DNA of 64,000 nt from Riemerella columbipharyngis (GTDB lineage Bacteria > Bacteroidota > Bacteroidia > Flavobacteriales > Weeksellaceae), in the NCBI RefSeq assembly GCF_900101995.1, contig NZ_FNAS01000005.1, forward strand, positions 1 to 64,000, written 5' to 3'. The notes beneath the pieces are model-generated. The model had not been told where the DNA came from. It was given only the letters and a program-made list of their open reading frames with translations, and ran no database searches. The position numbers were made by a program, and so were the translations under genes. Of the stretch, positions 1 to 64,000 are shown piece by piece; position 1 is the first letter of the stretch, and each line of letters starts with the position of its first letter.

Positions 1-1107
1 CCTGCCTATGCCGACAATTATGTAGTGCCGGCAGAGCATACCGAAGATGGTGTAAGCCGTGTGGTTAATCTCTCATGGCCCGAGCAAGCTTATACTACTT
101 CAACCAAATTCATTGTAGCAACGGTGAAATCCGTAGGCGGAGATCTAAAAGTTAAAAAATTAGACCTCAATAGCGGTGTGGGGAATGATTATCAGGGTAA
201 CCTATTAGCGCAATTTGATCTTGTAGACAATGCCAGCGTGCAGCTGAGAGCCATCTCGGGCATCCCAGACCGCTGTGCAGGGATACCTACCACTACTTGT
301 GCGGGTTATAATAGTGATCATGCTTCAACCGAAAAAGAGCATAATTTTGTGTATGTGCCCATAACCCTCCCTGATGGCTCAATATGGCTGAACAATGTTT
401 TAGGTGCCGCTTATACAGATGTAGACAACCCTACCTATTTTAACCCCAACCACGAGGCGGGAGCTTACGACCGAAACGGGAATTTAACCCAAGATCCCAC
501 AACAGCCGATATTGAGTATGACTGGCGTGCTCGTGGTTCGCTTTTTCAATACGGGCGTCGGGCTGATGGGCATGAGCTGATAAAATGGTATTCTGAAACC
601 AAAGGGGTCCCTAAATACGAAGGAGCGGGAAGCTTGGCAGATAGCTATGACCTTGCTAAGACTAATAAATTCATCCCGAATCGAGTAGTTGGTGGGACAT
701 CAACTCAATATCAATGGGTTACGGATGATTATGCTATTAACCATAGGAATTCTGTTAGTGGCAATTGGTTTTATGATTCCTATTCGCCATGCCCTGCAGG
801 TTTTAAGCCGTCAGTCAGACGTAGTGTCGCCAGAGAAATAGGATCTTCTTACAAATTCCCTCCAATGTTATATGGTTACCGCTATGATACAGGTGAGGTA
901 GTACCTGATAGTAATAATTATACTTCTTGGGGATATGGTATTTGTGGATACCCACTCCGTTATGATCCTACTGATAAAAGATATTATTGTAGACTTCCTG
1001 CTTTTGATGATAATTCGGAGATTAAATATATAAAAGGTGATACATTATCTGGTAGCAGAGATTATATAGTTTATGGTCATTATATATACTGTAAAAAATC
1101 ATCATAG
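1..1107 (+). CDS. FISUMP-domain surface protein, C-terminal part (5' cut by window edge)
   Basis: The frame is already open at base 1, so only the last 368 residues are visible and no start can be chosen. A GSLFQYGRRADGHE block (about residues 179-192 of the visible part) and a CPAGFK block (264-269) match the Fibrobacter succinogenes major paralogous (FISUMP) domain, found in secreted or surface proteins of Bacteroidota. The function of the family is not well defined; adhesion or surface display is inference. No type IX sorting tail is visible at the C-terminus, which ends in CKKSS. The last third is visibly more AT-rich than the first two thirds. A strong terminator follows 30 bases later. 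Confidence 0.7.
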   Translation, partial: PAYADNYVVPAEHTEDGVSRVVNLSWPEQAYTTSTKFIVATVKSVGGDLKVKKLDLNSGVGNDYQGNLLAQFDLVDNASVQLRAISGIPDRCAGIPTTTCAGYNSDHASTEKEHNFVYVPITLPDGSIWLNNVLGAAYTDVDNPTYFNPNHEAGAYDRNGNLTQDPTTADIEYDWRARGSLFQYGRRADGHELIKWYSETKGVPKYEGAGSLADSYDLAKTNKFIPNRVVGGTSTQYQWVTDDYAINHRNSVSGNWFYDSYSPCPAGFKPSVRRSVAREIGSSYKFPPMLYGYRYDTGEVVPDSNNYTSWGYGICGYPLRYDPTDKRYYCRLPAFDDNSEIKYIKGDTLSGSRDYIVYGHYIYCKKSS

Positions 1108-1136
1108 CAATTAGTTTTTTTGGGGATATTACACAA

Positions 1137-1166
1137 ACACCCCCTGCCAAGTGTAGGGGGTGTTTT
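1137..1166 (+). terminator. Rho-independent terminator after the FISUMP gene
   Basis: A perfect 9-bp stem (ACACCCCCT at 1137-1145 against its complement at 1155-1163) with a 9-base loop is followed by TTTT. It closes the FISUMP transcript. Confidence 0.85.
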
Positions 1167-1184
1167 ATGTAGTAAGTATAATAA

Positions 1185-1193
1185 GGGGGGGGG
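1185..1193. repeat. Nine-G homopolymer tract
   Basis: Nine consecutive G residues in an AT-rich intergenic spacer, between the FISUMP terminator and the promoter-like box of the O-methyltransferase gene. Tracts of this kind can vary in length by slipped-strand mispairing; whether this one affects expression is unknown. Confidence 0.9.
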
Positions 1194-1284
1194 ATCACGC
1201 ATTAAGGATATATAGGTTTTTTAAGCAGTCTGATTTAGGTATAAATTAAAGGCAGAATATAGTTCGTTCTCTTATTATTTTTCA

Positions 1285-1292
1285 TATTTTTG
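1285..1292 (+). promoter_or_regulatory. Candidate -7 box of the O-methyltransferase gene
   Basis: TATTTTTG fits the Bacteroidota -7 consensus TAnnTTTG and ends 14 bases before the ATG at 1307. No convincing -33 TTTG box is seen. Confidence 0.5.
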
Positions 1293-1306
1293 TAAAAAAC
1301 TAAACT

Positions 1307-1954
1307 ATGAGTTTTTTTGAAGAACTAAGTCCGGAGATGGATAGATATTTAGAAAACCACGCTTCGCAAGAGCCTGAAATCCTAAAAAAACTGAGGAGGG
1401 AAACTTACCAAAAGACCACACAGCCCCATATGATTTCGGGCTTCCAGCAGGGAAGACTGTTATCTATCATCAGCCAGTTGCTCTCACCTAAAAGAGTTTT
1501 GGAGATAGGAACTTTTACAGGATATGCTACGCTGTCTTTGGCAGAGGGACTTCCGGAAGATGGCAAAATCACAACATTGGATATCAACGAGGATCTGGCA
1601 TATATCCCCCAAAAGTATTTTACAGAGAGTATTTTCCGCCATCAGATTGAATTCCGAATAGAAAATGCAATAGATTACCTCGAGACTTCAAACGAGCTGT
1701 TCGACCTGGTTTTCATAGATGCCGACAAGGATAATTATCTTAAATATTATCATCTGATAAAACCAAAACTAAAATCCGGTGGAGTATTGATGATAGATAA
1801 TGTACTATGGTACGGTAATGTCTTAGAAGAAAATCCTAAAAATAAATCGACCAAAATCATCAAAGAGCTAAACGACCTTATCGCAAAAGACAACGATTTT
1901 GAAAACCTAATCCTGCCTTTGCGTGACGGGCTAAACCTTCTTAGAAAAAAATAA
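1307..1954 (+). CDS. SAM-dependent O-methyltransferase (catechol O-methyltransferase-like)
   Basis: This 215-residue protein has the full length of bacterial class I metal-dependent O-methyltransferases (Methyltransf_3 family). Motif I, VLEIGTFTGY (64-73), binds S-adenosylmethionine; LDIN follows at 91-94; IDAD (137-140) and DN (164-165) are the expected divalent-metal ligands. It would methylate a small hydroxylated, catechol-like substrate in the cytoplasm; the real substrate cannot be read from the sequence. The next gene starts 4 bases after the stop and waaA follows, so the three probably share a transcript. The ATG is supported by the promoter box just upstream. Confidence 0.9.
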   Translation: MSFFEELSPEMDRYLENHASQEPEILKKLRRETYQKTTQPHMISGFQQGRLLSIISQLLSPKRVLEIGTFTGYATLSLAEGLPEDGKITTLDINEDLAYIPQKYFTESIFRHQIEFRIENAIDYLETSNELFDLVFIDADKDNYLKYYHLIKPKLKSGGVLMIDNVLWYGNVLEENPKNKSTKIIKELNDLIAKDNDFENLILPLRDGLNLLRKK

Positions 1955-1958
1955 TCCT

Positions 1959-2669
1959 ATGAAAAAAGCAATAGCTAATGTATCAATAGTCCCTATGCGT
2001 GCCGAAAATTCCGATAAGGCGGAAATGGTTTCTCAGATCCTTTTCGGAGAGAGTATGAGCATCATCGAAACCAATAAAAATTGGACAAAAATAAAATTAG
2101 ATTTTGACGGCTACGAGGGCTGGGTAGATACTAAACAAATTAGCCCTATCACAGAAGAGTCACTTCTCAGAAGAAAAACATGCGTGGTAAACCTCCTCTA
2201 TTCCTGCTATGACAACCAACTGATTTCTATCGGTTCGGAAGTAGAGTCTAATGAAGAAGAAAAAGTGATAGAAAACCCACGAGACGAAATTACAAAAGCA
2301 GCCATAGGATTCATCAATACACCATACCTATGGGGTGGCAGAAGTTTTTTCGGAATAGACTGCAGCGGATTCACCCAAATAGTTTATAAAACAGTAGGCA
2401 TAAAAATCCCACGTGATGCCTTTCAACAGGCGGAAATGGGAGAGGTTTTAGACTTTATAGAAGAAGCCCTGCCGGGCGACCTTGCTTTTTTTGAAAATGA
2501 AGAAGGGAAGATTATCCATGTGGGAATAATGCTCGAGAACAATAATATCATCCATGCCCACGGCAAAGTAAGGATAGATACACTAGACTCTATAGGGATT
2601 TTTAATAAAGATCAAAACAAGCATACCCACAAATTGAGATTTATAAAAACATTGGTTTCAAAGGATTAG
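1959..2669 (+). CDS. NlpC/P60 family peptidase with SH3-like domain (YkfC-like)
   Basis: The protein has 236 residues. Residues 1-70 look like a bacterial SH3 domain (VSIVPMRAE, then GWVDTKQI), followed by a C40 NlpC/P60 domain from about 108 on. The catalytic triad is visible: Cys135 in GIDCSGF, His187 in IIHVGIM and His199 in IIHAHG. There is no signal peptide, which fits the YkfC-type gamma-D-glutamyl-L-diamino-acid endopeptidases that degrade imported muropeptides in the cytoplasm. It lies 4 bases after the O-methyltransferase and 13 bases before waaA. The family is clear; the precise substrate is inferred. Confidence 0.88.
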   Translation: MKKAIANVSIVPMRAENSDKAEMVSQILFGESMSIIETNKNWTKIKLDFDGYEGWVDTKQISPITEESLLRRKTCVVNLLYSCYDNQLISIGSEVESNEEEKVIENPRDEITKAAIGFINTPYLWGGRSFFGIDCSGFTQIVYKTVGIKIPRDAFQQAEMGEVLDFIEEALPGDLAFFENEEGKIIHVGIMLENNNIIHAHGKVRIDTLDSIGIFNKDQNKHTHKLRFIKTLVSKD

Positions 2670-2682
2670 AATTAAAGCATTC

Positions 2683-3927
2683 GTGGGATTTATCTACAAC
2701 ATAGTCGTACGCTTACTGATTTTAGGAATGAAAATCGGGCGTTTCTTTAATGCCAAAATAAAGAAAGGCTGGGAAGGGCGGCAGCAATCCGAAAGTATTT
2801 TGCAAAAAGCATTCAGCCCAAAGGATAAAGTGATATGGATGCACGCCGCAAGTCTCGGAGAATACGAACAAGGGCTTCCCGTTCTGGAAAAACTAAAAGA
2901 ACAATATCCGGCACATAAAATCTTGGTAACTTTCTTTTCGCCTTCGGGATATGAGAATATTGCCAAAAAGGAACATATTGCAAATGCCGTTTGTTACTTG
3001 CCTTTTGATGATGATAAAAGCCTTGATGCCTTTCTGTCGTATTTTAGCCCTGAGCTTTTTTTGACGGTAAAGTATGACTATTGGTATCATTTATTTGAAA
3101 AGCTTAGAGCACAAAGGGTTCCTATTTTCGTGATATCAGCATTGTTTTACAAGAAACAAGTTTTTTTTAAGCCTTACGGTAAATGGTTTGTGCGACAGCT
3201 AAAGAAAAATGTTTGTTGTTTTTTTCATCAGACCGAAGAGTCTTGCACCCTTGCAAAATCTATCGGGATAGCACAATCTCACATCAGTGGAGACACTCGC
3301 TTTGACCGCGTAAAAACCATTAGAAATAGGAATAATGAAGTGCCTTATATCACCGCTTTCAAGGAAGAAAAAAAGCTTGTTGTTTTCGGGAGTTCATGGA
3401 ATAGTGAAGAGGCTGTTGCGGAGATGGCAGCTTCTTGTTCTGAGGCTAAAATCATCATTGCCCCTCACGATTTGAAACGCATACCAATACTTAAAACCAT
3501 ATTTCCTAATGCTTTATTGTACAGCGGTGTTAACGACGAAAAAGAATTAGCAAGTAGCAATGTTTTGATTATAGACTGCATTGGGATTTTGTCAAAGCTC
3601 TATGCCTATGCAGACATTGCCGTCGTGGGTGGGGGATTTCATTCTTTGGGGTTGCATAATATTTTAGAAGCTGCTACATTTGGAATTCCTGTAGTTTTTG
3701 GGAACCACTATAAGAAAAATCCAGAAGCCGACACCCTTATCAAAAATAATGGAGGAAAGGCTTTTGCCAAAGAAAATGATGCCACACAATTTGTCTTAAA
3801 ACTAATCGAAGATAAAGCACTTAGGGATTCTATGGGGACTAATGCGAAAAACTTTATAAATTCTCAAGCAAATGCCACCGAAAAAGTTGTTTCTTTTATA
3901 ATAAATAATGCTCATAAATGCCGTTAA
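2683..3927 (+). CDS. waaA: 3-deoxy-D-manno-octulosonic acid (Kdo) transferase
   Basis: WaaA adds Kdo from CMP-Kdo to lipid IVA at the inner face of the cytoplasmic membrane. The 414 residues begin with a hydrophobic anchor, then KKGWEGRQ (27-34) and HAASLGEYEQ (54-63), which contains the conserved catalytic Glu60. The C-terminal half has the GT-B donor site with VVGGGFHSLGLHNILEAA and VFGNHYKKNPEA. The start is GTG at 2683; no ATG in this frame would keep the anchor. The last 32 bases overlap the converging UbiA-type gene. Confidence 0.93.
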   Translation: MGFIYNIVVRLLILGMKIGRFFNAKIKKGWEGRQQSESILQKAFSPKDKVIWMHAASLGEYEQGLPVLEKLKEQYPAHKILVTFFSPSGYENIAKKEHIANAVCYLPFDDDKSLDAFLSYFSPELFLTVKYDYWYHLFEKLRAQRVPIFVISALFYKKQVFFKPYGKWFVRQLKKNVCCFFHQTEESCTLAKSIGIAQSHISGDTRFDRVKTIRNRNNEVPYITAFKEEKKLVVFGSSWNSEEAVAEMAASCSEAKIIIAPHDLKRIPILKTIFPNALLYSGVNDEKELASSNVLIIDCIGILSKLYAYADIAVVGGGFHSLGLHNILEAATFGIPVVFGNHYKKNPEADTLIKNNGGKAFAKENDATQFVLKLIEDKALRDSMGTNAKNFINSQANATEKVVSFIINNAHKCR

Positions 3928-4828
3928 GCAACATAAATACCACACCTATAAACACCCATACCCTCAAAAGATTCATCAGCCAATACATTTTAAAAAATTT
4001 TACACAAAACAGCGGATAAAATAGTACCGACATCATTAGCACAGACAATGTAAAATAGGCACTTAAAAATGAAAAATGCACTTGTAGAACAACCACAGTA
4101 AATGCAGAAATAATATTTAACCCCACCAATACAAATAACATTTTTCTCGTAGCAGATACTCCAAATACAGTAGGCAAAGTGGGATAACCCAATACCTTAT
4201 CAATCCTAAAACTCACAATATCTTTTAGAATATCTATAATGAGGAGAATTAAAAATAAAAACATTGCCATCGCTGCTAGTTTCAAAGAAAAATGCCTGAA
4301 ATAGACCATCATCCCCGAGAATGGATACAGAGATAGAGACACATGAGAAAGATTATTGATAATCAAAATTTTGCTAAGTTTATGGCTGTACAGCCAAATC
4401 AAAAATTGGTAAACGAGAAAAAACATAAAAATCCTAAAAGAAAGTGCTATAGCAATTCCTAAGGACAAGACATTGAGCAATATATAGCTGTAAAGAAAAT
4501 ATTTTTGTTTAAGGAAACTTTGCAAGAAAAACCGCAGAGGCTTTTCCAGTCGATCTTTTTCCTTGTCGTAAAAGTGATTGATGATGCCTCCTGCCGCAAT
4601 GGACAACATAGAGCATAGAATGATGCCGTGTACCTTGTAATCAAAGACTACATTGCGGAGACTCTCTTCCTGCATAAACAGAAACAGTGTGGAAACATAA
4701 AGCGTAAATCCGAAAAAAATCAACACAAAAAATCTTGCTCCCGAAAGTAAACTTATAAACTGAGAGGTTCTGTACAGCCAGCCGGAAGCGTGTACTTTTT
4801 TATTTATATTTTGCTGAGTGGGAAACAA
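3896..4828 (-). CDS. UbiA-family prenyltransferase (divergent)
   Basis: A 310-residue polytopic protein with about seven or eight hydrophobic segments. INHFYDKEKDRLEKP sits where the first Asp-rich motif NDxxDxxxD of UbiA enzymes belongs, with the first Asp replaced by His; KDIVSFRIDKVLGYPTLP matches the second motif. UbiA enzymes transfer prenyl chains to aromatic acceptors in the membrane. The start is TTG, 3 bases after the stop of the upstream GHMP kinase gene; the next Met (about residue 52) would remove the first membrane segment. Coupling to an isoprenoid-pathway kinase supports the prenyl role, but the acceptor is unknown. Confidence 0.75.
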   Translation of the reverse strand: MFPTQQNINKKVHASGWLYRTSQFISLLSGARFFVLIFFGFTLYVSTLFLFMQEESLRNVVFDYKVHGIILCSMLSIAAGGIINHFYDKEKDRLEKPLRFFLQSFLKQKYFLYSYILLNVLSLGIAIALSFRIFMFFLVYQFLIWLYSHKLSKILIINNLSHVSLSLYPFSGMMVYFRHFSLKLAAMAMFLFLILLIIDILKDIVSFRIDKVLGYPTLPTVFGVSATRKMLFVLVGLNIISAFTVVVLQVHFSFLSAYFTLSVLMMSVLFYPLFCVKFFKMYWLMNLLRVWVFIGVVFMLLNGIYEHYLL

Positions 4829-4831
4829 AGT

Positions 4832-5758
4832 TTAGAAACGATAAATCACCTCTTTATGAAAACCTTCAAGCATTTTTTCAGCCTTCTCGTAATCTTTTGC
4901 AAAGCCGAGAATATATCCGCCCCCGCCACTGCCACAGAGTTTCAAGTAGTAGGCATTGGTTTCCAATCCTTTTTTCCAAATGTTGAAAATCTTTTCGGGA
5001 ATCATCGGTCTGAAATGTTCATAAGCCCAAAGCGATAGTTTTTTTAAGTTTCTGAAAAAAGGATTCATATCTTTTCTCAAAAAAGCATCTATACAAGCAT
5101 TGTTGTAACGGATAAATTCTTCTTTCAGTGTTTTTCTGAATCCGTCATTTTTTAGTTTTTCAAAGAAAATTTGCACCATAGGTCCCGTTTCTCCTGTCAT
5201 CTCGGAGTCTATAAGGAATATCGCTCCTTTACCGTATACCTCTTCCGGAATTGCTACCCTATCTACATTTTCTTTGTTTTCTATAAGAATGGGAAGGTTC
5301 ATATAGCATATAAGCGGGTCTATACCGGAGCTTTTACCGTGGAAAAAATTTTCTAACATTCCAAATACAGACTTCAGATTTTTAAGTTCCTCTTTGCTAA
5401 TATTTTCGGGGTTGTGTTTCTTAACGGCATATCGTTCAAAAATAGCCGCTACCAGAGCTCCGGAACTACCTACGCCATAGCCTTGCGGAATATTAGAATC
5501 AAAGAACAATCCCTTTGAGATATCTTTGTTTAAGCGTGGTATGTCAATCTCAAAACCTTTAGGTAAATCCAGACCTTCAAGGTATTGAGCGTACTTTATT
5601 AGGGCTTGATTGGATTTTTTCTCAAAATCAGAAGTTAAATCAGAAAACTTGAGAGTCCCCTTGTAGAAGCTATATGGTAAAGTAAGTCCTTGGGAATTTT
5701 CAATAATTCCATATTCACCGAATAGCAATATCTTAGCATAAAATAGAGGATTTGGCAT
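4832..5758 (-). CDS. Mevalonate kinase-like GHMP kinase
   Basis: The 308-residue protein has the GHMP kinase layout: AKILLFGEYG near the N-terminus (8-17), the phosphate-binding loop PQGYGVGSSGALVAA (91-105), GKSSGIDP (141-148) with the probable catalytic Asp147, and LCGSGGGGYILGF near the C-terminus. Flavobacteriia are known to make isopentenyl diphosphate by the mevalonate route, and the next gene encodes a prenyltransferase, so mevalonate kinase is the best call; another GHMP sugar or mevalonate-phosphate kinase is possible. A TATATTTG box lies 18 bases upstream of the ATG. Confidence 0.82.
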   Translation of the reverse strand: MPNPLFYAKILLFGEYGIIENSQGLTLPYSFYKGTLKFSDLTSDFEKKSNQALIKYAQYLEGLDLPKGFEIDIPRLNKDISKGLFFDSNIPQGYGVGSSGALVAAIFERYAVKKHNPENISKEELKNLKSVFGMLENFFHGKSSGIDPLICYMNLPILIENKENVDRVAIPEEVYGKGAIFLIDSEMTGETGPMVQIFFEKLKNDGFRKTLKEEFIRYNNACIDAFLRKDMNPFFRNLKKLSLWAYEHFRPMIPEKIFNIWKKGLETNAYYLKLCGSGGGGYILGFAKDYEKAEKMLEGFHKEVIYRF

Positions 5759-5776
5759 CTACTAATATTTATTCTG

Positions 5777-5784
5777 CAAATATA
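5777..5784 (-). promoter_or_regulatory. Candidate -7 box of the GHMP kinase/UbiA operon
   Basis: TATATTTG on the minus strand matches TAnnTTTG, 18 bases upstream of the GHMP kinase ATG. Confidence 0.5.
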
Positions 5785-5838
5785 CAATTTTTTGAGATTA
5801 ACCTCTCCTGTTTAGTTTTATTCAATTGGCATTCCTAT

Positions 5839-6804
5839 TTAGTATAATAACAAATTTATCAAAAGAAAAAAGTACATAATATTATACCCCCTTAAAATTT
5901 TAGAAATTTTATTACGCAGTCTTATCCTATGAAATATTTTTTTTAGTTTCATATTCTCTTTGGATAACTGAAAAAACATTCTTTTTACAGAAAACTTCAC
6001 ATATCCACTATAAGGTTCTTTGGTATAATCTATACCCGCATTTTTTAATATTTTCAATTGCTCGTCTAAGATTATTAACAAAGCATTTATTTTCTTATTT
6101 ATCTTCGAATTTGAGATTACTGTTATAGAATTAGAATTATCAGCTGTATAATAATTATATGTATTCCTATTTAAAAAAGATACCTTTTCACACAACAAGT
6201 ACAAATGAAAACTCCAAAGTTCATCTTCATGTATAAGTTTGGGATAAAATTTCAGATTATTTCTCACCACAATTTCCCTTCTAATAAGACGGTTCCATGC
6301 TACTGCTGCCCATGATAAAGATATGTATTTTTCTAATATATTATGCTCTAATATAGGCTCTAAATGGCTTATACTATAGTAAGGATCTTCTACAAGTTTA
6401 CCTCCCTCAAATAAGGAAATCCCTCCAATACACACATCAGAATTATGTTCTTCTATATTATTAACAAAATCACTGATTACATTACTATCAGCCAAATCAT
6501 CATCAATATCAATAAAAAACAAATACTCTCCATTTGCATTATCTATTCCTATATTTCTCGTTACACTTAGGCCTTGATTTTCACGGCTAAGAATATGTCT
6601 GGTTTTAATATTTGATTTTTGATTTTTCTCGATAAAATCTTGGACAACCGCATAAGAGCGATCTGTAGAAGCATCATTTACTAAAATCAGTTCTATATTA
6701 GGATAATTTTGAATATAGATGCTCTTCAAGCATCTTTCTACGAATTTTTCCCCATTATATATAGGAATAATAATACTTACACATTTCATTATTTGTCGAT
6801 TCAT
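5839..6804 (-). CDS. Family 2 glycosyltransferase
   Basis: A 321-residue GT-A enzyme: SIIIPIYNGEKF at 10-21, VNDASTDRS (42-50) for nucleotide-sugar binding, and FIDIDDD (97-103) with the metal-binding DxD. It should add a sugar from a nucleotide donor to an envelope glycan at the cytoplasmic face; a hydrophobic tail (YFFLLINLLLY) may hold it at the membrane. The ATG at 6804 is taken; the ATG at 6789 is also possible. It stands alone, 44 bases beyond the 3' end of a tRNA-Met gene, and is noticeably AT-rich. Donor and acceptor are unknown. Confidence 0.88.
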   Translation of the reverse strand: MNRQIMKCVSIIIPIYNGEKFVERCLKSIYIQNYPNIELILVNDASTDRSYAVVQDFIEKNQKSNIKTRHILSRENQGLSVTRNIGIDNANGEYLFFIDIDDDLADSNVISDFVNNIEEHNSDVCIGGISLFEGGKLVEDPYYSISHLEPILEHNILEKYISLSWAAVAWNRLIRREIVVRNNLKFYPKLIHEDELWSFHLYLLCEKVSFLNRNTYNYYTADNSNSITVISNSKINKKINALLIILDEQLKILKNAGIDYTKEPYSGYVKFSVKRMFFQLSKENMKLKKIFHRIRLRNKISKILRGYNIMYFFLLINLLLY

Positions 6805-6848
6805 GTTTTATAAAAAACAAAAATCACCCATTATTAAGGGTGATTTTG

Positions 6849-6922
6849 TAGCGAAGACGGGAATTGAACCCGTGACCTCAGGGTTATGAATCCTGCGCTC
6901 TAACCACCTGAGCTACCTCGCC
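6849..6922 (-). tRNA. tRNA-Met (anticodon CAT)
   Basis: The minus strand folds as a 74-base cloverleaf: 5' GGCGAGG pairs with CTTCGCT (two G-U pairs), the D arm is GCTC...GAGC, the anticodon loop TTCATAA contains CAT, and the T loop is GTTCAATTC. The stem CAGGA/CCCTG lacks the three G-C pairs of an initiator and has an A-C pair next to the loop, so an elongator Met tRNA is most likely; a lysidine-modified Ile tRNA cannot be fully excluded. CCA is not encoded. A TATATTTG box lies 12 bases upstream. Confidence 0.93.
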
Positions 6923-6934
6923 GTTTTATTGGTG

Positions 6935-6942
6935 CAAATATA
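6935..6942 (-). promoter_or_regulatory. Candidate -7 box of tRNA-Met
   Basis: TATATTTG on the minus strand, 12 bases upstream of the tRNA 5' end, fits TAnnTTTG and gives a start a few bases before the mature tRNA. Confidence 0.55.
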
Positions 6943-6968
6943 CTATTTTTTTGTAACCTACAAAAATT

Positions 6969-8261
6969 TTAGTTCAATTTTGCAGTCCCTATATAGTCTT
7001 CAAAATTTCTTGGCTTTGCAATAATTTTATTATCAGCATCTAACAAAAAGAATGTAGGCGTACCGTGAATATTATACTTCTTCACATAGCTGCTATCCCA
7101 GCCTCCAAGCTCTGTATCCGTAATCCAAGGAAGCTTATCTGCTTCTGAATTAAAGGTTCTAAGATCCGAATCTATAGATAGCCCTATCAGCTCTATTCCG
7201 TTTTTCTTTAATCGATCGTAAGATTCAATCATTTTAGGAAACTCTGCAACACAGTGAGGACATGTAGAAGAATAAAACATTACTAATTTTTGTTTAGATT
7301 TTATATCACTCAATTTTTTTGCTTTGGTATGTTTTACATTATCTGTAAAATTACATTCTGGAAACTGCCCTCCTATCTCGGTATTTTTAATCCCAGCCAA
7401 ACTTTCTGACAAATCTCTATTAATAGTGCAAGATAAATGAGATGCTAATTGGTAATACTTATCCTTTTCAGGATTAAGACTATATGTATCAAATATATCT
7501 AACAGCTCCGATAAAATAGTCTGTCCTCTTGGAGACTCTATATTTACTTTTTCAAGTAGTGCATCTACTTCTTTTGTCATTTCAGGACGAGAAAACATCC
7601 TCAAAAAATTGATAAGTGCAGGTTTTAATAAAGAAGAAGTTTCGAGCATCTCTCCAGAGTTCATAAAAAAATCAATATAATCTTGTTTATTGAGCTTATC
7701 ATCAGGTTGAGAGCTTGCATATTTATTATTTTCCAGATAGAAACTAATAAAAGGATGCTTCTGTGAATCAAGCTTTCCAAGATCTTTATTCTCTAGATTA
7801 GAAATTTCAGACTCTAATGCTTTATCAAAAGTACTGCCATCACTATACAATGGTTTTATCTGAAGTAATATTGGAAGTATTTTTTGCTTGTGCTCTTGTA
7901 CTTTCAATAATCTTTGCATATCTTGATTAGAGTCGTCTAAAAAATTTATTTTGGTAATATCCTGACCTTTTGTATCCAAATTTATAGTAACATCTTTATT
8001 TTCTGTAATCAGGTTTATTTTTCTTCCGGTTCCGGGAAAGAATAATCTCATCATTCCCATATATTCATTTGGAACTTTGATCACCCACTGGTTTCCGGAT
8101 TTTTTCGTTTGGGATTCTAAATAATCCTTTGAACCGCTAAGACTATATAAATATACTGGCTTCGAGGAAAAAGAATCGGATGCCTTGACTGTAATTTTAA
8201 ATTGTGCATAAGACATAGATACCATTAAAAGCAATGCAACTGATGAAATTATTTTTTTCAT
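6969..8261 (-). CDS. TlpA-like thiol-disulfide protein with N-terminal beta domain
   Basis: A 430-residue exported protein: a signal peptide ending in MSYAQ (1-19), a beta-rich N-terminal domain of the kind found before TlpA domains in Bacteroidota (DUF4369-like), a helical middle, and a C-terminal thioredoxin fold. FYSSTCPHC gives the redox pair Cys334/Cys337, and HGTP (399-402) carries the cis-proline. It probably reduces or isomerises disulfides in the periplasm. The gene follows a tail-anchored small protein and a type IX cargo gene; a terminator-like hairpin ends only 15 bases before its ATG. Specific partners are unknown. Confidence 0.85.
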   Translation of the reverse strand: MKKIISSVALLLMVSMSYAQFKITVKASDSFSSKPVYLYSLSGSKDYLESQTKKSGNQWVIKVPNEYMGMMRLFFPGTGRKINLITENKDVTINLDTKGQDITKINFLDDSNQDMQRLLKVQEHKQKILPILLQIKPLYSDGSTFDKALESEISNLENKDLGKLDSQKHPFISFYLENNKYASSQPDDKLNKQDYIDFFMNSGEMLETSSLLKPALINFLRMFSRPEMTKEVDALLEKVNIESPRGQTILSELLDIFDTYSLNPEKDKYYQLASHLSCTINRDLSESLAGIKNTEIGGQFPECNFTDNVKHTKAKKLSDIKSKQKLVMFYSSTCPHCVAEFPKMIESYDRLKKNGIELIGLSIDSDLRTFNSEADKLPWITDTELGGWDSSYVKKYNIHGTPTFFLLDADNKIIAKPRNFEDYIGTAKLN

Positions 8262-8276
8262 AAATTATTTTTAATT

Positions 8277-8307
8277 AAAAAAGCCTCCCTTATAAGGAGG
8301 GAGGCTT
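8277..8307 (-). terminator. Hairpin terminator before the TlpA-like gene
   Basis: On the minus strand, AAGCCTCCCT and its complement form a 10-bp stem with a 7-base loop, followed by a U6 run. It lies between the small tail-anchored gene and the TlpA-like gene and leaves only 15 bases before the next ATG, so it either ends the upstream transcript or acts as an attenuator. Confidence 0.8.
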
Positions 8308-8313
8308 AGTTTA

Positions 8314-8670
8314 TTATATTTCTTTTCTTCTATAATATTTAGCATTAACACCTACCACTAATAATCCTGCAAATACCAGCAAATAGAATGTGTACATATC
8401 GATATCGCCACTAGGGATACCTTCGTGGATACCTACTCCTTCTCCCGATTCAGGTAGCGTTCCTGGAATAATATCACCTGGAGTGGTATCTTCATCATCT
8501 CCTCCGTCTTTATTCTCGTTTTCCGCCATTCTAATGCCAGAATGATTATCAATAGAAAATTCGTGGAAAGCATTACCCTGGGCATTTAACCTTACAAACG
8601 AGCCTAGCAATAATAATATAACTAAAACTAAGCTTTTACTTAACAATTGTTGTTTTATGTTTTTTTTCAT
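8314..8670 (-). CDS. Small exported protein with C-terminal anchor/sorting-like signal
   Basis: A 118-residue protein in three parts. There is a long signal peptide (1-30, ending LNAQ), then an acidic, Gly/Pro-rich low-complexity centre (DGGDDEDTTPGD at about 56-67), then a C-terminal signal made of SGDIDMY, a hydrophobic stretch TFYLLVFAGLLVVGV and a basic tail KYYRRKEI. This short motif-transmembrane-basic tail layout resembles the CTERM class of sorting signals described in Flavobacteriia (such as PID-CTERM). I assign no function. It sits 19 bases after the T9SS cargo gene and is probably co-transcribed with it. Confidence 0.75.
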   Translation of the reverse strand: MKKNIKQQLLSKSLVLVILLLLGSFVRLNAQGNAFHEFSIDNHSGIRMAENENKDGGDDEDTTPGDIIPGTLPESGEGVGIHEGIPSGDIDMYTFYLLVFAGLLVVGVNAKYYRRKEI

Positions 8671-8689
8671 TTTGCTTAAAATTTATTGA

Positions 8690-10627
8690 TTATTTAATGA
8701 TTTTTTGAGAGAATTTTTCTCCATTTTCTGAAACAGCCGTAACAACATAAACATTATTCAAAACAGGGATACTAAATATAAAATCAGAAGAAGTTGCTAC
8801 ATTCTTAGCCTCTTTCACTATTTTACCACTCAAATCATAAATCTGAACATTTGCTTTATTCCAATTTTTACTAAATATTAAGCGATAAGATTCAAGACCT
8901 TTATCATAAACTACTTTACATTGGTCATTTTTAGCAAACTCTTCTGTAGCCAATGTTCCAATGTTCGGTTGACCGTAGTAGACATTAAAAAATTTCTCCC
9001 CCACTGGTAATTCTGCACCATTATTTATTTTTACTAAATCACTATCCGAACCTTTCGTTTCTCTAATATAGAAGCTTTCTCCGTTAGGAAGCTGGCCAGC
9101 ACCATCCTCTAAAAATTGAGAATTGTATTTGATTTCAAACTTAAAGTATTTTACATCGTCTTTTACCCCTAATAGAACTCTTTTTCCTTTAAAATCTTTC
9201 TCGTTAGCTTCATTAATATAAAGCCATCCGTATTTTTCATATGCATTTTTATCCCATCCACCTTTTCTTTTTTCTTCATAAAATCCAATTGCATTTTGGG
9301 TAGAAGCTTGAGCTTGTGCAGTAGCTACATCTCCGTTAGGCATACCTGTTATCGCATTTTCATAAACTGCATAATATGCTCTACCTATTTCTTTCTTTTG
9401 CTCATCTAATGCAATAACAGCCAACTGCTTAACAACTTCCGATGGGGTAGAAAGCTGTTTAAATCTAGTTTCAGACACTCTCGCTCTTCTGCCCGAAGAA
9501 GATGGACCGCTTGCAGCAGAATATTGATTATTCTGCGGGGTATAAGAAAACACTCTTAATGTACTCAAATCAAGAGTTCCTGTCTGCCCATCTTTCATTT
9601 TGATAAGAAAAGACTGCATAGGCTTAATTATAATAGCTTCATCTCCCACCGGAGCACCAGTACCTGTAAAAGTAATATACTTATATCCTCCATAGTGAAC
9701 CCCCTTAGTATCGTAAGTAAAGTCATTTAAAGAAATTCTTATCCCTCTTATTTTATCTCGTAAAGTTTGAGGAATCATACTCAAGTCCAAATTCACAAAG
9801 AAAGGGTTAGATATTTGATAAAGGTTTTTACCGTAATCACCACTCCAAACATTTCCATCTGTTGCTGCAAAGTGGTCTCTAACATAGGTGGAATACTTCT
9901 CCTTATAAATATTTCTATTAGACCCCCTATCACCAAAGTTTATACCAGCTCCTGCCCCACTCAAATTAACTGTAACATCACTCTTAGAAAATGGCACTCC
10001 TGAGATTTCATGCTCATTGGTAAAAGTCACATTACCATTTTGATTAGCCAAAGAATAATAAGCATATCTATACCCAGTTCCAACATCGTTGGTTGTTTTA
10101 GTTACATCCACATTATCAGCTCTGACAAGAGTATTATTAGTTACCGTAATATTATTTTTTTTCCATCTTTGATTATCGAACGGAACAGTTCTCCCAAATT
10201 CTGTAGTTAGCTCATTTATTAATTTACGTTCAAAAGGCAATGCGATATCTTGGAAAGCACCCTCCCTATCTACTTTAAATTTTTTGGTTATCTTTCCTAC
10301 CACATTGGCTTGTGTTTCCTCTTCTATCCAAAGTTGCCCATATCTCTCTCCTCCTTTATTAGTAGCAGGATTGTAATATAATATAAAGTTTTTGGATTCG
10401 TTAGTAGTATTTAAGCTATTATCAAAAGGACCAACAACTTTAAAATTTCCATAATTATCTACCTTCCCAAGGGATTTAAACGCTTTTCCAGAGTTTCTAT
10501 TTTCTGTATAAACAAGCGAACCTTCTGTTGTAGTCACAACTGCTCCATTACCAACAAAAAATGTAGACTGAGCAAAAATAGCGGTAGAACCTAAAATTGT
10601 TATCACTAAGATTAAACTTTTTTTCAT
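8690..10627 (-). CDS. Type IX secretion cargo protein with C-terminal sorting domain
   Basis: A 645-residue secreted protein. The N-terminal signal peptide ends in TAIFAQ (residues 15-20); the body is beta-rich with no enzyme motif I recognise; the last 70 residues are a type A T9SS sorting domain (VQIYDLSGKIVKEA, then ...NNVYVVTAVSENGEKFSQKIIK split over strands). It should cross the outer membrane through the T9SS whose core genes gldKLMN lie 25 kb away. I start at the ATG at 10627; an upstream TTG at 10648 would add seven Lys/Asn-rich residues before the signal peptide. A clear promoter lies upstream. Confidence 0.85.
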   Translation of the reverse strand: MKKSLILVITILGSTAIFAQSTFFVGNGAVVTTTEGSLVYTENRNSGKAFKSLGKVDNYGNFKVVGPFDNSLNTTNESKNFILYYNPATNKGGERYGQLWIEEETQANVVGKITKKFKVDREGAFQDIALPFERKLINELTTEFGRTVPFDNQRWKKNNITVTNNTLVRADNVDVTKTTNDVGTGYRYAYYSLANQNGNVTFTNEHEISGVPFSKSDVTVNLSGAGAGINFGDRGSNRNIYKEKYSTYVRDHFAATDGNVWSGDYGKNLYQISNPFFVNLDLSMIPQTLRDKIRGIRISLNDFTYDTKGVHYGGYKYITFTGTGAPVGDEAIIIKPMQSFLIKMKDGQTGTLDLSTLRVFSYTPQNNQYSAASGPSSSGRRARVSETRFKQLSTPSEVVKQLAVIALDEQKKEIGRAYYAVYENAITGMPNGDVATAQAQASTQNAIGFYEEKRKGGWDKNAYEKYGWLYINEANEKDFKGKRVLLGVKDDVKYFKFEIKYNSQFLEDGAGQLPNGESFYIRETKGSDSDLVKINNGAELPVGEKFFNVYYGQPNIGTLATEEFAKNDQCKVVYDKGLESYRLIFSKNWNKANVQIYDLSGKIVKEAKNVATSSDFIFSIPVLNNVYVVTAVSENGEKFSQKIIK

Positions 10628-10661
10628 ACTATTATTTTTTTTTAACAAAAATTCAAGAGCG

Positions 10662-10693
10662 CAAAGTTAATTCTTTTTTTTATAAAAACCAAA
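10662..10693 (-). promoter_or_regulatory. Promoter of the T9SS cargo gene
   Basis: TTTG (10693-10690), a 20-base spacer and TAACTTTG (10669-10662) on the minus strand make a near-complete Bacteroidota promoter (TTTG-N19/20-TAnnTTTG), 34 bases upstream of the ATG at 10627. Confidence 0.7.
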
Positions 10694-10846
10694 TATTTAA
10701 TTTGTTTTTTATAATTAAACTTTCACCTATCCAACTACAAACGAATAAAAAAGAGCCTCCAGTATTATGAAGTTCCTCCCTCGTTTATCAATTAATTTTA
10801 TAAATTAAATTCTAATAAACATATTAACTTAATCTTACCAATAAAA

Positions 10847-11917
10847 TTAAACTTGTTCCAATAAATCTTCGTATTTTTTTAAGATAATATCTTTTGAAAA
10901 ACGAGAACGGATAGAATTTTTTATTACCACTTTATCATATTTTTGGGATAATAGTTCCATAATTTTCGCTGCAAATTGTTCGTGAGCTTCAATATTTGTC
11001 ACTTCGCCGTTTATCCCTTGCTGCACAATCTCGTTAATCCCCCCGGGACAATTGTTTGCCAACGCATAAACACCGCAAGCTCCTGCCTCTAAAAGCACAT
11101 TAGGAAAACCTTCGTAGCGAGAAGAAAGTACAAATAAATCTGCATATTTCAAAAATTCATAAGGGTTGGATTGTTTCCCATGAAAAATTACATTATCCAG
11201 CGCCCAATCTTTTTTCATCTGATGCAAAAGCTCTTTATCTCGTCCATCACCCAATATATGTAAGACAACATCTTTATTTTTAAGATAAGAAAAAACTTTT
11301 AGTAAATTGTCAAACCCTTTCCTTGACGACAAATTACCTATCGCTACGACATTTTTTTTATCAGAGGAAAAAGATTTCGGATAGACAGAATTAGATAATT
11401 TACTTTCGATAAAATCAAAATCAACAGGATTATTGATCTTAGATATTTTAGTTTCTTTTATCCTAAAATTTTTTATTAAGTCTACCCTCATATCGTCACT
11501 TTGTGCAATGATTTTGTGGTAATTGTTATAAAACTTATAAAAGAATTTTATCTCTTTCCGAGTAACATGCTTTGAAACGACATTGGTTTCTCTAGAAATA
11601 AATTTAGTTTTTTTTAATAATGGAATAAATGGAGATAGAAATGCTGAAATTTCTCCCCAGCCAGAAAAAATCAAATCCGGTTTATCTTTAAGTATTATAG
11701 GTAAAATTTTAAATATAGAAAATCTTATTCTTTCTATATTAAGCTCTATAATATTTACATTATCTAACCCCTCTGTAGGAAAATCTATATTTTTAAAAAG
11801 TATTAATGTAAAGTCAAAAAAATCACTATTAAGATTTCTTAGAAGAGTATAAATGATTCTTTCAGCTCCCCCAAATGTCAGACCAGGTAAGATAAAATAT
11901 ATTTTTTTCTTTTTCAT
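10847..11917 (-). CDS. Family 4 glycosyltransferase
   Basis: A 356-residue GT-B enzyme: PGLTFGGAERIIYTLL near the N-terminus (acceptor domain), NLSSRKGFDNLL and HILGDGRDKELL in the donor domain, then SSRYEGFPNVLLEAGACG with the EX7E-type Glu pair that contacts the nucleotide sugar. It should extend a cell-surface glycan in the cytoplasm. It is the last gene of a three-gene overlapping or tightly packed operon, 5 bases after the formyltransferase, and is very AT-rich compared with recQ next door. The sugar is unknown. Confidence 0.88.
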   Translation of the reverse strand: MKKKKIYFILPGLTFGGAERIIYTLLRNLNSDFFDFTLILFKNIDFPTEGLDNVNIIELNIERIRFSIFKILPIILKDKPDLIFSGWGEISAFLSPFIPLLKKTKFISRETNVVSKHVTRKEIKFFYKFYNNYHKIIAQSDDMRVDLIKNFRIKETKISKINNPVDFDFIESKLSNSVYPKSFSSDKKNVVAIGNLSSRKGFDNLLKVFSYLKNKDVVLHILGDGRDKELLHQMKKDWALDNVIFHGKQSNPYEFLKYADLFVLSSRYEGFPNVLLEAGACGVYALANNCPGGINEIVQQGINGEVTNIEAHEQFAAKIMELLSQKYDKVVIKNSIRSRFSKDIILKKYEDLLEQV

Positions 11918-11922
11918 AAAAT

Positions 11923-12696
11923 TTATTTTACCCCTCGATAGATTCTATAATAAAAATATTCCCATATAGTAGGATGATACCAAATTTTACTTTCACCTTT
12001 AGGCTGAAAATATTTCAAATCACCACTAAAAACATCTTCAATAGTATGAATTAAAAGTTCAGCCCCTTTTTTTGTTTGATATAGCGGATAAGTTGTAAAA
12101 TTATCTTTATCATCAGGATAAATTAACCCTTGATAAATAATTCCTCCTGTATCAACACCTTTATCTACAAGATGAACTGTTACCCCACAATGTTCGTTAT
12201 CTTGGTTAACCAAAGCCCAATAAGCTCCATGTATTCCTCTGTATAAAGGTGTAATTCCCTCATGCGTATTGATAAATATAGATTTTAAATTACTCAAAAT
12301 TTTATTTGAGATAATTCTACAACCGTTTACAATTACAATATCGGGGTTTTCTTTTTTTAAAAATTCTAAACATGCTTTAGAATTTATAGAGTCTACTTTG
12401 AAAATACATTTTTCGTCTATAGGTGTCAAATCTATACGCAAATCTTCTATTACCTTGTTATACTGTTTTTTAGATAATCTCCTAAGTACAGGTAAAACCA
12501 TCAGACCAAATAAGATTTGACCAAAGACAGAGAAAAAACCTAATCTTTTCATTCGTTTTATCATAATTTTTTTCATAGGAATAGGTTCTTCTTGTACTAC
12601 CTTGTATATATAAAAATGTTTTTTTAGTTCATTATACATTATCGTAGAAGACTTTGCTTTACCTACAAGCATTATAATTTTTTTATTTGAGTCCAT
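11923..12696 (-). CDS. Formyltransferase, probably acting on an amino sugar or glycan precursor
   Basis: A 257-residue formyl_trans_N domain protein. The catalytic Asn-His-Asp set is visible: IVNGCRII (Asn), INTHEGITPLYRG (His) and GVDTGGIIYQG (Asp). These enzymes use N10-formyltetrahydrofolate. It lacks the C-terminal tRNA-binding domain of Fmt and is shorter, so initiator-tRNA formylation is unlikely. Lying between a polysaccharide deacetylase and a glycosyltransferase, it may N-formylate an amino sugar, as O-antigen formyltransferases do; this is inference. Its first 14 bases overlap the deacetylase gene. Confidence 0.83.
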   Translation of the reverse strand: MDSNKKIIMLVGKAKSSTIMYNELKKHFYIYKVVQEEPIPMKKIMIKRMKRLGFFSVFGQILFGLMVLPVLRRLSKKQYNKVIEDLRIDLTPIDEKCIFKVDSINSKACLEFLKKENPDIVIVNGCRIISNKILSNLKSIFINTHEGITPLYRGIHGAYWALVNQDNEHCGVTVHLVDKGVDTGGIIYQGLIYPDDKDNFTTYPLYQTKKGAELLIHTIEDVFSGDLKYFQPKGESKIWYHPTIWEYFYYRIYRGVK

Positions 12697-13669
12697 TAGC
12701 TATTTCTGATATTTCATACATATTCTTACTTTCAAAATTATATTTATGTTTTAATTCCAAATAATACTCAAATATGATTTCTAAATATTTAAAATTCTCA
12801 TCTTGATTAATCCCTATATCATGCGGATGAAACCATAAATGAAAAATTTTACCATTTTTTGCCGCATATTTCATTTGGTTTTTTATTCTATTTAACTTTA
12901 AAAAATCAAATATTTTGTTTTTTTTATTGTAGGGTCTAAGCCATCTACTTGCCCTTATTTGGAATATATCCCCTCGTTTTACTTCTTCAATATTTTGACA
13001 ATGATGGCTTCCTATCTTAATAAAATAATCCACATATCTGAATGCTCTTTTTACAATTCCTTCATCTTGCCCTCTAGCTGCCGAATGATACCAAATTTTT
13101 TCAGTTCCTCGATATATATATATATCATGTTTCTTTATTCCTTTTAAATAGTTTTCATTTACCTGATGTCTTGGAAAAATAATTGTCTTAATTTTAATTC
13201 CATTATCTTCCGATATTTTAATTGCAGATGTCAAATCAGAAAAAAAGGATCCTCTATCTTTCTTATTTTCCAAACAATAATAGTGAGAAAATGTATGAGT
13301 TCCTATCTCCTGTCCATTATATTCTATAACTTTTTGAACTAATTCATTCCCATAGACATATAAATCTTCTATATCAGCTAATCCTTTATAAAACTCGCCG
13401 TAAGGAGATAAATTCTCATCAATATATTTAGGTTTTATTTCAGGAATATATTTCTGAAAATCTTCTTTATCTTTAGATAACATAGCTCCCACGACAGCCC
13501 AAGTAGCGTGTAAATTATACTTTTCAAACATTTGTAATAGACGAGGTACTGCACTCCAAACCCCTTTGATATTTTGTCCATATTCATCAACACTTTTTTT
13601 GTCTCTAATCCCCCAATACAATTCAAAATCTAATGAAATCACAAAATATCCTTGTTTATTTCTATCCAT
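12683..13669 (-). CDS. Polysaccharide deacetylase family protein
   Basis: A 328-residue NodB-fold protein. YFVISLDFELYWG carries the metal/catalytic Asp, GQEIGTHTFSHYYC supplies the His-x3-His metal site, and FHLWFHPHDIG near the C-terminus supplies the catalytic His. No signal peptide, so it probably acts on a cytoplasmic or membrane-facing glycan precursor. First gene of the operon with the formyltransferase and GT4. A deacetylase that frees an amine, followed by a formyltransferase that could cap it, makes a sensible order, but the substrate is not known. Confidence 0.85.
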   Translation of the reverse strand: MDRNKQGYFVISLDFELYWGIRDKKSVDEYGQNIKGVWSAVPRLLQMFEKYNLHATWAVVGAMLSKDKEDFQKYIPEIKPKYIDENLSPYGEFYKGLADIEDLYVYGNELVQKVIEYNGQEIGTHTFSHYYCLENKKDRGSFFSDLTSAIKISEDNGIKIKTIIFPRHQVNENYLKGIKKHDIYIYRGTEKIWYHSAARGQDEGIVKRAFRYVDYFIKIGSHHCQNIEEVKRGDIFQIRASRWLRPYNKKNKIFDFLKLNRIKNQMKYAAKNGKIFHLWFHPHDIGINQDENFKYLEIIFEYYLELKHKYNFESKNMYEISEIANGLK

Positions 13670-13687
13670 TATAATATAATTATCTTT

Positions 13688-15889
13688 TTAATTTGCTACA
13701 TCACTAATGAACTTGATACGCAATATACGCACTTCCTCATCTGTAAGCTCTTCTCCAAACTCCGCCAAAAGCACTTTCATACTATCACTCTCCGAAGTAT
13801 TCATAAAATCCATAAAGTCCTCTACCATATCTTCATCTATATTTTCTTCTATATAATAGTCTATATTGATCTTGGTTCCTTGGTAAACAATACTTTCCAT
13901 TTCCGATAAAAGCTCGTCCATCGTGAGGTTTTTCGCTTTGGCAATATCCTCCAAATCAATTTTTTTATCTGTATTTTGGATAATAAACACCTTATGGCTG
14001 GATTTATTGGCTACTTTTTTCAGTACCATATCATCCGGGCGTTCTATATCGTTTTCTTCTACATAAGTTTTGATAAACTCTGCAAATTCTTTTCCGAATT
14101 TTCTGGCTTTACCTTCTCCCACTCCATATATTTTTGCTATTTCTTCTATCGTTATAGGGTACTGCACGGTCATATCTTCCAAACTTGGGTCCATAAATAC
14201 CGTATAAGGAGGAATACCCTGTTTCTGCGCCACTTTCTTCCTAAGTTCTTTCAGCTGCTTGAAAAGGTTTTGGTCGAGACCTCCACCACTTTGCACCTGT
14301 AGTTCCGAATCAGCTTTTGCTTGTGTTATATCATACTTTCTGTCTTCTGCAATCTTGAATGGCGATGGCGATTTTTCAGATAAAAATTTTACGCCTTTAT
14401 CCATCATTTTCAGTATTCCATAAGTTTCTATGTCTTTTTGTAAATAGCCTTGTACAGTAGCTTGTCTAATGATGGATTTCCAATAATTTTCTGTCTCCAA
14501 AGCTCCTTTTCCGAAAAACCCCGAACTTTCTAATTTATAAGATTTTACCGTCGGTGTCTCCTTTCCTACCAATACAGCAATTATATCTTTTGTTTTAAAT
14601 TTTTCTTCTAATTTTTTTATCAATTTTAGAACAATAGTTAAATCTTTAGTTGCATCTTTAAGTACCGGCGGGTTGGCTGAGTTGTCATCCATTTTGGCTC
14701 CTGCTCCATTTACAGGATCAAAAGACTCACCGAAATAGTACAATATATACTGCCTTCTACTCATAGAAGTCTCGGCATAGCCTATTACTTCATTGAGAAG
14801 CTGCATTCCTATTTCTCTCTCCGAAACAGATTTTTGTGCCAAGAACTTCTCGAGTTTTTCTATGTCTTTAGGGTCGTAGAATGCTAAACAATGCCCTTCC
14901 CCTCCATCTCTTCCTGCTCTTCCTGTTTCTTGATAATAGCTCTCCAGAGATTTTGGAAAATCATAATGAATCACAAAACGAACATCAGGCTTGTCAATTC
15001 CCATTCCAAAGGCTATAGTAGCCACAATGACATCACATTCCTCCATCAAGAATTTATCTTGATTGGCCACCCTTGTTTTTTGGTCTAAGCCAGCGTGATA
15101 AGGCAAAGCATTAATTCCATTAACCTGAAGAAGCTGCGCAAACTCCTCTACCTTTTTACGGCTAAGGCAATAGACAATCCCAGATTTACCTTTATTTTTA
15201 TGAATAAATTTTACAATCTCTTTATCCACATCTACCTTTGGACGCACTTCGTAGAAAAGGTTAGGACGATTGAAACTTTCCTTGAATACCACGGCATTAT
15301 TCATTCCTAAGGTTTTCTGGATATCATCTTGCACCTTTGGTGTAGCTGTAGCTGTAAGTGCAATAATAGGGACTTTGGCTATCTTATCGATGGTTTCTTT
15401 TAAGTTTCGGTACTCCGGACGGAAATCGTGTCCCCATTCCGAGATACAATGTGCTTCATCTATAGCCGCAAAAGATATTTTCACCTCTTTTAAGAAATCC
15501 ACATACTCTTCTTTAATGAGAGATTCCGGTGCCACATAGAGAAGTTTGGTCTTTCCTGCTTTTATATCATCAAAAACCTGTTTTGTCTGCGTTTTATTGA
15601 GGGAAGAATTCAGCACATGGGCAACACCTTCTTTTTCCGAAAGACCGTTTACGGCATCCACTTGGTTTTTCATCAATGCAATCAATGGAGAAACGACTAT
15701 AGCCGTACCTTCTGAAATAAGTGCCGGAAGCTGATAACAAAGAGATTTACCACCTCCAGTAGGCATCAATACAAAGACATCCTTACCCTCTAACAAAGTA
15801 CTAATAACCTCGTTCTGCTGTCCTTTAAATGATGAAAATCCGAAATACTGCTTCAGTGCCTGAGTTAATTTTTCTTTACTTGTACTCAT
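13688..15889 (-). CDS. recQ: ATP-dependent DNA helicase RecQ
   Basis: A 733-residue RecQ: Walker A MPTGGGKSLCYQLPAL, motif II DEAHCISEWGHDFRPEY, motif VI region HYDFPKSLESYYQETGRAGRDG, an RQC region, and an HRDC domain (QGIPPYTVFMDPSLEDM...) followed by a C-terminal extension. It unwinds recombination and repair intermediates. I start at ATG 15889: a TTG at 15922 would lie inside the TAACTTTG promoter box at 15920-15927. The zinc-binding Cys cluster typical of the RQC region is not evident (the linker contains few Cys), which is worth noting. Confidence 0.93.
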   Translation of the reverse strand: MSTSKEKLTQALKQYFGFSSFKGQQNEVISTLLEGKDVFVLMPTGGGKSLCYQLPALISEGTAIVVSPLIALMKNQVDAVNGLSEKEGVAHVLNSSLNKTQTKQVFDDIKAGKTKLLYVAPESLIKEEYVDFLKEVKISFAAIDEAHCISEWGHDFRPEYRNLKETIDKIAKVPIIALTATATPKVQDDIQKTLGMNNAVVFKESFNRPNLFYEVRPKVDVDKEIVKFIHKNKGKSGIVYCLSRKKVEEFAQLLQVNGINALPYHAGLDQKTRVANQDKFLMEECDVIVATIAFGMGIDKPDVRFVIHYDFPKSLESYYQETGRAGRDGGEGHCLAFYDPKDIEKLEKFLAQKSVSEREIGMQLLNEVIGYAETSMSRRQYILYYFGESFDPVNGAGAKMDDNSANPPVLKDATKDLTIVLKLIKKLEEKFKTKDIIAVLVGKETPTVKSYKLESSGFFGKGALETENYWKSIIRQATVQGYLQKDIETYGILKMMDKGVKFLSEKSPSPFKIAEDRKYDITQAKADSELQVQSGGGLDQNLFKQLKELRKKVAQKQGIPPYTVFMDPSLEDMTVQYPITIEEIAKIYGVGEGKARKFGKEFAEFIKTYVEENDIERPDDMVLKKVANKSSHKVFIIQNTDKKIDLEDIAKAKNLTMDELLSEMESIVYQGTKINIDYYIEENIDEDMVEDFMDFMNTSESDSMKVLLAEFGEELTDEEVRILRIKFISDVAN

Positions 15890-15919
15890 TTTTAGTGTTT
15901 TTCCATTTTTCTTTATTAC

Positions 15920-15927
15920 CAAAGTTA
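15920..15927 (-). promoter_or_regulatory. Candidate -7 box of recQ
   Basis: TAACTTTG on the minus strand, 30 bases upstream of the ATG at 15889. It decides against the upstream TTG start. From here to 16166 the spacer is AT-rich, with no gene or hairpin that I can see. Confidence 0.55.
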
Positions 15928-16166
15928 AGACTTTTTTTTTATCTAAAAAGAAATTTAAAATAAATTTTCAATAAACCTACCTAATTATCATAAGATTTTG
16001 CACTACAGCAAAAGAAAAAAAATCAATAATTCCCAGCTAAGGGGCTATTCAGAAACCATATAATGTTTGCTGAAAAACACTATTTCTCATCTGGTTTTGT
16101 CTATATTAAAATCTTAACCAATAAAAATTAAATAAAAATACTGTAATACTAAATTCAATTTTTAAT

Positions 16167-16174
16167 TAATTTTG
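16167..16174 (+). promoter_or_regulatory. Candidate -7 box of the FAD oxidoreductase
   Basis: TAATTTTG on the plus strand, 27 bases upstream of the ATG at 16202. A TTG at 16172 lies within this box and is therefore not a likely start. Confidence 0.55.
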
Positions 16175-16201
16175 CATCATATAACTATAACTTTACTAAA
16201 A

Positions 16202-17539
16202 ATGAAGAAAGTAAACACACAAAACTTAATCATAGGTTTTGGGAAAGCCGGCAAAACCCTTGCTGCAGACCTCGCAAAAAACGGACAAAAAGTAATTTTA
16301 GCAGAAGCTGATGATAAAATGTACGGAGGTACCTGCATCAATATTGGATGTATTCCCTCTAAAAAACTTTTAACCGAAGCGGAAAAATTACCTAAAAACG
16401 ATCATAATAATTGTGCTTTCAGGGAAATTATGGAAAGAAAAAACCAGCTGATATCCGCTCTTAGAAAAGCAAATTATGATAAACTCGATACTATTGAGAA
16501 TGTAAAAATCATAAATGCAAAAGCTAAATTTTTAGCACCTAAAACCGTTTTGTTATCCGGAAAAGATGAAGATATCGAAGTTTTTGCTGAAAGAATTTTC
16601 ATCAACACAGGTGCGTCTCCCGCAAAGCTAAATATACCGGGAAGCCAGGGCAGCCGCATATACGACAGCACCGGATTTCTTAATCTCGATTTCCTTCCAA
16701 AGAGAATCGTCATTGTAGGCGGCGGATATATTTCACTTGAATTTGCAACGATATACAATGCTTTAGGCTCTGAAGTGATAATCTTGGAGGCTGGTGAAGT
16801 TTTCTTGGCAAGAGAAGATAGAGATATCGCCGAAGAAATCTACAAAACGCTTACAAATAGAGGAATAAAAATTCTACTAAATGTACAGACAAATGAATTC
16901 AAAGAAACGGAAAAAGAAACCACGGTATTCACCTCAAAGGGAAATTTTAGTACAGATGCAGTCTTAGTTGCCATAGGACGCCGCCCCAATACTTATGACT
17001 TAGACCTCAGCAAAGCAGGCATAAATACAGACCAAAGAGGTTTTATTATAGTAGATGACAAACTAAAGGCTTCTGATAACATCTGGGCTATGGGTGATGT
17101 AGCGGGTAGTCCGCAGTTTACTTATATTTCTTTGGACGACTACAGAATTGTCCGCGATCAAATTTTGGGGGACGGGAAACGCTGTCGTTCCGACAGAAAA
17201 AACATTGCCACAAGCGTATTTACATTCCCCCCGCTTTCCCAAGTTGGAATGACCGAAACCCAAGCCGAAAAATCAGGTAAAGAGTTTATTGTCAAAAGAA
17301 TGCCTGCCACTTCTATCCCAAAAGCTAAAATTTTGGGACAAACAGAAGGAATTCTAAAAGCAATAATAGACAAATCTAACGGACAAATATTAGGGGCTAC
17401 TCTATTCTGTGCAGAGTCTCACGAAATCATAAACCTCATAAAAATGGCAATGGACAACGGCATCCCTGCAGATTATATTAAAAATCAAATATTTACACAC
17501 CCTACCATATCAGAAGCACTAAATGATTTGTTTTCTTGA
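16202..17539 (+). CDS. FAD-dependent pyridine nucleotide-disulfide oxidoreductase
   Basis: A 445-residue class I flavoprotein disulfide reductase. The FAD site is LIIGFGKAGKTLA (9-21), the redox pair Cys45/Cys50 lies in GGTCINIGCIPSKKLL, the NAD(P)H site is IVIVGGGYISLEFA, the second FAD site is IWAMGDVAGSPQFTYIS, and FTHPTISEAL at the C-terminus supplies the catalytic His. It is shorter than and diverged from dihydrolipoamide dehydrogenase and resembles the mercuric reductase/RclA-like group; no mer-type N-terminal domain or metal resistance genes are near. Substrate unknown. Monocistronic, with its own terminator. Confidence 0.88.
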   Translation: MKKVNTQNLIIGFGKAGKTLAADLAKNGQKVILAEADDKMYGGTCINIGCIPSKKLLTEAEKLPKNDHNNCAFREIMERKNQLISALRKANYDKLDTIENVKIINAKAKFLAPKTVLLSGKDEDIEVFAERIFINTGASPAKLNIPGSQGSRIYDSTGFLNLDFLPKRIVIVGGGYISLEFATIYNALGSEVIILEAGEVFLAREDRDIAEEIYKTLTNRGIKILLNVQTNEFKETEKETTVFTSKGNFSTDAVLVAIGRRPNTYDLDLSKAGINTDQRGFIIVDDKLKASDNIWAMGDVAGSPQFTYISLDDYRIVRDQILGDGKRCRSDRKNIATSVFTFPPLSQVGMTETQAEKSGKEFIVKRMPATSIPKAKILGQTEGILKAIIDKSNGQILGATLFCAESHEIINLIKMAMDNGIPADYIKNQIFTHPTISEALNDLFS

Positions 17540-17609
17540 TTCTAAAATGAAAAAAAAACAATAATTGCTTTGCATAAAAATCTGCTTATTCATTAAAATT
17601 CAAAAATAC

Positions 17610-17656
17610 AAATACCCACAAAATCAAATCAACCTCTTTGTTTTGTGGGTATTTTT
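17610..17656 (+). terminator. Terminator after the FAD oxidoreductase
   Basis: A perfect 14-bp stem (AAATACCCACAAAA at 17610-17623 with its complement at 17641-17654) with a 17-base loop and a T-rich tail. Confidence 0.85.
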
Positions 17657-17718
17657 ACAATATCAATTCTTTTAATTCAGAATTAATATTGTATTTTTAC
17701 GACCTAATATAGCCGGTA

Positions 17719-20532
17719 ATGAACAAGAGACGGCTTCTTTCTTTACTTACCCTATTTCTCTTTTCTTTTGCTATGGCACAAAGAGACAGTATCGGTATGT
17801 CCGTAACAAAGCTTTCCGAGAACACTCTAAAAGTAAAAGAATTTATCACCTATCATAATACTTCTAAAAACAACTTAAACCGGATAAAACTGCTTAATTG
17901 GATTGCCGCTTATAAACCATCTCACACCCCTCTCTCCAAAAGGCTACTGGAAGAAAGGAAAACGCTGATGCATTTTGCCCCTCGAAAAAAATTAGGCAAA
18001 CTCACACAGCTTAGTATAAATAGTACCGCTATACCAGCTAACGCCCTAAACAAAGAAAACATCTATATCCTGCTCTCATCACCTCTGCCCCCTGGAAATT
18101 CGGTCAATATAAGTTTAGAATATACCTTGCAGCTCCCCGATATAAACTTTACCGGATACGGACAAGATACAAGCCAATACCACTTAAAATATTTTTTTTT
18201 AGTTCCCGATAGTTTTGATAAAGACAACCAAAACCCAAAATATTACGAGAACTTAGAGGAAAAACAAAATATTGACACCCATTGGTCCGTAAAGTTTTCA
18301 GACTTTGATGGGAAGATTTATTCCAATCTCAAAAAAAAATCAGAGGATACTTTTGAAGGCAGCATAGACAAAGATCCCGAGTTTTTTATTGACAAAAAAA
18401 ATACAACCGTACCCTATACCATAAATTACGAAAACACATTAGTGGAAATATTACCCCCGCTAAATAACGAAGAAAGAGAACAACTGAACTTCTACCTCCC
18501 TCTTCAACTGAGCTTTATAAAGTCTATTTTGGGAAGCTTACCAAGCAAAATACTCATTACCCCAAAATATGGTAAAGACAATCAATTTATGGGAATTCAA
18601 GACATTGACCTCTGGAAATTCAAGCTTAAATTCTTTCCGGACAATGAGATTTTGGACATCAACTACCTATCCATACTCGCCAAACACTGCGTAGAAAACA
18701 GCATTAAAAACAATAATATCGCAAACCACTGGATAGAACACGGCTTAGCCTCCTATATAGAAATACAATATCTGAAAAAATTTTACAGCAAAAGTAAATT
18801 GCTGGGGCAGCTGCCGGATACGCTTTCGTTTTTTGGGCTTCACCCTCTGAAATGGAGTAATATCTCAAAATTCGACCTTAAAGACCGCTACGGTATTGCT
18901 TATCAATACCAAATGACACAAAACCAAGACCAGCCTATCAATACTCCTTACAATGAACTGAGCGATATGAACAAAACCGTCATCAGCTCTATGCAGGCAG
19001 GAGTTCTTTTCAACTTTTTAGCAGAAAAAATAGGAGAAGCCAAATTCAATGATTTTGTAAAAGAATATATTACTCTACATAAAAACAATACCATCGACCG
19101 TAAAGATTTTTTAGACCAACTGATATTGGCATCGGGCTATTCAGGTGAATTCTTAGAAGATTACATCAACCATAAAAACAGAGTAAATTTCAAAATTAAG
19201 TATTTCCAAAAGTCGGATAACAATTTCTTGCTCAGCGTTAAAAAAAATACGCCGCTCCCTATTCCGTTCCAAGCCAAAACCATCGATTCGCTCGGAAACA
19301 GTAAAGTGTTTTGGTACGATACTTCTACCAAAACTAAGGCTATATACAATATCCCCAACGATAAAACCCAGCTGATCGTCTTAAATGACGATTACATATT
19401 TCCGGAAATAAACCTGAGAGACAACTATATCTATACAACGGGCTTTTTCAGCAATATGAAAAAACCTAAGTTTAAGCTTTTTACGGATATTCCTAATCCT
19501 CAGTACAATGAAATATTCGTAACGCCTACATTCAAATACACTTATTACGACAAGCTCTTAATAGGACTTAGTTTTACCAACAAAAATTTACTCCGCCAGC
19601 CTTTCATCTACAACCTGTCGCCCTACTATAGCACCGGTACAGGTAAACAGACTGGGGTGACTTCTTTTATGTACTCTTTCTCTCCGAAAGATGCTTTTGT
19701 GCAAGAGCTCAGCTTAGGTGTGGGCGGCGCTTATTTTCATTATAATAAAAACTTGGCGTTCAAAAAATTCTCGGCATTCTCCAATATTCTTTTCCGAAAA
19801 AATATGAGAAGCGATATAGACCACCTGCTGAGATTTTCCTACCAAGTAGTAGATAAACAGCTAACGCCGCTAATGCAAGCTCGGAAAGACTATGGACATT
19901 ACAAACTGCTAAATGCCGGGTATCTCATCCGAAACCGTAAAACCATCTTTGAGCATTCTTCGGGCCTCAACTTTCAGCTGGGCGAAGATTTTAGCAAAAT
20001 ATCTTCTGAAAACTTTTTCAGATGGGAATATCTGAGGGATAGAAAAATCAGTTTCAGACTTTTCGGCGGTGCTTTTATCCAGAACCATACCCGAAATTCT
20101 TTCTTTGATTTCAGTATCTCTTCTCTATCCAACTACGCTTTTTCCTACAGCCTCATACGCCAAGACGGCGATGATGATTTTGCCCCAAGACAATTTATAT
20201 TGGCAGAAGGAGGCTTTAAATCCGGAATAAACAGAAGTGCCAACAGGTGGATCACCACACTAAACATAGATAATAATATCTGGAAAATCATAGACATCTA
20301 TGGAGATTTAGGCATTTACAAAAATAAAGGTGTTCCCGCAAAATTCATCTGGGACAGCGGGCTAAAACTGAAACTCATCCCGGATGTATTGGAAATCTAC
20401 TTCCCTATTTATTCATCATTAGGATTTGAGCCTTCATTAAAAAACTACCAAAGGAGAATACGGTTTATGTTTGAGTTTGATGTATCCACACTGATGATTC
20501 AGATTAGGCGGGGCTGGTTTTCGCATAGATAG
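17719..20532 (+). CDS. Peptidase M1-like domain fused to an outer-membrane barrel-like region
   Basis: A 937-residue exported protein. Signal peptide 1-20 (ending FAMAQ); the N-terminal half has an M1/gluzincin-like arrangement, with NHWIEHGLASYIEI resembling the WLNEGFASY second zinc motif of M1 peptidases. The first motif HExxH is not seen: the expected place reads LAKHCVENSI. From about residue 590 the sequence alternates aromatic and polar strands and ends in a charged C-terminus, like a surface-antigen or barrel domain. It is probably an outer-membrane protein with a catalytically dead peptidase fold facing the periplasm; the function is unknown. Confidence 0.65.
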   Translation: MNKRRLLSLLTLFLFSFAMAQRDSIGMSVTKLSENTLKVKEFITYHNTSKNNLNRIKLLNWIAAYKPSHTPLSKRLLEERKTLMHFAPRKKLGKLTQLSINSTAIPANALNKENIYILLSSPLPPGNSVNISLEYTLQLPDINFTGYGQDTSQYHLKYFFLVPDSFDKDNQNPKYYENLEEKQNIDTHWSVKFSDFDGKIYSNLKKKSEDTFEGSIDKDPEFFIDKKNTTVPYTINYENTLVEILPPLNNEEREQLNFYLPLQLSFIKSILGSLPSKILITPKYGKDNQFMGIQDIDLWKFKLKFFPDNEILDINYLSILAKHCVENSIKNNNIANHWIEHGLASYIEIQYLKKFYSKSKLLGQLPDTLSFFGLHPLKWSNISKFDLKDRYGIAYQYQMTQNQDQPINTPYNELSDMNKTVISSMQAGVLFNFLAEKIGEAKFNDFVKEYITLHKNNTIDRKDFLDQLILASGYSGEFLEDYINHKNRVNFKIKYFQKSDNNFLLSVKKNTPLPIPFQAKTIDSLGNSKVFWYDTSTKTKAIYNIPNDKTQLIVLNDDYIFPEINLRDNYIYTTGFFSNMKKPKFKLFTDIPNPQYNEIFVTPTFKYTYYDKLLIGLSFTNKNLLRQPFIYNLSPYYSTGTGKQTGVTSFMYSFSPKDAFVQELSLGVGGAYFHYNKNLAFKKFSAFSNILFRKNMRSDIDHLLRFSYQVVDKQLTPLMQARKDYGHYKLLNAGYLIRNRKTIFEHSSGLNFQLGEDFSKISSENFFRWEYLRDRKISFRLFGGAFIQNHTRNSFFDFSISSLSNYAFSYSLIRQDGDDDFAPRQFILAEGGFKSGINRSANRWITTLNIDNNIWKIIDIYGDLGIYKNKGVPAKFIWDSGLKLKLIPDVLEIYFPIYSSLGFEPSLKNYQRRIRFMFEFDVSTLMIQIRRGWFSHR

Positions 20533-21130
20533 CCAAAGGCTTTTATTTATTTCACAGAAATATCAAGAGGAAATTTATTATTTTGAACTCACACCCCTAT
20601 AATATTAGCCATAATAGCCTATCCCATATCGTTTCCAAAATATCTCCTATTGATGCTTATCAGACAAATTAGTTTAGATATAAATACAAGTACTTAAGCT
20701 TGACTTTGCAGTAATTCCCTAATAAATTTTAATTAGCTTATCATGTTTTAATTCCGGTTGCCTGTGCACTTCCTTCGCTGAAAAAAACTTTCTTGGCAAC
20801 ACTCTTCAGAAACATCGTTTTGCGCTAATTTAAAAAAGCAGATCTGAATTTTGCATAATAGTACCACTGTGTAAAATAATGCGTTTTTCACATTCACACC
20901 TCCAAATACTTTTATGCCAATAATGAACAATGCTATGAACCGCATTTACAAGTTACGCCTATTTTATAGTAACAACGACAATCTTCTTCTGTACCAAAAT
21001 ATACCGCAAAACCAAATCAGATTTTTAAGCAAAATACAAAATTATTTATGATTGTAAATATTCAAAGACAAAAATTAAACTCTTATAAACAAGCTCAATA
21101 CTATCAAAATTTGAATCTTTTTTTACTCTT
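20533..21130. other. Intergenic region, about 600 bases, with one doubtful small ORF
   Basis: AT-rich spacer between the barrel protein and the 40-base palindrome. The only open frame of note is on the minus strand at 20748-20945 (65 codons, starting at an ATG). It would encode a hydrophobic N-terminal half and a Cys-rich end with EECC and KC. I do not recognise it, and it lacks a convincing promoter box, so I do not call it a gene. Confidence 0.5.
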
Positions 21131-21170
21131 AAAAAGGAAAAAGAAACGATATCGTTTCTTTTTCCTTTTT
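21131..21170 (-). terminator. Perfect 40-base palindrome, terminator of the outer-membrane protein gene
   Basis: Twenty bases (AAAAAGGAAAAAGAAACGAT) are followed directly by their exact complement, centred on GATATC. On the minus strand it lies 23 bases after the stop at 21194 and ends in a U5 run, so it should terminate that gene. It is symmetrical and could terminate both strands. Confidence 0.85.
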
Positions 21171-21193
21171 ATAATCAAAATTTACTTATTTCA

Positions 21194-21859
21194 TTAATCA
21201 AAAATATAACTCAGCGTAGCCGTAACAGCTTGTTCTGATTTTTTCTTAACAGAATTAGGATCTCCCGTTCTTGCATCTACTTCGTAGTATTTCAATTTAG
21301 GATAAGTATTAGACAAACCTAAGTCATAATTAAGTGTAATTTCCCATTTCCTTTTATAACTAAAACCTACTCCGGCAGCGATGGCGAAATTAAACGAATT
21401 GGCTTTACCAAAGCCTCCATCCCCTAAACCATAACCTATCCTAGACGGATTCTCTACCCTCTGATGAATAAGAAAATTAAATCTTGGCCCCAATTGTCCA
21501 AAGAACTCCGTTTCATTTTCAGAAAAGTACCCCTTAAAGAAAATAGGAACACTAATATAGTTGTTATAATATTTCGTACTTTTATTTCCTCCTTCCTTTT
21601 TGCTATAACTTGTTTCTCCAGACTGATAGTATTCTACTTGAGGCTGTAAATAGAATTGATTATCATAATCTGTAGGGATAATAGCCAATAGCCCCCCTTG
21701 AAAACCAAGCCTTTTGCCTGACGGATTATGTGCATTTCTTACTCCGGAATAGTTTGCACCTGCCACCAAACCAAAACGAGTGGCATCAAACTGAACATTA
21801 AACTGAGCAAAAGAAAGTGCTGAAACCAAAAGAGAAGTACACAACATTAGTTTTTTCAT
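21194..21859 (-). CDS. Outer-membrane beta-barrel protein (PorT/OMP_b-brl type)
   Basis: A 221-residue protein with a signal peptide (1-18, LSFAQ) followed by alternating beta strands typical of small flavobacterial barrels: RFGLVAGANYSGV, FYLQPQVEYYQSGE, YISVPIFFKGYF, EFFGQLGPRFNFLI, NFAIAAGVGFSYKRKWEITLNYDLGLSN, ending TATLSYIFD with the terminal aromatic residue needed for outer-membrane insertion. Ligand unknown; the PorT-like domain is widespread. A hairpin ends 17 bases before its ATG, so it is either separately transcribed or reached by read-through from sucD. Confidence 0.82.
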   Translation of the reverse strand: MKKLMLCTSLLVSALSFAQFNVQFDATRFGLVAGANYSGVRNAHNPSGKRLGFQGGLLAIIPTDYDNQFYLQPQVEYYQSGETSYSKKEGGNKSTKYYNNYISVPIFFKGYFSENETEFFGQLGPRFNFLIHQRVENPSRIGYGLGDGGFGKANSFNFAIAAGVGFSYKRKWEITLNYDLGLSNTYPKLKYYEVDARTGDPNSVKKKSEQAVTATLSYIFD

Positions 21860-21876
21860 AATTGTTTTATTTATAA

Positions 21877-21914
21877 ATCAACCTTAGCCCTCTCGAAAAG
21901 CAACTAAGGTTGAT
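21877..21914 (-). terminator. Hairpin downstream of sucD
   Basis: An 11-bp perfect stem (ATCAACCTTAG and its complement) with a 16-base loop, 20 bases after the sucD stop and 17 bases before the next ATG. There is only a weak U-run on the minus strand, so termination may be partial. Confidence 0.65.
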
Positions 21915-21934
21915 AATTTGTTATTATACTTTAT

Positions 21935-22807
21935 TTATTTCAAAGCCTTAGCTACAGTAAATCCTATATCTGCAGGAGAGTCCACTACGTTGATGCCATT
22001 TTCTCTCATAATAGCCATTTTAGCTTGTGCAGTATCTTCTGCACCACCTACGATGGCACCTGCGTGTCCCATTGTTCTACCTTTAGGAGCTGTTTGCCCG
22101 GCAATAAAACCGATAACAGGTTTTTTAGAACCACTATTTTTATACCATCTTGCGGCTTCAGCTTCGAGGTTACCTCCAATCTCTCCAATCATCACTACCG
22201 CATCTGTCTCCGGGTCGTTGATAAACATTTCCAAAGCGTCTTTAGTTGTCGTTCCAATGATAGGGTCTCCTCCGATACCGATAGCCGTAGAAACCCCAAA
22301 TCCTGCTTTCACAACTTGGTCTGCAGCTTCGTAAGTCAGAGTTCCTGACTTTGAAACGATACCTACTCTTCCTTTTTTGAAAACAAACCCCGGCATAATT
22401 CCGATTTTTGCTTCCTCAGAAGTGATAATACCAGGACAGTTAGGGCCGATAAGTCTGCAATCTTTATCAGAGATATATGCTTTTACCTTTGTCATATCCG
22501 CCACAGGGATACCTTCTGTAATACACACAATTACCTTAATCCCTGCTTCTGCAGCCTCCATAATAGCATCTGCTGCAAATGCAGGCGGCACGAAAATGAT
22601 ACTTACATTAGCTCCTGCTTTTTCTACAGCCTCTGCCACAGAATTGAAAACAGGCTTTCCTAAATGCTCTGTCCCTCCTTTTCCGGGAGTTACACCACCT
22701 ACTACATTTGTACCGTAGTCTATCATTTGTCCTGCGTGGAAAGTACCTTCATTCCCTGTAAAACCTTGAACGATTACCTTAGAATCTTTGTTTACTAATA
22801 CTGACAT
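21935..22807 (-). CDS. sucD: Succinyl-CoA ligase (ADP-forming) alpha subunit
   Basis: A 290-residue protein matching SucD over its full length. [20 protein letters not shown] binds CoA at the N-terminus, [20 protein letters not shown] is the conserved central motif, and the phosphorylated His lies in [11 protein letters not shown] near residue 247. With SucB it converts succinyl-CoA to succinate, with substrate-level phosphorylation, in the TCA cycle. sucB is not in this window. It follows an lpxD paralogue and efp on the same strand, an order common in Flavobacteriia. Confidence 0.97.
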
Positions 22808-22923
22808 ATTATTTTTATTAATTTTTAAAACTTATTGATAAATATTTTCAAATTATCCCCTATACAGCAATTAAAATATTTTTGCTAAATTACTAAAAAA
22901 AACGGATTGAATCCAAATCATTT

Positions 22924-23826
22924 TTATTTAAGATTTCTCAAACGGACTTCTTTTTTAAGATAAGTCCTAAAATCCTCTGCAATAGGACCGAAGTAAGTAC
23001 CTTTTTCCAAATCTCTATTGACTCCGCATTGTGCCAATAAAACAGTTCCTTTCTTTATTTTCAGCCCTGATGCTATGCCTACCTGCCCCCATATGGTAAC
23101 TTCGTCCTCTAAAATACAGCACCCTGCAATTCCAGACTGCGAAGCGATAAGACATTTCTTCCCAATCACCGTATCGTGTCCAATCTGAATTTGATTATCC
23201 AATATAGATCCCTCCCCAATAACTGTAGAAGCGGTAACGCCTCGGTCTATGGTACAAGCATTCCCTATCTCTACATCATCTTGAATTTCTACATCTCCCA
23301 CAGAAATAAGGCGGTCAAATTTACCCTCTACTTTACGATAATAAAACGCATCTCCTCCTATCACGGTATTACTCTGTATGATAACATTATTCCCGATAAT
23401 GGTGCGGTCTCCGATGACCACATTGGGAAATATATGGCAATTTTTTCCTATTTTCACCTCTTTTCCAATGCATACAGAGGGATGTATAAAAGTATTTTCG
23501 CCAATGACAGTATCTTCTGCCTTTTCTTTAAAATTACAAATATTCGTAAAGTGAGTATTGATTTTATTAAAATCTCTAAAAGGGTCGTCGGATACCAAAA
23601 GGGCTTTCCCCTCCGGACAATCCACCTCTTTATCTATAAGGATAATCGTAGCAGCAGAGTTCAGCGCCTTATCATAATACTTAGGATGATTCACAAAGAC
23701 TATATCGCCTGGTCTTACCATATGAATTTCATTAGTCCCGAGTACGGCAAAATCATCGTTACCGACAGCCTTCGCTCCAATGAGATCTGCGATGGACTTG
23801 AGAGTTTGAGGTTGCTCAAAGGTCAT
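22924..23826 (-). CDS. LpxD-family UDP-3-O-acylglucosamine N-acyltransferase paralogue
   Basis: A 300-residue left-handed beta-helix protein. The N-terminal domain LKSIADLIGAKAVG and the hexapeptide repeats (IGENTFIHPSVCIGKEVKIG, VVIGDRTIIGNNVIIQSN and so on) match LpxD, and IQIGHDTVIG contains the expected catalytic His. LpxD adds a hydroxyacyl chain to lipid A precursors. No other lpx gene lies beside it, and LpxD proteins in flavobacteria are often longer, so it may be a second copy or act on another substrate. The final ten residues are strongly basic. The start is the ATG at 23826. Confidence 0.82.
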   Translation of the reverse strand: MTFEQPQTLKSIADLIGAKAVGNDDFAVLGTNEIHMVRPGDIVFVNHPKYYDKALNSAATIILIDKEVDCPEGKALLVSDDPFRDFNKINTHFTNICNFKEKAEDTVIGENTFIHPSVCIGKEVKIGKNCHIFPNVVIGDRTIIGNNVIIQSNTVIGGDAFYYRKVEGKFDRLISVGDVEIQDDVEIGNACTIDRGVTASTVIGEGSILDNQIQIGHDTVIGKKCLIASQSGIAGCCILEDEVTIWGQVGIASGLKIKKGTVLLAQCGVNRDLEKGTYFGPIAEDFRTYLKKEVRLRNLK

Positions 23827-23851
23827 TATTATTCAATATATTTTTAGTATT

Positions 23852-23881
23852 AAAAAAGTTCGAGAGATACTCCTCCCGAAC
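23852..23881 (-). terminator. Terminator between efp and the lpxD paralogue
   Basis: On the minus strand, GTTCGGGAG and CTCTCGAAC pair over 9 bp (one G-U), with a 6-base loop and a U6 run. It ends 25 bases before the lpxD-like ATG. Confidence 0.8.
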
Positions 23882-23891
23882 CTCAATATCA

Positions 23892-24455
23892 TTACTTCAC
23901 TCTTTCTAAATAGCTGCCGTCTTCCGTATTTACTTTGATTCTATCACCTGGTTCTATAAATAGCGGTACCATTACTCTTGCTCCGGTTTCTACGATAGAG
24001 TTTTTAAGTGCGTTAGTCGCTGTATTTCCTTTTACACCCGGGTCTGCTTCCGTAACTTCAAGAATTACCGTAGGCGGAATTTCAGCAGAAAGCGGCATCT
24101 CATCAGCCTCTTTCAATATGATGGTTACTTCTTCTCCGGGCTTCATAAACTGAGCATTTTCAATCATATCTTTGTTGATATAGATTTGAGTGAAATCATC
24201 ATTATTCATAAAGTGGAATCCGTTTTCGTCATCATAGAGGTATTGGTATTTTCTTGTGATTACTTTTACCTCTTCTATTTTATGCCCTGCAGAGAATGTA
24301 TTATCCACCACTTTACCATTAGTTACGGACTTTAGTTTTGTTCTCACGAAAGCAGGTCCTTTCCCCGGTTTCACATGAAGGAATTCGATTACTTTGTAAA
24401 TGTCGTTGCTGAACTCTATGCAAAGACCTTTTCTGATATCAGCTGTTGTTGCCAT
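23892..24455 (-). CDS. efp: Elongation factor P
   Basis: A 187-residue EF-P with the normal three-domain length. The N-terminal KOW-like domain carries the exposed loop HVKPGKGPAFVRTK (27-40), with Lys32 at the tip, which would be the modified residue in enzymes of the EpmA type; no such modification gene is in the window. EF-P rescues ribosomes stalled on proline runs. The C-terminal signature ending in GDRIKVNTEDGSYLERVK is intact. A TAAATTTG box lies 32 bases upstream of the ATG, and a strong terminator follows. Confidence 0.97.
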   Translation of the reverse strand: MATTADIRKGLCIEFSNDIYKVIEFLHVKPGKGPAFVRTKLKSVTNGKVVDNTFSAGHKIEEVKVITRKYQYLYDDENGFHFMNNDDFTQIYINKDMIENAQFMKPGEEVTIILKEADEMPLSAEIPPTVILEVTEADPGVKGNTATNALKNSIVETGARVMVPLFIEPGDRIKVNTEDGSYLERVK

Positions 24456-24487
24456 TAAAATCTTTTTTTATTATTTTTTTACCGGCA

Positions 24488-24495
24488 CAAATTTA
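24488..24495 (-). promoter_or_regulatory. Candidate -7 box of efp
   Basis: TAAATTTG on the minus strand, 32 bases upstream of the efp ATG, matches TAnnTTTG. Confidence 0.55.
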
Positions 24496-24614
24496 GCAAA
24501 AAAAATCTTTTCAGTAATAGTCTCTTATTTTTACAAAAAAATCAAAACACACTCATCCCCCTTAAATATCCTAAAAAACTATTTTCAATCATTATGTATT
24601 CGGAGGTTTTCTTA

Positions 24615-26324
24615 CTATTTAAAGCGGACATCTCTAATGTTCAGATAATAGCTAACGCTGCCTTTCCAATGGTTTTCCTCAATGGTAAATGCCATATCGA
24701 AAGTCTTGTTATCGAAGTCATCAATATATTTTCCGAGGTTGAAGCCTACACATTCCATATTTCTTTTAAGATGAGGCGTGTGTATTTGAAATTTCAGATG
24801 TTTGTCGTCTTTTCCTATCAGCTTGAGCGCCCCTCCTACTCGTTGGTTTTTCAACACAAAAACAGGTTTCATATTTTGAGGTCCGAAAGGTGCCAATTTC
24901 TTATGAAAATTAAAAAAATCACGCGTAAAAACATCTGTATCCACAATGCAATCAATAGTGATGCTTGGTTTTTTTTGGCTTTCGCTGATTCTCTCCGACA
25001 CTACTTTTTCAAATTTTTCTTTGAAAACTTCAAATTTACTTTTCTCAATAGAAAGCCCTGCCGCTGCCTGATGTCCTCCGAATTTTAGGAATAAATCCGA
25101 ACATTCCTCCAAGGCACTATGGACATCAAAATCTGCAACAGAGCGTACTGAAGCTACTAACTCCCCATTGTTTCCATCTGTAAAAACAACCGTTGGTTTA
25201 TAGTAAACATCTATCAGCCGCGAGGCTACTATGCCTATCACCCCTTTGTTCCAGCTGGGGTCATACACTACAATGGTCGCATTCTCTGTTTGGTTAGTTT
25301 CTTGTATTTGATTAAGTGCTTCCTGGGTAGAAGTCATATCCATTTCACGGCGGTCATTATTTAGGCTAATGATTTCGTTCACGATCTGAGTCGCGTGAGT
25401 AAGACTCTCCGAAACCATAAGCTCCACCGCGGCTTTCCCATGGGAAATTCTTCCGGCAGCATTGATTTTTGGGGCAATTTCAAAAACAATATTGGATATT
25501 TCAAAATTTGAAATCTTTTCCTTAGGGATAAGAAGACTAAGCCCTATATTTCTAGTCTTCCTAAGATGTTTCAGCCCCAGCTTTGCCAGCACTCTATTTT
25601 CACCCGTAATAGAAACAATGTCGGCAGCTATGGATATTGCAAGCAAATCCGTAAGCTCATACAGCTGGTTATCCGGAATTTTGTAAATGGTATTCAGACC
25701 TTGGCACAGCTTAAACCCTACACCGCAACCCGAAAGCTCTTTGTACGGATAGCGACAGTCCTCTCTTTTCGGATCTAAAACCGCTACTGCATCAGGAATT
25801 TTTTCACCCGGCAGATGGTGGTCACAGATGATAAAATCTATCTCCAACGATTTTGCGTAACCTACTTTATCCACTGCCTTTATCCCACAGTCCAACGCAA
25901 TGATGAGAGAATAGCCATTGGCTTTTGCATAGTCTATTCCCTCTTTGGATATACCATATCCTTCAGAATTTCTATTAGGAATATAAAAATCAAGAAATTT
26001 TTTCTCTACTATTTTACTAAGGTATAGATACATAAGTGCAACAGAGGTTGTCCCATCTACATCGTAATCTCCGTACACCATTATCTTCTCCCCATTTTCT
26101 ATTGCAGTCGCTATACGCTCTACCGCTTTCTGCATATCTGCCATCAGAAAGGGGTTGTGTATATCCTCCATTTTTGGTTTGAAAAACTCTCGTGCTTTTT
26201 GATAATTATCAATTCCCCTAAGCACAAGAATTTTGGACTCCAATGTTCCAAAACCAATAGAAGAATTAAGAGCATCCACCACTTCCTCATCGGGCTCCGG
26301 CTTAAATATCCATTTCTGATTCAT
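24615..26324 (-). CDS. recJ: Single-stranded-DNA-specific exonuclease RecJ
   Basis: A 569-residue DHH phosphoesterase. VYGDYDVDGTTSVALM (Asp-rich motif I), LDCGIK, then CDHHLPGEKIPDA (the DHH motif) and the C-terminal DHHA1 region with FGGHQAAAGLSIEK are all present. RecJ degrades single-stranded DNA 5' to 3' in repair. The ATG at 26324 is chosen; the frame is open further upstream, but those residues are low complexity and lie across a promoter box (26331-26338). Confidence 0.95.
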   Translation of the reverse strand: MNQKWIFKPEPDEEVVDALNSSIGFGTLESKILVLRGIDNYQKAREFFKPKMEDIHNPFLMADMQKAVERIATAIENGEKIMVYGDYDVDGTTSVALMYLYLSKIVEKKFLDFYIPNRNSEGYGISKEGIDYAKANGYSLIIALDCGIKAVDKVGYAKSLEIDFIICDHHLPGEKIPDAVAVLDPKREDCRYPYKELSGCGVGFKLCQGLNTIYKIPDNQLYELTDLLAISIAADIVSITGENRVLAKLGLKHLRKTRNIGLSLLIPKEKISNFEISNIVFEIAPKINAAGRISHGKAAVELMVSESLTHATQIVNEIISLNNDRREMDMTSTQEALNQIQETNQTENATIVVYDPSWNKGVIGIVASRLIDVYYKPTVVFTDGNNGELVASVRSVADFDVHSALEECSDLFLKFGGHQAAAGLSIEKSKFEVFKEKFEKVVSERISESQKKPSITIDCIVDTDVFTRDFFNFHKKLAPFGPQNMKPVFVLKNQRVGGALKLIGKDDKHLKFQIHTPHLKRNMECVGFNLGKYIDDFDNKTFDMAFTIEENHWKGSVSYYLNIRDVRFK

Positions 26325-26330
26325 GATGCA

Positions 26331-26338
26331 CAAAAGTA
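26331..26338 (-). promoter_or_regulatory. Candidate -7 box of recJ
   Basis: TACTTTTG on the minus strand ends only 6 bases before the recJ ATG, which would make the transcript leaderless or nearly so. No -33 box is evident, so the assignment is tentative. Confidence 0.4.
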
Positions 26339-26575
26339 GTTTTTTTTTATGAAAGGAAAAAGAAATACCGTTTTTCACCATATAAAAATACGCCGAATTA
26401 AACCCCAGTCTTTATCCAGCTATATATCACTGATTATAATGCTGTTGGTTTTTATTTTGGCTTACAATAGTAAAATATGACAATTCGTATTTCATTGCAT
26501 ATCAGCAAATATTATTTTTATGTATCCAACCTAAATTTATAGTTGTTTTGATTTTAATTTAACACGGAAAAAATG

Positions 26576-26583
26576 TAAATTTG
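26576..26583 (+). promoter_or_regulatory. Candidate -7 box of the heme operon
   Basis: TAAATTTG on the plus strand, 10 bases upstream of the hemA ATG, matches TAnnTTTG. Confidence 0.55.
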
Positions 26584-26593
26584 CAGTCATTTT

Positions 26594-27871
26594 ATGCTTC
26601 AAAATAATTATCAATACCAGACTACCAATTTCACGGTGCTCAGTATAAGCTTCGAGAAGGCAGACACTGAGACGCGTGGGCGTTTTGCTTTTTTTGACGG
26701 ACATATCAAAGATTTTGTAAACAAAATACACGACCGCCAGATGGGCGATGCCTTTGTGGTATCCACATGCAACCGTACGGAAATATATACCACTACCCAC
26801 AATTATATGTTTGTGGCACAGCTCTTCTGCGATACTGTGGGGGTAGAGCTTATGGACTTTATCAAATACTGCGAAGTGATGAAAGGCGAAGATGCTCTCA
26901 ACCATTTATTCCGTGTAGCAGCCGGACTAGAAAGCCAGATACTTGGAGATTTTGAGATTATCTCTCAAATAAAAAAAGCCTACGGAAGATTTAAAAACTA
27001 CAAGAAAAAATCTAATTCGTATTTAGAAAGAGCCATCAACTCTGCCATACAAATTTCTAAAAAAATTAAAACAGAAACCGGGCTGAGTAATGGTGCTGCT
27101 TCGGTATCCTATGCGGCAGTGCATTATATCCTAAATACACAAAAACAACTATACGGCAAAAGCATTCTTCTACTGGGAGCCGGGGAAATAGGACAAAACA
27201 CGGTAGAAAATTTGATGAAACACCTCTACCAGCCAAAAGTAAAAATAGCCAATAGAACTTGGGAAAATGCAGAAAAAATAGCCGACAAATACAAAATCCC
27301 TTATACCGATTTTTCCAATTTAGAAAGAGAAATTAGAGATGCTGATATTCTTATAGTGGCCACGGGAGCAGCCTCTCCTATCATAAACACCAGCTATATC
27401 CCAAAAGATAAATCTATGCTCGTGATAGATCTTTCTGTGCCGCACAATGTGGAAAAATCCGTAGGAGAATTGGAATGTATAGAGCTGATAGATGTAGATA
27501 CACTTTCAACTAAAATAAAACAAACCATTGAACAACGAAAAAAAGAAATCCCAAAAGCAGAACATATCATCAAAGAAATGATGAAGAATTTTTTGGATTG
27601 GGAGAAAAAAAGAAAATACGCTCCAAATATTCATCAGTTCAAATCTTCATTAAAGCGTATAGAAGAAAAAGAAATGCACAACTTCTACCGAAAGCACCGC
27701 TACATAGACATTGAAGATATGGAACTTAGCGAAAAACTTATACAAAAAATCACCAACCGATTTGCAAAATACATCATAGATAATCCTATGAAAGCAGAAG
27801 AGGTTTCCAAACTGATGAACGATATATTTGTACAACAACCTATAGACGAATTCAATGAAAAGCATCATTAG
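26594..27871 (+). CDS. hemA: Glutamyl-tRNA reductase
   Basis: A 425-residue HemA, which reduces glutamyl-tRNA to glutamate-1-semialdehyde at the start of the C5 heme pathway. The catalytic Cys59 lies in VVSTCNRTEIY; GLESQILGDFEIISQIKKAY is the family signature; LLLGAGEIGQNTVENL binds NADPH; a C-terminal dimerisation domain follows. First gene of an operon with hemC, hemD and hemE; hemC starts within its last 17 bases. Neither hemL nor hemB is in the window. Confidence 0.96.
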   Translation: MLQNNYQYQTTNFTVLSISFEKADTETRGRFAFFDGHIKDFVNKIHDRQMGDAFVVSTCNRTEIYTTTHNYMFVAQLFCDTVGVELMDFIKYCEVMKGEDALNHLFRVAAGLESQILGDFEIISQIKKAYGRFKNYKKKSNSYLERAINSAIQISKKIKTETGLSNGAASVSYAAVHYILNTQKQLYGKSILLLGAGEIGQNTVENLMKHLYQPKVKIANRTWENAEKIADKYKIPYTDFSNLEREIRDADILIVATGAASPIINTSYIPKDKSMLVIDLSVPHNVEKSVGELECIELIDVDTLSTKIKQTIEQRKKEIPKAEHIIKEMMKNFLDWEKKRKYAPNIHQFKSSLKRIEEKEMHNFYRKHRYIDIEDMELSEKLIQKITNRFAKYIIDNPMKAEEVSKLMNDIFVQQPIDEFNEKHH

Positions 27872-28772
27872 AATAGGCACTCGAAAGTCCCCCTTAGCCC
27901 TATGGCAGGCAGAGAGCGTAGCTTCTCAATTAGAGCATTTGGGGCATTCCACAGAGATAGTTCCCATTGTTTCTTCCGGAGATAAAAATCTCAAAAAACC
28001 GTTGTATGACTTAGGTATCACGGGGGTTTTCACTAAGGACTTAGATATCGCTTTATTGAATAACCAAATAGATATTGCTGTGCATTCTCTGAAAGATGTC
28101 CCTACCCAATTACCGCAGAATATAGAGCTTATCGCATTTTTAGAAAGAGATTTCCCTCAGGATGTCTTGGTTAGAAGAAAAGAAGCCAAGCATCTTTCTA
28201 TGGAAGAACTAAAACTTGCCACAAGCAGCCTTAGACGCAGGGCTTTCTGGATGAAAAACTTTGGAAAACAAGAGTTTGCAGACATAAGAGGTAATGTCCA
28301 GACGAGACTAAAAAAATTAGACGGAGGCATAGCCGATGCCACATTATTTTCTTTAGCAGGTCTCAAAAGAATGGAAATGGATATAGAATTTGAGCATTTA
28401 CCGTTTATGCTATCAGCTCCGGCTCAAGGGGTTATTGCCGTAGCAGGGAATAGTAGTAACATAGAACTAAACACTCTAATCTCAAATATCAACCATAGAC
28501 CTACGGAAATCTGCGTAACGATAGAACGGCAATTTCTACAAACTTTAGAAGGCGGCTGCACTGCCCCTATTGGAGCTTTTGCCTCATTTTTAGATGACGG
28601 AAAAATTCATTTTCAGGGATGGTTATGTTCCTTAGACGGAACTAAATGCTTAGACAAAACCGAAGTTTTTCACTATACTGAAGATATCAACTACGGAGAA
28701 AATTTTGCTAAAAACCTCCTCGAACAAGGCGGCAAAGAGCTGATGCAAGAGATAAAAAACACTCTCAACTAA
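27855..28772 (+). CDS. hemC: Hydroxymethylbilane synthase (porphobilinogen deaminase)
   Basis: A 305-residue enzyme that polymerises four porphobilinogens. RIGTRKSPLALWQAESVA at the N-terminus, HSLKDVPTQLP, TSSLRRRAF and DIRGNVQTRLKKL are conserved, and Cys235 in LEGGCTAPIGAFA anchors the dipyrromethane cofactor. The ATG lies inside the hemA reading frame (17-base overlap), suggesting translational coupling. Confidence 0.97.
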   Translation: MKSIIRIGTRKSPLALWQAESVASQLEHLGHSTEIVPIVSSGDKNLKKPLYDLGITGVFTKDLDIALLNNQIDIAVHSLKDVPTQLPQNIELIAFLERDFPQDVLVRRKEAKHLSMEELKLATSSLRRRAFWMKNFGKQEFADIRGNVQTRLKKLDGGIADATLFSLAGLKRMEMDIEFEHLPFMLSAPAQGVIAVAGNSSNIELNTLISNINHRPTEICVTIERQFLQTLEGGCTAPIGAFASFLDDGKIHFQGWLCSLDGTKCLDKTEVFHYTEDINYGENFAKNLLEQGGKELMQEIKNTLN

Positions 28773-28780
28773 CTTTGACA

Positions 28781-29434
28781 ATGAAAAAAATACTATTCAC
28801 CAAACAGCTTGAAACTGATTTGATATCAGATGTTTTAAGGCAAGTTTGCGAATGGGATTTTGAAACATTTATAGAGGCCAAAACCATTGAAATTAAACCA
28901 TTTGACTTAGAAAACTCATCTCTTATTTTCACAAGTGCCAATGCCGTAAAAGCTTTTTTAGAAAATCATTTTAAGTATAATGAAAATCCAACATATACCG
29001 TAGGCAAAAAGACAAAAAATATATTAGAACAAAACGGAATACAAGTAAAAGCCTGTACTGAAAATGCTATCTCTTTGGCCCAAATAATTTGTAGCCAATA
29101 CAGACACGAAGCTTTTATTCACTTTTGCGGAAACTTGGCTTTAGATACTTTAGAGAAGACATTAGAAGAACAAAATATTCCTTATCAAAAAAAAGAAATT
29201 TATACGACAAAGAAACTCTACCCTATAATTAAAAAACAGTATGAGGCCATAGTATTTTTTAGCCCGAGTGGTGTAGAAAGCTATTTCGAACATAACGAAA
29301 ATGTAAAGAAATATTTCTGCATAGGTGAAACAACCGCTAAAACACTTCGCCATTATACTAAAAAGCCTATTTTTGTAAGTGAAAATCCAACATTGGATAG
29401 TATATTAAATTTAATTAAAATAAAATTATCATAA
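28781..29434 (+). CDS. hemD: Uroporphyrinogen-III synthase
   Basis: A 217-residue protein with the weakly conserved HemD fold: [16 protein letters not shown] and [13 protein letters not shown] in the first lobe, [13 protein letters not shown] and [13 protein letters not shown] in the second. It closes and inverts hydroxymethylbilane to uroporphyrinogen III. HemD sequences vary greatly, but the position between hemC and hemE confirms it. I take the ATG at 28781 rather than a TTG two codons earlier. Confidence 0.9.
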
Positions 29435-29454
29435 AAATAAAAGACGACAAATAT

Positions 29455-30480
29455 ATGATTAAGAACGATTTATATCTAAAAGCTCTACGCGGAGAAGAGG
29501 TAGAACGCCCACCGGTATGGATGATGAGGCAGGCAGGCAGATTTCTTCCGGAGTTTAGAGAGATGAGAGACCAGTACGACTTCTTCACAAGATGCAGGAC
29601 ACCCGAGCTCGCATCAGAAATTACGATGATGCCGATAAGGAGGTTTCCACTGGATGCCGCTATTTTATTTTCGGATATCTTGGTTGTTCCACAAGCTATG
29701 GGAATAGATTTTGAGATGAAACCCGGCGTGGGACCTTGGCTGGAAACCTCTATTAGAACAATGGAGCAAGTCAAAAATATTTCTGTACCCAATGTAGATG
29801 ACACCTTGGGATATGTTTTTGATGCCATAGAACTCACGCTTCAAAAATTAAATAACGAAATTCCTTTAATCGGTTTTGCAGGAAGCCCTTGGACTATACT
29901 ATGCTATTGTGTAGAAGGAAAAGGCAGCAAGGCTTTTGATATTGCAAAATCTTTTTGTTTTAAAAATCCCGAAGCGGCACATCTTTTATTACAAAAAATT
30001 ACAGACACTACTATAGCTTACCTGAAAAGAAAAGTAGAAAAAGGCGTATCTGCGGTTCAGATATTTGATTCCTGGGGAGGGATGCTTTCTCCGGAAGATT
30101 ACCAAACATTTTCTTGGCAATATATCAATCAAATAGTAGAAGCACTAAGCCCTATTACCCATGTAGTAGTTTTTGGAAAAGGCTGTTGGTTTGCACTAGA
30201 GGAAATGACACTTTCCAAAGCCTCGGCACTTGGAGTAGATTGGACGATCACTCCGGAAAATGCAAGAAAACTCACTCGCAATTCTATGACTCTGCAAGGG
30301 AATTTCGATCCGGCAAGACTACATTCGTCTCCTGAAACCATTCGCAAAATGGTTCACGAAATGATTTCCCGTTTTGGTAAAGACCGTTATATCGTTAATC
30401 TTGGGCACGGCATCCTTCCAAATATACCGATAGAAAATGCTGAAGCATTTATAAAAGCTGTGGTAGAATTTAAAACTTGA
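29455..30480 (+). CDS. hemE: Uroporphyrinogen decarboxylase
   Basis: A 341-residue HemE, converting uroporphyrinogen III to coproporphyrinogen III. The signature [19 protein letters not shown], the [12 protein letters not shown] segment, [12 protein letters not shown] and the C-terminal [17 protein letters not shown] motif are complete. It closes the hemACDE operon and is followed by a bidirectional terminator. Confidence 0.97.
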
Positions 30481-30497
30481 TATAATAAACATCAAAC

Positions 30498-30536
30498 AAA
30501 AAAACCGCCTCATCAAACAGAGACGGTTTTTTATTT
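30498..30536. terminator. Bidirectional terminator between hemE and the small OMP gene
   Basis: AAAACCGCCTC and GAGACGGTTTT form an 11-base stem with one C-A mismatch and an 8-base loop, flanked by A and T runs. It serves both converging genes. Confidence 0.8.
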
Positions 30537-30551
30537 TACTTAAAATCAATA

Positions 30552-31115
30552 TTATCTATCTTTCAAAGCAGCTTCTACTTTAGATGATGGTAAATAAATT
30601 TGGAATCCTACATTAAGACCTAAATTACCTTTCCCTGCAGAACTTCCAGCTCCTACCAAAGCATTAAACTTAAGTAATGCATCTAAGCTTACATTTTTAG
30701 TAATAAAGTAAGAATATCCGGCTCCTATACCTAAATCTACACCATTAGTAGAAGAACCTCCACTGCTTACATTGTTTCCTCCGAAGCCTACATTACCTTG
30801 AGCAAAGAATCTTCCGTTTTTAAGCAAATGGTCTGCTTGAGCATCACTAAGGTAATATCTAGTAAATGCACCTAAAGACCAATCGGTTTGTGTAGCATTT
30901 TTTCCTGTAGGTTTAGTTAATGACAAACCTACTTCACCTCCTACTACCCAATTATCTTTAATAAAGTAACCTACTTGAGGGGTTAGAGCAACATTTAATC
31001 CATTAGTAAATTTCATGTGTGCTACTTGTCCACCTACCATCCAGTTTCCTTCTTGGATTTGAGCACTCGCTACACCAGCTGCCAAAATAGCAGCACCTAA
31101 AAATAGTTTTTTCAT
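30552..31115 (-). CDS. Small outer-membrane beta-barrel protein
   Basis: A 187-residue protein with a signal peptide (1-18, VASAQ) and an eight-strand OmpW/OmpX-like pattern (WMVGGQVAHMKF, QVGYFIKDNWVVGGEVGLSL, WSLGAFTRYYL, FFAQGNVGFGG, VDLGIGAGYSYFI, NLGLNVGFQIYL). It ends in a short polar tail, EAALKDR. A lone gene; its function cannot be told from sequence. Confidence 0.82.
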   Translation of the reverse strand: MKKLFLGAAILAAGVASAQIQEGNWMVGGQVAHMKFTNGLNVALTPQVGYFIKDNWVVGGEVGLSLTKPTGKNATQTDWSLGAFTRYYLSDAQADHLLKNGRFFAQGNVGFGGNNVSSGGSSTNGVDLGIGAGYSYFITKNVSLDALLKFNALVGAGSSAGKGNLGLNVGFQIYLPSSKVEAALKDR

Positions 31116-31300
31116 AATTCAATTATTTTATTTAAGTTTTATTTTTTTATAAAATCACAACCCACAGTACAAATACCGTGCCTAATTCATCAAATATAAA
31201 AATACGAATTATTTAATTACTATAAATTTCAAAAAAATCTTAGCCTCATTTAATTTCGTTTAGACTAAAAAAGTTATTAATTCACTCTGAATATAGCTTT

Positions 31301-32356
31301 TTAGCTTTGATTATTAGCATTAAAGCGATATACACCAACTTCCTCCGGTAGAGGCACATTGTGTTCTATGTTCTGATATAGTAATTCCGAGAAATAATTT
31401 CCATTAAGAATCCCTCTTGCCCCTAATCCGTTAAATATAAACATATTATCATAATAGCGGTGTCTTCCCACAAGCGGACGCCTATCTTTTACCGTAGGTC
31501 TAAAACCGTAATGTGCGGAGAGTAATTCGTAATCGTGCTTATAAAATTCGGACAACCCCTGCTCCAGCTGAGAAACTGCTTTTTCATCTATTCCCTCATT
31601 GGTATTTTCCCTATCGTATGTACCGCCGTAGTAGCAAAACTCTTGCTCATTAGAAAAAAGAAAATGCTTCTTCTTTATCGTTAATGAGCTATCTACTGCT
31701 TTAGAGAGCTTAATATTGATATGATGCCCTTTATTGGAACGAATATCCAAATCATTGAAATAAGGATTCTCTCTAACCTTAATACCTTCTGCAAAAAGAA
31801 TATTCTTAAACCGAATTCCATCATAAACAGATTGTTTCATATCCAATCTATCATAGATAAACTTTTCTTGGATAAGGCAACCCTGCTCCTGCAAATAGCC
31901 CAACATCGAATGAAAAAAATTATTGACATCCAAACGAGCCGAATGTTCCACCATCCCTGTTCCAAAAGGATTTTCTACCCCCTCTATATAGCTAAAATTT
32001 GGGCTAAGGAAATGTTTCAGTTTCGGGTTTTCATCATACTTTTTAAGCCAAAGTTTCTTTTCTTGCTCATCGTGGAAAATACGGTGTATAGGCGCTTTGA
32101 TAAGAAACGATTCTTTGGTGTATTGCTTCATTTCTTCCAAGGTTTCCTCAAGGGCAGAAATCTGCTCTGCTGCTTTCCAAAAAGTAGTAAATTTCTTTAG
32201 TACCACAGGATTGATAATCCCCGCAGAAACTTGAGATGCTCCCCTTTCTCCGTCATAGAACACTACGAAACTTTTATTATTTTTAATAAGCCTATGAGCA
32301 TAGAACATTGCTGCATAGCCTCCTCCTACAATAATGTATCCTTTTGTTTTCATCAT
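31301..32356 (-). CDS. DAO-family FAD-dependent oxidoreductase
   Basis: A 351-residue protein of the D-amino-acid oxidase-like group (DadA/GlpD family). IIVGGGYAAMFYAHRL binds FAD; SAGIINPVVLKKF and RRPLVGRHRYYDNMFIFNGLGARGILN match the C-terminal substrate and FAD region. Amino-acid or related amine oxidation is likely, but the substrate is open. The ATG lies directly after the U-run of a gldN terminator, whose loop holds a promoter-like box. A second ATG follows at once (MMKT). Confidence 0.82.
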   Translation of the reverse strand: MMKTKGYIIVGGGYAAMFYAHRLIKNNKSFVVFYDGERGASQVSAGIINPVVLKKFTTFWKAAEQISALEETLEEMKQYTKESFLIKAPIHRIFHDEQEKKLWLKKYDENPKLKHFLSPNFSYIEGVENPFGTGMVEHSARLDVNNFFHSMLGYLQEQGCLIQEKFIYDRLDMKQSVYDGIRFKNILFAEGIKVRENPYFNDLDIRSNKGHHINIKLSKAVDSSLTIKKKHFLFSNEQEFCYYGGTYDRENTNEGIDEKAVSQLEQGLSEFYKHDYELLSAHYGFRPTVKDRRPLVGRHRYYDNMFIFNGLGARGILNGNYFSELLYQNIEHNVPLPEEVGVYRFNANNQS

Positions 32357-32387
32357 AAAAAAACCTGAGCAAAGATACTCAGGTTTT
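32357..32387 (-). terminator. Terminator of gldKLMN
   Basis: AAAACCTGAG (32360-32369) pairs with CTCAGGTTTT (32378-32387) over 10 bp with an 8-base loop; on the minus strand the U-run (32363-32357) directly touches the ATG of the next gene. Confidence 0.85.
32370..32377 (-). promoter_or_regulatory. Promoter-like box inside the terminator loop
   Basis: The loop is exactly TATCTTTG on the minus strand, a match to TAnnTTTG, 13 bases upstream of the FAD oxidoreductase ATG. No -33 box is obvious. Confidence 0.4.
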
Positions 32388-32407
32388 GATATTAAAAAAA
32401 TATTTTT

Positions 32408-33322
32408 TTAATAATTCCACAAATCATTTTCCATTTGTAAAATTTGGTCTTTTATTTTATCACTTTCTTCCAGCTGTCCTTCGGCATCATTAGGAATATA
32501 ATCTTTTATCACGCCATTCCCCATACCATTATCAGCTTTATAGATTACAGTAGAAAATCTTCTTGCATTAAGAATATCATCAAAGGTAATATTAGAAGAT
32601 AAGTTTTTACCATTGAATACCACCGTATTTGCTGTTACATTGCGTGCATCCGGATAGAATATCCAAAATAAATCCACCAAATCTTCTTTTCCTCCGAAGT
32701 TTTGCCCAAGTGTTTGAGGATCTGGTCCCATTGGGGCGATTCCCAATAGGCGGTATTTCATCTCGCCATCTCTGGCATCTATATACCACATTCCTTTTAT
32801 TTTCAGCATCTTAATATCTTTAGACTTAGTCTCATAGACATCGGTCCCTGCCTTTTTATCCTCTTCAGTAATTTTTTGTCCGCTATTGATTTTATCAATC
32901 AGCCAATCCGAAGTGGCAACTCTGCTAAGTCTTTGGCTCGTTTCTTCAGGAGTAAGCTTTTGGACAAAGTTGTCATCATCATATACTTCCGTAATACTGC
33001 CCCCTTTTATACCATCTATAAGTACCTGATATAAAGACTTGCTTTGAGAAACCAAGCCATCGGAATTATGATAAATAGGCTGATTTAATTTATCGTTTAA
33101 ATCAATAATTTCCCAAACCACTATACTTTTCAAAATATCTTTATCGTTGATATAGCCATACTTCAGGGGAGTAGCCTTAGTGGATACAATAGAATCTCCT
33201 ATTTTCTCTTCGTTTTGCTCTCTCAACTTCCTAAACTCCTCCGGAGATTTCGCATTAAGAATATTCTGAGCAAAAGAAAACGCAGATCCAAAAATCAAGG
33301 CACCACAAATTATTTTTTTCAT
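32408..33322 (-). CDS. gldN: Gliding motility / type IX secretion protein GldN
   Basis: A 304-residue protein exported by a signal peptide (ending FSFAQ). It is the periplasmic partner of GldK in the T9SS outer-membrane ring. The region YGYINDKDILKSIVVWEIIDLNDKLNQP and RDGEMKYRLLGIAPMGPDPQ are typical of GldN/PorN, and the position after gldKLM fits. An ATG at 33346 would add eight residues; I prefer 33322, which gives a standard signal peptide start. Confidence 0.92.
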   Translation of the reverse strand: MKKIICGALIFGSAFSFAQNILNAKSPEEFRKLREQNEEKIGDSIVSTKATPLKYGYINDKDILKSIVVWEIIDLNDKLNQPIYHNSDGLVSQSKSLYQVLIDGIKGGSITEVYDDDNFVQKLTPEETSQRLSRVATSDWLIDKINSGQKITEEDKKAGTDVYETKSKDIKMLKIKGMWYIDARDGEMKYRLLGIAPMGPDPQTLGQNFGGKEDLVDLFWIFYPDARNVTANTVVFNGKNLSSNITFDDILNARRFSTVIYKADNGMGNGVIKDYIPNDAEGQLEESDKIKDQILQMENDLWNY

Positions 33323-33347
33323 TTTTAAGAATCGTTTAATTACCATA

Positions 33348-34901
33348 TTATTGAACGTTAATCACTACGGGAGAAATATTCCTTAGCATTTGGCCACCCA
33401 ATCCCGTTGCTGTAGCTTGAATATCAAAAACATAAACCACATCTCCATTTCCAAGATTAGCAACCTGAGAGGCTATAGATGACAAGCTGTTCCCGCTAAT
33501 AGTCATTGCCACTTTACCCGGAATTTTCACTTTAAAACTGGTTACCGTAAAACTTACTGGGAAATCAAAATCTGGTATTGCAGCACTTACCGTTTGATTT
33601 TTGATAGAGCTTGCCGGCATTGTTACTACATTTTCGCCTCTGATTTGTCCCTGAGGCTTAGGAATACTTTTTATTCTGAATGGGAATGTGGCAGAAGTCA
33701 TTTTACCATTTGGTAATTGTCCGGATACTGTGATATTTACCATATTTCCGCCTCCCGGTTTTATAATCCACTTGCCTCTGCCTCCGGATACAGACGCACC
33801 CGGTGCCGAGAGCTTCACTTGGGAATTATCTACGCCAAGCATTGTTACAGACACAGGATTATCCACTCCTCTATAAAGGACATTCATCTTATCGGCTGAA
33901 ACTACCGCTCCACTCTGCAAGGCTACTTCCTTTGGTCCCGCTATCACACGATAAGAGTGAGAGTACGGAAGTGTAATAACTCTGCCATTAGCATCTTTGA
34001 ATGTAATATCTCCTTTGAAACTGTAATCTCCTACCGTACTGGTATTAAGAACTTTAAACCCTTGTCCGTCTGCTACTCTATCCACCCCGGATATGGTCAT
34101 TCCGGGTATAGAGCTGGCGTAAGTTCCCACAACTACTTTTGCCGTTGCATTATCCCCTTGCAAAATTACAGTAGGTGCCGCCACTATTGCCTCAAATGCA
34201 TTAAATTTAATATTAGCATCTATTTTCTCTTTAAGCATATTAGCCAAAGCATCTGATTGCAAGTTTCTGGCTTCGGATTCTATAACTTCCAAATTAGCGA
34301 GAGCCGCTACCAAAGGCTGGTTATAAAACTTATAAATCAACCAATCCTTTTTTACTTTCGTTACCTCTGTATTAAAAGATGTTTTAGCTCTCTCAATAAT
34401 AGGTTTATTCTGCTGATTATCAGGAAATATCTGTAAAGTGGTATTTTTCACCTCTTCCATCAGATTTTTCAATTTTTTGGCATTATCACTAGGAGCACCT
34501 TCATTAGCTTTATTAAAAAAGTAATGAGTAGAAGCATCTGTATTGTTCAACGCATTGAAATCAAAATCATCTGAACGATTAGAAGTATCTCCTGCAAATT
34601 TTCTCATTTCGGTTTTAGAAGATTCGATAAAAACAACCAACTTATTGATTTTATCTTTGAGCAGCTTATAATCTGCATATGGCTTTGTGAAATCTTCAGA
34701 ATTCATAGCTTTCTGCTGGAGTGTTTCTTCAAAAATCTTGTTCTTTTTCTCTGTCAATTCAGTAGCTTCCCCCAAAGATTCTTTAGTGTCATTATAAGAC
34801 CTGATGATTTCTTGGTCTATTTGCATAGCCAGCATTGCGATGAAAACCAGATACATCAGGTTGATCATCTTCTGACGGGGGGATAAATTTTCTTTTGCCA
34901 T
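33348..34901 (-). CDS. gldM: Gliding motility / type IX secretion protein GldM
   Basis: A 517-residue protein with one N-terminal membrane helix (RQKMINLMYLVFIAMLAMQ) and a long periplasmic part: a helical D1 region then Ig-like beta domains (ILQGDNATAKVVVGTYA, PGKVAMTISGN). With GldL it forms the proton-driven motor of the T9SS and the gliding machinery. It follows gldL by 46 bases and precedes gldN. Full length, nothing unusual. Confidence 0.95.
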   Translation of the reverse strand: MAKENLSPRQKMINLMYLVFIAMLAMQIDQEIIRSYNDTKESLGEATELTEKKNKIFEETLQQKAMNSEDFTKPYADYKLLKDKINKLVVFIESSKTEMRKFAGDTSNRSDDFDFNALNNTDASTHYFFNKANEGAPSDNAKKLKNLMEEVKNTTLQIFPDNQQNKPIIERAKTSFNTEVTKVKKDWLIYKFYNQPLVAALANLEVIESEARNLQSDALANMLKEKIDANIKFNAFEAIVAAPTVILQGDNATAKVVVGTYASSIPGMTISGVDRVADGQGFKVLNTSTVGDYSFKGDITFKDANGRVITLPYSHSYRVIAGPKEVALQSGAVVSADKMNVLYRGVDNPVSVTMLGVDNSQVKLSAPGASVSGGRGKWIIKPGGGNMVNITVSGQLPNGKMTSATFPFRIKSIPKPQGQIRGENVVTMPASSIKNQTVSAAIPDFDFPVSFTVTSFKVKIPGKVAMTISGNSLSSIASQVANLGNGDVVYVFDIQATATGLGGQMLRNISPVVINVQ

Positions 34902-34947
34902 TTAAGAGTTTTTTATTAAAAAAATATAAAATTTATTAAAAGAAATA

Positions 34948-35634
34948 TTATCCTTTCATTGCAGTAAGCATTCCTCCATAAACTCTATTCAAATTATTGA
35001 GGTTAGCCGTTAGAGAATCTAATTCTTGATTAAATTTTTCGGATTGTTCTGCCGATTTTTGTAAATCCAACACATATTTTTTATGAAGTTCTGTTTCGCT
35101 TCTTCCATGTTCTAATTGTATGGCATATAGAGCGTTCATATTTTCCAGATGAGACGCCGCCAAAGCAAGCTGGTCATTATACTTTTGTGTAGACTGTGAT
35201 ACATCCACTGTACTATTAATTTGATCGACTGCACTAGAAAAATTATCAATTCCTGATTTAAGTCTCTCAAAAAGAGATACATCTACTTTGGCTTCTGCCA
35301 ACATTTTATCCAATTTTTCGGAAAGAGAAGTTTCTAATTGTTTAATTTCCTCCACCTGATGAGACACCGCTTTTCTTGCTTTCGGTTCTGCATTAGCATC
35401 CAATAGCTCCGGATAAACATTTTCCCATGCATATTTCTCTTCTACTACAGGCGGATTAAATGCATAAAGCAAGAAAATGAACGCCTCTGTAATCAGCCCT
35501 GCTCCTAATACATAGGTAGGATTTACAAGTCCTCCGAAAGTTGTATGTGTCATTTTAAAAAATGCACCGATAATAACCACTGATGCACCAATGGAATATA
35601 CAAAATTTAATGTTTTATCACTTAGTTTTAACAT
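34948..35634 (-). CDS. gldL: Gliding motility / type IX secretion protein GldL
   Basis: A 228-residue inner-membrane protein with two N-terminal helices (FVYSIGASVVIIGAFFKM and YVLGAGLITEAFIFLLYAF) and a long cytoplasmic coiled coil. The Glu in LITEAFIF is the conserved residue expected in the proton path of the GldL-GldM motor. It lies 8 bases after gldK. Confidence 0.95.
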   Translation of the reverse strand: MLKLSDKTLNFVYSIGASVVIIGAFFKMTHTTFGGLVNPTYVLGAGLITEAFIFLLYAFNPPVVEEKYAWENVYPELLDANAEPKARKAVSHQVEEIKQLETSLSEKLDKMLAEAKVDVSLFERLKSGIDNFSSAVDQINSTVDVSQSTQKYNDQLALAASHLENMNALYAIQLEHGRSETELHKKYVLDLQKSAEQSEKFNQELDSLTANLNNLNRVYGGMLTAMKG

Positions 35635-35642
35635 ATTATTTT

Positions 35643-37064
35643 TTATTTAGTTTGTTTTCTTTTAAATTTAGCAGCACCTTCCGGGATACTTTGTACGGTT
35701 CTAAATCCTATATAGCTTCTTGCCGAATCTTTGTTTTCCCAGTTTCTGTAAGAAGTCATCAGCGTGAAGCCTACATCTTTCCAAGAGCCGCCTCTCACTG
35801 ATTTTCTTGTATCCATATAATCTTTATTGGATATTGACGGATTTAGAGTAGATGAGAAATTGTAAGTCGCATTATTGTACGGAGACTCTGTCCACTCTGA
35901 AACATTACCTGCCATATCATAAAGTCCAAAATCATTTTTATGAAAAGACTTTACAGGTGCAGTATAGGTATAAGTCCCTTTTTTCTTATCTTCTATATAG
36001 TCTCCCCTCTTCGGTTTGAAGTTAGCCAAATAACAGCCTCTGTCATCTATCAAATAAGGAGTTCCCCACGGATAAGTTGCATTTTCGTGTCCACCTTTAG
36101 CAGCATACTCCCATTCTGCCTCTGTAGGAAGGCGGAAAGCCATAGGAGCTTGTTTTTTCTTTTTAAGAGATTGGTTATAGTCTCTTTTTATTTTAGTTCT
36201 AAAATCACAATATGCACTGGCTTGATCCCAAGTAACGCCTACTACAGGATAGTTTTTGTAAGCATTATTCCAAAAATAGCCATCGTACAACGGTTCATTA
36301 TAAGCATAATCAAAATCCTTCTTCCAAACCAATGTATCCGGATAAACGCTGATGCTGTTTTTCTTGACATACTCATTAACCTTTTTCCCACCAACAATTT
36401 TTCCTTTAATATCCTCCCACTGAAATGCATACTTCAGTTTTCTGGTATCAATAGCTCTCACACCATCTTTTCTCTCATTTGGCGGGAGATACATAGACTC
36501 TATAATTTCAGCATACTTCACATCGGGATAATCAGAAGTATTCCATCTAAGAGGTACAGACCAGTCTAATCTGCGGGAATCATTGGAATAGCCGTCTCTA
36601 CCGCCTTTCGAATCAAGGTATTTTTGATAAGCACTCTCATTGTCCCCTACTTTTTTCGCTAAATAGGCATAGTCTGCAATACCATTCCCTGTATCTCCTC
36701 CCGAGGAAGCGTCTCCTGCTGCCTCTGCCAGTAAAGTTCTGGCAATAGAATCCCTCACATAATTAACAAAAACCCTATATTGGGCATTAGTTACTTCTGT
36801 TTCATCCATAAAGAATGAAGATACCGTAACTGTTTTCAGCGGTGCTTTCTCCGGTGTATTGGTAAAGTCTTTATCCGCCATACCCATTACAAAAGAACCT
36901 CCGGGAATGGCTACCATACCATAAGGACGCTCAGCCACAAAAGATTTTGCTTTTTCTTTAGGAATCAATTCTCCTTTTTTCCCGGGTTTCCCTACCAAAG
37001 AACCTTTATGCGAACAAGATACAACAGTACCTGCCGATAAAAGTATGTAGATCACTTTTTTCAT
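35643..37064 (-). CDS. gldK: Gliding motility / type IX secretion lipoprotein GldK
   Basis: A 473-residue lipoprotein: the lipobox VVSC ends at Cys17, followed by a formylglycine-generating-enzyme-like (FGE-sulfatase) domain with GGSFVMG, TEVTNAQYRVFVNY, RLPTEAEWEYAAKGG, LYDMAGNVSEWTES and VRGGSWKD. In GldK the fold is structural, not enzymatic; it forms the periplasmic/outer-membrane ring with GldN. First gene of the operon. Confidence 0.95.
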   Translation of the reverse strand: MKKVIYILLSAGTVVSCSHKGSLVGKPGKKGELIPKEKAKSFVAERPYGMVAIPGGSFVMGMADKDFTNTPEKAPLKTVTVSSFFMDETEVTNAQYRVFVNYVRDSIARTLLAEAAGDASSGGDTGNGIADYAYLAKKVGDNESAYQKYLDSKGGRDGYSNDSRRLDWSVPLRWNTSDYPDVKYAEIIESMYLPPNERKDGVRAIDTRKLKYAFQWEDIKGKIVGGKKVNEYVKKNSISVYPDTLVWKKDFDYAYNEPLYDGYFWNNAYKNYPVVGVTWDQASAYCDFRTKIKRDYNQSLKKKKQAPMAFRLPTEAEWEYAAKGGHENATYPWGTPYLIDDRGCYLANFKPKRGDYIEDKKKGTYTYTAPVKSFHKNDFGLYDMAGNVSEWTESPYNNATYNFSSTLNPSISNKDYMDTRKSVRGGSWKDVGFTLMTSYRNWENKDSARSYIGFRTVQSIPEGAAKFKRKQTK

Positions 37065-37254
37065 CTGATGATGTTTATTTCTATTTTTAATTTTAAACTA
37101 TTCCAAATCCCTAATATACTAGGCAATTATTTCAGCCCATAAATATAAATATTTTTCACAAAGTAAAAACATATATCTGCTAAACGATTTTTTTTATCAA
37201 TTATTTTATCCAAAGAGAAAAACATTTACCCTCCTTTTCTAAAACATTAGACTT

Positions 37255-39108
37255 CTACTCTACAGTAACAGATTTAGCCAAATTTCTAGGCTGATCCACA
37301 TTTGCCCCTCTATAAATGGCTATATAATATGATAAAAGCTGCAATGGAACAGAGGCTATAATCGGTGAAAAGCACTCTGGAGTCTCAGGAATCCTGATGA
37401 CATAGTCTGCCATAGATGCCACCTGTGTATCTCCTTTGGTTACAACAGCCAAAACTTTACCTTTTCTCGCTTTTATTTCTTGCACATTACTTACGACCTT
37501 ATCATAGTATTTATTTTTAGGTGCTATGATTACGATAGGCATATTTTCATCTATCAAGGCAATAGGCCCGTGCTTCATCTCTGCTGCAGGATACCCTTCT
37601 GCGTGTATATAAGAAATTTCTTTCAGCTTCAAAGCCCCCTCCAATGCCGCAGGAAAATTATATCCTCTTCCGAGATATAAAAAGTTGGTCGCATTTTCAA
37701 AATCGTGTGCAATAGTCTTAATATACTCGTTAGTTTCAGAGAGAACCTCTTCTACTTTTTTAGGCAAAGATTCCAGCTCGGAAATCAGTCTCATAAAATC
37801 TTGATTCCCCAAGTTCCCGCTGTGTTTACCCAATTTGAGGGCAATTAGAGACAAAATAGTCAACTGAGCTGTAAAAGCTTTAGTAGAAGCTACGCCTATC
37901 TCCGGTCCTGCGTGAGTATATGAGCCCGCATCCGAATATCTCGCAATAGAAGAATCTACCACATTGCATATTCCATAGATGAAAGCACCTTTCTCTTTCG
38001 CCATTTTGATAGCCGCCATTGTATCTGCAGTCTCTCCAGACTGGGAAATTGCGATTACGATATCTTTGTCCGTAATGATAGGGTTTCTGTACCTAAACTC
38101 GGAAGCATACTCTACCTCTACAGGTATTCTTGCAAATTCTTCTATAAGATATTCTCCTATCAATCCGGCATGCCAAGAAGTACCGCAAGCGATGATGATA
38201 ATTCTATTAGCTTTATTGATACGCTCTAAGTGATCCCAAATCCCTGCCATTTTGATGATGCCTTCATTTACAAGGACACGCCCTCTCATTGTATCCATAA
38301 TAGACTTAGGCTGTTCAAAAATTTCTTTTAGCATAAAATGCTCGTAGCCGCCTTTTTCTATTTGTTCAAGATTAAGTTTCAGTTCTTGAATTTTAGTATC
38401 TACTTTTGAATTATCTTCAATTGTATGAATCTGTACGCCTTTATCCAAAGATACTACCGCCATATGACCTTCTTCCAGATAAACAGCCTCTTTAGTATAT
38501 TCCACGAATGGAGAAGCATCTGATGCAATAAAATACTCATTATCTCCCATCCCTATTGCCAATGGTGAACCCAATCTCCCCACTACTAAAGTCTGGGGAT
38601 AGTCCTCGTGCATTACTGTAATAGCATAGGCACCATAGACTTCGTTGAGGGCGTAGCGTACTGCTTCGGGAAAAGCTAATTCCGAATCTTGATCCATAAA
38701 GTATTGAATCAAATTAACCAAAACTTCTGTATCCGTCTCAGACTTGAATGTAAAATCTTTCGCTACAAGCATTTTCTTTACGGTATCGTAGTTTTCAATG
38801 ATTCCATTGTGAACGATAGCTATTTTTCCGTTATTGGAAATATGCGGGTGGGAATTTTCATCACTCGGCACACCATGAGTAGCCCACCGGGTATGCCCCA
38901 TTCCCAAATGCGAGGTGTTTTTGAAATCTTTAGAAATATCTTCTAAATCGGAAACTTTTCCTTTAGTTTTCTTTAATTCAAAATGGTTGTTTTGTCCTTC
39001 TAGTACTATACCTGCACTATCGTAACCACGATATTCTAATCTTTTCAAACCATTGATTACAATACTATAAGCATCTCTATGACCTGTATATCCTACTATT
39101 CCGCACAT
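37255..39108 (-). CDS. glmS: Glutamine-fructose-6-phosphate aminotransferase (isomerizing)
   Basis: A 617-residue GlmS, which makes glucosamine-6-phosphate for peptidoglycan and lipid A. Cys2 of MCGIVGYTGH is the N-terminal nucleophile of the glutaminase domain; TRWATHG and HNGIIENYD line its pocket; the C-terminal half has two SIS domains with ACGTSWHAGLIGEY, SQSGETADT and AEMKHGPIALID. It follows the DUF4270 gene by 4 bases, so the three minus-strand genes here probably form one operon. The very end PRNLAKSVTVE is intact. Confidence 0.97.
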   Translation of the reverse strand: MCGIVGYTGHRDAYSIVINGLKRLEYRGYDSAGIVLEGQNNHFELKKTKGKVSDLEDISKDFKNTSHLGMGHTRWATHGVPSDENSHPHISNNGKIAIVHNGIIENYDTVKKMLVAKDFTFKSETDTEVLVNLIQYFMDQDSELAFPEAVRYALNEVYGAYAITVMHEDYPQTLVVGRLGSPLAIGMGDNEYFIASDASPFVEYTKEAVYLEEGHMAVVSLDKGVQIHTIEDNSKVDTKIQELKLNLEQIEKGGYEHFMLKEIFEQPKSIMDTMRGRVLVNEGIIKMAGIWDHLERINKANRIIIIACGTSWHAGLIGEYLIEEFARIPVEVEYASEFRYRNPIITDKDIVIAISQSGETADTMAAIKMAKEKGAFIYGICNVVDSSIARYSDAGSYTHAGPEIGVASTKAFTAQLTILSLIALKLGKHSGNLGNQDFMRLISELESLPKKVEEVLSETNEYIKTIAHDFENATNFLYLGRGYNFPAALEGALKLKEISYIHAEGYPAAEMKHGPIALIDENMPIVIIAPKNKYYDKVVSNVQEIKARKGKVLAVVTKGDTQVASMADYVIRIPETPECFSPIIASVPLQLLSYYIAIYRGANVDQPRNLAKSVTVE

Positions 39109-39112
39109 ATTT

Positions 39113-40618
39113 TTATTTTTTTTGAGTGTAAATTATTGTGAGTTTAGGCTTGTTTGCTTCGGCAGTATTGGACCCTGTAAAGACTATTCTCTCCGGAGAA
39201 TAAGCTCTATTATTATAATTTTGATTGATATATACTCCTCTGCTATTTACCAAATAATGACCGACATTAAGCTCCAGACCCTTGGAAACAGCTTCTTTCT
39301 CTATAATATTTTTAAGGGTCTGAGTAATGTTTATATCATAGTAAGAAGGATTTTTATCCAAATCATACCCTTGAATCAAACTAAAATTAGACAGGTTTTG
39401 GAATACCTTCATATCATCTACGAAATCATTACTATTATTGTATTTAACAAGCATATTTTGCGGCTTTGTATAGCTGTTGTTCCAAACATTACTATCGGTG
39501 TACAATCTTATTTTTGCAGAAAGAATACCGATTTTGTCTTTATTATAAAGCTCTCTAATGTTTTCAATCGCTGTTTTGGGAATTACCATCATCACTCCGG
39601 GACCACCCATACCCTGCATATAGAGGCGGGCATCTCCTTCGGTTTTATTGATGCTGTTCATAGCAGAAGTAAATTCAGATGGTCTATTGTATTCTATTTG
39701 GTTGAAATGAACATTTTCACTTCCTAAATCAAAAGAATAAACAGAATGTACCGTTGTGCTATCCGTTGTACCTTTGCTTGAATAGTACATTTTAAGAGCA
39801 ACATCATTCGGTGCGAACTTCATAATATACCCGTCGTTATCCTGAACAGATATTTTAAGTCCTCTGAAATAACGGATAAAACTTGCCGCATCTTTAAGTT
39901 CTGATGCACTACTCTTATCCACTATATTTTTCTGAAAAAAATCTACCCCGTCATTCAGCGGTATTCTGATAGCCGTATCTCTATAATAGAGATTTTCTCC
40001 GCCTTCTTTCGGTGTGATCGTGATTCCGGAAACTCGGGGAGCCACCGCCTTAGAGCCAAGCCTTTGACCTACGGCTACGGTTTTATTAGAGTAAATCTTA
40101 CTGCTTGCAGATCCTAAAAAGTCATTCACAAGATCTACATTTATTGTCATTTCTTTCTTTTTTCCATACTTTGATATAGGATAAGTATTAACGACTTTTT
40201 TAGCATCTTTACCTTCGTATTTATAATTCTCATCTGTTGTCGTAACAAGAGAATCTTTCACCAATTCTGGTTTTATTTCCAAAACGATAGAGTCTACCTT
40301 TGCATTCGCCCCAAAATCAGGAGAATAACTCGACAATCTCACTTGGGTAATATAAGACGCTTTTTGTTTTCCGAAAACAGACTCGTCAAAAGCTCCTAAT
40401 GTAGCTTCTACCAAACGCTGGTTGTCTGTTCTTATCGTGTCGTTATGGCTAACATTATAGGTAACAATATCATAACTTTTTTTGGTCCCATTAGGAGTAG
40501 CACCCTCGAAAAACTGCTGTCCAATACCGTCTATATCAGACTCACAACTTGATAATGCTATACTGACAAAACCTACTAAAATCGACAGTTTCAAATTTTT
40601 TATTGAATTTATTATCAT
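39113..40618 (-). CDS. DUF4270 family lipoprotein
   Basis: A 501-residue exported lipoprotein (lipobox ALSSC, Cys25). The sequence shows the DUF4270 pattern: an N-terminal SYDIVTYNVSHNDTIRT, LVEATLGAFDESVFGKQKASYITQVRL, and a C-terminal block ending in PKLTIIYTQ. DUF4270 proteins are common in Bacteroidota; their function is not established. It lies between a glycogen-synthase-like gene (20 bases upstream) and glmS (4 bases downstream), a neighbourhood often seen in this class. Confidence 0.87.
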   Translation of the reverse strand: MIINSIKNLKLSILVGFVSIALSSCESDIDGIGQQFFEGATPNGTKKSYDIVTYNVSHNDTIRTDNQRLVEATLGAFDESVFGKQKASYITQVRLSSYSPDFGANAKVDSIVLEIKPELVKDSLVTTTDENYKYEGKDAKKVVNTYPISKYGKKKEMTINVDLVNDFLGSASSKIYSNKTVAVGQRLGSKAVAPRVSGITITPKEGGENLYYRDTAIRIPLNDGVDFFQKNIVDKSSASELKDAASFIRYFRGLKISVQDNDGYIMKFAPNDVALKMYYSSKGTTDSTTVHSVYSFDLGSENVHFNQIEYNRPSEFTSAMNSINKTEGDARLYMQGMGGPGVMMVIPKTAIENIRELYNKDKIGILSAKIRLYTDSNVWNNSYTKPQNMLVKYNNSNDFVDDMKVFQNLSNFSLIQGYDLDKNPSYYDINITQTLKNIIEKEAVSKGLELNVGHYLVNSRGVYINQNYNNRAYSPERIVFTGSNTAEANKPKLTIIYTQKK

Positions 40619-40638
40619 TGACTATTTATATAATTTTG

Positions 40639-41412
40639 TTAATAAATCGTATTTATTTGCTCTGGCTGGATATAGTCTTTCTTATTAGATTTTGTCTGAT
40701 GAAATTTATCCTCTAAATCTTTTTCCAAAAATTCATCTCCCTTTATCACAATATCCACCAAATCCATTGCCTCTCGTACAAAATTTCTAAATGTAGGATT
40801 TTCTAAAACTTTAAGCTCTGGCATACCATCAAATGCAAACTTTCCTTTTATTTCTTCTTTGCTAAACTCGCCGTCTTCCTCATTATACACAGATAATACA
40901 AACTCCGTATCACTAAAATACGAGTCGTTTTTATAATAATGTTTAAGATAAAGCGGGATAAAGGACGCCATCCATCCGTTGAGATGCACCACATCCGGCA
41001 CCCAATTGAGTTTTTTGATCGTCTCTATTACTCCTCTGGCAAAGAATATCCCTCGTTCATCATTATCATCAAAAAGATGACCTTCCTCGTCTCTATAAAA
41101 AGATTTTCTTTTGAAATACTCTTCGTTATCTATAAAATAAACCTGAAGTCTCTCCCCCGGAAGCGAAGCGACTTTAATGATAAGCGGCTGATCCAAATCA
41201 TTGATAATAATATTCATACCTGAGAGTCTTATAACCTCGTGAAGTTGAAACTTCCTCTCGCTAATTAAACCAAAGCGAGGCATAAAAACACGAACATCAT
41301 TGCCGTCATTATACATTCTCAATGCCATTTTGTTAACCATAGCCGCCATACCGCTATCTTCTTGATATGGAGACATTTCAGAGGTTACATACAATATTTT
41401 TTTTCCCGGCAT
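40639..41412 (-). CDS. Glycogen/starch synthase N-terminal domain protein (GT5-like)
   Basis: A 257-residue protein with only the first Rossmann domain of GT5 glycogen synthases: KKILYVTSEMSPYQEDSGMA, DVRVFMPRFGLI and PDVVHLNGWMASFIPLYL match the ADP-glucose synthase N-terminal half. The C-terminal GT1-like donor domain is absent, and no second half is encoded nearby, so full synthase activity is doubtful. It is first in the operon with the DUF4270 gene and glmS and is transcribed away from panC. Acidic near the end (YNEEDGEFSKEE). Confidence 0.75.
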   Translation of the reverse strand: MPGKKILYVTSEMSPYQEDSGMAAMVNKMALRMYNDGNDVRVFMPRFGLISERKFQLHEVIRLSGMNIIINDLDQPLIIKVASLPGERLQVYFIDNEEYFKRKSFYRDEEGHLFDDNDERGIFFARGVIETIKKLNWVPDVVHLNGWMASFIPLYLKHYYKNDSYFSDTEFVLSVYNEEDGEFSKEEIKGKFAFDGMPELKVLENPTFRNFVREAMDLVDIVIKGDEFLEKDLEDKFHQTKSNKKDYIQPEQINTIY

Positions 41413-41452
41413 AATCGTTTTATTTTTTGATTATAACTTTAAATATATTATG

Positions 41453-41460
41453 CAAAAATA
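41453..41460 (-). promoter_or_regulatory. Candidate -7 box of the GT5-like/DUF4270/glmS operon
   Basis: TATTTTTG on the minus strand, 40 bases upstream of the GT5-like ATG, in the divergent spacer with panC. Confidence 0.5.
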
Positions 41461-41499
41461 CAACTTTTTCAACTAATATCCGATTATTAACATTTTTTA

Positions 41500-41507
41500 T
41501 AACTTTG
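41500..41507 (+). promoter_or_regulatory. Candidate -7 box of panC
   Basis: TAACTTTG on the plus strand, 19 bases upstream of the panC ATG. Confidence 0.55.
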
Positions 41508-41526
41508 CGTAAAATCTTAGTACCGA

Positions 41527-42375
41527 ATGAAAGTTATATCTGACAAAAAAAGATTAGAAAAATACATAGAAACAATAAAAAAAAATAAAAAAACCATAGG
41601 CTTTGCACCTACTATGGGAGCTTTGCACGACGGTCATATTTCATTATACCAAAAAGCAAGACCCGAAAATGACATTGTGGTATCTTCTATTTTTGTTAAC
41701 CCTACCCAATTCAACAATGCGGAAGACTTGGAAAAATATCCCCGTACGATAGACGAAGACCTAAAAAAATTAGAAAACTCTGGATTAGTAGATGCCGTTT
41801 ACACCCCTTCCATAGAAGATATCTATCCTAATGAAGCTGTATCTCGGCACTACGATTTTGATGGTTTGGAAAATGAAATGGAAGGCAAAATGAGACCGGG
41901 ACACTTTGACGGTGTAGGAACCGTAGTAGAGGAACTTTTCCGACAAGTACAACCCGACAATGCTTACTTTGGAGAAAAGGACTTTCAACAGCTGGCTATC
42001 ATCAAAAAATTAGTAGAAAAAAAACACTTACCCATAAAAATTGTAGGCGTTCCTATATACAGAGAAAAAAAGGGACTGGCAATGAGCTCTCGAAACCAAA
42101 GACTATCCGAAACCATTCACAAAGAAGCCAATATCATCTACGAAAGTCTCTCCGATGCCAAGGAATGGGCAAAAAATCTTTCTTTACCCGAAATAAAAAA
42201 ACGAATAGAAGAGCGGTTTAATAGCCTCACAAACTTTGAATTGGAATACTTCACGATTGCAAATGAAAAAACACTGAAAGAAGCAAAGATAGGCGACAAT
42301 TCTGATGAGCTGAGAATGTTTATCGTAGTGCATACCGAAGGGGTAAGACTTATCGACAATATGAAATTAACATGA
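41527..42375 (+). CDS. panC: Pantothenate synthetase
   Basis: A 282-residue PanC that joins pantoate and beta-alanine with ATP in coenzyme A synthesis. The HxGH-type motif is TMGALHDGH (29-37); the family motifs VVSSIFVNPTQFN, RPGHFDGVGTVV, FGEKDFQQL and MSSRNQRLS are all present. Single gene between a divergent promoter and a shared terminator; panB is not seen. Confidence 0.97.
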   Translation: MKVISDKKRLEKYIETIKKNKKTIGFAPTMGALHDGHISLYQKARPENDIVVSSIFVNPTQFNNAEDLEKYPRTIDEDLKKLENSGLVDAVYTPSIEDIYPNEAVSRHYDFDGLENEMEGKMRPGHFDGVGTVVEELFRQVQPDNAYFGEKDFQQLAIIKKLVEKKHLPIKIVGVPIYREKKGLAMSSRNQRLSETIHKEANIIYESLSDAKEWAKNLSLPEIKKRIEERFNSLTNFELEYFTIANEKTLKEAKIGDNSDELRMFIVVHTEGVRLIDNMKLT

Positions 42376-42379
42376 AAAA

Positions 42380-42408
42380 GAAAGCCACCCTACATTGGGC
42401 GGCTTTTA
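42380..42408. terminator. Terminator between panC and the DUF1573 gene
   Basis: AAAGCCACCC and GGGCGGCTTT pair with one A-C mismatch across a 6-base loop; flanking A and T runs allow use in both directions. Confidence 0.75.
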
Positions 42409-42423
42409 TACGATTTCTTATTT

Positions 42424-42789
42424 TTAGTTCTGAACTTCACCTTGTATCCAAAGTACGCTGCGACCGTGTTCAGGGTCGTTAGAATAAACTTCTATTGATT
42501 TCTTAAACATCGATACTATGGCAGTATTATACCCCACTTTTATTTTCGCAGATTTCCCCGGCATAATCGGTGCCTTATCCCACTCCGGTGTAGTACAGCC
42601 GCAAGCCGGTTTCACTTTACTAATAATGAGCGGCTTGTCTCCTTTATTCATTACCGTAAAAAAGCGATGCCCGTCTGCACCTTTCTTTATTTTTCCGTAA
42701 TCTATGGTCGTTTTGTCAAAGCTGATTGACTGTGCAGACATCACTGCAACGCCTCCTAGTAAAAGCATTCCTGCTAAGATTTTTTTCAT
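42424..42789 (-). CDS. DUF1573 family exported protein
   Basis: A 121-residue secreted protein: a signal peptide (1-19, VMSAQ), then one Ig-like DUF1573 domain with FDKTTIDYGKIKKGADGHRFFTVMNKG and the signature KPACGCTTPEWDKAPIMPG, whose two Cys could form a disulfide. The family is abundant in Bacteroidota, of unknown function, and usually found in the periplasm. Own promoter, shared terminator. Confidence 0.88.
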   Translation of the reverse strand: MKKILAGMLLLGGVAVMSAQSISFDKTTIDYGKIKKGADGHRFFTVMNKGDKPLIISKVKPACGCTTPEWDKAPIMPGKSAKIKVGYNTAIVSMFKKSIEVYSNDPEHGRSVLWIQGEVQN

Positions 42790-42821
42790 AACAATTATGT
42801 TTCTAAATTAAAATTAAATTC

Positions 42822-42829
42822 CAAAGTTA
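42822..42829 (-). promoter_or_regulatory. Candidate -7 box of the DUF1573 gene
   Basis: TAACTTTG on the minus strand, 32 bases upstream of the DUF1573 ATG. Confidence 0.55.
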
Positions 42830-42871
42830 TAAAATTATTCTTAAAAAGTACTATGTTCTTTTAGTTTATAT

Positions 42872-42879
42872 TATTTTTG
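42872..42879 (+). promoter_or_regulatory. Candidate -7 box of valS
   Basis: TATTTTTG on the plus strand, 30 bases upstream of the ATG at 42910. A possible TTG start at 42877 lies inside it and is rejected. Confidence 0.55.
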
Positions 42880-42909
42880 CAAAATACAAGCCAAACTATA
42901 ATTTTTAAG

Positions 42910-45528
42910 ATGCAAATTTCAGAAAAATATAACCCTGCCGAAACAGAGCAGAAATGGTACAACTACTGGTTGGAAAACAAATACTTCCACTCCGAGCCGA
43001 ATAACAAACCGCCATACACTATTGTAATCCCACCTCCTAATGTCACTGGAATACTCCATATGGGACATATGCTGAACAACACCTTGCAAGATGTATTGAT
43101 ACGCCGTGCAAGAATGAGAGGGTTCAACGCCTGCTGGGTACCGGGAACAGACCATGCCTCCATCGCTACTGAGGCAAAAGTGGTGGCAAAACTCAAAGCC
43201 GATGGAATAAAAAAATCCGATATCAGCCGCGATACTTTCCTCAAGCACGCATGGGAATGGACGCACAAGTACGGAGGTACGATCCTAGAACAACTAAAAA
43301 AATTAGGATGCTCTTGCGACTGGGATAGAACACGCTTCACTATGGAAAAAAAACTATCCGAACAAGTGATAAAGGTTTTTGTAGATTTGTACAACAGAGG
43401 TCTTATCTATCGTGGCTACCGAATGATTAACTGGGATCCGGAAGCGAAAACCAATATCTCTGACGAAGAGGTTATCTTCAAAGAACAAAACGGGAAGCTC
43501 TACTTTCTTAAATATAAATTGGAAAACAGCGATGAATACCATATCGTAGCTACCACGCGTCCCGAGACCATCTTTGGAGATGTCGCTCTCTGTGTAAACC
43601 CTAATGACGAAAGATACCAACATCTTATAGGGAAAAATGTAATCGTTCCTATCGTAGGGCGTAGTATTCCCGTAATAGCCGACAACTATGTAGATATAGA
43701 GTTTGGAACAGGAATGCTGAAAATAACGCCAGCACACGATAGCAACGACTACGAAATAGGGCTTAGACACAAGCTTCCTATAATAGATGCATTGGATGAC
43801 GATGGTAGGCTGAACCAACACGGAATGCACTACAACGGCAAAGACCGTTTCGAAGTCAGAAAACTCATTACAAAAGAACTCGAAGAAAAAGGACTTTTGG
43901 AAAAAGTAGAGGATTATCTCAATAAAATAGGAACTTCTGAAAGAACAGGGGCTGTGATTGAAAGAAAAATCTCCCAACAATGGTTCCTGAAAATGTCTGA
44001 ACTTGCAAAACCGGCTCTGGATGCCGTAATGAACAACGACATAAAACTCCATCCCGAAAAATTCAAAAACACCTACAAATATTGGATGGAAAACATCAGA
44101 GATTGGAACATCTCCCGCCAGCTATGGTGGGGGCAGAGAATTCCGGCTTATTATTTCGGGGATAATGAAAACGATTTCGTAGTAGCAGAGTCTGCCGAAA
44201 AAGCATTAGACTTAGCCAAAGAAAAATCAGGCAATCAAGGGTTAACCATAAGTGACTTAAAGCAAGATGAAAGTGCCCTTGACACTTGGTTCTCGTCTTG
44301 GCTTTGGCCAATGTCCGTATTCGACGGAATATCCGAACCTGACAATAAGGATATTAACTACTACTACCCTACTGCTGATTTGGTAACCGGTCCAGATATC
44401 ATTTTCTTTTGGGTGGCAAGAATGATAATGGCAGGGATAGAGTACAAAAAGAATATTCCGTTCAAGAATGTTTATTTCACCGGAATTGTAAGAGACAAGC
44501 AGCGGAGAAAAATGTCTAAATCTCTCGGAAATTCCCCGGACCCTATCGAGCTTATGGATAAGTATGGGGCGGACGGTGTTCGTGTAGGGATATTGCTAAG
44601 CTCTGCCGCCGGAAACGACTTGCTATTCGATGAAGACCTAATGCTGCAAGGTAGAAACTTCGCCACAAAAATATGGAATGCCTTCCGATTAATACAAAAC
44701 TGGAAAAAAGAGGATAAACCTTCCGGAAAAGCAGAAGACGAAACGATACTATGGTTTGAAAACCAACTTAATAAAACAATTGTTGAAATCAATGAGCAGT
44801 TCGACAAATTCAGAATTTCAGATGCATTACACCTAATCTACAAACTCATTTGGGACGACTTCTGTTCTTGGTATTTAGAAGCTGTTAAGCCTAACTATGG
44901 TGAAACAATTTCCGAAACGGTTTATGATAAAACCATTGCGTTTTTCGAAGAGCTTCTAAAACTTCTACATCCGTTTATGCCATTCCTCACCGAAGAACTT
45001 TGGCAAAATATCGCGGATAGGACGACTGACGAAGCGCTCGTAATTACACAACAAAGAAATTCCACAGATTTTAGTAACGAAACTATTAAAGGGTTTGAAA
45101 CAGCCAAAGAAATCATCTCAGGGATAAGGAATTACCGCCAAAGCAAAGGGGTTTCACCTAAAGAAAGTGTGGAATTGTTTACTAATGTGGCAGATTTTGA
45201 AAACGAAGCGGTTATCAAGAAATTAGCGAATATCAGCAATATTTATTTTGCAGAAAAGACGGATAAACCAAGTTTCACTTTCCTTGTCGGCTCTGCGGAA
45301 TTGGCTATCCCGCTAAGTGAAAACTTAGACCTCGAAGAAGAGAAAAAGAAAACCGAAGAAGAACTAAAATACCTAAAAGGCTTTCTTATCTCCGTAGAGA
45401 AAAAACTGAACAATGAAAAATTTATGTCCGGTGCACCTAAAAATGTGATTGATAACGAACTAAAAAAACAAAGCGATGCTAAAGAAAAAATAGCACTTTT
45501 AGAGGATAAATTAAATTCTCTCGGCTAA
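42910..45528 (+). CDS. valS: Valyl-tRNA synthetase
   Basis: An 872-residue class I synthetase. The HIGH motif is PPPNVTGILHMGH (41-53) and the KMSKS motif is at 534-538; the editing domain (TTRPETIFGDVAL, DSNDYEIGLRH), the anticodon domain and the C-terminal coiled coil (EEEKKKTEEELKYL, ending in EDKLNSL) are complete. It loads tRNA-Val. The ATG at 42910 is chosen because the upstream extension crosses the promoter box. Confidence 0.97.
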   Translation: MQISEKYNPAETEQKWYNYWLENKYFHSEPNNKPPYTIVIPPPNVTGILHMGHMLNNTLQDVLIRRARMRGFNACWVPGTDHASIATEAKVVAKLKADGIKKSDISRDTFLKHAWEWTHKYGGTILEQLKKLGCSCDWDRTRFTMEKKLSEQVIKVFVDLYNRGLIYRGYRMINWDPEAKTNISDEEVIFKEQNGKLYFLKYKLENSDEYHIVATTRPETIFGDVALCVNPNDERYQHLIGKNVIVPIVGRSIPVIADNYVDIEFGTGMLKITPAHDSNDYEIGLRHKLPIIDALDDDGRLNQHGMHYNGKDRFEVRKLITKELEEKGLLEKVEDYLNKIGTSERTGAVIERKISQQWFLKMSELAKPALDAVMNNDIKLHPEKFKNTYKYWMENIRDWNISRQLWWGQRIPAYYFGDNENDFVVAESAEKALDLAKEKSGNQGLTISDLKQDESALDTWFSSWLWPMSVFDGISEPDNKDINYYYPTADLVTGPDIIFFWVARMIMAGIEYKKNIPFKNVYFTGIVRDKQRRKMSKSLGNSPDPIELMDKYGADGVRVGILLSSAAGNDLLFDEDLMLQGRNFATKIWNAFRLIQNWKKEDKPSGKAEDETILWFENQLNKTIVEINEQFDKFRISDALHLIYKLIWDDFCSWYLEAVKPNYGETISETVYDKTIAFFEELLKLLHPFMPFLTEELWQNIADRTTDEALVITQQRNSTDFSNETIKGFETAKEIISGIRNYRQSKGVSPKESVELFTNVADFENEAVIKKLANISNIYFAEKTDKPSFTFLVGSAELAIPLSENLDLEEEKKKTEEELKYLKGFLISVEKKLNNEKFMSGAPKNVIDNELKKQSDAKEKIALLEDKLNSLG

Positions 45529-45562
45529 TTTTTTTCTTTATCTTTACATTTCAAAAGCAACG

Positions 45563-46204
45563 ATGCAGCATATAGAAAACATAAAAAAATTATTCAGTAA
45601 TCATCAGACAAAACATCCTTTATTAGAGCGTATAGAGGCAGGAAGATTACACCTATCCTCCGGTAGAGTGGTCGCATGTGACCCCTTGATTACCAATGAC
45701 AAAGACGCTTTTATCGTTCTTTTTCCGAAAGGGGATTTCACCACTTATATTTACAAAGAGAGAGAAACAGAGTGCATCGCCTATACAGAAGTGATTTTTG
45801 AAAATGATGCAATTACACAATGGGAAATGGCTCTGTGTAACGGCCAAGATATAAAAAAACTTGAAGACGAAGAAATCTTTGGATATCCCGTAAAAAGCGG
45901 TATGGGCTGCTATATGGACTTTGACACACAGCAGCTGTTAAATGAATTGGAACAACTTTTGTACAGTAGAAAGGGTGAGGATTTCAGAGGTATATACGAG
46001 GAATTTTTCCACGAATACTTCTTTAATGAAAAAGGTGCAATAAACCAATTCGCATCCCTAAATCCTAAAGAAAATTTAAGCAACAACATTATAGCCTTTG
46101 AAACAGGCTATGGCGAGGGGTTCTATGCGAGTTATATTGGCTTTAACAATGCCCGCCGTCCCGTAAAATTAGTAACAGAATTTATTGAGATTAGTGCAGA
46201 TTAA
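45563..46204 (+). CDS. DUF4241 domain protein
   Basis: A 213-residue cytoplasmic protein with the DUF4241 pattern: LSSGRVVACDPLI, FPKGDFTTYIY, EIFGYPVKSGMGCYMDF and FETGYGEGFYASYIGFN. The function of the family is unknown; DUF4241 proteins occur singly and in immunity-like contexts, but no toxin gene is visible beside this one. It is 34 bases after valS and 15 before the PfkB kinase. Confidence 0.82.
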   Translation: MQHIENIKKLFSNHQTKHPLLERIEAGRLHLSSGRVVACDPLITNDKDAFIVLFPKGDFTTYIYKERETECIAYTEVIFENDAITQWEMALCNGQDIKKLEDEEIFGYPVKSGMGCYMDFDTQQLLNELEQLLYSRKGEDFRGIYEEFFHEYFFNEKGAINQFASLNPKENLSNNIIAFETGYGEGFYASYIGFNNARRPVKLVTEFIEISAD

Positions 46205-46219
46205 AAAGATTAGATTATA

Positions 46220-47113
46220 ATGAAATTAAGTACTCATCAACCCAAAATAATAGTAGTAGGAAGCTCTTCCATAGATTTGGTAATGAATACCGTACAGCCA
46301 GCTCTCCCCGGAGAAACTGTAATGGCCGCACAATCCGAAAATTTCTTCGGTGGTAAAGGTGCCAATCAGGCTGTGGCGTGTTCTCGATTGGGTACGAGTG
46401 TTTATCTCATAGGACGGGTGGGTATGGATCCGTACGGACAACAAATCTTGAGACACCTGAAAGACGAAGGCGTGAATGTAGCCTATATCTCCGAAGACCA
46501 AGATGAGCCTACAGGAACCGCCTATGTTACTTCTTTCGACGGAAAGAACAGCATCGTGGTAGTTCCCTCTGCCAACCGCTCTTTGACTCCCAAAAAAATT
46601 GAAATGGCTAAGGATCTGTTTGAAACAGCAGACATAGTCTTAGTTCAATTAGAAACTTCCTCAGAAGTATTACAACAAACCTATGAACTTTGCAAAAAAA
46701 ATAAAAAACGATTAGGCATATATGCCGCTCCTGCGACTAAACTTTCCGATGAAATTGTAGATTATGCCACTTTTATTGTTGCAAAGAAAAAAGATTTGAG
46801 TATTCTATTCGGTGAGGATAGAAAGGAAGTAATTTTACAAAAGCTCCCTAATAAATTATTCATCAGAAACGATACCAATACGACTATATACTATGACGGC
46901 GAGGAAATGAGATACTATCAAAAAGAGCCCGAAAACAAAGCCCACAATATGGGAATGGGCGATGCCTTTACCGCCGGATTTGCAGTAGCATTATGCCACG
47001 GGAATCCTATAAAAGAATGTGTAAAATTCGGGAATGATATTTCCTTGAGAGTCTCTGCACACAGAGGCTCGCAAAGAGGGCTTCCGCACCTAAGAGACCT
47101 TGAACTGAAATAA
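46220..47113 (+). CDS. PfkB-family carbohydrate kinase (ribokinase-like)
   Basis: A 297-residue kinase. FFGGKGANQAVACSRLG (signature 1) and NMGMGDAFTAGFAVAL (signature 2, with the catalytic Asp of GDAF) are clear; the fold and length fit ribokinase. Signature 2 reads GMGDAF where GAGDAF is usual. The substrate may be ribose or another sugar or nucleoside. The LuxE-like gene begins 1 base after its stop, so the two should be expressed together. Confidence 0.87.
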   Translation: MKLSTHQPKIIVVGSSSIDLVMNTVQPALPGETVMAAQSENFFGGKGANQAVACSRLGTSVYLIGRVGMDPYGQQILRHLKDEGVNVAYISEDQDEPTGTAYVTSFDGKNSIVVVPSANRSLTPKKIEMAKDLFETADIVLVQLETSSEVLQQTYELCKKNKKRLGIYAAPATKLSDEIVDYATFIVAKKKDLSILFGEDRKEVILQKLPNKLFIRNDTNTTIYYDGEEMRYYQKEPENKAHNMGMGDAFTAGFAVALCHGNPIKECVKFGNDISLRVSAHRGSQRGLPHLRDLELK

Positions 47114-47114
47114 T

Positions 47115-48128
47115 ATGCAAGAGCCTTTCGGTATAAAAACAGAGCAAGAGTTTTCCGAGCTTTGTATTGAAACTTTTCTATTCCAATATCATCAGGTAGA
47201 GGTATATAAAAAATTTGTGGATGCCTTGAATATTGACATTGATAAGGTTTTATCTATCGAAAAAATCCCTTTTTTACCGATAGAGATGTTCAAGCACCAC
47301 AAAGTCATAGACAAAAATTATGCTCCGGAACTATTTTTCCAAAGCTCCGGAACAACACAGCAAAACCTCTCCAAACATTGGATAGCAGATGAAATACTCT
47401 ACCAAAAAAGTATTTATGAAAGTTTTTCTCAATTCATAGGCAAACCCGAAGATTTTATTTTTCTGGGACTGCTCCCTAATTATTTAGAGCGAAAGAATGC
47501 CTCACTTATCTATATGGTAGATTTCCTGATGAAAAAATCATCAAAAAGAGAAAACGGCTATTTCCTCTACGACCATCTCAAGCTCTACGAACTGCTGTCT
47601 TCATTAGCATCAGAAAACAAGAAAATCATTCTGTTCGGGGTATCGTTTGCCTTACTGGATTTTTTGGACACCTTAGAGGTAAACGGATTAAATCTTTGCC
47701 CAAACAAAAATTTATACATCATAGAAACCGGCGGAATGAAAGGACGAAAAGAGGAAATGACCAAAGATGCCCTCCTTGAAATTCTTAAAAACAGATTTAG
47801 TTCTCAAAATATTTTTTCCGAATATTCTATGACTGAGCTGCTTTCTCAAGCTTACTCATTGGGCAACAATATCTACGAAAGCCCTTCTTGGATGCGTATT
47901 CTCATCCGTGATACGGAAGACCCTTTTAATTATTGCCCTATCGGGAAAACCGGGGGAATTAACATCATAGACCTTGCTAATAGGCATAGTTGCAGCTTTA
48001 TCGCTACTCAAGATTTAGGAAAATTACTTTCTAAAAAAGAAGACAATATTCTTCGCCATACCCCTTTCCAAGTACTCGGGCGGATAGACCACTCCGATAT
48101 AAGGGGCTGCAGCCTTTTGGTATCATAA
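47115..48128 (+). CDS. LuxE-like acyl-protein synthetase / acyltransferase
   Basis: A 337-residue LuxE-family protein. FFQSSGTTQQNLSKHWI contains the Ser/Thr/Gly-rich acyl-adenylate loop, and YIIETGGMKGRKEEMTK and SEYSMTELLSQAY follow as in LuxE and the adenylate-forming enzymes. There are no luxCDAB genes, so bioluminescence is not implied; it may activate a fatty acid or other acyl group for an envelope or modification pathway. The stop codon overlaps the U-run of the converging RNase P RNA gene. Confidence 0.82.
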   Translation: MQEPFGIKTEQEFSELCIETFLFQYHQVEVYKKFVDALNIDIDKVLSIEKIPFLPIEMFKHHKVIDKNYAPELFFQSSGTTQQNLSKHWIADEILYQKSIYESFSQFIGKPEDFIFLGLLPNYLERKNASLIYMVDFLMKKSSKRENGYFLYDHLKLYELLSSLASENKKIILFGVSFALLDFLDTLEVNGLNLCPNKNLYIIETGGMKGRKEEMTKDALLEILKNRFSSQNIFSEYSMTELLSQAYSLGNNIYESPSWMRILIRDTEDPFNYCPIGKTGGINIIDLANRHSCSFIATQDLGKLLSKKEDNILRHTPFQVLGRIDHSDIRGCSLLVS

Positions 48129-48131
48129 AAA

Positions 48132-48437
48132 CCACAACAGGGACTATAAGCCGGATTCTGTACTTTGCGAACAAAGTGCTTGTTATTTATCTACGCCTAC
48201 CATTGCTGAAAGGCTTTAGCTGCCTACCCCTCGGCATTGGACGAGCCGCCCTTAGTTGCCGATATACTTGGCATTACACCGCATAGAGTTTACCTGATTT
48301 CACTACAGCCGAACTGTACTTGCTTTCTGTTGCACTGGTCCTCACATCACTGTGGACGGCCGTTAGCCGCTATGCTGCCCTATGGTGTCCGGACTTTCCT
48401 CTCTGCTAAGCAAAGCAACAAGCCGTCTCTGTTGTGG
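48132..48437 (-). ncRNA. rnpB: RNase P RNA
   Basis: The minus strand carries the two hallmarks of bacterial RNase P RNA: GAGGAAAGTCCGGAC at 48401-48387 near the 5' end and ACAGAATCCGGCTTAT at 48161-48146 near the 3' end, 306 bases in all. The ends pair as helix P1 (CCACAAC with GTTGTGG), followed by a U5 run that ends transcription. It is the catalytic RNA for tRNA 5' processing. The -7 box at 48442-48449 puts the start right at the 5' end. Confidence 0.96.
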
Positions 48438-48441
48438 ACTG

Positions 48442-48449
48442 CAAAAGTA
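48442..48449 (-). promoter_or_regulatory. Candidate -7 box of rnpB
   Basis: TACTTTTG on the minus strand, 4 bases before the RNA 5' end, an ideal distance for TAnnTTTG. Confidence 0.65.
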
Positions 48450-48996
48450 TTAAAACAAATTGAAAAAAGTTTCTTTTTCTTTGTTAGAGCTAAATTTACT
48501 CTACTGTTTCAGATAAAATTAAGATTATGACGTTTGTGATTTTTTAATATTTCTCATAAAAATCAATAGGAACAAACCCATTATAGACAAAGCTATTGGA
48601 TGAATCCACAAGCTATTAACCTCAAAAGATCAATACAGGTAACAGCCAACAATGTGTACAAGAAACACAAACATTCTCTATAAAATTACCAATTTTTTTC
48701 ATATTGTATTTTTCGTTATAATCGTTAGAATCTACTATTAGATAGAACTTCCTTCTGTATTTAATTAAATATCCGAATACTATAGTAATACCCAAACTAA
48801 TAACTCTATTCTTGTCTTTTCAATTCCTTTTAATTTGAATATATCCTATTATTGATTACTATATGTTTCTCTATTTCATTACAATTAAAAAACTTGGGAT
48901 AACAAAAATACTGATATAAGAAATAAAAAAATAGATTAATCATTGCAATCAATTTTATAAATAATTACAAATGATAATTCCTACAATCCTATTTTG
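48450..48996. other. Intergenic region, about 550 bases, with a possible decayed membrane ORF
   Basis: AT-rich with no intact gene. On the minus strand a 65-codon frame (48622-48819) bounded by stops, with no ATG until codon 40, reads as a hydrophobic segment (SLGITIVFGYLI), a basic stretch (KYRRKF), MKKIGNFIENVC and a second hydrophobic tail. Another short open stretch with YFLYQYFCYPKFF lies upstream in a different frame. Together they look like remains of a small membrane protein (DUF3784-like), but this is a weak call. Confidence 0.4.
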
Positions 48997-50616
48997 TTAA
49001 GGCAATATCTCCTCTAAAAGTTCGCCCTGAGTACCGTTTGGCATCGGAATACTCAGCTTTTGGGAAATGCTAGGTGCTATGCTGGTAATGTTATATCTTT
49101 TGTAACTAATCCCCGGTTTTACCTTCCAGCCGTACCAGATATTGGGCACATTGGTATCATACATATAAGAAGTTCCGTGCGAAGTACCGCGTGTACCATG
49201 TGGCAAATATTGCGGACGTAAAAGAACCATCAAATCTCCATTTTGCTTAGGATTGTAGCCCCGTTCTATCAAACAAAGATTATAATCTGTAGGATTTCCT
49301 CTTAGGATATCTTCTCTGGAATACACTCTTGACACGAAAGGTTTTTTGTACATCCATTCTTTTACTTCTTTTATTATTTTGTCGTAGTCGAGATTTTTCT
49401 CTGCTATTACTTTATTATTCAAGAATATATTTTGATTGGAGTAATTATCAAATATATTCACGCCGTATTTTTCTTGGAAATAATTTTTCATATCCTTAAG
49501 CACTTGTTTAGAATCTATAGAAGAAACATTATAACCTCTGTCTTTGAGATACTGAGGATTCTCTGCCGCTGCATGGTCTGCAGTCAGAAAAAGCAGGTAA
49601 TTCCCCTTTCCTACTCTTTTATCCAAATGATTTAAAAGATTCTCTATATTCTTATCCAATCTTAAATAGGTATCTTCTATCTCCACAGAACGCGGGCCAA
49701 AAGCATGCCCTACATAATCCGTAGATGAAAAACTAAGTGCTAAAAAATCCGGATACTTGCCCTGCCCCAATTTCTCGTTGTCTATTGCAGCTTCTGCAAA
49801 AAGCTCTACCATATCATTACCATAAGGCGTAGATTTTATAATTTCCAGATTCTTTTCCTTTTGGGCGATTGTTTTAAGATCGTAAGGAAAAACCGGAGTG
49901 TTCTTAGTAGAGAACACCTCCTCGTAAGGGGTATTATCTTCTGTGCTGGCTGTATATTCAGAAGGGTTTTTCATTAGAGACCATCCTGCATCTACAAATT
50001 TCCGAGCATATTTCTTTTTATTAAAATCCACTACCCATTGCGGCAGTTTTTCCATATAGAATGTACTGGTAATATAATCTCCCATATTAGACATCCAGTA
50101 GGCCGCATTAGCAAAATGCCCTGCCGGCAGTATCGCTGCACGGTCTTTTTCGGAAATACCAATAACTTTTCCCTTAAAGTTAGTATCTAATCTAAATTCA
50201 TCTGTTACAGTAGTCGCCAAAAGCCTTTTCGGTGACTCCCAGCCCTGCTTATCTTGAGGGTCTATACCCACGCTTTTCACTTGGTCATCAAAGGTACAAT
50301 ACACACTTTTACCTTCTTCTTTGCTGAACCAATTATTTCCTACTATTCCGTGAACAGAAGGTGTAGTCCCCGTATAAAGGCTGCTATGCCCTGGTGCCGT
50401 ATATGTAGGCATATAGTTGTAATTGGTATTTCTAAAGATAAAGCCCTCTTTCATTAACCTTTTAAATCCGCCCTCTCCGAACTGGTCATAGTATCTGTAA
50501 AGGTAGTCCGGACGCATCTGGTCAACCACTATACCGACAACCAACTTCGGTCTTTCCACTTGAGAAAATACTGCACAAGTCACACATAAGAAAACTAAAC
50601 TGACAATTTTTTTCAT
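48997..50616 (-). CDS. PafA-like alkaline phosphatase
   Basis: A 539-residue exported phosphatase. A signal peptide (ending VFSQ) precedes VVGIVVDQMRPDYL, whose Asp32 binds metal; PTYTAPGHSSLYTG places the nucleophile at Thr73, and SEKDRAAILPAGH (155-167) has the Lys-x-Arg pair (157 and 159) described for PafA, a Thr-nucleophile enzyme known from Elizabethkingia. LTADHAAAENP gives further metal ligands. It releases phosphate from organic phosphates in the periplasm. Confidence 0.9.
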   Translation of the reverse strand: MKKIVSLVFLCVTCAVFSQVERPKLVVGIVVDQMRPDYLYRYYDQFGEGGFKRLMKEGFIFRNTNYNYMPTYTAPGHSSLYTGTTPSVHGIVGNNWFSKEEGKSVYCTFDDQVKSVGIDPQDKQGWESPKRLLATTVTDEFRLDTNFKGKVIGISEKDRAAILPAGHFANAAYWMSNMGDYITSTFYMEKLPQWVVDFNKKKYARKFVDAGWSLMKNPSEYTASTEDNTPYEEVFSTKNTPVFPYDLKTIAQKEKNLEIIKSTPYGNDMVELFAEAAIDNEKLGQGKYPDFLALSFSSTDYVGHAFGPRSVEIEDTYLRLDKNIENLLNHLDKRVGKGNYLLFLTADHAAAENPQYLKDRGYNVSSIDSKQVLKDMKNYFQEKYGVNIFDNYSNQNIFLNNKVIAEKNLDYDKIIKEVKEWMYKKPFVSRVYSREDILRGNPTDYNLCLIERGYNPKQNGDLMVLLRPQYLPHGTRGTSHGTSYMYDTNVPNIWYGWKVKPGISYKRYNITSIAPSISQKLSIPMPNGTQGELLEEILP

Positions 50617-50700
50617 TCTATAAATTATTTTGGTGCTAAGCTAAAAATTATCTCCGAAATTAAGAAGTTTTTGAGTTTAATTTTTCTTAAAGTCAAAAAA

Positions 50701-50726
50701 AAACTGCAAGCGAGAAGCCCACAGTT
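50701..50726 (-). terminator. Weak terminator after the OmpP1-like gene
   Basis: On the minus strand, AACTG and CAGTT form a short 5-bp stem with a 14-base loop followed by a long U-run. The stem is weak. Confidence 0.4.
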
Positions 50727-50749
50727 AAAAAAGTTATTATTTATAAAGT

Positions 50750-52201
50750 TTAGAACCTTAGTCCTAATGTTAGAAGAAGGTTGCTTCTATTGTGTTTTAC
50801 CTTAGATACGATACTTGCATTGCCATTGTCTAATCCATCTATATTAGGAACAGGTAACCCAAGCCCATTCGCACTCTCTACAGCATAACGCCCACCAAAG
50901 AATGGATTAGAATAATTGGAAGTAACATTTTGATAAGCCAAATCCACATAGAATGATTTGAAGTCGTAGCCTAATCCTGCGGCTAAAGTTTTCACGCTAC
51001 CCGCATACAAATCATTGTAACTCTTATCTTCTATACCACTACCATTGTTGCTAATAACACCTAAAGATGCATTGCTGAAAGGATTACTTTGATAGGCATA
51101 TCCACCTCTTAGACGGAAACCTTGATAACGGTATTCTGCACCTACTTTCACTTCCGATTGATTTTTATATACTTTTCTAAAGAATTCGTTGAGCTGTGTA
51201 GTCACTTCATTATCTAAATCAGAGGTGTATTTAGGTTTGCTTACTCCTAAAGTATAATCCACATTGATCGCAAAGTTTTTATTTGGAACATAGGCAGCAC
51301 TTAGCCCTACTTTGGTAGGCGAAGACAGTCTTCTGCTGCTATCATAGACATCGGATACTATGGCGTTGTTATCTAAATAATAATGGTTGTAACTTCTATT
51401 GATATTCCACCAAGTAGGCGACTGCAAACTCAGCCCCAGTCTCAGACCTCCGTCTAATTTTCTGATAACGCCTGCGGATATAGAAACCCCATTAGAAGAC
51501 TCTTGGTAAGGGGTATCTTGCTTTTCATAAATCGCCGTGTCTCCGTTGCTCTTCATCATTAGCCTAAAGAAATCACCTTGTTCTAAATCTGCAGAATAAA
51601 AATTAAGTCCCCCACCCAAATACCATTGATTATCATAATTTCCGCCCACAGCAAAAGACAACACAGAAGAACGCCCTACTCTATTATAAGCGTGTCCATC
51701 GTACAATAGCTCATCTTGTACATTCTGCTCTGTACTATTGGTATAGGAAACAGCATCTGATATACTATGATTCTCAGGTGTTCTGATATAACTGTCTAAA
51801 TCTCTGTATTTATAGTTTAGCCCTATATTGACAAATTTCCATTTGGAATCAAACGGTTCAAAAACCACCAATGCCCCAGCCTGTGTGAGATTAGTCTTTT
51901 TGAAAGTCTGATCCAAAGAACCGCTGCCCAAAGTAGAGGTATTGGTATAGCTCGTTACGCCCAGTGTAGCATTGATTTCGTTGATGATAGCCACACCCAC
52001 TCCGGCAGGATTGGATTCTATTGTAGATAAATCTCCGCCTAATGCCCCCATACTCCCTGCCATAGACATATACCGAGAAGTTCCCGTAGGCGGTGTATAG
52101 CCTGAATAGACATCCAAAGTATTCCTGATAGCAGATACATCTTGAGCATAAAATAAAGATGCTACGCTAATTCCTATGAGTGAAAATATTTTTTTATTCA
52201 T
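50750..52201 (-). CDS. OmpP1/FadL/TodX-type outer-membrane transport protein
   Basis: A 483-residue protein with a signal peptide (ending LFYAQ) and the N-terminal plug motif of this family, TSRYMSMAGSMGALGGDLSTIESNPAGVG split over a hatch region, followed by many amphipathic strands and a terminal Phe (LTLGLRF). Homologues move hydrophobic compounds across the outer membrane; the cargo is unknown. It lies 18 bases after the aromatic-rich lipoprotein gene and probably shares its transcript. Confidence 0.85.
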   Translation of the reverse strand: MNKKIFSLIGISVASLFYAQDVSAIRNTLDVYSGYTPPTGTSRYMSMAGSMGALGGDLSTIESNPAGVGVAIINEINATLGVTSYTNTSTLGSGSLDQTFKKTNLTQAGALVVFEPFDSKWKFVNIGLNYKYRDLDSYIRTPENHSISDAVSYTNSTEQNVQDELLYDGHAYNRVGRSSVLSFAVGGNYDNQWYLGGGLNFYSADLEQGDFFRLMMKSNGDTAIYEKQDTPYQESSNGVSISAGVIRKLDGGLRLGLSLQSPTWWNINRSYNHYYLDNNAIVSDVYDSSRRLSSPTKVGLSAAYVPNKNFAINVDYTLGVSKPKYTSDLDNEVTTQLNEFFRKVYKNQSEVKVGAEYRYQGFRLRGGYAYQSNPFSNASLGVISNNGSGIEDKSYNDLYAGSVKTLAAGLGYDFKSFYVDLAYQNVTSNYSNPFFGGRYAVESANGLGLPVPNIDGLDNGNASIVSKVKHNRSNLLLTLGLRF

Positions 52202-52219
52202 TTTTTTTATTTTTAATTA

Positions 52220-53149
52220 TTATCTAAAGCCTCCTGTTCTGAAACCTCTGGAAGAACTCCTCGAATAATTACCTGAACTAAAACCGGAATTACTTGACCT
52301 AAAACTATTATTAGAATTTGTTCTTTGAGGCGGGTTGTTATTCACCGTCTGCTGCCTACCGAATCCGGAAGAGCGGAATCCGTCATTTCGCCTGTTAGTG
52401 TTATAGCCATTATTACTATTACCTCTATTTGAATAGAAACCGCTATTATCGCTATTTCTTCGGTAACCACCATTAGAACCCATTCTATCCACGGTATCTA
52501 TTTCTGCTCTTCTATAATTTCGGTGAGGAACCACTATATAGCTATAGCCACCGTAGTAAGGATCGTAATAGCCTCTATCATAGTAAGGATTCCAGCTATA
52601 GAAACCACGATAATAAAGAGAGTAGAAGCCTCCCCAGCCAAAATATGGATTATAGCCAAAGTATGGATTGTAACCGTAATAAGGACTTGCCCAGCCCGAA
52701 TTGTTCCAACCATAAGGATAATTGCCCCAATTCATTCCGAAGTAAGAGTTCCAGCCGTAGCCGCCACCCCATCCGAAACCTAAGCTCCAATAAGGCTCAT
52801 AGCCAAAATCATTGTAATAAGGCGTAGCCCAGTAAGGGTCATAACGGCGTTCTACACCAGAGAAATCTCCCCAATCCGAGCTTTTGCTCCATTTATCATA
52901 GCGTTTCTCCTTTTCTCTTTTCAGTTGTTCTGATTGCTCTATGGTGTTATTGTAACTATAGTCCTTACCTATCGAATTATCATCTGCCATCAGCAGGCGT
53001 TGCTCTATCACATCTGTTTTAGGATCGTAGAAAGCTCCGTCTGTCTCTGTGTAGCCTTCTATCTGTACCCCACAAGAGACTAATACGAATCCCATAGAAA
53101 CACTTAAAGCCAAAGTGCTCCATCTGTCGATTAAATTTTTGTAATTCAT
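52220..53149 (-). CDS. Aromatic/Gly/Asn-rich lipoprotein with low-complexity repeats
   Basis: A 309-residue lipoprotein: the lipobox LVSC (Cys26) is followed by an acidic linker and then a core of Tyr/Trp/Gly/Asn-rich units such as YNPYFGYNPYFGWGG and YYDRGYYDPYYGGYSY, and a Ser/Asn/Arg-rich C-terminus. No enzymatic motif is visible, so it is likely structural and surface exposed; function unknown. It lies upstream of proS on the other strand and upstream of the OmpP1-like gene. Confidence 0.8.
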   Translation of the reverse strand: MNYKNLIDRWSTLALSVSMGFVLVSCGVQIEGYTETDGAFYDPKTDVIEQRLLMADDNSIGKDYSYNNTIEQSEQLKREKEKRYDKWSKSSDWGDFSGVERRYDPYWATPYYNDFGYEPYWSLGFGWGGGYGWNSYFGMNWGNYPYGWNNSGWASPYYGYNPYFGYNPYFGWGGFYSLYYRGFYSWNPYYDRGYYDPYYGGYSYIVVPHRNYRRAEIDTVDRMGSNGGYRRNSDNSGFYSNRGNSNNGYNTNRRNDGFRSSGFGRQQTVNNNPPQRTNSNNSFRSSNSGFSSGNYSRSSSRGFRTGGFR

Positions 53150-53323
53150 TTTATGTGATTTATTATGGTTTAACTATATTTGCCTTGTCTTAAAAGTATA
53201 ACAAAAAATATACCATATTCATTTAATGTAAAATAGCTAACTTTAGTGTTTCTGAATAGGTTATTTAATCCATATACTTTTACAAAAGTAACAAAATAAA
53301 ATTAAAGAAAAACATTAACATCT

Positions 53324-54799
53324 ATGTCAAAACTAACCTCAAGAAGTGAAGATTATAGCAAGTGGTACAATGAGCTTGTTGTAAAAGCCGATTTAGCAGA
53401 AAGTTCCGGCGTAAGAGGCTGTATGGTAATAAAACCTTACGGGTATGCCATTTGGGAAAAAATGAGAGATCAACTGGATAAAAAATTTAAAGAAACCGGA
53501 CACCAGAATGCTTACTTCCCCATTTTTGTACCCAAAAGTCTATTTGAAGCAGAAGAAAAAAACGCAGAAGGTTTTGCCAAAGAATGTGCCGTAGTTACCC
53601 ACTACCGCCTAAAAACAGATCCTGAAAATCCACAAAAACTCATCGTAGATCCCAATGCAAAATTAGAGGAAGAGCTTATCGTACGACCTACTTCCGAAGC
53701 CATCATTTGGAATACCTACCGAAACTGGGTACAGTCTTACCGAGACCTTCCCATTCTCATTAACCAATGGGCGAATGTCGTAAGATGGGAAATGAGAACA
53801 AGACTTTTCCTAAGGACCGCAGAATTTCTTTGGCAAGAAGGACATACCGCACACGCCACCAAGGAAGAAGCCTTAGCCGAAACCGAACAGATGCTGGATA
53901 TCTATGCTGATTTTGCCGAAAACTTTATGGCAGTACCTGTGGTGAAAGGAGTAAAAACACCTTCCGAAAGATTTGCGGGTGCAGAGGAAACTTACTGTAT
54001 AGAAGCATTGATGCAAGACGGGAAAGCTCTACAAGCAGGGACTTCCCACTTTTTGGGACAAAACTTCCCTGAGGCTTTTGATGTCAAATTCACCAACAAA
54101 GAAGGTAAAATAGAATATGCGTGGGCTACTTCGTGGGGAGTATCCACAAGGCTAATGGGTGCTCTCATTATGTCTCATTCCGATGATTACGGACTTGTAT
54201 TGCCTCCATCGTTAGCCCCAATTCAAGTGGTTATTGTTCCTATATTTAAAGGAGAAGAGCAGCTTAAACAAATCGACGAGGTGGCTTTTGACATTCAGCA
54301 TAAATTGAAAAACTTAGGCATCTCTGTGAAATACGACAACCGCACGGAATACAAACCGGGATGGAAATTCGCCGAATATGAGCTAAAAGGTGTGCCGGTA
54401 AGAATTGCCATTGGACCGAAAGATTTGGAAAAAGGCGTTGTAGAAATCGCGAGGAGAGATACCCTGAGCAAAGAAATTCAGCCAATAGACAATATAGAGG
54501 TTTATATCAAAAATTTATTAGACAAAATCCAACAAGAGATATTCCACAAAGCCCTTAAATTCAGAGAGGAGCACATCACAAAAGTAGATTCTTACGAAGA
54601 ATTTAAGGAAGTTTTGGAAACCAAAGGTGGATTTATCCTTGCCCATTGGGACGGCACCGAAGAAGAGGAAGAGCAAATAAAAGAAGAAACCAAAGCGACA
54701 ATCCGCTGTATTCCATTAGAAGGCGAGAGAGAAGAAGGCGTTTCAATGATTTCAGGAAAACCGTCTAAACAAAGAGTCCTTTTTGCAAAAGCTTATTAA
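53324..54799 (+). CDS. proS: Prolyl-tRNA synthetase (short, archaeal/eukaryal type)
   Basis: A 491-residue class II synthetase without the bacterial editing insert, the form common in Bacteroidota. [40 protein letters not shown] (motif 2 area) and [24 protein letters not shown] (motif 3 and start of the anticodon domain) are clear, and the C-terminal zinc-like domain ends in [13 protein letters not shown]. Monocistronic, with a long 5' spacer shared with the lipoprotein gene. Confidence 0.96.
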
Positions 54800-54972
54800 A
54801 AAGTAGAATCAGAGAATAGAGATATCAATACCAGAAAATTCATTTTTCGCAAAAAGCTGAATAAAAATCTATTAAACCGCCGTTTCAACTATCTTGAAAT
54901 GGCGGTTTTGATTATACGATTCCTTAACAATAAATTGTTTCAGACAGAATTTTATCCAATAAAAAATCCCAA

Positions 54973-55125
54973 TTAAGAACACCCGCAATCTTTATCGCAA
55001 TGGCTTTTGCTGCTTTTAAACTTTTTGGGTGAGAAATTCTTTCTAAAAAGTTTGAATATAGAGTAGCAAGCAAACAATACTACGACAAATATAATTATAT
55101 ATTGTACAGCTAATGAACCATCCAT
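54973..55125 (-). CDS. FeoB-associated Cys-rich membrane protein
   Basis: A 50-residue protein: an N-terminal membrane helix (YIIIFVVVLFACYSIFKLF), a basic stretch (KNFSPKKFKSSKS) and a Cys-rich tail, HCDKDCGCS. Small proteins of this design are found next to FeoB in Bacteroidota and are thought to help ferrous-iron transport. It begins 16 bases after the feoB stop. I take the ATG at 55125 (MDGSLAVQY); an earlier start would add 17 residues reaching into feoB. Confidence 0.83.
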   Translation of the reverse strand: MDGSLAVQYIIIFVVVLFACYSIFKLFRKNFSPKKFKSSKSHCDKDCGCS

Positions 55126-55141
55126 TGTTTTATTTATTTTA

Positions 55142-57172
55142 TCATTTGAATAATTGGAAAACAAAAAACGAAGCAATATAGGCTAAACCCGTCATCCCTA
55201 AGAGCTGTATCAGCGTCCATCTGATGCTCTTGGTTTCTTTGTACACTACGGCAATCGTAGAGATACACTGCATAGCAAAAGCATAATATATCAGTAGAGA
55301 AGCACCTGAAGCTAATGTAAAGACTTTGCTGCCATCAGGATATTGGTCTTTTTTCATTCTATCAATGATTTTTTCTTCCGGAGCTTCGTCATTCAAACTG
55401 TAAAGCGTGGACATCGTTCCCACAAAAACTTCTCTCGCCGCAAAACTGGTAATGATGCTTACTCCCATTTTCCAATTGTATCCCAAAGGTTTTATTATAG
55501 GTTCCATTCCTCTACCCATTTTAGCGAGGTAAGAGTTTTCTAATTCTACATTGGAAGCTACCATTTCATTCTTTTGTGGGCTTGGTCCGAAGTAGCTCAA
55601 TACCCAAATAATGATACTCACGGCAAAGATTATTTTTCCGGCTCCTGTGATGAAAGCCCATACTTTTTTTAGGGTCATTTTTAGGTCATAGCCCCAAAGC
55701 GGCATTTTATAGGTGGGTAAATCCATTACCAAGAATGATTTTTCCTTAGTTTTAATGATGGTCTTTAATAATAAAGAACTTAGAAGTACCATTACAAAGC
55801 CCAATAAATACATTATTAAAAGGGTAATCGCCTGTAAACTTATCCCAAAGTACTTTTGACTGGGGATAACGAGAGAAATAATAATACTGTAGATAGGAAG
55901 CCTTGCGGAGCAGGTCATAAAAGGAGTTACAATGATGGTAATAAGCCGCTCCTTCATATTCTCTATATTTCGGGCTGCCATAATCGCAGGAATGGCACAC
56001 GCCGTACCCGAGACTAATGGAACTATACTTTTGCCATTCAGCCCAAAGGGTCTTAGAAACCTGTCCATCAAAAATATGACTCTTGCCATATACCCCGAAT
56101 CTTCCAAAAGGTATAAAAAATAGAGCAAAATTCCAATTTGAGGAGCAAAGACAACCACACCTCCTACCCCCGGCAATATCCCGTCTGCCACCAAACTGCT
56201 GAGAGGACCATCCGGCAGGTTTTCTTTGGTAATGCCGGCAAGCCAGTCAAAGAGGCTTTCTATCCAATCCATAGGGTATTGGGCTAATGTGAATACACTC
56301 TGGAAGATGACAAGCAGTAGTAATAAAAAGATAATATATCCCCAAAATTTGTGCACCAATATTCGGTCTAATTTCTCGGTAAGCAGCTCTTTGAAATTAG
56401 CTTTTTTTACGATAACTCTTTTGATGATTTTATCAATGTCTTGATACCGCCTGATGGTCTCTTGCACTTGCATTCGTTTTTGCGAGGTGTGTTTAAGAGC
56501 ATCGGATAAGTCTTTGGCATCTATCAATTTATGATTGGAGCATAGAGCTACCCAGTTTCTATAGAGGTTGGGCTCGCTGGAAGCAGCGGATAGTTTTTCT
56601 ATAATTCCCCTTTGCTCCATAGGAATATCAAAGGAAATCGTTTCTTTTTTGGAAAAGAGATTATCGTAGATGCCTTGCCTCAAGTTCTCCACTCCGATGC
56701 CTTTTTTGGCGTTGGTGGTATAGACTTTCACGCCTAATTCTTTTTCTATAGTTTCAATGTTTAGGCTGATGCCTCTTTTCTCGGTTTGGTCTATTTGGTT
56801 GATGACCAATACCATCGGTATTCCTAAATCTTGAATCTGCTGCAGCATCAACAAGCCTCTTTTGATACTGAGAGCTTCTATGGTGTAAACCACTCCGCAA
56901 TAGTTCTTCTCCTCCTGAATGAGATAATCACTGAACACAGCCTCGTCTTCCGAAGACGGATAGATGCTATACGCTCCCGGCAGGTCTATCACTTCTACCT
57001 CCTCGTCTCGGTAGGTATAGTTACCGGCAAGACTGGCTACTGTAACCCCCGCATAGTTCCCCGTCTTTTGATTGGTATGGCAGAGGGTGTTGAACAATGT
57101 AGATTTACCCACATTAGGATTACCTACTAAAAGAATTCTTTTTTTTATTTTGGCTTGCATTTTTGTATTCAT
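55142..57172 (-). CDS. feoB: Ferrous iron transporter FeoB
   Basis: A 676-residue protein: an N-terminal GTPase domain (P-loop GNPNVGKSTLFN at about 18-29, switch region GNYAGVTVA, NQID at about 124-127) and a C-terminal membrane domain of about eight helices with the Gate motifs (SGTACAIPAIMAAR and FAAREVFVGTM). It imports Fe2+. The ATG at 57172 is 5 bases after feoA; an ATG at 57160 is also possible. Confidence 0.96.
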   Translation of the reverse strand: MNTKMQAKIKKRILLVGNPNVGKSTLFNTLCHTNQKTGNYAGVTVASLAGNYTYRDEEVEVIDLPGAYSIYPSSEDEAVFSDYLIQEEKNYCGVVYTIEALSIKRGLLMLQQIQDLGIPMVLVINQIDQTEKRGISLNIETIEKELGVKVYTTNAKKGIGVENLRQGIYDNLFSKKETISFDIPMEQRGIIEKLSAASSEPNLYRNWVALCSNHKLIDAKDLSDALKHTSQKRMQVQETIRRYQDIDKIIKRVIVKKANFKELLTEKLDRILVHKFWGYIIFLLLLLVIFQSVFTLAQYPMDWIESLFDWLAGITKENLPDGPLSSLVADGILPGVGGVVVFAPQIGILLYFLYLLEDSGYMARVIFLMDRFLRPFGLNGKSIVPLVSGTACAIPAIMAARNIENMKERLITIIVTPFMTCSARLPIYSIIISLVIPSQKYFGISLQAITLLIMYLLGFVMVLLSSLLLKTIIKTKEKSFLVMDLPTYKMPLWGYDLKMTLKKVWAFITGAGKIIFAVSIIIWVLSYFGPSPQKNEMVASNVELENSYLAKMGRGMEPIIKPLGYNWKMGVSIITSFAAREVFVGTMSTLYSLNDEAPEEKIIDRMKKDQYPDGSKVFTLASGASLLIYYAFAMQCISTIAVVYKETKSIRWTLIQLLGMTGLAYIASFFVFQLFK

Positions 57173-57177
57173 TTTTT

Positions 57178-57432
57178 TTAGAGGGCTTCTACCAGAATAT
57201 ACCGTGCTTCTTCTTCGCGTAGAGCTACCCTGCTTTTTTCAACCCCAAATTCTATATATAGAGGTCCGCCAAAAGGTGCCTGATACAGAACTTCAAAAAC
57301 AGTATCCGGGATAAGCCCCATTTCTATAATCTTCCCGGGCATTTCCTGCTCGTGGTCATCAGTATAACCAGTGATTTTACCTTTCTTACGATGAGGATAA
57401 TTACAAAGTTTAGATTTAATTTTTGTTTCCAA
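57178..57432 (-). CDS. feoA: Ferrous iron transport protein A
   Basis: An 84-residue SH3-fold FeoA: KKGKITGYTDD, GKIIEMGLIPDTVFEVLY, GGPLYIEFGVEKSRVALREEEARYI. FeoA partners the FeoB GTPase. I choose a TTG start at 57432 because it lies just downstream of the promoter box at 57448-57455; a longer frame to an ATG at 57513 would run through the promoter and give an atypical, longer protein. Operon with feoB and the Cys-rich partner. Confidence 0.82.
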   Translation of the reverse strand: METKIKSKLCNYPHRKKGKITGYTDDHEQEMPGKIIEMGLIPDTVFEVLYQAPFGGPLYIEFGVEKSRVALREEEARYILVEAL

Positions 57433-57447
57433 CTTGCTTTTTACCTG

Positions 57448-57477
57448 CAAAGATAAGTTTATTTGAAACAAATCAAA
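57448..57477 (-). promoter_or_regulatory. Promoter of the feo operon
   Basis: TTTG (57477-57474), an 18-base spacer and TATCTTTG (57455-57448) on the minus strand fit the Bacteroidota promoter. It decides the TTG start of feoA. Confidence 0.65.
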
Positions 57478-57716
57478 ATACCGAAAATGGTTTTTATAAA
57501 TTTTCATCATCACCCCGCTACTGACAGTTCTAAATTCAAATCAACTAAAGCATTCAAAATTAAACATTTTCTTTACCACAATCAGCACCCTATAAGAAAC
57601 CTTACCAGAGTACCGCCCAAAATCAAGCATATGTACTTATAATCGTATGTAACTAAAGCTGTATTATGGGGTACAACTTGTCTGCAAAATATAATGACTA
57701 TGAAGAGTAAATTCAC

Positions 57717-57724
57717 TATGTTTG
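57717..57724 (+). promoter_or_regulatory. Candidate -7 box of the decayed barrel gene
   Basis: TATGTTTG on the plus strand, 40 bases upstream of the ATG at 57765. From 57514 to here the spacer holds no gene that I can see. Confidence 0.45.
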
Positions 57725-57764
57725 TACTTTAGTTGAAATTTTATTTAAATAAAGACCAATTTAT

Positions 57765-58298
57765 ATGAAAAAAATTACACTAATAATTTGTATGATTTGT
57801 GCCGGTATTTGCTTTGCTCAAGTACATATTGGGAAATTTTCTAATCCTGATTCTAAATGGACTTACGGAGGATATGCCGGTGTAGGAGGTGTTTTGGGGA
57901 ACAATTCTGAAACCTCTATATACATAGCACCAAGAGTAGGATATCTTGTCGATTCAAACTTAGAGGCAGGACTTAGCGGAAGTCTCAATTGGTTTAGCTC
58001 TAAGTACTACAATGCTTCTACACTCGGAGTTGGCCCTTATGCCAATTAGTATATCGGCAGAAATTTCTTTATCAATGGATTGTTCCAAGAATATTTCATT
58101 AACTATAAGAACAAAAGCAACGATGCAAAAACGAACTATAACGAACCTGCATTATACTTCGGAGCCGGCTATATGCAGCGTATAGGAAATAAAGCTTACA
58201 TTCAAATAGGCGGCATGTACAATGTTTTATACAACAAAGACAAAAACCATTTGGGAGGTGCTTTCGTTCCTAATATCGGGATTGTATTCGGAATCTAA
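57765..58298 (+). pseudogene. Outer-membrane beta-barrel protein gene with one in-frame amber stop
   Basis: One continuous 178-codon frame encodes a small barrel protein: a signal peptide (1-19, ICFAQ), strands such as WTYGGYAGVGGVLG, SIYIAPRVGYLVDSNLEAGLSG and, in the second part, LYFGAGYMQRIGNKAYIQIGGMYNVLY with a C-terminal GIVFGI. A TAG at 58047-58049 interrupts it, after GPYAN and before YIGRNFFING, at a point where the pattern continues without a shift. It is therefore most simply a single nonsense change, and the gene is probably inactive; sequencing error or stop read-through are alternatives. Confidence 0.75.
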
Positions 58299-58315
58299 TC
58301 CTGAATCTTACTAAT

Positions 58316-58917
58316 ATGAATTTAAACAAAATCGTCCAGCCTTTTATTGAAATTTTTCCAGGTGATTTTTCCTTGAATCCAATCCAAAGACAGACGCCTA
58401 AAGTTTTATTATGCAGATTATTTTTGGCAAAAACACGACGAAATGCTTTGCTCAAAGTTTGGATTTGACAAACTTTACGCCGAAGATGCCGATTTTTTCA
58501 TACATTGGCAGGATATGATGGGAATCTAAGCATAGACTATACAATATTTTTAATTGCCTTGAAAAAGGCTTTCTGGATAAGGATTGGCAGGAAATGAACT
58601 ATAAAGTACTTACAGATGAAGATTTTCAAATACTGAGAACTTGGTATGAAAACTACAATACACGATTGAATAAAAATATCATCTCGGCACAAGAATCTTT
58701 GGCATTAATGCAACAATCCAATCCTAAGTTTATCCTCAGAAATTATATGCTCTATGAGAGCATCAACGAACTAAATGAAGACAAAACAGAAATACTAGAT
58801 AAACTTATCACGGCATTAGAAACCCCTTATATAGAAATCTATCCCGAGTTTTCCACAAAAAGACCCCGGAGGTATGACAATACAACCGGATGCTCTATGC
58901 TCTCGTACAGTTCTTAG
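58316..58917 (+). pseudogene. selO: Decayed SelO (protein adenylyltransferase) gene with a large internal deletion
   Basis: The ends are recognisable: MNLNKIVQPFIEIFPGDFS with NPIQRQTPKV at the start matches the SelO N-terminus, and NPKFILRNYMLYESIN plus TGCSMLSYSS at the end match the SelO C-terminus. Between them only about 60 residues survive, in shifting frames (YYADYFWQKHDEMLCSKFG, then IDYTIF). The pseudokinase core with its catalytic residues is gone: some 200 of about 500 residues remain. At least two frameshifts and a premature stop are visible. It lies 18 bases after the decayed barrel gene. Confidence 0.8.
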
Positions 58918-58986
58918 AAATGATTCAATGATTTCATTAATCCTAAAAGAACAGAAACCTCTTTGGCAAATATACTTTTGAAAGGC

Positions 58987-60108
58987 CTACAATGGAACCA
59001 TCTCAGTTACTTCCACATCATAACCTGATATCACAGGCTTTTGGTTTGGTGTTTGCGTAATAATCCTAAATTTTGTAATACCTAAGTTTTTGAGTATCTG
59101 TGTACCTACGCCGTATTCCATATAATTCGCAGAAAGTTTTGGATGAAACTCTTTGCCGTTTTGGAAATCTAAAAACCGTTGTAATTTCAGCATTGTATTT
59201 TCGGCATTAGAAACATTATTGATGAAAACTACAGCCCCTTTTCCCTCGTCATTGATCATCTTAGTAACTTTTTCCAGCAAAAGTTTTTCTCCATTAGCAA
59301 GACGGTTTAGGACATCAAAATATTCGCTGGAGCTCTGTACTCTTACTAGCACAGGCTCATCCTGTTCCCACACTCCTTTAGTCAAGGCAAAATGAATCTG
59401 CTCCGTATGTTTTTCTTGAAAAGCGTGAAAATCAAAATCTCCATATACGGTTTTCACCTTCCTTTCTTCTATTTTGGTAACCAAATCTCCTTTTCTTAGG
59501 CGGTATTCTATCAAGTCTTCTACGGAGATTATTTTCAGCCCGTGTTCTTTGGCCAATTCTTCCAACTGCGGAAGCCTTGCCATAGTGCCGTCTGCGTTCA
59601 TTATTTCACAAATTACTCCACCCTGCTTCAGTCCTGCCATTGTGGTAAGGTCTATGGCGGCTTCGGTGTGCCCAGCTCGTTTCAGTACGCCTCCTTTTTT
59701 TGCTCTTAGCGGGAAGATATGCCCCGGACGCATAAAGTCCGATGGCTTACTGTTTTCATTCATCAGTGCGAGGATTGTTTTGGCTCTGTCTCCAGCAGAT
59801 ATTCCTGTAGAAACGCCATCTCCCAATAAATCTACGGAAACCGTGAATGCGGTCTGTTTGGGGTCGTTACTCCTGGTCACCATAATGTCCAGCCCAAGCT
59901 CGTCGCAGCGTTCTTCCGGCAGCGGCATGCAGATAAGCCCCCTCCCGTATATTGTCATAAAATTAATCATTTCCGGAGTAGCAAGTTCAGCAGCAGCAAG
60001 AAAGTCTCCTTCGTTTTCCCTGTTTTCGTCATCTATTACAATGATGATTTTTCCTTTTTTCAGGTCTTCTAATGCTTCCGGAATAGTATTTAATGTAGTC
60101 TTAGACAT
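58987..60108 (-). CDS. ribB: 3,4-dihydroxy-2-butanone-4-phosphate synthase with degenerate GTP cyclohydrolase II domain
   Basis: A 373-residue RibBA-like protein. The N-terminal RibB domain is intact: DDENRENEGDFLAAAELAT (22-40), FTVSVD, GISAGDRAKT, RPGHIFPLRAKKGG and RAGHTEAAIDL. It converts ribulose-5-phosphate in riboflavin synthesis. The C-terminal half aligns to GTP cyclohydrolase II, but the zinc Cys cluster of active enzymes (CxSECLTGD-CDCG type) is missing: the region reads VRVQSSSEYFDVLNRLANG. The second activity is probably lost, as in other flavobacteria. Own promoter upstream. Confidence 0.9.
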   Translation of the reverse strand: MSKTTLNTIPEALEDLKKGKIIIVIDDENRENEGDFLAAAELATPEMINFMTIYGRGLICMPLPEERCDELGLDIMVTRSNDPKQTAFTVSVDLLGDGVSTGISAGDRAKTILALMNENSKPSDFMRPGHIFPLRAKKGGVLKRAGHTEAAIDLTTMAGLKQGGVICEIMNADGTMARLPQLEELAKEHGLKIISVEDLIEYRLRKGDLVTKIEERKVKTVYGDFDFHAFQEKHTEQIHFALTKGVWEQDEPVLVRVQSSSEYFDVLNRLANGEKLLLEKVTKMINDEGKGAVVFINNVSNAENTMLKLQRFLDFQNGKEFHPKLSANYMEYGVGTQILKNLGITKFRIITQTPNQKPVISGYDVEVTEMVPL

Positions 60109-60138
60109 TTTAAAATTTTAATCCCTTAAATTGAGTTA

Positions 60139-60146
60139 CAAATGTA
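60139..60146 (-). promoter_or_regulatory. Candidate -7 box of ribB
   Basis: TACATTTG on the minus strand, 30 bases upstream of the ribB ATG. Confidence 0.5.
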
Positions 60147-60274
60147 GAAAAAAAAACACTTTCAAGCTCAATAAATTCATGAAAAAATTTAGAAAAATTT
60201 CAATAACTTGTCTTCTGTCTCAAAGAAAAGTAGCTCTAAGAATAGAATTCTATCAAGCAATTATTAGCAGGTAC

Positions 60275-60305
60275 AAAAAATCCCCGCCAGAGAATGGCAG
60301 GGATT
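60275..60305 (-). terminator. Terminator of the OmpA-family gene
   Basis: On the minus strand ATCCCTGCCA and TGGCGGGGAT pair across a 5-base loop with one mismatch, followed by a U6 run; it lies 24 bases after the stop at 60329. Confidence 0.8.
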
Positions 60306-60328
60306 CTTGTGGAGATTTTTCTTTTATT

Positions 60329-61192
60329 TTAGTTGTTGTTCGAGCTTACAGCCGGCTTGTTTTGTCCGGGTGCTATATTCATCAGTTTCATAAATTCGTC
60401 TAATTTAGGCATAATGATGATTTCCGTTCTACGGTTTTCTGCTCTGCCGGAAATACTCATATTTGTGGTTTTAGGATTGTATTCGCTGCGTCCTCCTGCG
60501 GTAATTCTGGACGGATCCACACCAAACTGATTTTGTAAAATCCTTGCTACAGAAGTGGCTCTCAAAGCAGATAGATCCCAGTTGTCTGTAGGTGTAGCAG
60601 AGGATTTCAGCGGTACATTGTCTGTATTTCCTTCTATGAGGACAGAATATTTGTCGTAGTCGTTAATTACTTTTGCTACTTTACCCAATACTTCCATAGC
60701 AGACGGCTGGATGTTCCAATCTCCAGTTTTGTATAGCATCTTGTCGGATAAAGAAATCATTACCACTCCTTTTAGTACTTTTACTTGGACATCAGAGTCG
60801 TCTATATTGTCTAATGAGCGTTTAAGTTTATTGGAGAGAGCAAGATTCAAACTGTCGTTCCTACTATTAGCGGAGATGAGTTGCTTGATATATTTGTTGG
60901 AAGCGTTAATCTCTCCCACCAGTTTATCAATGTTGGTAGAAGAGCGTCCATTATTTGCCAGACAAGCGTCCAAAGAGCTTTTTAGAGCTTCGTTCTGACT
61001 GTTGAGCAGTTTGTTTTGGCTGTCAAGCCCTGCATTTTGTGCTTTCAGGTCTTGGATTTGTCTCTGGTTTTCAGCGGCATTATCCAAGCAGGTTTTGTAG
61101 TTGAGGTTTAGTGCATCGTATTGTTTTTTGCTCACACACGATGTCAAAGAAACAGCCATAGCAGAGATGGCAAAAATTTTTATCAGTTTCAT
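60329..61192 (-). CDS. OmpA-family lipoprotein with coiled-coil region
   Basis: A 287-residue lipoprotein: lipobox LTSC with Cys19, a coiled coil (NYKTCLDNAAENQRQIQDL, SQNKLLNSQNEALKSSLD), and a C-terminal OmpA domain with LIEGNTDNVPL, NWDLSALRATSVARIL and ITAGGRSEYNP, the residues that bind peptidoglycan meso-diaminopimelate. It should tie the outer membrane to the cell wall. The ATG at 61192 is chosen: an upstream start would lie across the TAACTTTG box at 61220-61227. Own terminator downstream. Confidence 0.9.
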   Translation of the reverse strand: MKLIKIFAISAMAVSLTSCVSKKQYDALNLNYKTCLDNAAENQRQIQDLKAQNAGLDSQNKLLNSQNEALKSSLDACLANNGRSSTNIDKLVGEINASNKYIKQLISANSRNDSLNLALSNKLKRSLDNIDDSDVQVKVLKGVVMISLSDKMLYKTGDWNIQPSAMEVLGKVAKVINDYDKYSVLIEGNTDNVPLKSSATPTDNWDLSALRATSVARILQNQFGVDPSRITAGGRSEYNPKTTNMSISGRAENRRTEIIIMPKLDEFMKLMNIAPGQNKPAVSSNNN

Positions 61193-61219
61193 AGTAATAA
61201 TGTTTTCTAAAAATTTAAC

Positions 61220-61227
61220 CAAAGTTA
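61220..61227 (-). promoter_or_regulatory. Candidate -7 box of the OmpA-family gene
   Basis: TAACTTTG on the minus strand, 27 bases upstream of the ATG at 61192. Confidence 0.55.
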
Positions 61228-61251
61228 CAAATTCAATTTGAATATAAAATT

Positions 61252-61259
61252 TATCTTTG
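61252..61259 (+). promoter_or_regulatory. Candidate -7 box of tilS-dsbD
   Basis: TATCTTTG on the plus strand, 19 bases upstream of the tilS TTG start. Confidence 0.5.
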
Positions 61260-61278
61260 CTGTAAAAAATATTAAACC

Positions 61279-62586
61279 TTGTTAAATATTCATAACTTTT
61301 CTTCCGAACTTTCTGCTTTGGTAGAGCAATTTTCGAGCCATACTTATCTTTTAGGGGTAAGCGGAGGGGTAGATTCTATGGTGCTGTGTCATTTATTTTT
61401 GTCTAAAGGTATTGATTTTCAGATATCTCACATCAATTATAAATTAAGAGGCAAAGACTCCGATTTAGACAAAAAAACAGTAGAAGATTTTTGTGTTAAA
61501 AACAAGATTAAACTTCATATTTACGAAGTCTCCGAGAAAGACAACAAGCCTGCCGAAGGGTCTATACAACTATGGGCAAGAGAACTGCGGTACAAGATAT
61601 TCCAAAAAATTATGCGGGAGAAAAATTTGGATTTTTTGGCAACGGCACACCACCTTGATGATAATTTGGAAACTTTCATCATTAATCTTTCCAGAGGAGC
61701 CGGAGTAAAAGGACTTTCGGGTATTCCGAAGTGCGATAATAATATCGTCCGCCCATTACTGGGATTTACGAAAAAAGAAATCTACGCCTATGCAAAAAAT
61801 CAAAAGGTCCCCTACCGGGAAGATTTGTCTAATACAAAGAATGATTATCTAAGAAACGAAATAAGAAATCTTATCATTCCGAAATTATTGGAAACCAATG
61901 GAGCTTTTATGTCTAATTTCAAAAAAAGTATTTCTATCCTTAATGATACCCAGCACTATTTATCGGAAAAGATAGGGCAAGATTTAGAAAACATTACCCT
62001 TAAAAAAAATGATTCGGAATTAACTTTGGACAAAAACAAATTACAACAACTGTCTCCTTTTACCCAATACGAAATCCTTAGACGGTTTGGATTTAATGAC
62101 GCCAAGGAAATTGCTAAGATATTTGATGCCAATACGGGAAGTGTATTCTATACCTCGGAACATCAATTGATAATAAACCGAAATGAACTGATTATCATTA
62201 GCCCAAAAGAAAAAAAAGAAGATTTGCAAGAAATCTCATTGCCGAAAAAAAAAGAAATAGACCTATCCCAATGGATTGGAAACGACTTTGAAACAAAGAA
62301 AATGGTATGGAAATTGGATGCAAACCTTGTAACATTTCCTCTCAAACTTAGACTAAAGAAAGAGGGTGATATTTTCTACCCAATGGGTATGCAAGGGAAG
62401 AAAAAGGTGTCTAAGTATCTGAAAGATGAGAAGCTGTCAATACTGATGAAGCAAAAAATACGGCTGCTCTGTGATGCAAAAGATCGCATTTTGGGGATAG
62501 TACCACTGCGGCAAGATGCAAGATTTGCATCAAAAAGCAATGATAATGAAGTGATTATAATACTAAAGAAATCTAAGAACCAATGA
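61279..62586 (+). CDS. tilS: tRNA(Ile)-lysidine synthase
   Basis: A 435-residue ATP-PPi ligase that makes lysidine at the CAU anticodon of tRNA-Ile2. The PP-loop SGGVDS is at 28-33 (GVSGGVDSMVLCHLF), followed by ATAHHLDDNLETFIINLSRGAGVKGLSG and RPLLGFTKKEIYAYA. The C-terminal TilS domain with FYPMGMQGKKKVSKYLKDEK is complete. The start is TTG: the next in-frame Met lies inside the PP-loop. dsbD begins in the stop codon (ATGA overlap). Confidence 0.94.
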   Translation: MLNIHNFSSELSALVEQFSSHTYLLGVSGGVDSMVLCHLFLSKGIDFQISHINYKLRGKDSDLDKKTVEDFCVKNKIKLHIYEVSEKDNKPAEGSIQLWARELRYKIFQKIMREKNLDFLATAHHLDDNLETFIINLSRGAGVKGLSGIPKCDNNIVRPLLGFTKKEIYAYAKNQKVPYREDLSNTKNDYLRNEIRNLIIPKLLETNGAFMSNFKKSISILNDTQHYLSEKIGQDLENITLKKNDSELTLDKNKLQQLSPFTQYEILRRFGFNDAKEIAKIFDANTGSVFYTSEHQLIINRNELIIISPKEKKEDLQEISLPKKKEIDLSQWIGNDFETKKMVWKLDANLVTFPLKLRLKKEGDIFYPMGMQGKKKVSKYLKDEKLSILMKQKIRLLCDAKDRILGIVPLRQDARFASKSNDNEVIIILKKSKNQ

Positions 62587-64000
62587 AAATAAGAACTGTT
62601 TTATTGATATTTTTTACGATGATGGCTGGGCTGTTTTCGGCTCAAATCAAAAATCCGGCAAAGTTCAAGCTTTCCGTAAAAGACTTGGGAGACAATCTCT
62701 ATGAGGCTGTACTCACCGTTAATCTGGAAGACGGCTGGCATATCTATTCCAAAGATCTTCCTGAAGACAGCGGTATCCCTACGGAAATGAATCTAACCGG
62801 TAAAAACATAGACAAAATAGGCGGTGTAGTAGAAGTGGGAACAAAACACGATGAGTTTTCGGAGGCTTTTGGTACCCGTATTGTGTTTTACTCCGGTACG
62901 GCGGCTTTCAAACAGAAATTCAAAATAAAAGATCCGGACAAGGCGGCTGATATTGAAGCCGAAATCACTTACCAAACTTGTAACGACAAAGTCTGCTTAG
63001 CACCGAATACATTGGAATTTGAACATACCATTGCCGCAAAAGGAAATACTGAAATAACAGCTCCTTTTGCGGCAAAAACAGATTCTCTGAAAAACACAAC
63101 TAATGAAGAGCCTGCAAAAACAGAAAACGATACCATAGGAAAAACAACTGCCCAAGAGGTAGCAAACCCCACCACAGATGCTAATGAGCTAAGGATACAA
63201 AGCCTTGACCCTGAGCATCCTTTAGTGGATTCCGGAATGGAAGAAACCGCCGCTAAGGATAACAGCTATCAATGGATTTTTATTTTAGGATTTTTGGGCG
63301 GACTTATCGCATTGCTTACCCCTTGCGTATTTCCGATGATTCCTCTTACAGTATCGTTCTTTACCAAAGGAGCTAAGGATAAAGCCAAAGGTAGGAGAGA
63401 CGCGATTGTTTATGGGATTTTCATCTTGCTTATATTCGTCCTTCTGAGTGTGCCGTTCCATATTATTGATGGTATATCGGGGAATATTTTTAACCAAATA
63501 GCTACAAATATATGGCTCAATCTATTCTTCTTCGGTATTTTTATTTTCTTTGCGATAAGCTTTTTTGGGTATTATGATATTACCTTGCCGAGCTGGATTG
63601 CAAATAAATCTTCCAAAGCGGAAGAAGCCGGAGGATTGGTCGGGATATTTTTTATGGCACTTACTTTGGTGATTGTTTCATTCTCTTGTACAGGACCTAT
63701 TTTAGGAAGTTTGTTGGGAAGTGCTGTTACGGGTTCCAGCAATGTTCCGATGCTGCTCACTTTCGCCTTAGGCGGTTTTGGGCTGGCGTGGGCTATTGTG
63801 TTCGGGCTTTTAGCACTATTCCCTCAGGCACTACATAGTTTACCGAAATCCGGAGGCTGGATGAATACCGTAAAGGTGGTTTTAGGTTTTATAGAATTGG
63901 CATTGGCTATGAAATTCCTCTCTAAGGCAGATTTGGTTTCTAAAACATTTTTCCTGAAACGAGAGCTGTTCATAGGGATATGGATTGTGATAAGCATAGG
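62583..64000 (+). CDS. dsbD: Thiol:disulfide interchange protein DsbD (3' cut by window edge)
   Basis: The first 472 codons of a DsbD-type electron transporter. A signal peptide (ending LFSA) precedes the periplasmic alpha domain with the redox pair Cys133/Cys138 in QTCNDKVCLAP, then an acidic/Thr-rich linker, then the membrane domain with Cys248 in LLTPCVFPMIP and Cys369 in SFSCTGPILG. The C-terminal thioredoxin-like domain would lie beyond the window. It passes electrons from the cytoplasm to periplasmic thiol proteins, which could include the TlpA-like protein at 6969-8261. The start overlaps tilS by 4 bases. Confidence 0.94.
   Translation, partial: MKIRTVLLIFFTMMAGLFSAQIKNPAKFKLSVKDLGDNLYEAVLTVNLEDGWHIYSKDLPEDSGIPTEMNLTGKNIDKIGGVVEVGTKHDEFSEAFGTRIVFYSGTAAFKQKFKIKDPDKAADIEAEITYQTCNDKVCLAPNTLEFEHTIAAKGNTEITAPFAAKTDSLKNTTNEEPAKTENDTIGKTTAQEVANPTTDANELRIQSLDPEHPLVDSGMEETAAKDNSYQWIFILGFLGGLIALLTPCVFPMIPLTVSFFTKGAKDKAKGRRDAIVYGIFILLIFVLLSVPFHIIDGISGNIFNQIATNIWLNLFFFGIFIFFAISFFGYYDITLPSWIANKSSKAEEAGGLVGIFFMALTLVIVSFSCTGPILGSLLGSAVTGSSNVPMLLTFALGGFGLAWAIVFGLLALFPQALHSLPKSGGWMNTVKVVLGFIELALAMKFLSKADLVSKTFFLKRELFIGIWIVISI

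Follow-up and report, generated by a model that had tools for sequence, protein, structure and literature searches.

A 602-bp stretch between a putative outer-membrane barrel gene and ribBA in the genome of Riemerella columbipharyngis raises the question of whether a gene for SelO has been lost there, and if so how, how recently and with what consequence. SelO enzymes transfer AMP onto other proteins. The initial annotation of the window (the whole stretch of 64,000 nucleotides that was analysed) had described the interval 58316-58917 as a selO gene decayed by a large internal deletion, with both ends still recognisable. Our analysis bears this out: the locus is almost certainly, judged from its sequence, a pseudogene of selO (protein adenylyltransferase SelO, PF02696) that lost its central ~0.93 kb in this lineage.

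Results

Searching the whole genome with the intact 510-aa SelO of a genus relative (G005) gave three matches, every one at 58316-58917. SelO residues 1-34 correspond to 58316-58417 (E 5.6e-8, 68% identity), residues 341-378 to 58407-58520 (E 3.5e-6, 47% identity) and residues 345-510 to 58420-58914 (E 2.0e-29, 38% identity, one stop inside). With E-values that apply to a single genome, and with all pieces in collinear order on the same strand within 602 bp, the caveat that the two ends might be coincidental similarity can be dismissed. The alignment to intact selO of close relatives that had been proposed as a check was carried out by tblastn with the SelO proteins of five genus relatives against 57600-59100 and returned the same map of pieces.

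On the plus strand, the N-terminal piece (58316-58417, residues 1-34 of 510) keeps the original start codon. It overlaps the piece with residues 341-378 (58407-58520, found by tblastn and in the whole-genome search), which lies in a frame different from that of the start; the overlap at 58407-58417 is the deletion junction, where about residues 35-340 are missing and the frame changes. A short piece follows at 58523-58567 (about residues 380-394) in a frame unlike those of both neighbours. It is weak alone (21 bits) and was found by tblastn with 3 of 5 queries, but is part of the collinear set, and it marks two further frame breaks close together. The C-terminal piece identified by tblastn (58546-58914, residues 388-510) comprises 123 codons with no stop and ends at a stop codon (58915-58917) that, in the alignment to relatives, coincides with that of intact selO. 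As the annotation had stated, the remaining pieces are frameshifted, occupying three reading frames, and its figure of a central 60 percent lost agrees with a remnant that is net 931 bp (61%) shorter than the selO of each of the five genus relatives, where the gene is full-length and open over 1533 bp.

The claimed loss of the catalytic centre was likewise confirmed: the motifs KGAGATPYSR (122), HGVMNTDN (263) and DYGPF (279) of G005 SelO all fall within the missing part. According to passages in PMC8097203, Asp262 of the DFG motif and Asn253, nine residues before it, coordinate metal and are catalytic in P. syringae SelO, and mutation of DFG abolishes AMPylation. By our own reading, judged by spacing, DYG of G005 SelO would correspond to DFG and the Asn of HGVMNTDN to the P. 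syringae Asn. The region that holds the kinase-like core with these catalytic and metal-binding residues is absent from the remnant, and since the core is missing we infer that the remnant makes no working SelO. Conserved sites are altered in what is left as well: of 56 C-terminal columns that are invariant in the five relatives, 15 have changed, one of them being the Cys of the terminal CSS, which is Tyr here. At its C-terminal end, the protein has the nine residues GCS-T/M-LSCSS in 5/5 relatives and GCSMLSYSS in the remnant, which thus keeps the upstream Cys and has YSS for the invariant CSS; either Cys may correspond to the C-terminal redox residue Cys476 of P. syringae.

The Pfam SelO model scores the locus at 21 bits (E 1.3e-4), below its curated cut-off of 22.8 bits, and the C-terminal piece alone at 20.8 bits; a family-wide run of the model reported no match in this genome. 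Across 59 genomes of the genus, family and order, 31 match the model and 30 pass the cut-off. The one matching genome below it is our own; the 5 other members of the genus are all above it. In a draw from the family, 256 of 296 genomes match SelO, with at least one match in 22 of 33 genera, so absence of SelO is not rare in the family. A search with one SelO protein was extended to 22 genomes, namely our own, 19 of the 39 further ones that had shown no match in the family draw, and two with partial matches. The 19 gave no SelO match at E 0.001, leaving ours as the only one with a remnant among the 20 SelO-less genomes searched; the two partial matches (G082 and G110) come from very fragmented assemblies. 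A whole-word literature search for selO together with pseudogene and genome reduction found no paper.

Discussion

A homologous gene is open in 5/5 genus relatives, and the locus carries disabling lesions in the form of a deletion and frame breaks. Its ends are homologous to and collinear with the SelO/YdiU adenylyltransferases (PF02696), the homology being bounded by the start and stop codons, and the intact SelO of the relatives matches solved SelO/YdiU chains such as 6k20 and 6iii. It differs from the intact proteins in lacking about residues 35-340, in its frame breaks and in the Cys to Tyr exchange near the C-terminus. Bacterial internal-deletion pseudogenes combine a large deletion with additional frame breaks, exchanges at conserved positions and presence as a single copy. 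The selO remnant has all of these traits and nothing unusual beyond them; it is a case of ordinary gene loss, caught partway. In the course of events that we propose, a gene intact in the other five genus genomes would have lost its central ~0.93 kb in this lineage and the kinase-like catalytic core would have gone along with it. The 0.6 kb that remained may have acquired its frame breaks, and lost the conserved C-terminal Cys, together with the deletion or after it. We also considered a simple repeat-to-repeat deletion, as TTTGCCAC occurs exactly twice in the intact selO of G005 (L123), at nt 94 and 1024 of the coding sequence, beside both breakpoints. However, the other four relatives do not have the full repeat and the junction in the remnant is out of frame, so that such a deletion is unsupported and the repeat is a lead only.

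The shortened form of the locus could instead stem from an assembly or sequencing error, with the draft assembly (2,136,954 bases in 41 contigs) having dropped the centre of an intact selO. We regard this as quite improbable: at E 0.001 the rest of the assembly yields nothing for the missing part of selO, further frame breaks and the substitution of an invariant Cys are present besides the deletion, the window contains no N, and some 58 kb separate the locus from each end of its 117,513-base contig. The chance that a dispensable second copy decayed here while a working selO is kept elsewhere is practically negligible, as searches of the whole genome, both with the Pfam model and with the intact SelO protein of G005 at E 0.001, match this locus and no further piece of selO. 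The search for a second copy that the annotation had called for thus came back empty, and a working second copy is refuted for the assembled, 99.94% complete genome. It is also very improbable that the C-terminal reading frame survives as a separate small protein that is translated and maintained by selection despite lacking the core. The 132 open codons (107 aa from an ATG at 58594), the 123 aligned codons without a stop and a third-position bias resembling that of intact genes would suit such a protein, but an open frame and this bias are both expected of a young pseudogene as well. Moreover, the altered invariant columns, among them the Cys of the terminal CSS, and the codon-position counts given below speak against it.

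For the deletion pseudogene, codon positions bear on the age of the loss. They were counted in the C-terminal 123 codons alone, with the shorter pieces left out, and synonymous distances were undefined for every pair of the window and a relative. Where the five relatives agree, the remnant has changed in 22 of 141 first and second positions versus 13 of 26 third positions (rate ratio 0.31). The ratio is 0.45 for both the remnant and intact G002 on the columns of the G002 comparison, and 0.35 for the remnant and 0.40 for intact G005 on those of the G005 comparison. As these ratios are like those of intact genes, we infer that most of the divergence of the remnant arose while selO was still constrained. 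The retained pattern in the C-terminal codons also suggests that the selO pseudogene is probably young relative to the long branch of its lineage; the pattern fits a recent loss and is by itself no demonstration of relaxed selection. A hint of relaxation may lie in second positions changing as often as first ones in the remnant (13/83 and 9/58), whereas second positions change less often in intact G005 (9/92 versus 19/77, p 0.012) and, non-significantly, in intact G002 (11/94 versus 14/72, p 0.19), a comparison that rests on small numbers. Over the C-terminal 123 residues, the remnant is 45-51% identical to the relatives, compared with 52-94% among the intact five. We rejected this faster change as a sign of decay: the lineage also has the longest branch in the unrooted RibBA and FeoB trees, so the low identity needs no decay to explain it.

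In E. coli, passages in PMC12663964 report that SelO AMPylates glutaredoxin, that a SelO knockout survives more poorly with pyocyanin and that RNase Z removes the AMP. RNase Z and 2-oxoglutarate dehydrogenase E1 are each above cut-off in 6/6 genus genomes. For glutaredoxin (PF00462, a short model), no match was found at E 0.001 in 5/6 genus genomes, our own included; 13 of 14 control genomes match the same model. G005 has one marginal match of 21.1 bits, or 23.1 bits with its neighbours, at a cut-off of 22.9. Thus the known glutaredoxin role of SelO may not apply to most of the genus, including genomes with an intact SelO. Five of the six genus genomes have SelO intact, and a glutaredoxin match occurs, marginally, in G005 alone. 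The present case documents SelO being lost within a genus whose other five genomes keep the gene, which adds little beyond annotation. With one genome per species compared, the loss may be a strain-level trait, as the annotation had stated, or one of the whole species. The genome provides a natural selO-minus relative in which to study the role of SelO where glutaredoxin leaves little or no trace.

Immediately upstream of the remnant lies a putative outer-membrane barrel gene (57765-58298, plus strand). The name was given by the initial annotation, and no Pfam family supports it. The annotation had called this gene dead and suspected a decay zone. The gene is indeed interrupted, by one in-frame TAG (58047-58049), so that two apparently broken genes are adjacent. 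However, it is otherwise whole and aligns along its length with G003, G004 and G005 at 38-49% identity, and with G002 at 57% identity over 122 residues; it may be dead, or the TAG may contain a wrong base. Around the two, feoB (55142-57172, minus strand), a FeoA-like gene (57178-57513, minus strand; 28.9 bits, under the model's cut-off), ribBA (58987-60108, minus strand), an OmpA-like gene and tilS are all open. The supposed decay zone comes down to this one pair of neighbours and does not extend to the flanking genes.

Gene order varies so much across the genus that the present site of selO may or may not be the ancestral one. selO has one neighbourhood in G001, G003 and G004, while G002 and G005 each have it in another; the neighbours of ribBA and feoB likewise differ within the genus. 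tblastn with the five SelO proteins against all 37 named ribBA loci (L027-L063) found no SelO there and did find the control locus; 12 of these loci are shorter than 21 kb since their contigs end there, so their flanks are partial. A similar barrel gene lies near feoB in G003, G004 and G005, and on a contig other than that of feoB in G002. In 13 kb around selO of G003 (L121) there are four 292-aa genes (197-1075, 1738-2616, 2752-3630 and 9180-10058), identical at 290-292 of 293 compared positions. The one that was scanned matches a DDE transposase (PF01609, 102 bits), so an insertion sequence appears to have multiplied around selO of G003. Elsewhere in the window, a bacterial class A RNase P RNA (48131-48434, minus strand, 212.8 bits) partly fills a gap of ~870 bases between open reading frames.
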